From: Chromatiaceae bacterium
GTDB lineage: Bacteria; Pseudomonadota; Gammaproteobacteria; Chromatiales; Chromatiaceae
NCBI GenBank assembly: GCA_007693535.1
Contig: REDK01000075.1
Location: 1-40,822, forward strand
Reading direction: 5' to 3'
Length of the DNA: 40,822 nucleotides
Part shown: positions 1-40,822 of the stretch, in pieces
Numbering within the stretch: position 1 is the first letter of the stretch
Layout of the letters: each line of letters starts with the position of its first letter
Notes under the pieces: model-generated
What the model was told of the DNA's origin: nothing
The model's database searches: none
The model's input: the letters and a program-made list of their open reading frames with translations, nothing else
Translations under genes and position numbers: made by a program

Positions 1-89
1 TTGCCGGACACCACGCGGGACGCACCCTGGGGGCCGTTCAACTGCCGCTTCTAGGTTGAAGGGAGGGAGAGGGCATCTGCAGCAGGGGG

Positions 90-1838
90 TTAGCGTCTAG
101 GGCCGCGATGTTGCGAGCGCCGGTCGCGATCGATGCGGAACACTGTGGTGGTGCCGCTGACCTCATTGGCGACCACCAGCAGTGGCACACCGGGGATCGG
201 GCTTTTGGATGCCTCGATCACGATCAGGCCTTCGGCACCGAGATCGCCCGCCTCGGGCGTGCCCGGTCCGAAGCCGAAGTCGCGGTTATTGAAGTACTGT
301 ACGAACTGCGGAGCGTAGGGGTTGCTGATGTCGTAGATCATCACGCCACCGATGCGCTCGAGCCCGATGAAGGCGTAGTCACGCCCCCAGAGCTTGGCCA
401 GCGTCACACCCTCCGGCTCCGGACCCTTGTCGTCGCTGCGGGTCTTGAAGCTGTTCTCGCGGTGGTTGGAGTTGAAGTTCTCCGGGTAGACCTCGGCGGT
501 GATGCGCTCGAACTCCGAGCCGCTGTCCCAGACCAGCTCCAACTTGTCGTTCCAAATCGAGAACGACCGGGCCCCAAAGGCGTAGATGTCTTCGTAGCAT
601 ACAGGCTTGCCGTCGGCGTCGCGCCGCAGACCGTCTTCGACGGTGACGTTCAAACGCCCCATCTTCTCGTTGTCGCGAAGCTGGGCCAAGGTCGCGATGC
701 CCATGTCGTTGTTCGCGAAGAAGGCATTGAAGCGCTCGGAGTCCGCGCAGATGGGAACATCACCCGACAAGGCCCGGAACCGCGACACTTCGCTATAGCC
801 ATCCCAATCACGGGCATCACCCTCGTTCGCCGTGACGATATAGCTGCGGCCGCGATACTGATAGTTGGCGATGGTGTCGGGCTGATACATGCCCAAGACC
901 GGCCAGTTCGTGATGTTGATAAGGCCTGGCCGGTCTTTCGGCGGTGGGTTTTGGGGCCGGTCGCTGACATCCAACTCGTTGCCCGGTAGCAGATGGTCCT
1001 TGAAGCCCAGCGCGTGAATCGCGGTGAACTCGCCCGCCGCGATGTCCAACATCGCGATCGCGTTATTCTCCTGCAGCGCCACCCATGCCGTCCTACCATC
1101 ACTGGATACGGTGATCCACTCGGGCTCGAGATTCTGCGCTACCGTGCGCGTGGGTTCGGCACCTTCCGCGACGGGGGCCGCTGGGCCGAAGATCCGGATC
1201 GCGGGATCCAGTTCCGCATCATTGAACTTGGTGAACGTCGCTGTGCGCACCTGATCCTGGGTCAGTTTGGCGATGTCTCTCGGCAGGTCGATGATGCTGA
1301 CCGACCCCTCGGGATCGATGGTGTAGTCGTCGTTCGGCTCGCCTTCGTTCGCGACCAGCACACGCTTGCCATCCGGGGTGAAGGTCAGCGCATCGGGCAG
1401 TGTCCCGACCTCGACGACGGCGAGGAAGCTGAGCCCCTCCTCGCCGGCTGCGTCAAAGAACACGACCCGGCCTGGATCCGTTCTCGGCACGGCCTCGACC
1501 GCCGCGGCGACGAGCCCTTTATGTACGGCGACGCTGTTGACGATCCCGAGGTCGTTATCGAAAGCGGCCCCAAGATCCACGCTGAACAGCTTCGTCGGGA
1601 CCTGCGGTATCACGATGCTCAGCACATCGATCTGTCCGCTCTCGGCATTGACGACGAACAGCCGCTGCGTCTTTGGATCGTGCGCGACGATCTCGGCGGA
1701 AGATTTGTCGAAGATTCCAGTGGCGTAGGTACCGATCGGTTCGATGCTGATCGCGAACGGTGAGGCCGCAGGCGCGGCGGATACGGTGGCACCGAGGCTG
1801 CAGGCGAGCAGGGCGGTGGCCATGGGGGCAAGCTTCAT
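90..1838 (-). CDS. Secreted choice-of-anchor I family beta-propeller protein
   Basis: The 582-residue product starts with a signal peptide (basic MKLAP, hydrophobic stretch, Ala-rich cleavage site near residue 24), so it should be exported. The body reads as a YVTN/WD-like beta-propeller: repeated strands such as PDGKRVLVANEGEP and a later VTANEGDARDW, the two signatures that recur in the choice-of-anchor I family, plus a final segment ending in MIYDISNP. Family members usually carry one of several C-terminal anchors. None is visible here: the end is a basic tail, so the protein is probably free in the periplasm or secreted. I chose the ATG at 1838 because AAGGAG lies seven bases before it; an in-frame start 13 codons upstream has no such site and would spoil the signal peptide. 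Substrate and function are unknown. Nothing in the next gene suggests a shared pathway. Confidence 0.85.
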   Translation of the reverse strand: MKLAPMATALLACSLGATVSAAPAASPFAISIEPIGTYATGIFDKSSAEIVAHDPKTQRLFVVNAESGQIDVLSIVIPQVPTKLFSVDLGAAFDNDLGIVNSVAVHKGLVAAAVEAVPRTDPGRVVFFDAAGEEGLSFLAVVEVGTLPDALTFTPDGKRVLVANEGEPNDDYTIDPEGSVSIIDLPRDIAKLTQDQVRTATFTKFNDAELDPAIRIFGPAAPVAEGAEPTRTVAQNLEPEWITVSSDGRTAWVALQENNAIAMLDIAAGEFTAIHALGFKDHLLPGNELDVSDRPQNPPPKDRPGLINITNWPVLGMYQPDTIANYQYRGRSYIVTANEGDARDWDGYSEVSRFRALSGDVPICADSERFNAFFANNDMGIATLAQLRDNEKMGRLNVTVEDGLRRDADGKPVCYEDIYAFGARSFSIWNDKLELVWDSGSEFERITAEVYPENFNSNHRENSFKTRSDDKGPEPEGVTLAKLWGRDYAFIGLERIGGVMIYDISNPYAPQFVQYFNNRDFGFGPGTPEAGDLGAEGLIVIEASKSPIPGVPLLVVANEVSGTTTVFRIDRDRRSQHRGPRR

Positions 1839-2227
1839 GCGGGACTCCTTCTTCGGAGATGATGGAGCCACAATCATCCCCTACAGCCATTACAGCAGCG
1901 TGACGCGACTCCATGCGGACTGGCGGTTGACCACCCGAGACCAGAGAAACGGCTCGGAAATCCAAACTCCCCTGCACGCAGACATCTCCCGCGATGTCCT
2001 AATCTGCCCCAAAGCTGGAGTGCGCCACGCCCTGCGGTGTTGCTGACCACGACCAGACAGGTCTGGTCGAGCTAACAGTTGGCGTTCCTGCTCGCGTAGG
2101 CAGTGAGGTAAGAGAACTCTTTTACCCGCGTCGAAAGCCTTACCAATGCGAAGAATGTCTCCATTCCAGGTGCTGCTGCTCGATCTGGTAACGGGCGGTT
2201 TGCTCCCGGATCTCAGCACGCTAGCGT
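1839..2227. other. Intergenic region with one palindrome, no gene recognised
   Basis: This 389-base gap separates the beta-propeller gene from the lipoprotein gene, both on the minus strand. Open frames cross it but give low-complexity, Arg/Ser-rich translations with no family resemblance. The only clear structure is the palindrome at 2050-2069, listed separately. A second weak dyad, GTAA-GAG-AA-CTC-TT-TTAC, lies near 2104-2121. The promoter of the beta-propeller gene should lie here, but I cannot place it. Confidence 0.5.
2050..2069. promoter_or_regulatory. 20-base near-perfect palindrome, candidate operator
   Basis: The sequence CGACCAGAC-AG-GTCTGGTCG has 9-base arms that match perfectly around a 2-base centre. 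No T-run follows on either strand, so it is not an obvious terminator. Its size and symmetry fit a dimeric regulator's operator, about 210 bases upstream of the beta-propeller gene. No protein can be assigned to it. Confidence 0.4.
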
Positions 2228-2821
2228 CTACCCGGCATTCCCTCGGCGTATCTGCCAGTGGCCGAACATCGGGTTGCCGCGCGCCTCGATCCCGAGCGCG
2301 TGCAGCCAGTCCATGACGCGGTGATTGGAGTTGGCAAACAGGCTGTAGCCCTGGGGATCGGGGACGAACTCTAGGCCAAATGCGGGGTTGTACCGGCGTT
2401 GCTCCCCGGCCGCTGCGAAGGTCGCATCCAGCTCTGCCACCAGCCGGTCGATCCGCGTGGCCGGGGCCGTCAGGCGGTGGATGCGCGCCGGGTCCAGGTG
2501 CAGGCGGGCGGCGAGCGCGGCCCGGCTCGCCGGACCGCTCAGGGTCTGTCGGCCGAGCGCCCCGCGGGTGGCGACGAACAGGGTCGGCACGGCGCGCAGG
2601 GCGCCGGTGTCGCCATCGGCATACCAGCGCCAGTCGCCGTAGGCGTAGCGCACCAGCGAGCCGTCGGCACGGGTGAGCACCAGGCTAGTATGGCGGCCAT
2701 GGGCGAGCAGGAACACCGGGCGCTGGTCGGCGGCGCTGTCGGGCACGCTGACGGTGCCGGTGCAGCCGGTGAGGGTTAGCCAGGCCAGCAGCAGGAGGAC
2801 TGGGCGGGAGGGGAATGACAT
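2228..2821 (-). CDS. Putative lipoprotein, DUF2459-like
   Basis: The product has 197 residues. It opens with a short hydrophobic segment ending in LTGC, a lipobox with Cys20 as the lipidated residue, so it should be a membrane-anchored periplasmic lipoprotein. The mature part begins VFLLAHGRHTSLVL followed by YAYGDWRWYA. This resembles the conserved start of DUF2459 proteins (HGWHTGLV-type motif, then a Y-x-E/D-WG-like stretch), and the C-terminal part carries an FANSNHRVMDWL segment also reminiscent of that family. The assignment is from motif memory only and the function of the family is unknown. It lies downstream of prmA on the same strand, 113 bases away, but probably outside that operon. 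The start lacks a good ribosome binding site. Confidence 0.65.
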   Translation of the reverse strand: MSFPSRPVLLLLAWLTLTGCTGTVSVPDSAADQRPVFLLAHGRHTSLVLTRADGSLVRYAYGDWRWYADGDTGALRAVPTLFVATRGALGRQTLSGPASRAALAARLHLDPARIHRLTAPATRIDRLVAELDATFAAAGEQRRYNPAFGLEFVPDPQGYSLFANSNHRVMDWLHALGIEARGNPMFGHWQIRRGNAG

Positions 2822-2934
2822 GACCGCGGAACCGAGTAGGGGCAGGGTCTGGCAACTGGGGGCTATTTCCAGATTCTGCCTGCCGCTGCCGCGGGTTGTC
2901 TATGCCAGGGATGCAGGCGGTTGGGCCGGGGCTG

Positions 2935-3897
2935 TCAGGCCGGGTCGTCCTGATCCCCGTCGTTGCCCGGGCTGCTGTCTGATCGCCGTTGTCCGCTCAG
3001 CAACACCCAGTCCTCCATGGCCTCCGAGGCGGCCAAATCGAACCAGTCGCGATAGGCGGCCGCCACCGCCGCAGCCTGATTGACGAGGAGGCCGGCCAGT
3101 GCGATGCGACCGCTTGCGACCACCGCCCGGCTCAGCGTTGGCGCCAGTTCGATCAGGGGGCGGGCAAGGATATTGGCGACCAGCACATCGGCCTCGGCGA
3201 GCACTTCCGTGGCAGCGGCCGGCGACTGGATCAGCAGGCGTTCCCGAACCTGGTTGGCAACGGCGTTGGTAGCGGTTGCCTCCAGTGCCTGGGGATCATG
3301 GTCGATGGCGACGGCGCTGGCGGCCCCGAGCTTCAGGGCGGCGATGGCGAGGATGCCTGAGCCGCAGCCGAAGTCCAGCACTCGGCAGCCGGCGAGCGGG
3401 GTTCGATCCAGCCAACTCAGGCACAGGGCGGTGCTGGGATGTTGGCCGGTGCCGAAGGCGAGCCCGGGATCGAGTTGGACCACGACGGCGTTGGGGTCCG
3501 GCGTGGTCTGCCCGCGCGGGCAGACCCAGAGCCGCTGCCCGAAGCGACGCGGGGCGAACCCGTTGCGCCAGGTCTGCTCCCAGACCTGGTCGTCCAGGTC
3601 GTTCCAGCGTGGCGCTGTCAGACTCAGACCGGCCAGCGCCAGGGCCGCCGCCTCGGCCTGCCGTTGGCTGGTCGGGTCGGCGGCGAATAGGGCGGTGACC
3701 TGCACCTGTTCCCAGAGTGCCACGGTCGCCGGGGCTGGCTCCCAGATCGCCGTGGCCGGGGCGCTCGCGACGGCTGTCTCCGGGCCGGTCTCGGGATCGG
3801 TAAAGGTCACCGCCAGCGCTCCGGCATTCTCCAGCGCTGCCGCGAGCATCGGCGCCTGGTCGCGCGCGGCCGTCAAACTCAGTTGCCGCCAGGGCAT
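2935..3897 (-). CDS. prmA: Ribosomal protein L11 methyltransferase
   Basis: PrmA trimethylates ribosomal protein L11 using S-adenosylmethionine in the cytoplasm. The 320-residue product shows the family signature DPGLAFGTGQHPST, the SAM-binding loop LDFGCGSGILAIAA, and VANILARPL near the catalytic cleft. The N-terminal MPWRQLSL matches the usual start of PrmA, so I prefer the ATG at 3897 over an in-frame GTG 17 codons upstream, although neither has a strong ribosome binding site. The protein is slightly longer than E. coli PrmA (about 293 residues), partly through an acidic C-terminal tail. It is the last gene of aroQ-accB-accC-prmA, a common gammaproteobacterial order, and lies 57 bases after accC, so it is probably co-transcribed. 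Confidence 0.96.
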   Translation of the reverse strand: MPWRQLSLTAARDQAPMLAAALENAGALAVTFTDPETGPETAVASAPATAIWEPAPATVALWEQVQVTALFAADPTSQRQAEAAALALAGLSLTAPRWNDLDDQVWEQTWRNGFAPRRFGQRLWVCPRGQTTPDPNAVVVQLDPGLAFGTGQHPSTALCLSWLDRTPLAGCRVLDFGCGSGILAIAALKLGAASAVAIDHDPQALEATATNAVANQVRERLLIQSPAAATEVLAEADVLVANILARPLIELAPTLSRAVVASGRIALAGLLVNQAAAVAAAYRDWFDLAASEAMEDWVLLSGQRRSDSSPGNDGDQDDPA

Positions 3898-3954
3898 GGG
3901 GTTGTGGCGCGGGCGGGGGGAGCGCGACCGCGGCGTGACCGCGGCCACAGGCCC

Positions 3955-5295
3955 TCACATCCCGAGCTTCTTTTCCAGATAGTGGATGTTGGCGCCGCCC
4001 TGCTGGAATGCGGCATCCTTGAGGATCTGGCGCTGTAGCGGGATGTTGGTATGAATGCCCTCGATGACGGTCTCGCGCAGGGCATTGCACATGCGGGCCA
4101 GCGCCGAGTGGCGGTCCTCGCCGTGGGCGATGAGTTTGCCGATCATCGAGTCGTAATAGGGCGGTACCAGATAGCCGGAGTAGATGTGGGTGTCCATGCG
4201 GATGCCGGGACCGCCGGGGCCGTGGAACTCGGTGATCCGGCCAGGGCTCGGCATGAAGGTCTCGGGATGCTCGGCATTGAGCCGGCATTCGATGGCGTGA
4301 CCGCGCAGGACGATGTCCTCCTGGCGATAGCGCAGGTGCTCGCCGCTGGCGACCAGGATCTGCTCCTTGACGATGTCCACGCCGGTGATCATCTCGGTGA
4401 CCGGGTGTTCCACCTGCACCCGGGTATTAACCTCGATGAAATAGAACTCGCCGTCCTGGTACAGGAACTCGAAGGTGCCGACGCCGCGATAGCCGTAGCG
4501 GCTGCAGGCCTCGGCACAGCGTCGGCCGATGAAGTCGCGCTGTGCTGGGGTGATGCCGGGGGCGGGCGCCTCCTCGACGACCTTCTGATGCCGGCGCTGC
4601 ATCGAGCAGTCGCGCTCGCCGAGGTGAATGGCGTTGCCGTAATTGTCGGCCAGCACCTGAAACTCGACGTGGCGCGGATGTTCCAGGTATTTTTCCATGT
4701 ATACCGTCTCGTTACCGAAGGCGGCACCGGCCTCGGCCCGGGTCAGCGAGATGGAACTGAGCAGGGTGGCATCGGAATGCACCACCCGCATCCCGCGCCC
4801 GCCGCCGCCGCCAGCGGCCTTGATGATGACTGGATAGCCGATCTCGCGGGCCAGTTCCAGGGTGCGTTTGCCGTCGTCGTCGAGCGGGCCGTCGGAGCCG
4901 GGTACACAGGGGACGCCGGCCTCCTTCATCGCGCGGATCGCGGAGACCTTGTCGCCCATCAGGCGGATCGTCTCCGGGCGTGGCCCGATAAAGATGAACC
5001 CGGAACGCTCGACGCGCTCGGCGAAGTCGGCATTCTCCGACAGAAAGCCGTAGCCGGGGTGAATGGCAACGGTGTCGGTGACCTCGGCAGCGCTGATGAT
5101 CGCGGGGATGTGCAGATAGCTGTCGCGAGATGGCGCCGGCCCGATGCAGACCGACTCGTCGGCGAGCAGAACATGCTTGAGATCGCGGTCCGCCTCGGAA
5201 TGGACAGCGACCGTCTTGATGCCGAGTTCGCGACAGGCGCGCTGGATCCGCAGGGCGATCTCGCCGCGGTTGGCGATGAGGATCTTCTCGATCAT
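3955..5295 (-). CDS. accC: Acetyl-CoA carboxylase, biotin carboxylase subunit
   Basis: AccC carboxylates the biotin carried by AccB using ATP and bicarbonate, the first half-reaction of malonyl-CoA synthesis. The 446-residue product has the normal length. It begins [17 protein letters not shown] and contains the ATP-grasp glycine-rich loop (GGGGGRGM), the [15 protein letters not shown] motif and the metal-binding [16 protein letters not shown] region. The start codon overlaps the accB stop as ATGA, so the two genes are translationally coupled. The reading frame could extend upstream into accB, but family alignment fixes the start at 5295. The other two subunits (accA, accD) are not in the window. 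Confidence 0.98.
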
Positions 5296-5789
5296 TCGAT
5301 GACGAACAGCGGTTGGTTGTATTCCACCGGCTGGCCGTTCTCGACCAGGATCTTCCTGACGATGCCGGCCCGCTCCGATTCGATTTGATTCAGGATCTTC
5401 ATCGCCTCGATGATGCACAGGATGTCGCCCACCTTGACCTCCTGGCCTTCCTCGACGAAGGTGCTGCTGCCCGGCGACGGCGAGCGGTAAAAGGTGCCGA
5501 CCATGGGTGAGCGGGCGAGGGTGGCTTCATCGACCTCGGGCGCGGCAGACGCTTGCGCGCCGCTAGCGGTGGTGGCTAGCGCTGGTGCGATACCGCCATG
5601 TGGTGCCGGTCCGGATGCGGTCCCGACCATGGCTGTATAGCCACCGGGGTTGGCTGGCATCACGAACTGGGGTCCCCCGCCGGCATGCCGGCTGATGCGT
5701 ACCGACTCCTCCCCCTCGTGAATCTCGATCTCGGCGACGTTGGACTCTTCGAGTAACTCGATGAGTTTCTTGACCTTGCGGATGTCCAT
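5292..5789 (-). CDS. accB: Acetyl-CoA carboxylase biotin carboxyl carrier protein
   Basis: This is the biotin carrier of acetyl-CoA carboxylase, 165 residues. The N-terminal part [16 protein letters not shown] is typical of AccB. It is followed by an Ala/Pro/Gly-rich flexible linker (about residues 37-90) and a C-terminal biotinyl domain from about residue 92. The biotinylated lysine is Lys131 in [10 protein letters not shown] (E. coli has EAMKMMNQIE). The start at 5789 is set by this family match; upstream in-frame codons run into the aroQ end. The stop overlaps accC as ATGA. aroQ ends 70 bases upstream on the same strand. Confidence 0.98.
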
Positions 5790-5859
5790 GACGGCTGGGT
5801 TTCTCGTGGGGGTTGCGCTTGGAAGCGTCTGGGGGCGGCGTGCGCAGGACGCGGGAAAA

Positions 5860-6318
5860 TCAGGAGACGGTGGCGAGCGGCGGGCCAATCCGTTGCAGCG
5901 CCGCGGCTAGGGCAAGGTCGTAACCCTGCGCCCCCAGGCCGGTGATGACCCCCTCGGCGATGTCGGAAAAGTAGGAATGGGCGCGGAAGGGTTCGCGCGC
6001 GTGCACATTCGACAGGTGCACCTCGATGAATGGGATGCGCACCGCCAGCAGGGCATCGCGCAGGGCGATGCTGGTATGGGTGAAGGCGGCGGGATTGAAT
6101 AGCACGAACGCCACCCTAGCGACACCGGCCTGCTGAACCGCGGCAATCAGTTCGTGTTCGGCATTGCTCTGAAACAGTTCCAACCGATGGCCGGCGGCGC
6201 GGGCGCTGGCGCTCAGGCGTTCGCCGATGCTCGAGAGGGTCTCGCGGCCATAGGTGTCGGGTTCGCGGCTGCCGAGCAGGTTCAGATTGGGGCCGTTGAG
6301 GCAGAGAATCGTGGCCAT
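5860..6318 (-). CDS. aroQ: Type II 3-dehydroquinate dehydratase
   Basis: AroQ converts 3-dehydroquinate to 3-dehydroshikimate in the shikimate pathway. The 152-residue product is the usual length for the dodecameric type II enzyme. It has [14 protein letters not shown] followed by the catalytic Tyr in DTYG, the [10 protein letters not shown] substrate loop (commonly NPGAYTH; the Gly is Ala and Tyr is Phe here), and [11 protein letters not shown] with the catalytic His. It is the first gene of the aroQ-accB-accC-prmA cluster. No convincing ribosome binding site precedes the ATG. A spaced inverted repeat lies upstream at 6490-6551. Confidence 0.97.
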
Positions 6319-6618
6319 GGCATGCGGCCTGGAGGGCCGCGAGTGATTTGGGCAGCGGGTGCTGCGGGGTGGGCGATGGGAAGGCGGTGGGGGCTGGTCG
6401 GCAGCCGACAGCCGGTCAGGATTGCGATCCCGGGTGCGCCGGCGGCGGCCACGCCTGGCCGCTCCGCCGGCTCCAAGCAGGCGCTAAGGGTAAGGGAATT
6501 ACGCAGGATTGGAAAGCGGAAAATCGACGCCGATCGGTAGCGTTCCCTTACGTTCGGGACCGATCGGGGCGGTTTTTCCGGCTCTGCCGGGGTGGCCGCG
6601 ACTGCGATAGCCGCGGTC
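6319..6618. other. Intergenic region upstream of aroQ
   Basis: These 300 bases lie between tlpA and aroQ and must hold the promoter of the aroQ-acc-prmA cluster. I see no gene. The A/T-richer part (about 6480-6555) contains the inverted repeat GTAAGGGAA ... TTCCCTTAC (6490-6498 and 6543-6551), listed separately. A confident -35/-10 pair could not be picked. Near 6590-6600 an imperfect G+C-rich dyad may serve tlpA termination but has no T-run in the right direction. Confidence 0.45.
6490..6551. repeat. Inverted repeat GTAAGGGAA/TTCCCTTAC upstream of aroQ
   Basis: Two perfect 9-base arms lie 44 bases apart (6490-6498 and 6543-6551) in the only A/T-rich part of the gap upstream of aroQ. The distance suits two half-sites on similar helix faces flanking a promoter rather than a terminator stem. 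No known regulator motif was recognised. Confidence 0.4.
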
Positions 6619-7221
6619 TCAGTGGTTGGTCGCGCGCGGCTCCAGCAGCGCTGCCAACTGCTCCTGCAGCCGGGCGGCACTCAGTTCGCCCTGCTGGTTG
6701 AAGATGCGGTGCCCGCGGGCATCGAAGATGACCGTGAAGGGCAGGGTGTCGGTGCGATTGCCCAGGGCCCGGGCCTGCTCAATGGCATCGAGGCCGCCGA
6801 TGAGGATCGGATAATCGACCGGGTTATCGGCGAGGAAGCGGGCGACCTCGGCCGGGTCGTCGATGGCAATGCCGATCACCTGCAGCCGATCGGTATCGGC
6901 CTCCCGCTGCACCTGTGCCAGACGTGGCAATTCGCGCAGACAGCCCGGGCACCAGGTGGCCCAGTAATGGATCAGGACCACCTGGCCGCTCCAGTCGCGA
7001 TGGCTGACCACGGTCCCATCCAGGTCTGGTAGCGCCAAGTCCGGCAGCCCGCTCAGCAGCCCATCCGGGTCGCGTACCGCCCCCTCGCCCAGCAGTGCCC
7101 GCTGGCCCATCCAGGCTGGGATGGCATCACGAGCGCTCAGCCAGCGTTCGCCGAGGACGGCAATGCCGATGCTGAGCGAGCCGGCCAGCAGGGCTACAGC
7201 GATGATCCTAACTGGGTTCAT
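6619..7221 (-). CDS. TlpA-family periplasmic thiol-disulfide oxidoreductase
   Basis: The 200-residue product has an N-terminal membrane anchor or uncleaved signal (residues about 5-24), then a TlpA/ResA-type thioredoxin fold. The active site is WCPGC (Cys91, Cys94), and the cis-Pro segment reads TLPFTVIFDARG. Such proteins reduce periplasmic disulfides, for example in apocytochrome c or metal-binding proteins. The gene follows dsbD, which normally supplies electrons to TlpA-like partners, so DsbD to this protein is the likely flow (inference). There is no Shine-Dalgarno site. Its ATG overlaps the stop of a three-codon mini-ORF that itself overlaps the dsbD stop, so translation by re-initiation is likely. 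Confidence 0.9.
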   Translation of the reverse strand: MNPVRIIAVALLAGSLSIGIAVLGERWLSARDAIPAWMGQRALLGEGAVRDPDGLLSGLPDLALPDLDGTVVSHRDWSGQVVLIHYWATWCPGCLRELPRLAQVQREADTDRLQVIGIAIDDPAEVARFLADNPVDYPILIGGLDAIEQARALGNRTDTLPFTVIFDARGHRIFNQQGELSAARLQEQLAALLEPRATNH

Positions 7222-7238
7222 CAGGGGTTCATCAGGGG
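7214..7238. repeat. 11-bp tandem duplication at the dsbD-tlpA junction
   Basis: The plus strand reads GGGTTCATCAG twice in a row and then GGG, a period of 11 bases. On the coding (minus) strand this creates two TGATG stop-start overlaps. The dsbD TGA overlaps an ATG that opens a mini-ORF (Met-Asn-Pro, stop), whose TGA overlaps the tlpA ATG. The tlpA protein also begins Met-Asn-Pro, so the mini-ORF looks like a duplicated copy of the tlpA start. Confidence 0.85.
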
Positions 7239-9637
7239 AAGCCGCGCAGGTGCGCGGCTAGGGTCTGAGGCGGGACGAAACCGATCAGGCGCCAGCCGCG
7301 CTGTTCCACACCGTCGGTATCGAAAAATAGCATCACCGGCGGCCCGGGCAGGCCGAAGCGTTCCTGCAGCAGGGCCCGGTCGTCGGCATCGTTGGCGGTG
7401 ACATCTGCCTGCAACAGGACGAAGCGTTCCATGGCCGCGATCACTGCCGGCTCGGGGAAGGTGTCACGTTCCAGTTTCTTGCACTCCGCGCACCAGTCGG
7501 CATAGAAATCCAGCATGACCGGGCGGCCAGCGGCACTGGCGGCGGCGACTTCCCGATCCAGGTCTTCCAGGGTCTTGATGCGGCGGAATGCGGCATGGGC
7601 AACGCCGCCACCACCGGCCGGCATGAGCCCGCGCAGTGGCTGCAAGGTATCACGGCCGCCAGCGGCGGCCCCGACCAGCATCAGCACGCCATAGACCAAC
7701 AGTGCCAGACCCAGCGCCTTCCAGAGCTTGCGCCAGCCGCTGCTGTCCAGCGCCAGTTGGGTCAGGGCGCCCAGGTAGACGCCGGCGGCGATCAACAGCA
7801 GGCCCCACAGCAGCATGGCCAGCGCGGCCGGGAGCACGCGCTCGATGAGCAGGATAGCCACCGCCAGCAGCAGCACCCCGAACACCGCCTTGATCGCATC
7901 CATCCAGGCCCCGGCACGCGGCAGTAGCCGCCCGGCCGAGGTGCCGATGGCGAGCAGCGGTGCCCCCATGCCCAGGCCGAGGCCGAGTAGGGCGAAGAAG
8001 CCGAGCACTGCATCGCCGGTCTGACCGATGAAGATCAGGGCGCCCATCAGTGGCGGGGCAACGCAGGGGCCGACGATGATCGCCGACAGGGCGCCCATGA
8101 TGGCCGCTCCGGCCAGGGTCCCGCCCTGCTGACGGTTGCTCAGCAGGGTGAGCCGGGTTTGCAGGCTACTTGGCAGTTGCAGGTCGTAGAAGCCGAACAT
8201 GGATAGGGCCAGGGCCACGAACACCGCGGCGAAGGCCCCCAGCACCCAGGCACTCTGGAAGGCGGCCTGCAGGTTGGCCCCGAACAGGCCGGCGATGACG
8301 CCAATGATCGCATAGGTCAGGGCCATCGCCAGCACATAGGCCAGCGACAGCCAGAAGGCCTTGAGCGTCGTCAGCTCCTTGCCTTGACCGGCAATGATGC
8401 CGGAGAGGATCGGCACCATCGGGAAGACGCAGGGGGTGAATGCCAGCAGCAGCCCGAGCACGAAGAAGATGGCCATGGCCCCGCCGATGCCGGTGCGGGC
8501 CAGGCGCTCGGCGATCTGATCTGATTCCGAGACCCGCTCTGGAGCCAACCCTGGGGCCGTCGCCGGGGCTAATCCTGGGGTTGCCGCTGGGACCGCCAGT
8601 GCGGGCGTGGTGGGTGGGGTCAGCGCCTGGGTGCGGGTCGCGGCCGGCAACGCCAGTGGGATGCGCTCGGTCAGCGGCGGATAGCAGATGCCGCGTTCGT
8701 GGCAGCCCTGGAAGCTGGCCACCAGGGTGATCTCGGTGGCCTCCGGGGCGCCCCGCAGGAGGGGGACCGCCAGGTTTAGTTCGCCTTGGTAGATGGCGAC
8801 ATCGCCAAAGCTGCCGTCCGGACGCACGGTATCGGGTTTGATTTCCGGGTCGGGCAGGGTGAACTCGCCCAGTTGTACGTCTTCGGCCCCTTCTAATAGG
8901 AGCGCGATGCCTTCCTGGTACAGGTAGGTATTCGGAGCGATCTGCCAGGTCAGGCGCAGCAGTTGCGGATCTTCCACCCGCACATGGAGCCGGAAGGCCT
9001 CCTCGGCGGCAGGAATGTCGTCCTCCAGGCCTAGGGACTGCCCCAGCGATTGCCCCAAGGTCTGACCCAGGGTCCGACCCGAAGACCGGCTCGCGTTAGC
9101 CGCCGGCTCGACCGCGGCCAGGCGCTGCTCGGGTAGGTCGGTCGCGACCGTGGCAGGCGGCAGTTCCAACAGGATCTGTTGCTTTTGCGGGGGGTAGCAG
9201 AAGCCGGCATCAGCGCAACCCTGAGACAGTGCCTCGATGCGCACCACGAGCGGTTCATTGCTGGCGTCGGTCCGCGTCAGCGGCAGCCTAGTTGTGACTG
9301 CGTCGCGATAGATCTCGACCTCGCCGAAGAACTCGTCCTGTTTGGTCTCTCCCGGCGGCAGCCTGACCTGACCGACGCTGATTTCAGGGGTCTTGCTATC
9401 GAAGCGAAACTTGCTGCGGTACAGGTAATAGCCGGGCTCGATCGCCCAGCGGACCAGCAGGGTCTCCCCGTCGACGGCCTCGCCGCTGATGCGAAAGGCC
9501 TGGTCGGGCTGCAGAAACGGCTCCTCGGCCAGGGCCAGGGCGGGGCTGACCAGCCAGCCCAGCGCGAGCAGCCAGCACAGCAGCGTCGCCGGCCAGCTCA
9601 AGTGCCGCGGCGATCGACTTAGGGTTCTCGCGTGCAT
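7232..9637 (-). CDS. dsbD: Thiol:disulfide interchange protein DsbD with two N-terminal sensor domains
   Basis: DsbD moves electrons from cytoplasmic thioredoxin across the inner membrane to periplasmic thiol proteins. The 801-residue product is much longer than E. coli DsbD (about 565). The order is: signal peptide (1-37); first DsbD-alpha domain with CADAGFC (Cys141/Cys147); a short LGQ-repeat linker (189-203); second DsbD-alpha domain with CHERGIC (Cys312/Cys318); a Pro/Ala-rich linker; an eight-helix membrane domain with TPCVFP (Cys403) and GPCVAPP (Cys525); and a C-terminal thioredoxin domain with WCAEC (Cys716/Cys719). All redox cysteines are present. I use the ATG at 9637, preceded by GGAG; a GTG four codons upstream overlaps that site. 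The 5' end overlaps cutA by 19 bases, so cutA-dsbD-tlpA is one operon. Confidence 0.97.
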   Translation of the reverse strand: MHARTLSRSPRHLSWPATLLCWLLALGWLVSPALALAEEPFLQPDQAFRISGEAVDGETLLVRWAIEPGYYLYRSKFRFDSKTPEISVGQVRLPPGETKQDEFFGEVEIYRDAVTTRLPLTRTDASNEPLVVRIEALSQGCADAGFCYPPQKQQILLELPPATVATDLPEQRLAAVEPAANASRSSGRTLGQTLGQSLGQSLGLEDDIPAAEEAFRLHVRVEDPQLLRLTWQIAPNTYLYQEGIALLLEGAEDVQLGEFTLPDPEIKPDTVRPDGSFGDVAIYQGELNLAVPLLRGAPEATEITLVASFQGCHERGICYPPLTERIPLALPAATRTQALTPPTTPALAVPAATPGLAPATAPGLAPERVSESDQIAERLARTGIGGAMAIFFVLGLLLAFTPCVFPMVPILSGIIAGQGKELTTLKAFWLSLAYVLAMALTYAIIGVIAGLFGANLQAAFQSAWVLGAFAAVFVALALSMFGFYDLQLPSSLQTRLTLLSNRQQGGTLAGAAIMGALSAIIVGPCVAPPLMGALIFIGQTGDAVLGFFALLGLGLGMGAPLLAIGTSAGRLLPRAGAWMDAIKAVFGVLLLAVAILLIERVLPAALAMLLWGLLLIAAGVYLGALTQLALDSSGWRKLWKALGLALLVYGVLMLVGAAAGGRDTLQPLRGLMPAGGGGVAHAAFRRIKTLEDLDREVAAASAAGRPVMLDFYADWCAECKKLERDTFPEPAVIAAMERFVLLQADVTANDADDRALLQERFGLPGPPVMLFFDTDGVEQRGWRLIGFVPPQTLAAHLRGFP

Positions 9638-9966
9638 TGATGAATCCACTCCAGATAGGGCGTCAGGCCGTCAGCGATCGGCAGTGCGATGATCTCGGGC
9701 AGGTCGTAGGGATGGGCCTGTTGCACCTGGTTGGTCAGTGCCTCGACGCGCGCGGCGGTGGTCTTGATCAACAGCATCACCTCGCTGGCCTGCTCCACTT
9801 GGTCCTCCCAGCGATAGACCGAGGTCAATCCCGGCAGGAGGTTGACGCAGGCCGCGAGTCGGGACTGCACCAGGTCGGCGGCAATGGCCTCGGCGCTGGC
9901 CTGATCCGGACAGGTACAGAGGACGAGCAGGGCCTCATCGGACCGGGGGCTGGGCATCGGGTTCAA
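9619..9966 (-). CDS. cutA: CutA divalent-cation tolerance protein
   Basis: The 115-residue product is a typical CutA, a small trimeric ferredoxin-like-fold cytoplasmic protein linked genetically to copper tolerance; its molecular role is unsettled. Recognisable segments are LVLCTCPDQASAEAIA, the LAACVNLLPGLTSVYRWE core, VMLLIKTTAAR and the C-terminal HPYDLPEIIALPI. The start at 9966 gives nine residues before the conserved strand; a second ATG three codons in is possible. It is the first gene of the cutA-dsbD-tlpA group and is divergent from fxsA across a 282-base gap. Confidence 0.95.
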   Translation of the reverse strand: MNPMPSPRSDEALLVLCTCPDQASAEAIAADLVQSRLAACVNLLPGLTSVYRWEDQVEQASEVMLLIKTTAARVEALTNQVQQAHPYDLPEIIALPIADGLTPYLEWIHQCTREP

Positions 9967-10248
9967 TCCTGCCTGTCTGGCATGCGCGGCGGCCGGGTCG
10001 GGTTAGTCGGGGTGGCCGGGAGGCGGCGCGCGGACTGTAACCGATCCGCCGCGGGATGGTTAAATGGAAAGGCCAGGCGTCCGGTCGGGTCTCTGCATTC
10101 CGCGCTGCGCCCGCTCCAGGTCCGCCGGGTGCCCGCCTGCTGTCCGGCACCGCCTTCGGCCGCGCGGCTGGATGACCGCCTAAGGGCGACGCCCGCGAGC
10201 GCAACGTTTCCGGTCACCGGCCCCCATCAGTCTCCAGGAATCCTTTCC

Positions 10249-10683
10249 ATGCCCCTGCTGATCTTTCTGTTCGTCTTCGTCGGTACACCGTTGGTCGAAC
10301 TGTATCTGCTGATTCGAGTGGGCGCGGTGATCGGTGCCTTGCCGACCATCGCCCTATCCCTGCTGACCGCTGCCATTGGCGGCTATCTGGTCAGGCTGCA
10401 GGGGCTCGGCGTGCTGATGCGCGTGCGGGCGATGCTGGCGCGCGATCAACTGCCGGCGCTCGAACTGCTTGACGGGGCGGTGCTGCTGCTGACCGGCTTT
10501 GCCCTGCTGTTGCCCGGCTTTGTGACCGACATCATCGGCTTTCTGCTACTGGTTCCGCCGCTGCGGCAGGCGCTGATCCGCCGTTACGTCCAGGTGGTGC
10601 CGGTGACCGTGGTGCGACCGGGGCCGGACGCTGAGTCCGGCCCGCGCGTCATCGAGGGCAGTTTTCGGCGCGAGGACGACTGA
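10249..10683 (+). CDS. fxsA: FxsA family membrane protein
   Basis: The 144-residue product has the FxsA layout. The hydrophobic start is MPLLIFLFVFVGTPLVELYLLI. A TAAIGGYLVRLQG segment follows, then a second hydrophobic block ending LLPGFVTDIIGFLLLVPPLR, and the conserved tail is RVIEGSFRRED. FxsA is an inner-membrane protein; in E. coli its overproduction relieves phage T7 exclusion by the F plasmid, and its normal role is unknown. The open frame runs far upstream, but the ATG at 10249 is where family similarity begins and it follows CAGGAA. A strong terminator follows the gene. groESL, a common neighbour of fxsA, is not downstream here. Confidence 0.93.
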   Translation: MPLLIFLFVFVGTPLVELYLLIRVGAVIGALPTIALSLLTAAIGGYLVRLQGLGVLMRVRAMLARDQLPALELLDGAVLLLTGFALLLPGFVTDIIGFLLLVPPLRQALIRRYVQVVPVTVVRPGPDAESGPRVIEGSFRREDD

Positions 10684-10689
10684 GACCTT

Positions 10690-10761
10690 GTGAAAAGACC
10701 ACCGACCGACTGCGGACCCGTCCGGGGACGCCCTCGCGTCGGCCGGCGGGTTTTTTCACCA
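10690..10761. terminator. Bidirectional rho-independent terminator between fxsA and the epimerase gene
   Basis: A long hairpin runs from ACCCG (10716) to CGGGT (10751). It has an inner CCGG/CCGG pairing and a GACG/CGTC tip, and is followed directly by six Ts on the plus strand. An outer match, GTGAAAA near 10690 with TTTTCAC near 10755, supplies a T-rich tract for the opposite direction. It should end fxsA transcription (plus) and the convergent epimerase transcript (minus). Confidence 0.8.
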
Positions 10762-10818
10762 CCTCTGAGGCTGCCGTTGGCCCGCGGCCTGCTCGGATCG
10801 GCTGCTGATCAGATCGGT

Positions 10819-11826
10819 TCAGGCCTGATAATAGTCGCGGTACCAGTCGACGAAGCAGGCAATCCCCTCGGCGACCGGGGTCTGTGGCTGGTAGTTCACG
10901 TCGCGCACCAGATCCTCGACGTCGGCATAGGTGTCTGGTACATCGCCGGGTTGCAAGGGCAACAGCCGCTTCTCCGCGGTCCGTCCCAGGCAGCGCTCCA
11001 AGACCTCGATGTAGTGCAGCAGTTCCACCGGTTGATGATTGCCGATGTTGTAGAGCCGATACGGGGCGCTGCTGCTGGCGGCGTCGGGGGCGGCGCCATC
11101 CCAGTGCGGATTGGGTGTGGGGATCTGGTCGAGTACCCGTAGCACCCCCTCGACGATATCGTCGATATAGGTGAAGTCGCGCCGGTGACGTCCGTAATTG
11201 AAGACCTCGATCGGTTCGCCGGCAAGGATCGCGCGGGTGAACTTGAACAAGGCCATATCCGGGCGGCCCCACGGACCATAGACGGTGAAGAAGCGCAGGC
11301 CGGTGGTGGGCAGGCGATAAAGATGACTGTAGGTATGGGCCATCAGTTCGTTGGCCTTCTTGCTTGCCGCATAGAGGCTGAGCGGATGATCGACGTTGTC
11401 ATGCACCGAGAACGGCATGCGGGTATTGGCGCCGTAGACCGAGCTGCTGGAGGCATAGACTAGATGCTCGACGCCGGACTGGCGGCAGCCCTCCAGGATA
11501 TGGGCGAAGCCGACCAGGTTGCTGTCGACATAGGCTAGCGGGTTGTCGATGGAATAGCGCACGCCCGCCTGCGCCGCCAGGTTCACTACGCGCTGCGGGC
11601 GATGGCTGGCGAAGGCCTCGCCAATGCCGGCACGGTCGTTGAGGTCAAGGCGCAGATCGCTGAAGCGCGGGTGTTCCAGCGTGCGCGCCAGGCGTGCCTG
11701 CTTGAGACCGACGTCGTAATAATCGTTGAGGTTATCGATGCCGATTACGGTATCGCCGCGCGCAAGCAGGCGCAGACTCAGGGCGGAGCCGATAAAGCCA
11801 GCGCTGCCGGTGATCATGACCTTCAT
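10819..11826 (-). CDS. NAD-dependent sugar-nucleotide epimerase, UDP-glucuronate 4-epimerase-like
   Basis: The 335-residue product is an extended short-chain dehydrogenase. It has the NAD-binding GSAGFIGS at residues 7-14, DNLNDYYDV typical of the UDP-glucuronate 4-epimerase group (CapI/LpsL type), the SSSSVYG segment, and the catalytic pair Tyr152/Lys156 in [28 protein letters not shown] is also characteristic of that group. The likely reaction is UDP-glucuronate to UDP-galacturonate for polysaccharide synthesis. It sits alone, convergent with fxsA. Across a gene-poor gap lie the prsR remnant and prsT, and similar epimerase genes are common in exosortase-linked exopolysaccharide loci, so it may be a survivor of such a locus (inference). 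Confidence 0.9.
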
Positions 11827-12657
11827 GGCGGGTTCATCCTGGGCTTGCGGACAGTTCGGGCCGAGACCTGTGTGAGCAGCGGGTGTGAGCAGCGGGGGCG
11901 GCTATGCTCGCCCGAGGTCAGGCGGAACCTGGGGCGCGGAAATGCGCTCGAATGTTAGCAGCGGTGGCCGGATTTGGCGAACCATTGCTGCCCGCCCCAG
12001 CACTGTCCCAGCATCGCCCCACCACCGCTGCAGCGGGGGTCAGGCAGGGATATGCTAGACTCGAACAGTGGTTGGACAGCAGGTCGGCGAGCCCGACAGC
12101 GTGTTGCCGGTACCTTCCTGCGCCAGGCTTCGACGGTGCAGGGCAAACCCTCTCAGGATGCCGGTGGACAGCGCCGGTCTCCTCTCTGGTCTCCTCGTCT
12201 GGCAGGCACGTGGCCGCGGTCGCTGTGGCATGCTCGGTGCTGGACTGATGTGCTGGATGTCATTAACGTCAGGTACAGCGTGGCCGCGGCCCACCCAAAG
12301 GCCACGGGTGCATAGGATCTGCAGGCGCATCCCTAAACAATATCCGCTGCTCGGCGAGCATCTGTGCCTTCGTCCACGATGTCTCCCGCCTCTATGTGAT
12401 CCTTGTCCTGATCGAGGTGCTGCCCTTTTTCTTGCCGCCTTTACGCTGTTGTCACGCGAGGTTTTCGCGATTGGTTCAAGCTCAGTTCGGTGAAATTTAA
12501 GTGGCGCGTTGGCGACGGATGAGTATGCCGCCCTCGATGTGCGCCTGCGAATCCAGCCCTATCCGGATGCCGCGGCCCTTTTTCTCTGGGTCGAGGAGAC
12601 CGTTGACGCCACCCATCAGGGCCTGACCAGCCTGATCACCGAGGTCGCGCGCACCCC
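11827..12657. other. Gene-poor region of about 830 bases, probably decayed
   Basis: No intact gene is recognised between the epimerase gene and the prsR fragment. Open frames exist on both strands but their translations match no family I know, and frames with protein-like stretches break quickly. One short stretch near 12366-12430 on the plus strand reads FVHDVSRLYVILVLIEVL, which has a faint look of a membrane or kinase segment but is too short to name. An in-frame ATG at 12509 opens about 50 plausible residues before its frame diverges from that of the prsR fragment. The region reads as the eroded part of a former gene cluster. Confidence 0.4.
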
Positions 12658-12807
12658 TTCAGTCTGCGCGAAAACCGCGAGCGGGCCGAGCGCGAGGCGA
12701 TTCAACGGACCCTGTGTTTCGGCGACAATACCCGGTCGCGGGCTGTCAAGCTGTTCGAGGTGGCCCGCCCGACCCTGTACAACCTGATGCGCAAGTTCGA
12801 TCTGTTC
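12658..12807 (+). pseudogene. 3' fragment of a PrsR-type (PEP-CTERM system) response regulator
   Basis: Fifty codons in one frame read as the C-terminal end of a PrsR-like sigma-54-dependent regulator. An SLRENRERAEREAIQ helix is followed by a Fis-type helix-turn-helix ending VARPTLYNLMRKFDL. This resembles the family ending (LREARE-RAEREAI ... SRPTLYDLL). The receiver and AAA+ domains, about 400 residues, are absent: 5' of the fragment the frame reaches a stop at 12604. The 3' end has lost its stop and the frame runs on into prsT. PrsR normally regulates exosortase-linked exopolysaccharide genes and lies next to prsT, which follows here 150 bases on. The identification is from motif memory. 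Confidence 0.65.
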
Positions 12808-12957
12808 CTAATGATGGCCGGCATGTTGCCGGCTGCCGCGTCCGCCCCGGCTCCGGCGGCGAGCCGGCCGACCTGCCGGGCCGGTGTGGCCGGCCGCGGC
12901 CAGACTGCTGCTGGGTTCCCGGCGCGGTCCCGAACCACGGAATCAACCGGAGTTTTC

Positions 12958-15774
12958 ATGTACTGCAAATCGACCGCTTTCCGGCGACGCTTGCCGCTGC
13001 TGCCGCTGCTCACGGCGATGACAATGCTGCTGGCGCCGCCCCACGCCCTGGCGCAGGCCGATGCAGGGCGCCTGCAACAGGCGCTGAGCGCCTTCGATGA
13101 TGGCGATTTCCGCACTGCCGAGGCCCAGCTCAAGGACCTGCTGCAGCGCGATCCGGGGTTGGCCGAGGCACGCCTGTTGTTAGGGCGGACCTATCTGCAG
13201 CTGGGGGATGGCGCCGCTGCCGAAAAGGAACTCCAGCGCGCCGCCGAACTTGGGGTGGCGCCGAATCGGTGGCGGCTCGACCTCGCGGAGGCACTGCTGC
13301 AGCAGAGGCGCTTCGAGGACGCCGTGACATCGCTCGAGGAGCAGGCCGCGGCGCTGGCCAATGAGCCAGCTGCGGTGCGAGCCGCGGCGCTAGGTCTGCG
13401 TGGGCGTGCCCTGCTCGGGATGGAACAGATCGACGAGGCGCGCATGGCCTTTACCGAGGCCAGGCGGCTCAACCCCGACGACCGGCTTGCCGGCCTGGGG
13501 CTCGCGCAGGTGGCGTTGCTCGCCAACGACCTGGCTGCCGCCGCTGCCACCCTCGACGGCCTGCTCGCACGGTTCCCGGACGAGAGTAACCTGCGCCTGC
13601 TGCGGGCGGAGGTGTTTCGCGGTGTCAACGATCCCGAGGCGGCACTGGAACAGTACGATCAGATCCTCGCCCGCGAGCGGGATAATCTGCGCGCCCTGCT
13701 CGGGCGGGCCACTGTGCGGGTCAGCCTGCAGCGGTTTGCCGATGCGCGCGCGGACCTGGAACGGATCGAACGCCTGCGACCGGATGTCGTGGTGGTGCAT
13801 TATCTGCGCGGGGTTATGGCCTTCTATGAGCGCGACTGGGAGACCGCGGCCGGGCATCTGGAGGAGGTGCTGTCGGTCCAGCCCACCCATGTCCAGAGCA
13901 TGTTGTTGATGGGCGTGGTCAGCTATGCACGTAACCAGTTGCAGTTGGCCGAGGAATACCTCTCGCGCATCCTGCGGGCAATGCCCGACAACATCCAGGC
14001 TGCGAAGGTGCTGGCGGCGACGCGCCTGAAGCTGCGCGAGCCAGCGCGCGCGGTGCAGGTGCTGGAACCCTTCAGCGAGACCGGCGACCCGCAGATCATG
14101 GCCTTGCTCGGCAGCGCCTACATGCTGGCCGGGGACCCGGAGCGCGGCCAGCAGTGGCTCAGTCAGGCGGTCGAGACGACACCGGACGCGGCCGCTCTGC
14201 GCACCCAGTTGGCCCTGACCCTGATTGCCGGTGGGCGCATGGGTGAGGCGATCGCCGAACTCGAATCGGCGGTGGACCTGGGCCAGGACGTGCTGCAGGC
14301 CGATGTGCTGCTGGTGCTCGCGCTGTTGCGCGAAGGCAAGGCGGATGAGGCCATCGCAGCCAGCACCGCGCTGGAGACCCGCCGCCCGAACAGCCCGATC
14401 CCGGCCAATCTCACCGGGCTGGCACTGCTGGCACAGGGGCGCCTGGAGCCGGCCCGCGAGCGCTTTGAGCGCGCCCTCGAACTAGATCCGCGCTTCACCA
14501 CCGCGTTGATCAATCTGGCACGGGTGGACGTGGCTGGCAGCGACCTGGAGGCTGCCGAGGCGCGCTACCGGCGCGTGCTGGATCAGGAGGGTGGCAACCT
14601 CGCTGCCCTGCTGGGCATGGCGGCGCTGGCCGAGCAGCGCGATGATCCCGCGGCCTTAGAGTCCTGGCTGACCCGGGCGCAGGATGCCAATCCAGGGGCC
14701 ACCCAGCCCGGTCTCCTACTGGCGCGGTTCCTCATCGAACGCGGCGATTACGTCAAGGCGCTGGGGGTAGCCCGCGCACATGCTGCGCGCTTCCCGCAGA
14801 ATCCGGAGGTTCTGGAAATGCTCGGGCGCGCCGCGACCCTGACTGGCGACACCGCCAACGCCACCCGCACCTTTGCGCAAGTGGAGGAGCTGCGTCCGAA
14901 CGATCCGCGGGTGTCCTATCTGTTGGGTGGTGCCCACTGGAAGGCGGAGGACTATCGCGCCGCGGCGACCGCTTTCCGCCGTGCGATCGAACTGCGGCCT
15001 GACTACCTGGAGGCACGCCTTGCCCTGGCATCGGTGCTGCTGGCCGCCGAGGATTACAGTGCCGCGGTCGCGATCGCCCGCGCCCTGCAGGCGGACTATC
15101 CGGACAACCAGCTCGGTCACCGGCTGGAGGGCCGCATCCTGCTCGCCGCCCGGGAGCCGCGCGGGGCGGTGGCAGCCCTGGAGCAGGCCCTGGCGATGGC
15201 GCCGGCCGGTGACACCGTCCGGGAATTGGCGGATGCCCACCACCGGGCCGGCGACGATGCCCGCGCCATCGAATTGCTGCGCGACTGGACCGCTCAGCAG
15301 CCGGCCGACCTCGACAGCCTGGCCTTCCTTGCCTTGCTGTTGCAGGGCGAAGGGCGCGACGAGGAGGCACTGCCGATCTACCTCGATCTGTACGAACAGG
15401 GGACCGAGAACGTGGTGATTCTGAACAATCTTGCCTGGATTCTGCACCAGCGTGGCGACCCGCAGGCGCTCGAGATCGCCGCCCATGCCTATGAACAGGC
15501 CCCCAACCAGCCCGAGATTGCCGATACCTATGGCTGGATCCTGTTCAACAGCGGACGGCGCGCCGAGGGGCTTAACATCTTGCAGCAGGCCCATCTCGCC
15601 TATCCCAGCCAGACCGAGATCACTTACCACGTCGCCGTTGCCCTGCAGTCCGTCGGTCGCGGCGATCAGGCGGCGCGGCTGCTGCAGCGGCTGCTACGGG
15701 ATCATCCCGGCGCCCCCGAGGCACCGCGTGCGCGGGCGCTGCTCGAGCGCCTGCGCGGCGCGGCGGGCGACTGA
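12958..15774 (+). CDS. prsT: PrsT-like TPR-repeat protein of the PEP-CTERM/exosortase system
   Basis: The 938-residue product has a signal peptide (residues 1-32, ending ALAQA) and then about 25 tetratricopeptide repeats to the C-terminus. The first repeats, with AEAQLKDLLQRDPGLAEARLLLG and YLQLGDGAAAEKELQRAAELG, match the opening of PrsT, a TPR protein coded beside PrsK/PrsR in exosortase-linked exopolysaccharide loci. PrsT proteins are often lipoproteins; no lipobox cysteine is seen here, so this one should be soluble periplasmic. The start at 12958 has GGAG six bases before it. The frame is open further upstream only because it runs in from the prsR remnant. The gene looks intact and is followed by a clear terminator, so it is probably still expressed. 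A general TPR secretion or assembly protein is the alternative. Confidence 0.8.
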   Translation: MYCKSTAFRRRLPLLPLLTAMTMLLAPPHALAQADAGRLQQALSAFDDGDFRTAEAQLKDLLQRDPGLAEARLLLGRTYLQLGDGAAAEKELQRAAELGVAPNRWRLDLAEALLQQRRFEDAVTSLEEQAAALANEPAAVRAAALGLRGRALLGMEQIDEARMAFTEARRLNPDDRLAGLGLAQVALLANDLAAAAATLDGLLARFPDESNLRLLRAEVFRGVNDPEAALEQYDQILARERDNLRALLGRATVRVSLQRFADARADLERIERLRPDVVVVHYLRGVMAFYERDWETAAGHLEEVLSVQPTHVQSMLLMGVVSYARNQLQLAEEYLSRILRAMPDNIQAAKVLAATRLKLREPARAVQVLEPFSETGDPQIMALLGSAYMLAGDPERGQQWLSQAVETTPDAAALRTQLALTLIAGGRMGEAIAELESAVDLGQDVLQADVLLVLALLREGKADEAIAASTALETRRPNSPIPANLTGLALLAQGRLEPARERFERALELDPRFTTALINLARVDVAGSDLEAAEARYRRVLDQEGGNLAALLGMAALAEQRDDPAALESWLTRAQDANPGATQPGLLLARFLIERGDYVKALGVARAHAARFPQNPEVLEMLGRAATLTGDTANATRTFAQVEELRPNDPRVSYLLGGAHWKAEDYRAAATAFRRAIELRPDYLEARLALASVLLAAEDYSAAVAIARALQADYPDNQLGHRLEGRILLAAREPRGAVAALEQALAMAPAGDTVRELADAHHRAGDDARAIELLRDWTAQQPADLDSLAFLALLLQGEGRDEEALPIYLDLYEQGTENVVILNNLAWILHQRGDPQALEIAAHAYEQAPNQPEIADTYGWILFNSGRRAEGLNILQQAHLAYPSQTEITYHVAVALQSVGRGDQAARLLQRLLRDHPGAPEAPRARALLERLRGAAGD

Positions 15775-15841
15775 GGTCGGGCCGAGCCGTCGGCACGACC
15801 AAGTAGTCTCGACTGTGGCCATTTGAAGTGGCACGACCCGT

Positions 15842-15880
15842 CGCGGGAGTGATCCAGCCGGATCACCCCCGCGGCGTTTT
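15842..15880 (+). terminator. Rho-independent terminator after prsT
   Basis: CGCGGG-A-GTGATCC-AGCC-GGATCAC-CC-CCGCG forms a stem of about 13 base pairs with a 4-base loop, followed shortly by TTTT. It lies 68 bases after the prsT stop and fits termination of that gene. Confidence 0.75.
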
Positions 15881-16129
15881 CGTAGCCAGCGCGCACCACA
15901 TACGGTATTCCATATATTCTGGCGAGCAGATATAGTACGGGCCTGTGCCTGGCGCTGGCAGGTCCCGCTGCCGTCTCGCCTCCTTGCCTTCCTCCTCTCC
16001 CGGCCCCGGCCCCGGCCCCGGCCCCGGCCCCGGTGACGGGTTGGGTCTGCCCTTGCCATCGCGGTGCCCGCGCCCTCGCCCGGGGCGAGCGGTCCCGCAC
16101 CGCGGCGGCCCCGCTCGGCGGAGCCTGTC
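15881..16129. other. Leader region of the Acr3 fusion gene
   Basis: This gap, part of a 355-base stretch without a gene, lies between the prsT terminator and the Acr3 fusion gene. Its first part is unusually A/T-rich for this genome (about 15900-15940) and contains TATAGT at about 15931-15936, a reasonable -10 element, though the -35 position (TTCCAT) is poor. It then runs into the CCCCGG repeat at 15999-16033. No ArsR-type operator could be recognised. Confidence 0.35.
15999..16033. repeat. Tandem hexamer repeat (CCCCGG)5, potential G-quadruplex on the minus strand
   Basis: The plus strand reads CCCGG followed by five exact copies of CCCCGG. The complementary strand therefore has six runs of three or four Gs separated by CC, enough for a G-quadruplex. 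It lies about 97-131 bases before the Acr3 fusion start, probably within its transcribed leader. Both strands remain open in several frames here only because of the composition. Confidence 0.9.
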
Positions 16130-17854
16130 ATGACTGCCCAATGCGAAATCACTGCCAAGCGCACCAGCGGTGCCCCCATCGGGGTCTTCGAGCGCTATCT
16201 GACCCTCTGGGTGTTCGCCTGCATCCTGGCTGGCATCGCCCTCGGCCACCTGGTACCACCGGTGTTCGAGGCCACCGCGGCCCTGGAGGTGGCGCAGATC
16301 AACCTGCCAGTGGCGGTGCTGATCTGGTTGATGATCATCCCGATGCTGTTGAAGGTCGATCTGACCGCGCTGTCCGGGGTCCGGCAGCATTGGCGCGGGG
16401 CGGCGGTGACCCTGTTCGTCAACTGGGCGGTCAAACCGTTCTCGATGGCCCTGCTGGCCTGGCTCTTCGTCGAATGGCTCTTCCGCCCCTACCTGCCGGC
16501 GGAGCAGATCGACTACTACGTCGCCGGCATGATCATTCTGGGCGCCGCGCCCTGTACCGCGATGGTCTTCGTCTGGAGCAATCTGTCTCGGGGCGAGCCC
16601 AACTTCACCCTGACCCAGGTGGCGCTGAACGATGTGATCATGATCTTCGCCTTCGGCCCTATCGTCGGTCTGTTGCTGGGCCTGACCGCGATCGTCGTAC
16701 CCTGGGCGACCCTGTTCTTGTCGGTGCTGCTCTATATCATCGTGCCGCTGGCCATCGCCACCCTCTGGCGGGCGCTGCTGTTGCGCGGCGATCCCGGCGG
16801 CGGCTCCCTCGCCCGTGTACTGGCCGCCCTGCATCCAATCTCATTGCTGGCGCTGCTCGCGACCCTGGTGCTGCTGTTCGGCTTCCAGGGCGAGCAGATT
16901 ACCAATCAGCCGGGGGTCATCGGGCTGCTGGCGGTGCCCCTGCTGATCCAGACCTTTCTGATCTTCATCCTGGCCTACCTGCTCAACCGCTGGGTGCGCT
17001 CGCCGCACGCGATTGCCGGTCCTTCGGCGCTGATCGGCACCAGCAATTTCTTCGAGCTGGCGGTGGCCACCGCCATCGCCCTGTTCGGTTTCGAGTCTGG
17101 CGCCGCGCTTGCGACCGTGGTTGGGGTCCTGATCGAGGTGCCGGTGATGTTGCTGCTGGTGCGCATCGTGCTCCGGACCCAGGGCTGGTACGAACGGCGT
17201 GCCGGCATACCGGTCGCAACCGGCGGTGTGCCCGCGTTGGCGGCCAGGTCGGCGTCCGCTGTGCTAACGGTCGACGCCCGGGTCGGGCCGGCCCGCGTTG
17301 CCATCCTGACTGCCCCGGTTGCCGGGCGGATACTGGCCTGCGTGGTGCGTCCTGGCGATGCCGTATCAGCGGGCCAGGAGCTGCTGCGGATTGACCCGCC
17401 GGCGGCCATCGGGGCGGCGGCTGACCCGGCACCGGAGGCCGGGGTGGGGGTGCGTGCCCCCTGGTCAGGCCGGGTCTGGCGTGTGCATCCGGTGGCCGAA
17501 GGTGTGGAGGTGCCGGCGGGGGCGCCGCTGCTGGAGCTGTTCAGCGGACTGGTGCTGCAGCTTGTGCTCGGCGAGACCCATGCCCTGGCCCTAGCCCCGG
17601 GACAACAAGTACAGGCCCGGCTGGCGGCTGCCGGCGCGCCTGCACTGGCCTTGACCGTCACCCGTGCCTGGCCGGAACTGGACCCTGAGCAGGGTACCCG
17701 CCGGTTCGAGGTCGACCTGCCCGCCGAGCTGGATCTCGCCGTCGGTATGCACGCGCAGGTCGAGGTGCCGCTAGCAGCGCCGGCGACAGCGTTGCCGACC
17801 TGGCCAATGCCCGCCAGCGAACCCGGTGCCGCGGTTGCCCCTTGTGCAAGCTGA
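16130..17854 (+). CDS. Acr3-type arsenite efflux permease fused to a membrane-fusion-protein-like C-terminal domain
   Basis: The 574-residue product combines two parts. Residues 1-355 are an Acr3 (bile/arsenite/riboflavin transporter superfamily) permease with about ten membrane helices, including LGAAPCTAMVFVWS with the conserved arsenite-site Cys142 and SNFFELAVA with the conserved Glu309. Acr3 exports arsenite using the proton gradient. Residues about 388-550 are a soluble extension: two lipoyl-like halves, TAPVAGRILACVVRPGD (394-410) and RAPWSGRVWRVHPVAEG (442-458), then a beta-barrel-like stretch. This is the arrangement of HlyD/CusB-type adaptor proteins without the hairpin. The start at 16130 has GGAG six bases upstream. 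No stop, restart or frame change separates the parts. No arsR or arsC lies nearby. With ten helices both ends should face the cytoplasm, unlike normal adaptors. Confidence 0.88.
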   Translation: MTAQCEITAKRTSGAPIGVFERYLTLWVFACILAGIALGHLVPPVFEATAALEVAQINLPVAVLIWLMIIPMLLKVDLTALSGVRQHWRGAAVTLFVNWAVKPFSMALLAWLFVEWLFRPYLPAEQIDYYVAGMIILGAAPCTAMVFVWSNLSRGEPNFTLTQVALNDVIMIFAFGPIVGLLLGLTAIVVPWATLFLSVLLYIIVPLAIATLWRALLLRGDPGGGSLARVLAALHPISLLALLATLVLLFGFQGEQITNQPGVIGLLAVPLLIQTFLIFILAYLLNRWVRSPHAIAGPSALIGTSNFFELAVATAIALFGFESGAALATVVGVLIEVPVMLLLVRIVLRTQGWYERRAGIPVATGGVPALAARSASAVLTVDARVGPARVAILTAPVAGRILACVVRPGDAVSAGQELLRIDPPAAIGAAADPAPEAGVGVRAPWSGRVWRVHPVAEGVEVPAGAPLLELFSGLVLQLVLGETHALALAPGQQVQARLAAAGAPALALTVTRAWPELDPEQGTRRFEVDLPAELDLAVGMHAQVEVPLAAPATALPTWPMPASEPGAAVAPCAS

Positions 17855-17905
17855 ACACATTGCCCTCAGGACTCCTTAACAGTGGGCCTCTGCGCGACCT
17901 GCTCG

Positions 17906-17938
17906 CCGCTCGTGATATGAGATCGGCGACCGCCAGTA
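17906..17938. promoter_or_regulatory. Imperfect dyad between the Acr3 fusion and DUF805 genes
   Basis: TCGCCG-CTC ... GAG-AT-CGGCGA forms a 6+3 base-pair stem around an A/T-rich loop, in the 144-base convergent gap between the two genes. It may act as a weak transcription stop for either gene. There is no T-run, so the role is unsure. Confidence 0.3.
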
Positions 17939-17998
17939 CGACGTCGAAGGCAGGCGTCAAGACCAGTGAGATGGTCTGTAAAGTTGACGGAAATCGCC

Positions 17999-18379
17999 TT
18001 AGACTGGCGAGGCCATCACCCCTTTTGGATTGGGGCCGTGCTGATTCTCGCCTGGCTGGCTGTCCAGTAGCATGAAGACCAGCAGGATGATGCCACCGAG
18101 CAGCGGGATCAGCACCAGCAGCAGCCACCAACCGGTGCGGTTGGTATCGTGCAGGCGCCGCACTGCGACCGCGAGCCCTGGCAGCAGCACGGCCAACCAG
18201 TACAGACCGCTCAGCAGACCCAGGCCAAGTTCCGGTTGTAGCGTACCAGTGCTGGCATCGAGCACCGCCAGCACGATCAGGATGATGATATTGAACAGTT
18301 GAAAGAACCAATACTCCTTGCGTCGTGCGCGGCCAGTGAACACGCTGTATTTCCGCAGGACTTCCAGATACCAGTTCAT
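17999..18379 (-). CDS. DUF805 family inner-membrane protein
   Basis: The 126-residue product is a clear DUF805 member. The N-terminal MNWYLEVLRKYSVFTGRARRKEYW holds the family's F-x-GRA-R-xEYW signature. Three to four membrane helices follow (about residues 26-45, 55-72 and 83-105), with AVAVRRLHDTNRTGWW as the second signature. The function of the family is unknown. I chose the ATG at 18379, which has GGAG six bases upstream; the frame stays open upstream but without family similarity. It is convergent with the Acr3 fusion gene and has no partner on its strand. Confidence 0.9.
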   Translation of the reverse strand: MNWYLEVLRKYSVFTGRARRKEYWFFQLFNIIILIVLAVLDASTGTLQPELGLGLLSGLYWLAVLLPGLAVAVRRLHDTNRTGWWLLLVLIPLLGGIILLVFMLLDSQPGENQHGPNPKGVMASPV

Positions 18380-18893
18380 TGATGTCTCCAGGGTGGGATA
18401 CCCGGTCTGGGTGCTGTGTGGACGCGCACCGGATGTCGCGATCGTCGAACGGTAGTATGCCAGAGCGATTGCTTCCCTTGTATGGAGGAGCAACAGGCGG
18501 TCGGCGCATGCCTACTGCAGTGCGTGCTGTAGCCAGGTCAGCTCGCGCACGCCCCGGTTGCGCCGACGATGCCGATCTCGGTGGCCAACCAGCAGCGATC
18601 GCCGCCGCCGCAGTGGCAGGTCCGGGCCGGGCCCGCTGGGCGCGTCTGCACCTGGCCGTGCCGCAACCCCACCAGCCGCCGGCGCCGGCTCTCCCCGCCG
18701 ATCCGTCCCAGCCCGGGGGCGGGCCCCCCGGTCGCCGAACCCGCTAGCAACTCCGGACGCGGTGGGCCGCGTCGGTGCAGGCGCGCCCAATCCTGTCTAC
18801 CCAAAGTCGGCCCTGCCGCCCGCGTGACAAGGGCGGTGCTTTCTTATAGGCTGCCGCGACGCATCCGCCCCACCCCTGTGTCAATTTCCTTCC
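18380..18893. other. Gene-free region of about 510 bases
   Basis: The gap lies between the DUF805 gene and the next membrane-protein gene, which diverge from it. Several Arg/Pro/Gly-rich frames are open on both strands, but none has a ribosome binding site or a recognisable motif, and they look compositional. Near its right end GTGACA (18824-18829) and TATAGG (18845-18850) could form a weak promoter with a short 15-base spacer for the next gene. Otherwise nothing is seen. Confidence 0.45.
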
Positions 18894-19424
18894 ATGCGCT
18901 TTGATGTCAGCGATTACGAGACTCGCAAGGCGGGCGTCCCGCACGAGATCTTCCTAACCAATCTGATCGGTAATCATATCCTGATGGCCATTGCCGCTGG
19001 CGGGGTGGCCGGCAGTTTTCCCTGGGTCATGGCCATCATTCCGGTGATCTCTTTCGGTCTACTCGGTTACAGCCTGTGGCGGGCGCGTCGTTCCCGCCAG
19101 CGCGATCCCTGGTTTGTGATGTGCCACTGGCAAGTCAGCGCTCGCCGGAGCCGCCTGTTCATCCTGGTGCTGCTGGGGCTGGTGGGGATCGCGGTGGCGG
19201 CCTGGGCCGCGCATGTCTATGGCGGGGTCATGAAGGAGGCGGCCATCGCCCTGGCGATCGGGATTGGGTTGTTGCCGGTCATGGTGACCGTGCTAGTGCT
19301 GATCCTGGTGGAGTCCGATGCGCTGCATCAGGCGCATCAGGGCAAGCTGCCGGGCTGGGTGTTCGAGCGCTTTCCCAATCCGGAGGCGAAGGTGATCTCG
19401 GATCATCCCGAGGTAGCTGCCTGA
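18894..19424 (+). CDS. Unknown four-helix membrane protein
   Basis: I do not recognise a named family. The 176-residue product has a soluble N-terminus (about 20 residues beginning MRFDVSDYE) and four probable membrane helices near residues 28-44, 46-62, 90-112 and 116-141. A soluble tail follows with HQAHQGKLPGWVFERFPNPE. Basic residues cluster after helix 2 (WRARRSRQRDPW). Codon use looks like the neighbours and the hydrophobicity pattern is convincing, so I take it as a real gene, although the ATG lacks a clear Shine-Dalgarno site. It stands alone and converges on ftsK. Confidence 0.7.
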   Translation: MRFDVSDYETRKAGVPHEIFLTNLIGNHILMAIAAGGVAGSFPWVMAIIPVISFGLLGYSLWRARRSRQRDPWFVMCHWQVSARRSRLFILVLLGLVGIAVAAWAAHVYGGVMKEAAIALAIGIGLLPVMVTVLVLILVESDALHQAHQGKLPGWVFERFPNPEAKVISDHPEVAA

Positions 19425-19658
19425 GCCCGTCGCGCAGCCTATCCTGGCCACTAGCAGCGCCTCTGCTGCCGCTTCCCGGCAGGTCTTGAATCGCGAGCCG
19501 ATGCCAGTCGTTGTCCGCGGCCGTTCTCCTGCTCCGTACGACGCTGCGTGTTCACCCATCTGCGGACGCCTGTATCATCTGCAGGGTTATGCGCTAGATG
19601 GCGCAGATGGGCGCAGATCAATGCAGAAGATGGGGGGTGAAACCGGCGTCGCAGGCCT

Positions 19659-22262
19659 TCAGTCGGCCACCGGCGGCGGGGCCAGGACCTCGCGGTTGCC
19701 GTTGGTTTCGGCCGGGCCGACGATGCCGATGCGTTCCATCTCCTCGATCATCCGGGCGGCGCGGTTATAGCCGATCTTCAGCCGCCGCTGGACCCCGGAG
19801 ATCGAGGCGCGGCGGCTCTCGCAGACGATCTGCACGGCCTCGTCGAACAGCGGGTCGGTACCCTCGGTATCGCCGCCGCCGCGGGGTTCCGGATCGATGC
19901 CCGGCAGATGCTCGCCGGGCTCCTGCAGGATGGTATTGATATAGTCCGGCGGACCCTGCTCCTTGAGGAAGTTGACCACGCGATGGACTTCGTGGTCATC
20001 GACGAAGGCGCCATGGACACGCTGCGGGATGCTGCCGCCGGGCGGCAGATAGAGCATGTCGCCGTGCCCGAGCAGATGCTCGGCGCCCATCTGGTCGAGT
20101 ACCGTGCGCGAGTCGACTCGCGCCGAGACCTTGAAGGCGATGCGGGTGGGGATATTGGCCTTGATCAGGCCGGTCAGTACATCGACCGAGGGGCGCTGGG
20201 TGGCCAGTAATAGATGGATGCCGGAGGCGCGTGCCTTCTGCGCCAGCCGAGCAATGAGTTCCTCCACCTTCTTGCCCACCACCATCATCATGTCGGCGAG
20301 TTCGTCGATGACGACGACGATATAGGGCAGCTTCTCCAGGGTCGGTGGCGCTTGTTGCGGGTCGATCGCCTCGGCAGGATTGAACAGGGGGTCCGCGATG
20401 GGCTCCCCGGCGGCAATGGCATCGAGTACCTTACGGTTGTAGCCGGCGATGTTGCGTACCCCCAGGCGGGCCATGAGTTTGTAGCGCCGCTCCATCTCGC
20501 CGACACACCAGCGCAGGGCGTTGGCGGCCTCCTTCATATCGGTCACCACCGGCGTAAGCAGGTGCGGGATGCCCTCGTAGACCGAGAGTTCGAGCATCTT
20601 GGGGTCGACCATGATCAGACGCACATCCGCCGCGCTGGCCTTGTAGACCAGGCTCAGGATCACCGCGTTGATGGCCACCGACTTGCCCGAGCCGGTGGTG
20701 CCGGCGATCAGCGCATGGGGCATCCGCCCGAGGTCGGCCACCACCGGCTCGCCGGAGATATTGGTGCCCATGCCGATGGTGAGCGGGGATTTGGCCTCCT
20801 GATAGACCGGCGCGGCCAGGATCTCGCGTAAGACCACCATCTCACGGGTATCGTTGGGCACCTCCAGACCAATCACCGACTTGCCCGGGATCACCTCGAC
20901 CACGCGCACGCTGACCTTCGACAGCGCGCGCGCGAGGTCTTTGGCCAGACCGGTGATCTTGCTGACCTTGACCCCGGGCGCCAGCTCCAGTTCGAACAGG
21001 GCCACCACCGGTCCGGGATGCACCTCGACCACCTGGGCGACTACGCCGAACTCGGCTAGCCGTGCCTCCAGGTCGCGCGACATGCCCTCCAGTTGCTCGT
21101 GGCTGATGGCCCGACCGCTGCGACGAGGTGCATCCAGCAGCTCGAGCGGTGGGCGGACATCGGGACGGGGTGGGTGCGGGCGCGCGGTCGCCGCCGCCGG
21201 CACGGCCGTGGCCGGCGGGCGCTGCAGCAGGCCGGAACCTGCCAGCGCCGGTGCCGCTGCCGGTCGCGGTGGTGCTGCCGGCGTCGGTTCCGCCGCCGCG
21301 GGTGCGGGCAGGGCGGCTGGTGCCAGGTCGGATTGCCGGGTAATCCTGTCGGCGTCCCGGTCGGGGGCGGCACCATCGGGGCGCATCGGGGTTGACGCCG
21401 GATCGAAGTCGGGATCGGCATAGGCCTCTGGCAAGGGGTAGGGATAGCGCTCCTGGTCTAGCAGCGACCGCGGATCGACCCAGTCATCGCCGTCCAGCTG
21501 GCTGGCGCTGTCCGAGCCGTGCCCGGCGTCGCCGACGCTGTGGTGCCGGTCCGGCGGGGTACGGAACCAGGGTGTGCGTACCCAGTCCAGGCTGGCGACG
21601 CAGACTCCGCCGACCGCCCCCAGCACCAACCACAGTGCGCGGAATGGCAGCCGCAGCAGGCTGAGGGTCAGCCCACCCAGGGCATCGACCATCGCGACCG
21701 GGGAGAGGCCAGTGAACAGGGTGAAGCCGGCCAGGATCAGGCCGCCGAGAAACAGCGAGCCACCGGTAGCCCCGAAGGTGGCGGCGGCCTGTTCGCCGGC
21801 CAGCAGCCCGAGCCCGCCGCCAACCCCGTTGGGCAGGGTCGGGGCCAGCGCCGGGGCGAACTCCGGGAACTGCATCGAGGCCAGGGCCGAGCCGGCCACC
21901 AGGATGAACAGGAAGCCGATCCAGCGCAGTACCAGCCAGTAGAGTTTGGTCTCTGGCTCTGGCACCCGCTGGCGGAACACCAGATAGGCGCTCCAGGCCA
22001 CGGTCAGGGGCAGCAGGTAGGCAAACAGGCCGAACAGGAACAGGGTGAGATCGGCGAACCAGGCACCGAAAGGGCCTGCGGCGTTGCGTACCAGGGTATC
22101 GCTGCCGGTATACGACCAGCCGGGGTCTTCCGGCGACCAGGTGGCCAGCGCGACCACCAGGTAGAGCGCCAGCGCGACCAGCGCCCAGAGCGCCGCCTCG
22201 CGCCAGGCACGATCAAGATAGTCGGTAAAGGTCAGTTGTCCGGCGCGGGTTGCCTGGCTCAC
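19659..22262 (-). CDS. ftsK: DNA translocase FtsK
   Basis: FtsK anchors at the division septum and pumps DNA to help resolve chromosome dimers. The 867-residue product has four N-terminal membrane helices (about residues 25-195), a Pro/Ala-rich linker, and the motor domain with Walker A GTTGSGKS, Walker B in [12 protein letters not shown] and [15 protein letters not shown]. It ends in the winged-helix gamma domain ([22 protein letters not shown]), which reads KOPS sites. The linker is shorter than in E. coli (1329 residues), as in many species. I chose the GTG at 22262 because AGGAGG sits five bases upstream; a GTG seven codons earlier would put that site inside the gene and lies only about three bases after the -10 element. 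Confidence 0.97.
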
Positions 22263-22286
22263 GGTCACCTCCTGAAGCTTCACCGG

Positions 22287-22292
22287 ATTATA
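22287..22292 (-). promoter_or_regulatory. Consensus -10 element for ftsK
   Basis: The minus strand reads TATAAT here, a perfect sigma-70 -10 hexamer in an otherwise G+C-rich gap. Transcription would begin near 22280, leaving a leader of about 18 bases that just contains the AGGAGG site. No good -35 hexamer is visible at 16-18 bases, so an activator or extended contacts may be needed. Confidence 0.5.
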
Positions 22293-23566
<1,274 letters not shown>

Positions 23567-23766
23567 TGCCCCGGATGCGGGCGTCAGTGGGCAGGGCGGT
23601 CGCTGGTCGGGAGCCAGCCTGACCTGGCTGCATTCCCGGCTGCGGCCCGTCGGTTGCCGGCGGTCACTGCCGGCGTGGCGGCGGCCTGCCGCGACCCTGC
23701 GGACGTCTTTGCGCCTGGCCCCGTTGTGGCGCCTCCCGTGCTGCTCTGCGCATCCTGCTGTTGCCG

Positions 23767-24054
23767 ATGAACCGGAACAACTTCCCGCTAATTGCGTTGG
23801 CCCTGTCATTGCCGCTGATGGCGATACTTTTCTTTGGCGGCCGTGGTGATGGCGGTCGCACCACCGGCCTGCCTCTGCTCACCCTGCTGACCGTGGCCGA
23901 GTTCGGTCTGGTTGCCAATGCCATCGGTGCCGGCCTGGCGGTGCAGGGCTGGGTGGCCGGTGCGCGTACCCGCCGGCAGGTAACCATCGCAATCGGCTGC
24001 GCCCTGATCAGTCTGCTGTTTCTGCTGCAGCTCGTCTATTGGTGGCCGTTATGA
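23767..24054 (+). CDS. Small unknown membrane protein coupled to plsC
   Basis: The 95-residue product has three probable membrane helices: residues about 7-22, 35-58 and 71-92, with the last ending LLQLVYWWPL. No family is recognised. Its stop overlaps the start of the acyltransferase gene as ATGA, so the two are translationally coupled and the protein may work with that enzyme at the membrane (inference). An in-frame TTG two codons upstream is an alternative start. A 200-base spacer separates it from trxB; the pair may be transcribed from trxB's promoter or from their own. Confidence 0.65.
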   Translation: MNRNNFPLIALALSLPLMAILFFGGRGDGGRTTGLPLLTLLTVAEFGLVANAIGAGLAVQGWVAGARTRRQVTIAIGCALISLLFLLQLVYWWPL

Positions 24055-24809
24055 GTCGAGGGCGCGGCCCGGGTCCGGCGGTCTGGCTGCGCAGTCTGCT
24101 GTTCTTTCTTATCTATAACGCAATCGGCATCGGCCATAGCATCCTCAGCTTGGCGGTGGCGCCCTTTCTGGACTTCCCTGCACGCTACCGCTTCGTCAAC
24201 CTGTGGTCGCGGGCCAGCATGTGGTTGCTGCGGCACCTCAATGGCGTGCAGATCGAGGTAGAGGGGCTGGAGCATCTCCCGGGCGATCGGCCGGTGGTGG
24301 TGATGTCCAATCACCAAAGCCAGTGGGAGACCTTCTATCTGCAACTGCTGATCAGCCCGCAGGCGACCATCCTCAAGCGGGAATTGCTGTGGGTGCCGTT
24401 CTTCGGCTGGGGCCTGGCCCTGCTGCGGCCCATCGCCATCGACCGGGGCCGTGGCGCCGATGCCCTGAAGACCATCCTGCGGATGGGCCAGGCCCGCCTG
24501 CAGGCAGGCATCAGTGTGGTGATCTACCCTGAGGGCACCCGCCAGCCGCCGGCCACTCTGGGCAACTTCAATGCTGGTGGGGCCATGCTCGCCGCCCGCG
24601 CCGGTGTCGACATTCTGCCCATCGTGCACAATAGCGGCGATTGCTGGCCGGCACGCTCATTGTTGCGTCGGCCGGGAACCATCCGGCTGCGCATCGGGCC
24701 GCCGATCGCCACCGTGGGCCAACCGCCCAAGGCCCTGACCGCACAGGTGCGCGATTGGATGCTGGCCAACTATCCCAGCACCTTCGCCGCCCCGGCGCCC
24801 GCGTACTAA
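24051..24809 (+). CDS. plsC: 1-acyl-sn-glycerol-3-phosphate acyltransferase
   Basis: PlsC adds the second acyl chain to lysophosphatidate in phospholipid synthesis at the inner membrane. The 252-residue product has an N-terminal membrane helix (about residues 12-40). The catalytic motif reads NHQSQWETF, in which His88 and Glu93 replace the classic H-x4-D, as seen in one subgroup of the family. It also carries VIYPEGTR for glycerophosphate binding and a DILPIVHNSG segment. The ATG at 24051 overlaps the stop of the small membrane protein; a GTG four codons upstream is less likely. It converges on the MpaB-family gene with only 10 bases between their stops. Confidence 0.92.
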   Translation: MSRGRGPGPAVWLRSLLFFLIYNAIGIGHSILSLAVAPFLDFPARYRFVNLWSRASMWLLRHLNGVQIEVEGLEHLPGDRPVVVMSNHQSQWETFYLQLLISPQATILKRELLWVPFFGWGLALLRPIAIDRGRGADALKTILRMGQARLQAGISVVIYPEGTRQPPATLGNFNAGGAMLAARAGVDILPIVHNSGDCWPARSLLRRPGTIRLRIGPPIATVGQPPKALTAQVRDWMLANYPSTFAAPAPAY

Positions 24810-24819
24810 GGGGCCAGGG

Positions 24820-25686
24820 TCAGGTCGGTCTGCCGCGATCGGCCCCCAGAGCCTCGATCTGGTAACCTCGCGGATAGGTGCGGGTGCTGACTTGGGTCAG
24901 CAGGCGCGGCTGGCGCCGTGGCGGCAGGCGAGCCAGCAGCCGTGCCCGGGCGCGCAACAGCCCATGTGCCAGTCGCTGCAGCCAGCGCGGTGCTGGGGCG
25001 ATCCCGGCAGCGGCCAGCATGGGTGGATCGATCAGGGCATGGATCACCGGTGCCCCGAGCGGCCACAGCCAGCGTGGCAAGAACCAGCCCAGCATCAGGT
25101 TGCGGGTCGCCAGCACCAGCCGGTGGTTGTCTGCCGCATAGCGGAACTGCGCCCGTTCGTAAGCCAGGTTGAACTGCTCGAAGGCCGCGTAGCTGGTGGG
25201 GATGTCGCGGATGCCGAGCCGCCGCCCAATCTCCCGCCACAGCGCATAGGTCGCCTGACATTCCAGCGCGGTCAGCGGGCGCCATCCGAAGCGGGCGTTC
25301 CAGCGGATCGGCTCGAAGATGAAGGTGGAGAGGGTATAGAGGTATTCGTCGTTGGGAATCGCGTGGCGATGATGCTGCTGATTGATGCGCCGCAGCGCGG
25401 CGCGGCCGCGCGGATGGTCGTAGCCGTTCTCTAAGACCTCGGCGAGCAGCAGCACGGTGTCATCGTAGCGTTTCTGCGGCCGGTGCAGCAGTTCGCCGGT
25501 GGCCACCAGCAGCGGGGTGCCCTTAGCGACCCCGAACACCCGCAGCAGGGCCAGTTCCAGGGCACGCTGAGTGTCCCAGGGGAACTCGAAGCACGCCAGC
25601 AGCAGGCCGATCTCTTGGCAATCGTGCACCGGATCGAGGCCGGCGATATAGGCGGCGCGCTCGCCACGGCGGCGGGGATGCTGCAC
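24820..25686 (-). CDS. MpaB/DUF2236-family putative oxygenase
   Basis: The 288-residue product resembles the DUF2236 domain shared by the fungal MpaB oxygenase and rubber oxygenase (Lcp-like) proteins, a heme-binding helical family. Matching features are RYDDTVLLLAEVL, the His-rich INQQHHRHAIPNDEYLYTLSTFIFEPIRW segment, and the downstream TYALWREIGRRLGIRDIP with AFEQFNLAYE. The substrate is unknown. The start is uncertain. I give the GTG at 25686, but the frame continues upstream with protein-like sequence (about 20 residues, ALLARIPEAVQ) to the end of ybgF and contains no ATG there, so a non-standard start is possible. It follows ybgF by 56 bases and may be read from the Tol-Pal operon. Confidence 0.75.
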   Translation of the reverse strand: MQHPRRRGERAAYIAGLDPVHDCQEIGLLLACFEFPWDTQRALELALLRVFGVAKGTPLLVATGELLHRPQKRYDDTVLLLAEVLENGYDHPRGRAALRRINQQHHRHAIPNDEYLYTLSTFIFEPIRWNARFGWRPLTALECQATYALWREIGRRLGIRDIPTSYAAFEQFNLAYERAQFRYAADNHRLVLATRNLMLGWFLPRWLWPLGAPVIHALIDPPMLAAAGIAPAPRWLQRLAHGLLRARARLLARLPPRRQPRLLTQVSTRTYPRGYQIEALGADRGRPT

Positions 25687-25742
25687 CGCTTCGGGGATGC
25701 GTGCGAGCAGGGCCGGCGTCCCCGGCGTGGGCAGGGTACGGC

Positions 25743-26576
25743 TCAGCGTAGCCGCTCCAGCCGGCCGGCCGCCAGGCTGGCCTCGGTGCTGTCTGGGAAG
25801 CGGGCGATGACCTCGCGCAGGGTCTCGCGGGCACGCGCCTTATCCTCCTGCTCATCGTAGACGTAGCCGAGCTTCAGCAGCGCGGTGGCCAGCTTGTCGC
25901 TGGCCGGGTGGTCGCGGATCAGGCGGCTGAAATGGTCCGCTGCGGTGGGGTAGTCCTGCGCCAGATAGGCGATCTCGCCCAGCCAATAGCGGGCGCTGTC
26001 GGCATACTGACCCTCGGGATAGCGGGCTAGCAGTCCCTCGAAGGCGGTCCTGGCGGCGGGATAGTCGCGCGCCTTGAGCAGTTCGAAGGCTTCCAGATAG
26101 CCGTCGCGCTCACCCCCGCCCAGGGTCTCGGGTGCGGGTAGGCCGAGCAGGCCGGAGCCGCCGCGCGCACTGGCACCGGGGAGCGCGGGTGGTGCATCCG
26201 CGTTGCTGCTAGGGGTGGTGTCGGTGGCCGCATCCTCCCCGGCCCCAGGGTCGCCGGGCAGCAGCGGTCGCGGCGGCTCCATGCTGACCCGCGGCGCGCT
26301 GCCGAAGCGGGGAGTGACCTGTTGTAGCCGATATTCGTGCATCTCTACCAGCCCCCGCAGTTCCTGAACCTCTTGTTGCAGACTCTGGATCTGCAGGACC
26401 AGATCCGACAGGGTCTGCTCGCCCAGCATCCGCTCCAGGCGGCCAAGGCGGGCATCATGGTCCGTGGCCAGGTCCTGAGCCTGCAGCGGGCCGGCCAGCG
26501 GCAGGCTGGCGCCGAGGGCAACCGCGGCCAGCCGGCGGGGGAGGCGTTTGCTTGCGGGTATGCGGGTGATCTTCAT
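25743..26576 (-). CDS. ybgF: Tol-Pal system protein YbgF / CpoB
   Basis: YbgF (CpoB) is a periplasmic protein that links peptidoglycan synthesis with Tol-Pal-driven outer-membrane constriction. The 277-residue product has a signal peptide (about residues 1-33, ending LQAQ). It continues with a trimerising coiled coil (about 40-90, with LQQEVQELRGLVEMHEYRLQQV), a disordered Pro/Ala linker and C-terminal TPRs (about 150-277). The TPR motif GQYADSARYWLGEIAYLAQDY is typical. The start at 26576 is chosen for the signal peptide; no Shine-Dalgarno site is evident. It is the last tol-pal gene, 155 bases after pal. Confidence 0.95.
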   Translation of the reverse strand: MKITRIPASKRLPRRLAAVALGASLPLAGPLQAQDLATDHDARLGRLERMLGEQTLSDLVLQIQSLQQEVQELRGLVEMHEYRLQQVTPRFGSAPRVSMEPPRPLLPGDPGAGEDAATDTTPSSNADAPPALPGASARGGSGLLGLPAPETLGGGERDGYLEAFELLKARDYPAARTAFEGLLARYPEGQYADSARYWLGEIAYLAQDYPTAADHFSRLIRDHPASDKLATALLKLGYVYDEQEDKARARETLREVIARFPDSTEASLAAGRLERLR

Positions 26577-26731
26577 AGCAGTTGGGTGCGTCGGAGCGGT
26601 GGTTGTAGCTGGCTGCTGTGGATGGGTCTCGGGCGTGCGGTGGCGACGGACTGTGACTGACGGCGATGGTCTGGATAACGGGGGCGGCGTGCGGGACCGG
26701 CAGGTGGAGATAGGCTGCAAGCCGGACCGGC

Positions 26732-27277
26732 TCAGTACACCAGTTCGACCCGCCGGTTCAACGCCCAAGACTGTTCGCCTTGGCCCGGGTCTGCCGGCCG
26801 CTCCTCCCCGTAGCTGAGCGTGGTGAGCCGGTCCACTGGCACCCCCTCGGCAACCAGAAAGCGGCGTACCGCATCGGCGCGGCGTTCACCCAGGGCCAGG
26901 TTGTAGGCACGGGTTCCTCGCTCGTCGGTATGACCCTCCAGGGTCACCCGGACCCCGGGCGTTTGATAGATGTAACCGGCGTGGGTGCGCAATAGGTCGG
27001 TGTATTGGGGCTTGATCTCGGCGACGTCGTAGTCGAAATACACGACCTTGCGATACAGCGGTCCGGCGGGATCATCCAGCGGTGAACGCACCGGTTCGGT
27101 GATCGGTATGGGTCGGGTATCGGTATCGGTGCGCGGGCCGAGGGTGCGGAGGTCGCCCGGGCGTGGTTGCGGCACTGGCTCGGGTTCGGGCTGGCGCGGC
27201 GGCGCGCTCGGACAGCCCCCTAGACCGAGGGCCGCGACGAGCAACAGGGGGAGCGGGCGCAAGCGCGGGTTCAACAT
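26732..27277 (-). CDS. pal: Peptidoglycan-associated lipoprotein Pal
   Basis: Pal anchors the outer membrane to peptidoglycan and is the outer partner of TolB and TolA. The 181-residue product has a lipoprotein signal with the lipidated cysteine at residue 22 (LGLGGC), a Pro-rich tether rich in Pro-Glu and Arg-Pro, and an OmpA-like domain. The peptidoglycan-binding motif reads VTLEGHTDERGTRAYNLALG, followed by ERRADAVRRFL and the C-terminal NRRVELVY. Length and order are normal. It lies between tolB and ybgF; the 197-base gap to tolB is longer than usual and holds only a weak 6-base-pair dyad at 27329-27347. Confidence 0.97.
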   Translation of the reverse strand: MLNPRLRPLPLLLVAALGLGGCPSAPPRQPEPEPVPQPRPGDLRTLGPRTDTDTRPIPITEPVRSPLDDPAGPLYRKVVYFDYDVAEIKPQYTDLLRTHAGYIYQTPGVRVTLEGHTDERGTRAYNLALGERRADAVRRFLVAEGVPVDRLTTLSYGEERPADPGQGEQSWALNRRVELVY

Positions 27278-27474
27278 GGTCTTCTGCCGACATCAAGGGA
27301 ATAGGCGCAGGGTGGCGGCAACGCTGACGGACGCAGCCAACGCGTCCTTGGGGAGGTGCCGATCGATCGGCCATACTGGCCGGAAATCGGCCCCTAACTC
27401 ACCGACGCGGTTGCCGGAGTTTCTGGATTTTCAATCGCTTGTCGGCGATAGAACATGGCGGGGCGTCTGCCTCG

Positions 27475-28923
27475 CTAGCGGAGCAGCGGTGACCAGGCCG
27501 GCTCGCGGACCTCGCCGGTGTCTTGCGACAGGCGCTGGCCGGCCCCGCCGGTGATCGGGGCGACGGCCAGCACGCCGCGGCCATGGCTTTGACTGGCGTA
27601 GATTATCATGCTGCCATTGGGTGCAAAGCAGGGCGACTCGTCCAGGCTGCCGGCGCTGAGCAGGCGCTGGCCGCCACCGTTGGCATCGGTGAGGGCGACG
27701 CGAAAGGCGCCGCTGACGCGGGTGATCATCGCAATCTGGCGCCCGTTCGGCGAATAGGACGCGGCGGCATTGTAGTCGCCGGTAAAGGTTACGCGCTGGG
27801 CTGGCCCGCCGGTGGCCGCGACCCGGTAGATCTGCGGGCGTCCGCCGCGGTCGGAGGTGAACAGGAGATGGCTGCCATCCGGCGCCCAGGATGGCTCGGT
27901 ATCGATGGCGAAATGCTCGGTGATCCGCGTCAGTTCGCGACTGCCGAGGTCGAGCACATAGATCTCCGGATTGCCGTCCTTGGACAGGCTCATGGCCAGC
28001 TTACGGCCGTCCGGAGAGAAGCTGGGTGCGCTGTTCATGCCCGGATAGCTGGCGACCCGCTCGCGTCGGCCGCTGGCGAGATCCTGGACGAAGATCGACG
28101 AGCGTCGGCCCTCGAAGGAGACATAGGCGAGGCGCTGCCCGTCTGGTGCCCAGGCTGGCGACATCAGCGGTTCGGAGGAGTCCACCACGGTCTGCGGATG
28201 GTGGCCATCGGCATCGGCCACCCGCAGCGCGACCCGCGCTCCGCTGCCACGCCCGCTGGCTGCCACATAGGCGATGCGGGTGGCGAACACCCCAGGCTCG
28301 CCGGTGAGGTTCTCATAGATGGCATCGGCGATGCGGTGGGCGGCATTGCGCAGACCGCGCTCGCTAGCCTGAACCGAATTGGTCAGCAGCGTCTTGCCGC
28401 TAAAGACATCGAACAGGGTGAAGCGGATGGAATAGCCGCCGCCGGCGCCAGGCGCGACCTGCCCGATGACCAGATTGTTCATGCCAAGCAGTTCCCACTC
28501 GCGGAAGTCCACGTCTTCCTGGCGGTTGGGGGTAACTAGCATCGTGCGCCGGGGCATGGGGCGAAAGCGCCCGCTGCGGGCAAGGTCAGCAGCGATCACC
28601 TCGGCGATGGCCACCTCCGGGCGGGCGCCTTCCACCTCGCCGAAGGGCACTACGGCGATGGGCTGCGCGCCCTCGACCCCACCGGTGATCTCGATGGTGA
28701 GCCGGGCGCTGGCCGGGGCGCTGGCCAACAGCATCCAGATCAGGATGCCGAGCCCTGGTACAAGTGCACGGGCGCGCCAGCGCGGCTGTTGGAGCTGCTG
28801 GTAGCATGCGACGAGGACCGGGCGCAGGACCCGCCTCAGTACCCGGCGCAAGGTCGGGACGGACCAGGTTCGCGGGGCCGCGTTACCGGAGCGGCCACCC
28901 CAGGTGACTGGCAATGGGGTCAT
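27475..28923 (-). CDS. tolB: Tol-Pal system beta-propeller protein TolB
   Basis: TolB is the periplasmic protein that binds Pal and contacts TolA. The 482-residue product has an unusually long, basic N-terminal region before its hydrophobic segment (about residues 52-73, ending ASAPASA). It then has the N-terminal alpha/beta domain (RLTIEITGGVEGAQPIAVVPF) and a six-bladed propeller with repeated SPDGRKLA / APDGSHLLF motifs. The start at 28923 has GGAG nine bases upstream, but E. coli TolB is 430 residues, so a start nearer the signal peptide cannot be excluded. It follows tolA after 95 bases. Confidence 0.96.
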   Translation of the reverse strand: MTPLPVTWGGRSGNAAPRTWSVPTLRRVLRRVLRPVLVACYQQLQQPRWRARALVPGLGILIWMLLASAPASARLTIEITGGVEGAQPIAVVPFGEVEGARPEVAIAEVIAADLARSGRFRPMPRRTMLVTPNRQEDVDFREWELLGMNNLVIGQVAPGAGGGYSIRFTLFDVFSGKTLLTNSVQASERGLRNAAHRIADAIYENLTGEPGVFATRIAYVAASGRGSGARVALRVADADGHHPQTVVDSSEPLMSPAWAPDGQRLAYVSFEGRRSSIFVQDLASGRRERVASYPGMNSAPSFSPDGRKLAMSLSKDGNPEIYVLDLGSRELTRITEHFAIDTEPSWAPDGSHLLFTSDRGGRPQIYRVAATGGPAQRVTFTGDYNAAASYSPNGRQIAMITRVSGAFRVALTDANGGGQRLLSAGSLDESPCFAPNGSMIIYASQSHGRGVLAVAPITGGAGQRLSQDTGEVREPAWSPLLR

Positions 28924-29018
28924 GATGTGGTTCTCCGATGAGGTCGACGATGGGTTGGCGGCAGCCAGCGCGAGCGCAACCGGGTAGCTGCCCGCCGCCC
29001 GATCAGCAGGATGCTTGA

Positions 29019-30143
29019 TCAGCTTCCGGGCCGGAACCGGAAGTTGAAGTCGCGGAAGATCTGGAACTCGTCGCCGCTCGGCACCGGCAGCGGAGAGGCC
29101 TCGTAGATGGCTCGAACCACGGACTGATCGAAGGCGGCCGAACCGCTGCCCTCGAGCACGCGCACGCTGCCGGTGACGACATGGCCACCGGGTTGCAGCC
29201 GCAGGTTGACCAGGGTGGTGAACTCCTGACTGGTCCCGGCGGGGCGCACCCAGAAGCGGCTGACCCGGCTCTGGATGGCCGGTACCCAGCGATTGGCGAG
29301 CTGGGCGCGCACGTTCGCAGCGGGTGCCGTGGCGGTCAGGTCGCCGCGCGCTTCGCCTGGTTGGCCCCGCCCCGGCCGGCGCTGGGCAGCAACATCGGCG
29401 GCCAGTTCGGCCTCGATCTCGCGCGTTAGGGCCGCCTGCAGCTCCCGCTCCCGCGCGGCGCGTTCCGCCTCGATGCGCGCCTGCTCGCGCTGCTCGGCCG
29501 CCCGGATCGCCGCCCGTTGCGCCTCCAGTTGGGCCGCTGCCTCGGCGGCGCGGCGCGCCTCGGCGGCTGCCTCCGCGCGCGCCTGCTCCTCGCGTTCGCG
29601 GCGCTCAGCCGCGGCCGCCTGCCGTTGCCGCTCGGCCACTTCGGCCTCGCGTCGTTGCGCCTCGGCGGCGCGGCGGGCGGCCTCCTCCGCGGTACGTCGG
29701 CGCACCGCTTCCTCTGCCTCCCGGCGCGCCTGCTCGGTCGCGCGCTGCTGCTCCAGTTCTGCCTGCCGTTGACGTTCCAGCTCGGCCGCCTGTTCCTGTT
29801 CCAGTTCTGCCTGGCGCTGGCGGGCCTGCTCAGCTGCCTGTTCCTGCTCCAGCTCGGCTTGACGCTGGCGGGCCTGCTCGGCCGCGCGCTGCTGTGCCAG
29901 TTCCTCGTCGCGCACCGCGGCGGGCTCGGGCTGGGCGCCGGCCGCTGCCCGCAATGCATCGATGCGCTGCGCGATCTCGGGCGTACTGCCCAGGCGCGCC
30001 TGCACGGTCTCACCGGGATCGCCAACCGTGGCGGTGGGCGCCGGCAGCCAGTGACCGCTGGTGACGATCAATACCAGCAGGACCACATGGAGCAGCACCG
30101 ACCACTGCAGGTCCGGGGAATCGCGTCGCAGCAGTTCCCGCAT
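29019..30143 (-). CDS. tolA: Cell envelope protein TolA
   Basis: TolA spans the periplasm from the inner membrane and transmits TolQR energy to TolB-Pal. The 374-residue product has one N-terminal helix (about 13-32) containing the Ser-x3-His contact motif for TolQR (SVLLH). A long Ala/Glu/Gln/Arg-rich helical domain II follows (about 80-245), and the globular C-terminal domain III has ANRWVPAIQSRVSRFW and LPVPSGDEF. Domain II contains three near-identical 16-residue units (87-134). The ATG follows tolR by ten bases with a weak AGGG site. Length and order fit the family. Confidence 0.96.
   Translation of the reverse strand: MRELLRRDSPDLQWSVLLHVVLLVLIVTSGHWLPAPTATVGDPGETVQARLGSTPEIAQRIDALRAAAGAQPEPAAVRDEELAQQRAAEQARQRQAELEQEQAAEQARQRQAELEQEQAAELERQRQAELEQQRATEQARREAEEAVRRRTAEEAARRAAEAQRREAEVAERQRQAAAAERREREEQARAEAAAEARRAAEAAAQLEAQRAAIRAAEQREQARIEAERAARERELQAALTREIEAELAADVAAQRRPGRGQPGEARGDLTATAPAANVRAQLANRWVPAIQSRVSRFWVRPAGTSQEFTTLVNLRLQPGGHVVTGSVRVLEGSGSAAFDQSVVRAIYEASPLPVPSGDEFQIFRDFNFRFRPGS
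29742..29885 (-). repeat. 48-bp tandem repeats in tolA domain II
   Basis: Three consecutive copies of a 48-base unit encode AAEQARQRQAELEQEQ and close variants (TolA residues 87-134). The first two units are identical in protein sequence and the third has four substitutions. Such repeats can change copy number by slippage and so change the length of the periplasm-spanning helix. Confidence 0.8.
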
Positions 30144-30153
30144 GATGCCCTGA

Positions 30154-30603
30154 TTAGCGTCGCCGCTCGGTGGGGGGCTGGGTGATCAGCCCGACGCTGC
30201 TAGCCCCGGCGGCCTGGGCCGCCACCATGGCATCGACGACGATGCCATAGCTCACCGCGGCATCGGCGCGCACCAGGATCTGCGTGTGAGGCGCGCGCTC
30301 GAACACCGGAAGCAGACGCTCGTAGAGCTGCAGTTGATCCACTGGCAGCAGGTCGACGTCGCCGAGATCGACATAGGTGTCGCCGAACTGGTCGATATGG
30401 ATCACCACCGGGGCCTCGCCTTCGCCAGGCTGCGGTGCCGCCTGCGCCTGGGGCAGTTCCACCTTGACCCCCTGGGTAATCAGCGGGGCGGTGATCATGA
30501 AGGCCACCAACAGCACGAACATCACGTCCACATAGGGGACGATGTTGATCTGGGTGAGCGGCCGCGGACCCCGCTGGCGCCGCCGGCGGTCGAGCTGATT
30601 CAT
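30154..30603 (-). CDS. tolR: Tol-Pal proton-channel subunit TolR
   Basis: TolR forms the proton-driven motor with TolQ. The 149-residue product is an ExbD/TolR protein with a basic cytoplasmic start, one membrane helix (about residues 22-43) and a periplasmic domain. The essential aspartate is in INIVPYVDVMFVLLVAFM, the usual P-x-VDVM motif. The periplasmic part includes VVIHIDQFGDTYVD and ILVRADAAVSYG. Its ATG overlaps the tolQ stop (ATGA), so translation is coupled. The basic N-terminus NQLDRRRRQRGPRPL is longer than in E. coli. Confidence 0.97.
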   Translation of the reverse strand: MNQLDRRRRQRGPRPLTQINIVPYVDVMFVLLVAFMITAPLITQGVKVELPQAQAAPQPGEGEAPVVIHIDQFGDTYVDLGDVDLLPVDQLQLYERLLPVFERAPHTQILVRADAAVSYGIVVDAMVAAQAAGASSVGLITQPPTERRR

Positions 30604-31280
30604 AATGGCGCACGGCCTTGGCGCTGCAGCAGGATCGCGAACTCTTCCATAAACTCCTCGTAGCGGTTGTGCAGCCGCTCGACCTGACTCGCGTAGCGGT
30701 TATAGAGGATGGTGGCCGGGATGGCTGCGAACAGGCCGATGGCGGTAGAGACGAGCGCCCCGGAGATGCCTGGGGCCACCATTGCCAGGGTCGCCTGCTG
30801 CACCGAGCCGAGGGCGCTGAAGGAGTCCATGATGCCCCAGACGGTGCCGAACAGGCCGAGGTAGGGGCTAACCGACCCCACCGTGGCGAGGAACGGCAGG
30901 TGCTGTTCCAACCGGCCCAGTTCCCGGCTCAGGGCCACCCGCATCGAGCGTTCGGCCCCCTGGAGCACAGCCTCGGTGGTGTCCTGGTCCACCTTGCGCA
31001 GGCGGACATATTCCCGAAACCCTTGGCGAAAGATCGTGGCCAGTCCAACCAGGCGCCGTTCTTCGCCGCCGAGTTCGCGATACAACTCGCTGAGATCGCC
31101 GCCGGACCAGAATCGCTGCTCGAAACCGGCTGCCGCCTGGCGGGCCCGGCGGAGCACGCGGCCACGTTCAAAGATGACCGCCCAGGAGAGCACCGAGGTG
31201 GCCACCAGGATTAGCAGCACGAGCTGCACTACCAACCCGGCATGAATGATCAGATCCAGCAGCGAGAAATCAGCTCCCAT
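30600..31280 (-). CDS. tolQ: Tol-Pal proton-channel subunit TolQ
   Basis: TolQ is the polytopic partner of TolR. The 226-residue product is a MotA/TolQ/ExbB channel protein with three membrane helices (about residues 15-37, 135-160 and 170-195). Recognisable segments are LSWAVIFERGRVLRRAR, LATVGSVSPYLGLFGTVWGIM and APGISGALVSTAIGLFAAIPA. The start at 31280 has GGAG seven bases upstream and gives the normal length. It overlaps the end of ybgC by 11 bases and tolR by ATGA, so the genes form one coupled operon. Confidence 0.97.
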   Translation of the reverse strand: MGADFSLLDLIIHAGLVVQLVLLILVATSVLSWAVIFERGRVLRRARQAAAGFEQRFWSGGDLSELYRELGGEERRLVGLATIFRQGFREYVRLRKVDQDTTEAVLQGAERSMRVALSRELGRLEQHLPFLATVGSVSPYLGLFGTVWGIMDSFSALGSVQQATLAMVAPGISGALVSTAIGLFAAIPATILYNRYASQVERLHNRYEEFMEEFAILLQRQGRAPL

Positions 31281-31758
31281 GGGCGGTCTCCGCGGGCTCA
31301 GCAGGCGAGGTCGCGGCGACTGCCTCCAGGATTGGGGGGGGGATGCGGGCTGGGCGCAGGCTGGTCGCCTCCAGGCAGGCCACATTGACGGTCGCCCGGC
31401 AGCACAGGATGCCATCGGTACGGCGCCGCACCTGTTGGGCGAAATCGATACTGGCGCGGCCGTGGCCGGTCAGGGCCGCGCCAATCGCCAGCTGGTCGTT
31501 GAAGCGGGCCGGGCGCAGAAAGTCCAGGGACATCCGGCGCACGGCGAACAGCACCCCGTGCTCAGTGCGCAGGGCGTCCTGCTCGAAGCCGAGGCAGCGC
31601 AGCCACTCGGTGCGCGCCCGCTCCATGAAGTACAGGTAACGGGCGTGATAGACCACACCGCCCGCGTCGGTATCCTCGTAGTACACTCGCACGGGCCAGC
31701 AGAAGGCTGGTGACGGCGCCGCATCCGCGGTTGGCGCGCGGGGCTGATCGGAGGCCAT
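31270..31758 (-). CDS. ybgC: Tol-Pal-associated acyl-CoA thioesterase YbgC
   Basis: YbgC is a hotdog-fold thioesterase acting on short or phospholipid-linked acyl thioesters, coded first in most tol-pal operons. The 162-residue product carries the family signature YYEDTDAGGVVYHARYLYFMERARTEWL, with the catalytic Asp in EDTDAGG. The C-terminal tail after about residue 135 is longer than usual. The start is not settled: ATG at 31758 or, in the same frame, ATG at 31770; a TTG a few codons further up sits just after AAGGAG. I report 31758 as the conservative choice. A frame open far upstream is compositional. Confidence 0.94.
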   Translation of the reverse strand: MASDQPRAPTADAAPSPAFCWPVRVYYEDTDAGGVVYHARYLYFMERARTEWLRCLGFEQDALRTEHGVLFAVRRMSLDFLRPARFNDQLAIGAALTGHGRASIDFAQQVRRRTDGILCCRATVNVACLEATSLRPARIPPPILEAVAATSPAEPAETAHGS

Positions 31759-31948
31759 GGTCAGGATCATCGGGGGCTGGTACAAAAAGCTCCTTAGTGT
31801 AACGGGATCGGCCCGCTTCGGCAGCCCGCGCCGATGGCCGCCTGCCGGATGTGTGCTTGGATTGCGAGGGCATCCCGCGCCCGATCCCCCCGCTCTGCAA
31901 CCAGGGCCGCCGACGGCGTCGCGGTGATGCCCGGAGCCGTTTGCCAGC

Positions 31949-32665
31949 ATGCCCGAGTTCACGCTGCCCCTTGCCCTGTTCAATTTCCTGCCAGTCTTGT
32001 TCGGTGCGCTGGCCTTTGCACTGCTGGCCCGGTTGGTGCAGCGGCGTGCCCCGTCGCTGGCCTGGCTGGGCTGGATGGGGTCGGTGCTGATTGTCTTCGG
32101 CGGGCTCGCCAAGGCCCTGTGGAAACTCTTGATGGCCATCGGCGGGGTCGATCTGACCTGGCTGTCAGCGGCCCTGTTTCCCTTGCTCGGCCCGGGCTTC
32201 ATGCTGCTGGCGGCGGGAGTGTGGGGCGCGCTGCGTGCCGCGCCCGGCGTGCGGCCCGGGCCGCTGGCGGCGCGCGTGGCGCTGCTTGTGATCCTCGGCG
32301 CCGTTGGCGTCGCTGCTCTGCGGACCTGGGGACTCGGGGTCGAGCGCGGCTGGTTCCTGCCGCTGCTGATCCTGACTACCCTGGGCAACCTGAGCCTCAG
32401 TAGCCTGCTGATCCTGGCTGCCGTCAGGCGGCGGCTGTGGGCGGCCGCGACCCTGTTCGCGCTCAACCTGGCCATGCTCTTTGCCCTGCCCCCGATCGCG
32501 ATCATGGCGTCGCGGTCACTCGCGATCCACTGGCTGGAGCAGTCCCTGACCGCGCTGGGGACGGCCGGCTTCGCGCTGGCTACCTGGTGGCTGGCGGGCG
32601 CACTGGCGGCGTCGTCGGCGACGGCGCTGAATCGATCCCCGGCGCGGCGGGGAGCAGGACGGTAG
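31949..32665 (+). CDS. Unknown seven-helix membrane protein
   Basis: No named family is recognised. The 238-residue product is almost entirely hydrophobic, with about seven helices spaced by short basic loops (RLVQRRAP, AVRRR) in a positive-inside pattern. This supports a real inner-membrane protein. The ATG at 31949 has GGAG about 12 bases upstream, a long spacing. Its last 86 bases overlap the 3' end of the convergent DedA-PAP2-LssY gene, and the C-terminal 25 residues are low-complexity, so the end may have drifted. It is divergent from the ybgC-tol operon. Confidence 0.65.
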   Translation: MPEFTLPLALFNFLPVLFGALAFALLARLVQRRAPSLAWLGWMGSVLIVFGGLAKALWKLLMAIGGVDLTWLSAALFPLLGPGFMLLAAGVWGALRAAPGVRPGPLAARVALLVILGAVGVAALRTWGLGVERGWFLPLLILTTLGNLSLSSLLILAAVRRRLWAAATLFALNLAMLFALPPIAIMASRSLAIHWLEQSLTALGTAGFALATWWLAGALAASSATALNRSPARRGAGR

Positions 32666-34640
32666 CAGGCGCGGCAAGCAACAGTGGATCGCCTGGATCG
32701 AGCGCGATTGCCGGCGACCGGGCGAGATCCCCGGCCAGGGTCGCGCGACCGGCCGCGGTTAGCGGGCGGGTGATCGGCAGGGCGAGGAGGTCGAGAATGC
32801 GGTCCTTGCCTAAGCGGGTCACGTTGCCGATCCAGAGTGGGATGTCGGCACTGATCCGGCACTCCGCCGCCCATAGACGCAGCACCAGGCGCTGGTCCGG
32901 GCCTTGGTCACGGACCATGGTCAAGGCCTCGTGATGACCGTCGTGCACATGGGGCACCACCGGCAGATCGGTGATTGGCAGCGATGGCGATAGCAGTTTG
33001 ATGGCGTTGTCCCAGCCGAGCATCGGTGCTGGCTGCCAGCCAGCCTGCGTCAGGGCCTGAGCGAGCGCCGCAAGCGGGCCGGCATATTGGACATCGAACG
33101 GACGCTCGCTGCGCTGCCAGAGATCTTGGCGATGGGTCGCGATGGGCAGGTCGGCCCGTTGCTGCCAGGCCTTGGCATCCACGTAGCAGGGTGGGCGGCC
33201 CGGGGTGAAGGCGGCCAGGTCCACCGGGTGGCGGTACAGGCTGCCGAGGCCGAAGGCGACGAACCCGGTGAGCAGCAGGATCGCGCCGAGGGCGGCGCGG
33301 TGTGGCGTATCGCGCGTATGGCGGCGCAGGGCCAGCCCGAGGGCGGCGATCCAGGCCAGCCCAAGGGCAGCGGAGCCAACCACGTCGGTTAACCATTCAG
33401 TGCCGAAATACAGGCGGGCGCTGGCGACCCCGACGATCAGGACCGCGGCCATCGCGTAGGGCAGCCAGCGCCAGCGGGGCGACCCGCCGTGAGACAGCAG
33501 CACGGCAAGGAAGCCATAGGCGACCGTCGCGGCCAGGACCGGCGCGCTCGGGAATGACCAGGGCCAGGTCAGCAGCAGCCCCAGGTCTGGGCGCTGGACG
33601 CGCAGCAACAGTCCCAGGGTCGGTGTCGCGACCACGGCAAAGCTCATCGCGGCCAGCCAGTAATTTGCCTCGCGACCCTGGTCGGAGCGGGTCAGATAGG
33701 TGAACAGCACCAGCGTCAGCGGCAGCAGCAGCGTGGTCGTGCCGAGCCGGTTGAGGCCGGCCATGAGGTGGTCGGCGAGTGGGGTGTGCAGGCTCTGGCC
33801 GAGGTCGAGGGTGAACTGATTGACCATCAGGTACTGAGCGCCGAACAAGCCAGCGCCGATGCTGATGCCGAGGACCCCGGTTGCGCCCAGGAGCAGGGCC
33901 GCCAGCGCGGTCAGGGTGGCGGCATCGGGGTGGCCTGGATCGGCCAGGGCCTGGGCCAGGCGTCCCACCGTCGGGTGCACATCGGCCCAGCGCAAGATGT
34001 CCCGCACCCAGGCGCTGGCGTGGGGGCTGAGCAGCCGATAGAGCCGGTGGGCGGCCCAGACGCTGAGCCAGAGCAGGCCGACCAGCAGCACCAGCAGCAG
34101 GGCCAGGCGGGTGGCCGCCTCGGCGGCGAGTTTGAGCGAGGCGCCGAAGACAATGCCGGGGGCCAGGTAGGCCGGTCCCCAGGCCATGGCAGAACTGATG
34201 TTGGCGATCAGAAACCGGCGCGGGGGCATCTCGAGCATGCCAGCGACCAGCGGAATCACGGCGCGCCCGGGGCCAAAAAAGCGCCCGAACATCACGCTGC
34301 GGATGCCGAATCGCTCGCAGAAGGCGATACCGCGCTCGAGCTGCTGCGGATACCGGCTGAAGGGCCAGAAACGGCGGATACGTCCGCGATAGTGTCGGCC
34401 CAGCCAGTAGCTCAGTCCATCGCCCGCCACGGCACCGCCAATGGCGGCGAGACAGGTGGGCCAGAAGGCGAGGCTGCCGGTGGCGATCAGCGCGCCGGCC
34501 CCGAGCAGGATCACCACCCCCGGGACGAGCATCCCGATGACCGCCAGGGATTCGGCCGCGGCGCTGAGAAAGACAACCAGGTAGGCCCAGCCTGGATAGG
34601 CTGCCACCCAGGCGAGCAGGGCCTTGACCAGGGCTTCCAT
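32580..34640 (-). CDS. DedA-PAP2-LssY three-domain membrane protein with altered PAP2 site
   Basis: The 686-residue product joins three parts. Residues about 1-200 are a DedA/SNARE-associated membrane domain (ESLAVIGMLVPG, FGRFFGPGRAVIPLVAG), a family tied to lipid-carrier flipping. Residues about 240-450 are a PAP2-like lipid phosphatase region. Residues about 475-640 resemble the LssY C-terminal domain (GWDNAIKLLSPSLPITDLPVVPHVHDGHHEALTM is spread over 590-630). In PAP2 enzymes the catalytic motifs are K-x6-RP, PSGH and R-x5-H. Here RP is at 350-351, but PSGH reads PSAP (364-367) and the last His is Glu415 (R409 retained). Both catalytic histidines are therefore missing and phosphatase activity is unlikely. 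It overlaps the convergent upstream gene by 86 bases. Confidence 0.88.
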   Translation of the reverse strand: MEALVKALLAWVAAYPGWAYLVVFLSAAAESLAVIGMLVPGVVILLGAGALIATGSLAFWPTCLAAIGGAVAGDGLSYWLGRHYRGRIRRFWPFSRYPQQLERGIAFCERFGIRSVMFGRFFGPGRAVIPLVAGMLEMPPRRFLIANISSAMAWGPAYLAPGIVFGASLKLAAEAATRLALLLVLLVGLLWLSVWAAHRLYRLLSPHASAWVRDILRWADVHPTVGRLAQALADPGHPDAATLTALAALLLGATGVLGISIGAGLFGAQYLMVNQFTLDLGQSLHTPLADHLMAGLNRLGTTTLLLPLTLVLFTYLTRSDQGREANYWLAAMSFAVVATPTLGLLLRVQRPDLGLLLTWPWSFPSAPVLAATVAYGFLAVLLSHGGSPRWRWLPYAMAAVLIVGVASARLYFGTEWLTDVVGSAALGLAWIAALGLALRRHTRDTPHRAALGAILLLTGFVAFGLGSLYRHPVDLAAFTPGRPPCYVDAKAWQQRADLPIATHRQDLWQRSERPFDVQYAGPLAALAQALTQAGWQPAPMLGWDNAIKLLSPSLPITDLPVVPHVHDGHHEALTMVRDQGPDQRLVLRLWAAECRISADIPLWIGNVTRLGKDRILDLLALPITRPLTAAGRATLAGDLARSPAIALDPGDPLLLAAPATVLLPAAPGIDSAPSPTTPPVRPPATR

Positions 34641-34854
34641 TAACGACTGTGGATGCGCTTGCTTGCCGGCCGCTGAGCTGTTGTGGGCGTCAGTGGCCGC
34701 GGTGGTGGTTCGCTGGCAGTCCCGTCAGCGCCAGCGACCGCCGCTGCGGCTGGGCGGCGCCGGCCGGTGGGCACGCGGACCCGGAGCGGACACTGATTGC
34801 CCTCCTGATCGCCATCGGGGTGACCATATCGGCCGGAATCACGGGGCCGCCGCC

Positions 34855-36141
34855 TCAGGCTGCGACCAGGGAGAAGGCCTCCGCTGCCGCCGCGAGGGTG
34901 GCCTCGATTTCCGCGTCGCCATGGGCGGCCGAGACGAAGCCGGCCTCGAAGGCCGAGGGGGCGAGGTAGACGCCGCGTTCCAACATCCCGTGGAAGAAGG
35001 CCCGAAACTGCTGCTGGTTGCACGCGGTGGCATCGGCGTAGCTGGTGACCTGCTCGGCCGTGCTGAAGAACAGACCGAACATGGCGCCGGCGCGGTTGGT
35101 GGCCAGGGGGACGCCGGCATCCTGCGCGCGCTGCATCAGGCCGTCGGTCAACGCCGCGGTGCGCGCGGTCAGCTCCTCGTAGAAGCCGGGGGCGGAGAGC
35201 AGTTCCAGGGTCTTGAGCCCGGCGGTCATCGCGATCGGGTTGCCGGATAGCGTGCCGGCCTGATAGACGGGCCCGAGCGGCGAGATATGCGCCATGATGT
35301 CGCCGCGACCCCCGAAGGCGCCCACTGGCATGCCGCCGCCGATGACCTTGCCCAGGGTCGTGAGGTCGGGGGTGACCCCGTAGAGTTCCTGAGCGCCGCC
35401 GCGGGCAACGCGAAAGCCAGTCATGACTTCGTCGAAGATCAGCACCGCGCCATGCTGGTCGCAGACCTCGCGCAATCCCTCCAAAAAGCCTGGTAGCGGC
35501 GGAATACAGTTCATGTTGCCGGCCACCGGCTCGACGATGATGCAGGCGATCTCCGCGCCAAGGCGGGCGAAGGTATCGCGGACCTGGTCCAGGTCGTTGT
35601 AGGTCAGGGTAACGGTCAGTTCTGCCAGGCCGGCCGGTACCCCGGGGGAACTGGGTTCGCCGAGGGTCAACATGCCCGAGCCGGCCTTGACCAGCAGCGA
35701 ATCCACGTGGCCATGATAGTTGCCCTCGAACTTCACGACCTTCTCGCGCCCGGTGAAGCCACGGGCCAGGCGCAGGGCGCTCATGGTCGCCTCGGTGCCG
35801 GAGCTGGTCATACGGACCATCTCTAGACTGGGCACCAGTTCGCAGACCAGGTCCGCCATGCGCGTCTCCAGTTCGGTCGGGGCACCAAACGAGAGCCCTT
35901 TGGCGACCCGTTCGGTGACTGCCGCGATCACCGCCGGATGGGCGTGACCAAGGATCATCGGACCCCAGGAGCCGACATAATCGATGTAGCGCTTGCCGTC
36001 AGCGTCGGTCACGTAGGCACCGGCGGCGGACTCAAAGAACACCGGGTCCCCTCCGACCCCGCGGAAGGCCCTGACCGGCGAGTTGACCCCGCCCGGGATG
36101 TGGCGCTGGGCTGCGGCGAAGAGGTCGTGGGAACGGGACAT
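34855..36141 (-). CDS. hemL: Glutamate-1-semialdehyde 2,1-aminomutase
   Basis: HemL makes 5-aminolevulinate for heme, siroheme and (bacterio)chlorophyll by the C5 pathway. The 428-residue product has the normal length. The PLP-binding lysine is Lys265 in [18 protein letters not shown], the same position as in E. coli, and other family segments are [28 protein letters not shown] and [11 protein letters not shown]. The ATG at 36141 follows GGAG by seven bases. It is divergent from the rubredoxin gene, an arrangement I recall from other gammaproteobacteria. Of interest for a possible phototroph, no other tetrapyrrole gene is in the window. Confidence 0.98.
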
Positions 36142-36409
36142 GCTTGATCTCCTTCGAGGGATTCGGATGAGAGCCGGGGCGCGTGCCGCCGGTTGTTGAC
36201 CGGAGCGCCGTCTGGTGGGCCGACGGCGGCGCCACCGGGGGCATGATGTCGCCCGGCATTGTCTGGTTGCTGGGGCCTTCTGGCAACCGGCGCGCCGCCG
36301 CTGGGCTATGGCCCCGGTTGAAAACCCTGCCCGATTGCCTGATTCTTGCGTGCCTCAACGGCGTCCTGGCCGCCCTTGCGGCCGTTGCAAATCCTCCGGA
36401 GTTTGGTTG

Positions 36410-36574
36410 ATGAAGCGGTACATGTGTGTCGTCTGTGGGCTGATCTACGACGAGGCGGAGGGCTGGCCCGACGATGACATCCCGCCTGGGACACGCTGGG
36501 AGGATGTGCCCGCTAACTGGCTGTGCCCGGAGTGCGGCGCAGGTAAGGAAGACTTCGAAATGATCGAGATCTGA
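36410..36574 (+). CDS. Rubredoxin
   Basis: The 54-residue product is a standard rubredoxin, a small cytoplasmic one-electron carrier with a single Fe(SCys)4 centre. The ligands are Cys6 and Cys9 (MCVVCG) and Cys39 and Cys42 (LCPECG). The core has [24 protein letters not shown] split around the conserved PGT and acidic residues. The ATG at 36410 has GGAG eight bases upstream; the longer open frame before it has no similarity. It is divergent from hemL across 268 bases, where no clear promoter could be fixed. Confidence 0.97.
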
Positions 36575-36583
36575 CCTCGGCAC

Positions 36584-36609
36584 CGGGGTTAGCCGCCTGC
36601 TAAAACCCG
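36584..36609. terminator. Hairpin after the rubredoxin gene
   Basis: CGGG-G-TTAG / CTAA-AA-CCCG gives eight base pairs with a small internal loop and a 7-base loop (CCGCCTG). It lies 10 bases after the rubredoxin stop. No T-run follows, so it may be a weak or factor-dependent stop or an mRNA-stabilising structure. Confidence 0.4.
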
Positions 36610-36731
36610 AGCGTGCTCCATGGAAATACCCGCGGCGCCTGTGCTAGCTTGAATGCCACACAGTCCCGGTTCGAGCGGCGCCTCTGCCGTTCGGCCTCCC
36701 TTCAGCAAGATTCCAGATTCGAGGTAAGGCC

Positions 36732-37112
36732 ATGTCCGTGGCACTCAGCGACATCGATCTCGTCATGACCTCGGCTGCTCAGTCCAAGATGGCTGAGTTG
36801 TTCCACGAGATTGACGACAACATCGAGGGCGTGCGGGTCTATGCCGCGCCTGGCGGTTGTAGCGGTATCAGCTTCGGCATGACCTTTGCCGATGCCATCC
36901 ATGCCAACGACGGCGTACGCGAATATGATGGCTATAAGGTCATCGTCGATGACGGCACCCTCGACTACATCCGCGGCGTCGAGATCGACTTTGTGGACCG
37001 CGGCGACGGGCAGGCAACCTTCGTCTTCAACAACCTGCCAGCCAGCGGTGGTGGTTGTGGTACTTGCGGCTCCGGTGGGGGCGCGTCCGGGGGCGGTTGC
37101 GGCAGTCGGTAA
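36732..37112 (+). CDS. A-type (HesB/IscA-like) Fe-S protein with a Cys/Gly-rich tail
   Basis: The 126-residue product has the A-type carrier fold: an MTSAAQSKMAELF helix, the first ligand Cys43 in PGGCSGISFGM, and LDYIRGVEIDFVDRGDGQATFVF before the C-terminal ligands. Normal A-type proteins end in N-P-N-x-CGCG-x-SF. Here the last 24 residues are NLPASGGG-CGTC-GSGGGASGGG-CGSR, so the cysteines are Cys109, Cys112 and Cys123 and the spacing is C-x2-C rather than C-x-C. It could carry a cluster in an altered way. A canonical A-type protein (erpA) lies 1.2 kb downstream on the same strand. The ATG at 36732 has GAGGTAAG upstream. Function beyond Fe-S handling is not known. Confidence 0.85.
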   Translation: MSVALSDIDLVMTSAAQSKMAELFHEIDDNIEGVRVYAAPGGCSGISFGMTFADAIHANDGVREYDGYKVIVDDGTLDYIRGVEIDFVDRGDGQATFVFNNLPASGGGCGTCGSGGGASGGGCGSR

Positions 37113-37182
37113 CGGTGCGCCTGTCTGAACGCCAACCGTTCTCCGGGTGAGTAGCGAATGCTGGTGAAGTAGCGAGTTGAGC

Positions 37183-38217
37183 ATGATCAAGGCTGGCATC
37201 GTTGGTGGGACCGGTTATACCGGCTCGGAGCTTCTGCGGCTTCTGACGGCCCACCCTCAGGTCGATATCATCGCCGTCACTTCCCGCGCCGATGCCGGCA
37301 CACCAGTGACAGCGATGTTTCCGCATCTGCGTGGACATCTCGACCTCGCATTCAGCGACCCCGAACAGACCTGCTTGGATAACTGCGACCTGGTGTTCTT
37401 TGCAACCCCGAACGGTACCGCGATGCGGCAGGCGGGTGACCTGCTTGCTGCCGGCGTGCGTGTCATCGACCTGGCCGCGGACTTCCGGCTGCCGGACGCG
37501 CACTTATGGGAGCGGTGGTATGGCATGGTCCATGCCGCGCCGCACCTGCTCGACGAGGCCGTCTACGGTTTGCCCGAGATCAACCGCGAGGCTATCCGCA
37601 CTGCCCGTCTGGTGGCCAATCCAGGCTGCTATCCCACCGCTGTCACCCTGGGTCTGCTCCCGCTGATCGAACTCGATGACATCGCCGCCAGCCCGATCAT
37701 CGCCGACGTTAAATCCGGCGTCAGTGGTGCCGGTCGCAAGGCGGCCACCCCCCTGCTCATGGCCGAGGCTGGCGAGAGCTTCAAGGCATACAGCGTTACA
37801 GGGCATCGCCACCAACCTGAGATACTGACCAACCTGCGGCGGGCGACGGGCCGGGAGATCTCGCTTACCTTTGTTCCCCATCTGGTGCCCATGGTGCGCG
37901 GCATCGAGGCGACCCTCTACGCCTGCTGGCAGGGACCCCGCCAGGATCTGCAGGCGCACTACGAAGCGCGCTACCGCGACGAGCCTTTCATCGATCTGCT
38001 GCCGGGTGGCTCGGCGCTGGAGACCCGCTCGGTGCGCGGCACCAACCTGTGCCGGCTTGCCATTAACGAACCGCTCGATGCCGGTGTGGTGGTGGTCCAG
38101 GCGGTGATCGACAATCTGGTTAAGGGGGCCGCCGGTCAGGCGGTCCAAAACCTGAACTTGATGTTCGGTCTCGACGAGCGTCTCGGACTCGAACCTATGT
38201 TGGCATTGGTCCCATGA
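37183..38217 (+). CDS. argC: N-acetyl-gamma-glutamyl-phosphate reductase
   Basis: ArgC reduces N-acetylglutamyl phosphate to the semialdehyde in arginine synthesis with NADPH. The 344-residue product starts [21 protein letters not shown] (Rossmann motif). It has the catalytic Cys149 in [10 protein letters not shown], the [11 protein letters not shown] segment and the [10 protein letters not shown] end. The ATG at 37183 is chosen over a TTG two codons upstream. The ribosome binding site is weak. Other arg genes are absent. It lies between two A-type Fe-S genes, and argC next to erpA recurs in this bacterial group. Confidence 0.97.
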
Positions 38218-38333
38218 GGGTTTAAGGCACTGTTTGGCTTGAATAACCGCCCGCTGGCACCAGCTTCTCTTGAACAGCGGCCACCGTGCCGCCAGCATCC
38301 GAACCCAAAGATCGTCAACGAGGTGACTGCAGC

Positions 38334-38684
38334 ATGTCCGAAATCGCCGAACTCGATACACCGTTGGTCTTCACCCCCCAAGCCGCTGCCAAGGTCGCCA
38401 ATCTGATCGCTGAGGAGGATGCGCCCGGTCTGATGCTTCGGGTCTACATCCAGGGCGGCGGTTGTTCTGGGTTTCAGTATGGCTTCACATTCGACGAATC
38501 GGTTCAGGAAGGAGATACCGAGGTCGTCACGGATGGCGTGAAACTGCTCGTTGACCCGATGAGCCTGCAGTACCTGATGGGGGCGGAGATCGATTACACC
38601 GAGGGGCTACAGGGGGCGCAGTTCGTCATCCGTAATCCCAATGCGACCACTACCTGTGGCTGCGGTTCTTCATTTGGCGTCTGA
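38334..38684 (+). CDS. erpA: Iron-sulfur cluster insertion protein ErpA
   Basis: ErpA is an essential A-type carrier that delivers 4Fe-4S clusters to targets such as isoprenoid-synthesis enzymes. The 116-residue product has all three ligands in standard places: Cys44 ([11 protein letters not shown]), and Cys108 and Cys110 ([10 protein letters not shown]). The N-terminal [12 protein letters not shown] and the [17 protein letters not shown] core are typical. The ATG at 38334 follows GAGGTG by nine bases. It stands 116 bases after argC. An 11-base inverted repeat lies 50 bases downstream. Confidence 0.97.
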
Positions 38685-38733
38685 GCCGATTGTCTGCTCG
38701 AACCCACACCTCGAGCTTCGAGTTAGAGCAAGG

Positions 38734-38764
38734 CCGATCGTCGGGGTTTATTGCCGACGATCGG
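38734..38764. terminator. Perfect 11-bp hairpin downstream of erpA
   Basis: CCGATCGTCGG and CCGACGATCGG pair perfectly around a 9-base loop (GGTTTATTG). It lies between erpA and the convergent small gene at 38842-39117. There is no T-run on either side, so it may be a bidirectional, factor-assisted stop or an mRNA-stabilising stem rather than a classic intrinsic terminator. Confidence 0.5.
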
Positions 38765-38841
38765 TGTCAGCAATCAGCGATTGGAAATCAGCTTCGCATC
38801 CTGCCCGAGCAGTCACCACTGGCTTGGTGGTCGTGACCTCT

Positions 38842-39117
38842 TCAGTTTTGCTCGGGCGGCGTTTCTAATGAGCCTGGAGGTCGGTCCGATGCTGGAGCCG
38901 GGGGTAGCGCGAGTGGTATCGCATGATCGCGGCGCGACACGGGTAATGCTGCAGGCTCCGATTCCCCGGGCGGAACCAGCAAATCGAACAGCCAGAATGC
39001 GGCTACAGCGGTTGCGCCGACCAGCAAGAGCAGGAATAGGACGGGTGCTAGGTGCCGGCGTGGGCGCCTCGGGGTGTCGAGAGTGAACCTGCTGGCGCGG
39101 CTTTTGTAGTCTTTCAT
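38842..39117 (-). CDS. Small single-pass membrane protein, unknown; possibly a truncated cell-wall protein
   Basis: The 91-residue product has a basic cytoplasmic start (MKDYKSRASRF, then PRRPRRH), one membrane helix (about residues 25-45, VLFLLLLVGATAVAAFWLF) and a Pro/Ala/Glu-rich outer tail ending ETPPEQN. This layout is like the N-terminus of SPOR or M23-peptidase cell-wall proteins, but no catalytic or SPOR domain follows. In related bacteria an M23 peptidase gene is often found beside tyrS, so this may be the remaining 5' part of such a gene (inference from remembered synteny). It could equally be a complete small protein. The ribosome binding site is weak. It is divergent from tyrS. 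Confidence 0.5.
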   Translation of the reverse strand: MKDYKSRASRFTLDTPRRPRRHLAPVLFLLLLVGATAVAAFWLFDLLVPPGESEPAALPVSRRDHAIPLALPPAPASDRPPGSLETPPEQN

Positions 39118-39464
39118 CGGACATTCTGCGGCGGTGATGACATCTCCCGCAACAGTGTAGGCAACCCTAAGCACAACCGAAAGCCTGCCAGCCTGGACCT
39201 TGCCCTCGATGGGCTGCCTGACCGCCGGGGCCAACCTGGCCGACACGGCGACAAACGACCGAAACCGCTGTGGGCGGCGGGTCCGCCTTCATGCGCGAGC
39301 GCTGACCGTCCCGGGCCTGCGACATCTGCAACAGCAGTCGCGCCGCCTGCTCGCCGGCGGTTTCGGACGATCTATCATTCGGGTTATGCTGTCTGGCTTA
39401 TCCCGGACTCCGTCTCCTCGCTTGGGGAGGCCTGGGAGTCTGACCGTCGCGCACAAGAGCCAGC
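39118..39464. other. Upstream region of tyrS
   Basis: No gene is supported in these 347 bases. Open frames on both strands continue from neighbours and have no similarity. A possible promoter for tyrS is TTCGGA (about 39361-39366) and TATGCT (about 39384-39389), with a 17-base spacer; both hexamers are imperfect. The tract CTATCATTCGGGTTATGC is the only A/T-rich part. No leader peptide or T-box was recognised. Confidence 0.35.
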
Positions 39465-40664
39465 ATGACCGAGTTTGCCGAAGCCATCGCCCTGTTGACG
39501 CATGGTACTCAAGAGGTGTTGACCGAGGCGGCACTGGAGGACAAGCTCAAGGAACGGCGGCCGCTGCGGATCAAGGCTGGCTTCGATCCCACGGCTCCAG
39601 ATCTGCACCTCGGACACGTGGTGTTGTTGAACAAGCTCCGGCAGTTTCAGGAGCTTGGGCATCGGGTGTACTTTCTGATCGGGGACTTCACTGGTATGAT
39701 CGGTGACCCCAGCGGCAAGAGCGCGACCCGAAAACCTCTAACGAAAGATGAAGTTGCGGCCAACGCGGCAACCTACCGGGAGCAGGTGTTTCGAGTTTTA
39801 GACCCCGACGCCACCGAGGTCGTCTTCAATTCCACTTGGACGACGAGCCTTGGCGCCGAGGGGCTAATCCGTCTGGCCGCGCAGCACACCGTCGCGCGGA
39901 TGTTGGAACGCGACGATTTTGCCAGGCGCTACCAGGCTCAACAGCCCATCGCGATCCACGAGTTCTTGTATCCGCTGGTGCAAGGTCACGACTCCGTGGC
40001 CTTGCGCGCGGATGTTGAACTCGGCGGTACGGATCAGAAGTTTAACCTACTGGTAGGTCGTCAGTTGCAACAAGCCGCCGGTCAGGCGCCACAGGTCGTG
40101 ATTACCGTGCCGATCCTAGAGGGGCTCGACGGGGTGCAGAAGATGTCCAAGTCCTTGGGTAACTACGTTGCCATCGCCGACCCTCCGGCGGCCATGTTTG
40201 GCAAGTTGATGTCGATCTCGGACCACCTGATGTGGCGCTATTACGATCTCCTCAGCGAGCGCTCCCCTTCTGAGGTCAGTCGCTTGCAGGCGTCCGTTGT
40301 AAACGGTGTGAACCCGCGAGACATCAAGTTCGGACTCGCTGGCGAACTGGTTACCCGCTTTCACGGGCGCGGCGCGGCAGCGGATGCGCAGCGGGAGTTT
40401 ATCAATCGCTTCCAGCGCGGTATGGTCCCCGAGGACATGCTGGAGATTTCGCTGAGCGCGCAAGGTTCGAGGCTGGGGCTGCCACAGCTGCTCAAGGCGG
40501 CCGGCCTCGTGGCCAGTACCTCCGAGGCGCTCAGGCTGATCGCCCAAGGTGGTGTGCGCGTCGACGGCGAGCGCGTCAATGACGCCCATGCCGATTTCAC
40601 CGCCGGCTGCAGCCATGTCCTCCAGGTTGGGAAGCGCCGGTTCGCTCGCGTCCGTGTCGTCTGA
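39465..40664 (+). CDS. tyrS: Tyrosyl-tRNA synthetase
   Basis: TyrS charges tRNA-Tyr. The 399-residue product is a class I synthetase with the HLGH signature at residues 48-51 ([13 protein letters not shown]), the KMSKS loop at 226-230 ([11 protein letters not shown]) and a C-terminal S4 RNA-binding domain ([17 protein letters not shown]). [18 protein letters not shown] and the tyrosine-site [13 protein letters not shown] are also clear. It belongs to the shorter TyrS group common in many gammaproteobacteria. The start at 39465 gives the normal N-terminus. A short GGCGGT/ACCGCC dyad follows at 40665-40681. Codon use here is somewhat less G+C-biased than in the rest of the window. Confidence 0.97.
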
Positions 40665-40822
40665 GGCGGTTCTCCACCGCCCCCTGAGTCGTTGAGGGTC
40701 GATAAGACCGCAGGGGTCGAGCCATTTGCGCAGTCTCTAAGCCACTGATTTAGCCGGGGAGACGAGCACGGGCAATTTTCGTTTACCCCACCGCGCGACG
40801 CGCAATCAATGACTTGCGTGCG
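40665..40822. other. Region after tyrS to the window end
   Basis: Right after the stop, GGCGGT-TCTCC-ACCGCC forms a 6-base-pair hairpin without a T-run, at most a weak terminator. The last 90 bases are more A/T-rich than the average. In several gammaproteobacteria tyrS is followed by an rRNA operon, so this could be the upstream promoter region of one, but no rRNA sequence is present in the window. Confidence 0.3.

Follow-up and report, generated by a model that had tools for sequence, protein, structure and literature searches.

The window considered here, the whole 40,822-nucleotide stretch of DNA from a Chromatiaceae bacterium, contains a gene in which a permease of the Acr3 family runs on into a domain of the kind found in the periplasmic adaptors of efflux pumps. 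The questions raised by this locus are whether the chain is genuine, from where its C-terminal module (CT) derives, on which side of the membrane the module lies and what it could do there.

Architecture of the fusion gene

The gene (16130–17854, plus strand) is a single open frame coding for a protein of 574 residues; the window genome (G000) has no second Acr3 match. The permease core, residues 1–356 (16130..17197, +), scores 361.8 bits against TIGR00832 acr3 (cut-off 282.8) over residues 18–346 and also matches SBF. Ten helices are given for Acr3 in PMC3317726 and PMC9671657, both citing Aaltonen and Silow 2008, and both papers place a conserved cysteine in the fourth span. These family features, together with a glutamate in helix 9 and two broken helices, are all present: Cys142 (codon 16553..16555, +) and Glu309 (codon 17054..17056, +) are invariant across 30 aligned Acr3 rows, and a full-length structure model from 30 sequences (pLDDT 74.9) reads as ten transmembrane helices followed by the CT, with helices 4 and 9 broken at these two residues. 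The lipoyl part of this model is of low confidence because the CT is covered by four rows only. A phmmer search at E 0.01 identified no PDB relative of Acr3.

A linker (residues 357–375; 17198..17254, +), of low pLDDT and without a transmembrane peak in the window protein, leads into the CT (residues 376–548; 17255..17773, +), which profiles, alignment and fold characterize as an adaptor-type lipoyl plus beta-barrel module without an alpha-hairpin. Lipoyl half 1 (390–422; 17297..17395, +) is delimited by AlphaFold2 strands and the alignment, lipoyl half 2 (439–471; 17444..17542, +) by AlphaFold2 strands and a Pfam HlyD_3 match starting at residue 441, and the beta-barrel part (474–548; 17549..17773, +) by the alignment and AlphaFold2; A-P-x-x-G-R motifs occur at residues 395–400 and 443–448. 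The chain closes with a low-confidence tail (549–574 plus the stop codon; 17774..17854, +), with pLDDT below 50 for residues 550–574. The GC content at third codon positions is 0.885 in the permease part and 0.766 in the CT (window 17198–17851).

HlyD_3 scores 49.8 bits (cut-off 22.2; best stretch 441–538), and HlyD_D23 stays below its cut-off of 30, with 24.3 bits for the complete chain and 29.6 for the C-terminal part. The curated adaptor model TIGR01730 RND_mfp scores 42.3 bits, short of its cut-off of 94.9, so that the CT is best described as a partial adaptor. An AlphaFold2 model of the CT from 17 sequences is all-beta with a mean pLDDT of 82.2; over its residues 21–190, 15 of the 17 ten-residue blocks exceed 85 and no helix of block length occurs. 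A Foldseek comparison of this model with the PDB returned BesA chains at ranks 1–7 (first E 1.7e-11), followed among the best 50 matches listed by chains of ZneB, TMexC, MacA, MexA, AcrA and CusB. The CT thus has, by profiles and fold, the lipoyl (barrel-sandwich) and beta-barrel domains of an adaptor but not the alpha-hairpin. This element spans about 63 residues in the stand-alone adaptors of G162 and G174 (L138/L139); in all 15 fused rows a short loop or linker takes its place. The hairpin is not strictly required, as BesA also does without it.

Judged from its sequence, the chain is an intact Acr3 permease with an adaptor-derived module on its C-terminus. The preliminary description had proposed as much: its single unbroken frame is upheld by the one open frame and by TIGR00832 and HlyD_3 scores above their cut-offs, its complete core with Cys142 and Glu309 by the alignment and a sequence check, and its two lipoyl-like halves and beta-barrel by profiles, AlphaFold2 and Foldseek. 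An assembly or frame artefact is a practically negligible explanation: although the window genome is a draft of 186 contigs, the architecture search suggested as a check recovered the same fusion in G006 and also in G171 (2 contigs) and G177 (1 contig). Separate translation of the CT from an internal start was considered and rejected, since no start with a ribosome-binding-like site is common to the four Acr3-CT genes (an ATG with GGAGG in G006, an ATG with GGAG in G171, none in the window or G177). A promoter scan found no promoter-like site.

Distribution and origin of the C-terminal module

A whole-protein search of 112 relatives gave a full-length match in the window genome and G006 only. 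In six further genomes of the same genus the CT part was matched elsewhere, in frames of 620–674 residues consisting of ArsJ, an MFS arsenic permease, followed by the CT. The CT on ArsJ is 43–51% identical to that on Acr3. The three ArsJ-CT proteins scanned first score 575.8–582.6 bits (ArsJ cut-off 400). Of 16 genomes, 15 contain ArsJ matches, 17 in total, and every one exceeds this 400-bit cut-off. The fusion itself thus stands, but the earlier framing around a single permease missed the same CT on ArsJ, and the module is shared by two arsenic exporters.

A CT-profile search of 210 family genomes at E 1e-12 matched 23 of them: 14 with fusions, six with adaptors (G022, G030, G061, G129, G162 and G174), and G044, G235 and G242 (L145). 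The fusion genomes, which fall in 3 of 61 genera, comprise four with Acr3-CT (G000, G006, G171 and G177) and ten with ArsJ-CT (G001, G002, G003, G004, G005 with two copies, G007, G207, G208, G210 and G215). The G235 match (L140) is, by reading, a GAF-type protein, and that in G044 (L143, about 1507–1704) is a lone CT fragment in a 107-residue frame, 62% identical over 66 residues to the ArsJ CT of L117. Out of a set of 80 loci, 26 unfused ones were read, of which 25 end 341–377 residues after the match start; L054 was out of frame and was dropped. No further fusion appeared in a class sample of 369, where the window and five proteins at 55.6–71.5 bits in frames read as ordinary adaptors were matched, or in a phylum sample of 398, where the window was the sole match. 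Spread of the CT on plasmids was rejected, since neither of two CT queries matched any of 72,556 plasmid records at E 1e-8.

A tree of 28 CT and adaptor rows, rooted on 11 other adaptors and excluding L140, L143, L145 and the shortened CT carried by the second ArsJ of G001 (L148), places the four Acr3-CT rows in one clade (95/91) and the 11 ArsJ-CT rows in another (96/98). The two unite at 100/99 apart from the adaptors, and the fused CTs and the hairpin-bearing adaptors of G162 and G174 form a set of 17 (100/99). The homology of the CT with RND-type periplasmic adaptors is near certain, and sequence, fold and tree mark them as its family of origin. The G174 adaptor and its RND permease lie together with arsD and arsA, and the G162 stretch holds an ArsR-like gene and an ArsP-type permease, arsD and arsA not being seen there. 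On our reading, the module began as an adaptor in an arsenic-linked cluster; after losing signal and hairpin it was joined to one of the two permeases, be it Acr3 or ArsJ, and then handed on to the other. The G174 cluster (L165, 678–12907), which also contains FmdE, TauE, CDF, DsbB-like, DUF4405 and rhodanese genes, is possibly an arsenic-linked RND pump; the similar adaptor–RND pair of G162, beside the ArsR-like and ArsP-type genes, lies at L164, 7830–12022.

Neighbouring genes were called with our own script and clustered, families being scanned mostly on one representative. The window fusion gene stands alone without an ars neighbour and with a DUF805 protein downstream on the other strand, in agreement with the earlier remark that no ars regulator or reductase is adjacent; in this it is unique among the four Acr3-CT genes. 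An ArsR-like gene lies directly upstream in G006, arsR-like, arsD and arsA genes are neighbours in G171, and arsD and arsA in G177. The further suggestion that the substrate may not be arsenite is weakened: the Cys/Glu core is intact and ars genes lie near the other three genes, and arsenite is still the likely substrate. At the 12 ArsJ-CT loci the neighbours include a GAPDH cluster (10), ArsR (8), an ArsP-type permease (10), an ArsE-like thioredoxin (9), PstS (11) and Acr3 (7); the GAPDH count rests on cluster membership, one protein having been scanned. The only ArsJ of the window genome lacks the CT and lies beside GAPDH and an ArsR-type gene.

Three further features were observed around these loci. 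A large TPR protein directly upstream of the window fusion gene (12760–15774, +) matches PrsT (XrtA/PEP-CTERM) with 684.8 bits (cut-off 312.2). Downstream of acr3-CT in G006 (L111, 10314–11477), DsbB and DUF4405 are fused in one protein, whereas L157 and L165 encode them as separate neighbours. At the start of the ArsJ frame of G208 (L133), the part that lies upstream of ArsJ has the look of a tandem repeat (SPFKLLSLFPFKLH-like), and by eye the N-termini of other ArsJ proteins resemble it.

Carrier permeases, loss and constraint

In all 14 fusion genomes the CT is carried by Acr3 or by ArsJ, never by both. The four Acr3-CT genomes contain ArsJ without the CT (open frames of 417–452). Of the ArsJ-CT genomes, five (G001, G005, G207, G208 and G210) have an Acr3 above the family cut-off, always without the CT, and the other five contain Acr3 fragments, weak matches or none. 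The G006 ArsJ, 90.8% identical to a G001 ArsJ, ends in a short CT-like piece (tblastn E 8e-5, with a gap), suggesting that in this one genome the CT was lost from ArsJ where Acr3 keeps it. The converse is suggested by one clear case: the CT-less Acr3 of G208 ends in the linker of the fused Acr3 proteins (16 residues, 75%, E 0.008) and lies inside their clade in the Acr3 tree (100/100 for six, 100/98 for the inner five). The G005 Acr3 is also in this clade without a CT, its position inside being unsupported (88/52). Taken alone, the Acr3 tree would also allow two gains of the CT. Chromatiaceae and Chromatiales records are placed beside members of the family in this tree, a mere hint at its affiliation. 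With few independent events, in related and mostly draft genomes, the one-carrier-type pattern is suggestive rather than proven.

Two internal deletions were seen among these genes. The unfused Acr3 of G005 (L112, 8368–9240) has one that removes Cys142 and is followed by the start of an open reading frame whose N-terminus is hydrophobic and which runs off the contig. In G001 the CT of the second ArsJ (L115, 3792–5306; also L148) is shortened by an in-frame deletion, the other ArsJ having a whole CT.

The CT appears to be kept by selection, but more loosely than the permease part: over 11 pairs, dN/dS (NG86, without a significance test) is 0.127–0.524 for the CT, below 1 in every pair, and 0.043–0.178 for the permease part, so that the constraint on the CT is 1.9 to 4.4 times weaker. 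These values bear on a serious, if unlikely, rival explanation, in which the CT is a tolerated appendage that arose by chance fusion to an adaptor gene, was later recombined between permeases and has no function beyond folding. The weaker constraint, the repeated losses, the lone fragment in G044 and the restriction of the fusion to one family within the samples searched would fit such an appendage, whereas dN/dS below 1 throughout, 27 invariant columns in the alignment of 17 CT and adaptor rows and the occurrence on two permease families argue against it.

Membrane side, proposed role and known systems

Acr3 permeases are generally described as having both ends in the cytoplasm. Counts of membrane-adjacent lysine and arginine, one side versus the other, are 18/2 in the window protein, 18/1 in G006, 18/1 in G171 and 20/3 in G177. 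A crude hydropathy scan gives an eleventh peak at 463–481 in the window protein and at 366–384 in G177, but an eleventh helix was rejected since the positions differ, the former falling in CT strands and the latter in the linker. No signal-like segment was detected in the linker by hydropathy. For ArsJ, hydropathy averaged over 17 frames gives 13 peaks, and we infer a 12-helix MFS permease with its C-terminus inside. Ten modelled helices and the charge bias thus place the CT quite probably in the cytoplasm, as the preliminary description had expected of a ten-helix protein.

The same prediction makes a built-in periplasmic adaptor unlikely. In this improbable arrangement, the CT would lie in the periplasm and pass arsenite to an outer-membrane channel; its descent from a periplasmic adaptor family in the tree would suit this role, and hairpin-less BesA, its fold match, is part of a tripartite pump (PMC3807786). 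Against it stand the count of ten helices, which leaves both termini on the positively charged side, the extra peak within the CT strands and the reading of the 13 ArsJ peaks as 12 helices with the C-terminus inside. The extra helix and built-in adaptor put forward earlier as an alternative are therefore not favoured, there being no credible eleventh helix, no hairpin and no signal-like segment in the linker.

A cytoplasmic CT could instead act in cis as a regulatory domain that gates its own permease on sensing either a metalloid, through Cys404 (codon 17339..17341, +), or a signal from a protein, in the manner proposed for LacS, a sugar permease with a IIA-type domain. The predicted location and the invariance of Cys404 in 17 of 17 aligned CT and adaptor rows are in keeping with this. 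However, two of these rows are the nearest stand-alone adaptors, so the cysteine is not tied to the fusion and was rejected as an arsenic-specific site; a single cysteine is moreover a poor As(III) site, and a cis role accords less well with the presence of one CT type per genome and the decay of the CT on the second permease. Such regulation is accordingly considered unlikely.

The best explanation, with a probability of about 0.4, is that the CT is a cytoplasmic oligomerizing or docking (scaffold) module for arsenic export. We favour a module of this kind because, according to a review (PMC4446572), the lipoyl domain of adaptors stabilizes the complex by touching the transporter or by associating with itself. 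The lipoyl and barrel faces, which adaptors use for such contacts, would keep arsenic permeases together as an oligomer, recruit partners from the cytosol, or both. Export of arsenite by Acr3, and of arsenate or 1-arseno-3-phosphoglycerate by ArsJ, would then take place near the site of production. The loose constraint on the CT, lost or cut in the G006 ArsJ, the G208 Acr3 and the second G001 ArsJ and left as a fragment in G044, speaks against this role. No shared cytosolic partner was found, and a general ArsA dock was rejected, the best ArsA match in the window genome scoring 33.4 bits (cut-off 650).

Because each genome has one carrier type, with decay on the other permease in some, the CT may possibly act in trans for arsenic export as a whole and not just gate the permease that carries it. 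This extension of the scaffold reading is doubtful; five ArsJ-CT genomes lack an Acr3 above the cut-off, so no second permease would be served there. Equally speculative is the fuller picture of a periplasmic adaptor turned into a cytoplasmic trans-acting hub for the unrelated Acr3 and ArsJ, with one carrier type per cell, coupling arsenite and arsenate export. Action of the CT in the cytoplasm would give an adaptor fold a function beyond tripartite pumps; action in trans would make a single assembly of Acr3 and ArsJ, a proposition open to direct test. The presence of the CT on either of two unrelated arsenic pumps in related bacteria may hint at one shared helper part.

The preliminary description knew of no adaptor-type Acr3 fusion, and a literature search with most subscription journals outside its reach likewise found no description of an adaptor-type domain built into Acr3 or ArsJ. 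Nor did it turn up an account of a single module that passed from one permease to another, unrelated one within a shared detoxification pathway. Like LacS-type permeases with a C-terminal IIA domain, the fusions combine a secondary permease with a predicted cytoplasmic beta-rich tail, but IIA is phosphorylated, whereas the CT matches PTS_EIIA_1 with 11.6 bits, below the cut-off of 27.2. Fused domains on arsenic permeases have precedents, as Acr3–ArsC and AqpS–ArsC fusions are described in PMC6205960. The 498-residue Acr3–ArsC protein of Mycobacterium tuberculosis (PMC6205960) likewise joins an Acr3 permease to a further soluble protein in one chain; its partner is an arsenate reductase, whereas the CT is adaptor-type, with no known catalytic relatives among its matches. 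The pairing of ArsJ with an associated GAPDH, for which PMC6205960 and PMC9601151 cite Chen et al. (2016), is echoed by the GAPDH homologue at 10 of the 12 ArsJ-CT loci; unlike standard ArsJ, which NF033734 models over 392 positions without a CT, the ArsJ of ten related genomes carries one. The CT is related to RND-type adaptors (TIGR01730; MexA, MacA, ZneB and CusB) by sequence, fold and tree, but differs from them in having no signal-like segment, no hairpin and a score under the TIGR01730 cut-off. Its best fold match, BesA of Borrelia burgdorferi (PDB 4KKS–4KKU; PMC3807786), shares the lipoyl and beta-barrel domains without a hairpin; BesA, however, stands alone in the periplasm and retains a membrane-proximal domain, whereas the CT is fused to its permease, ends after the barrel and is predicted to lie in the cytoplasm.
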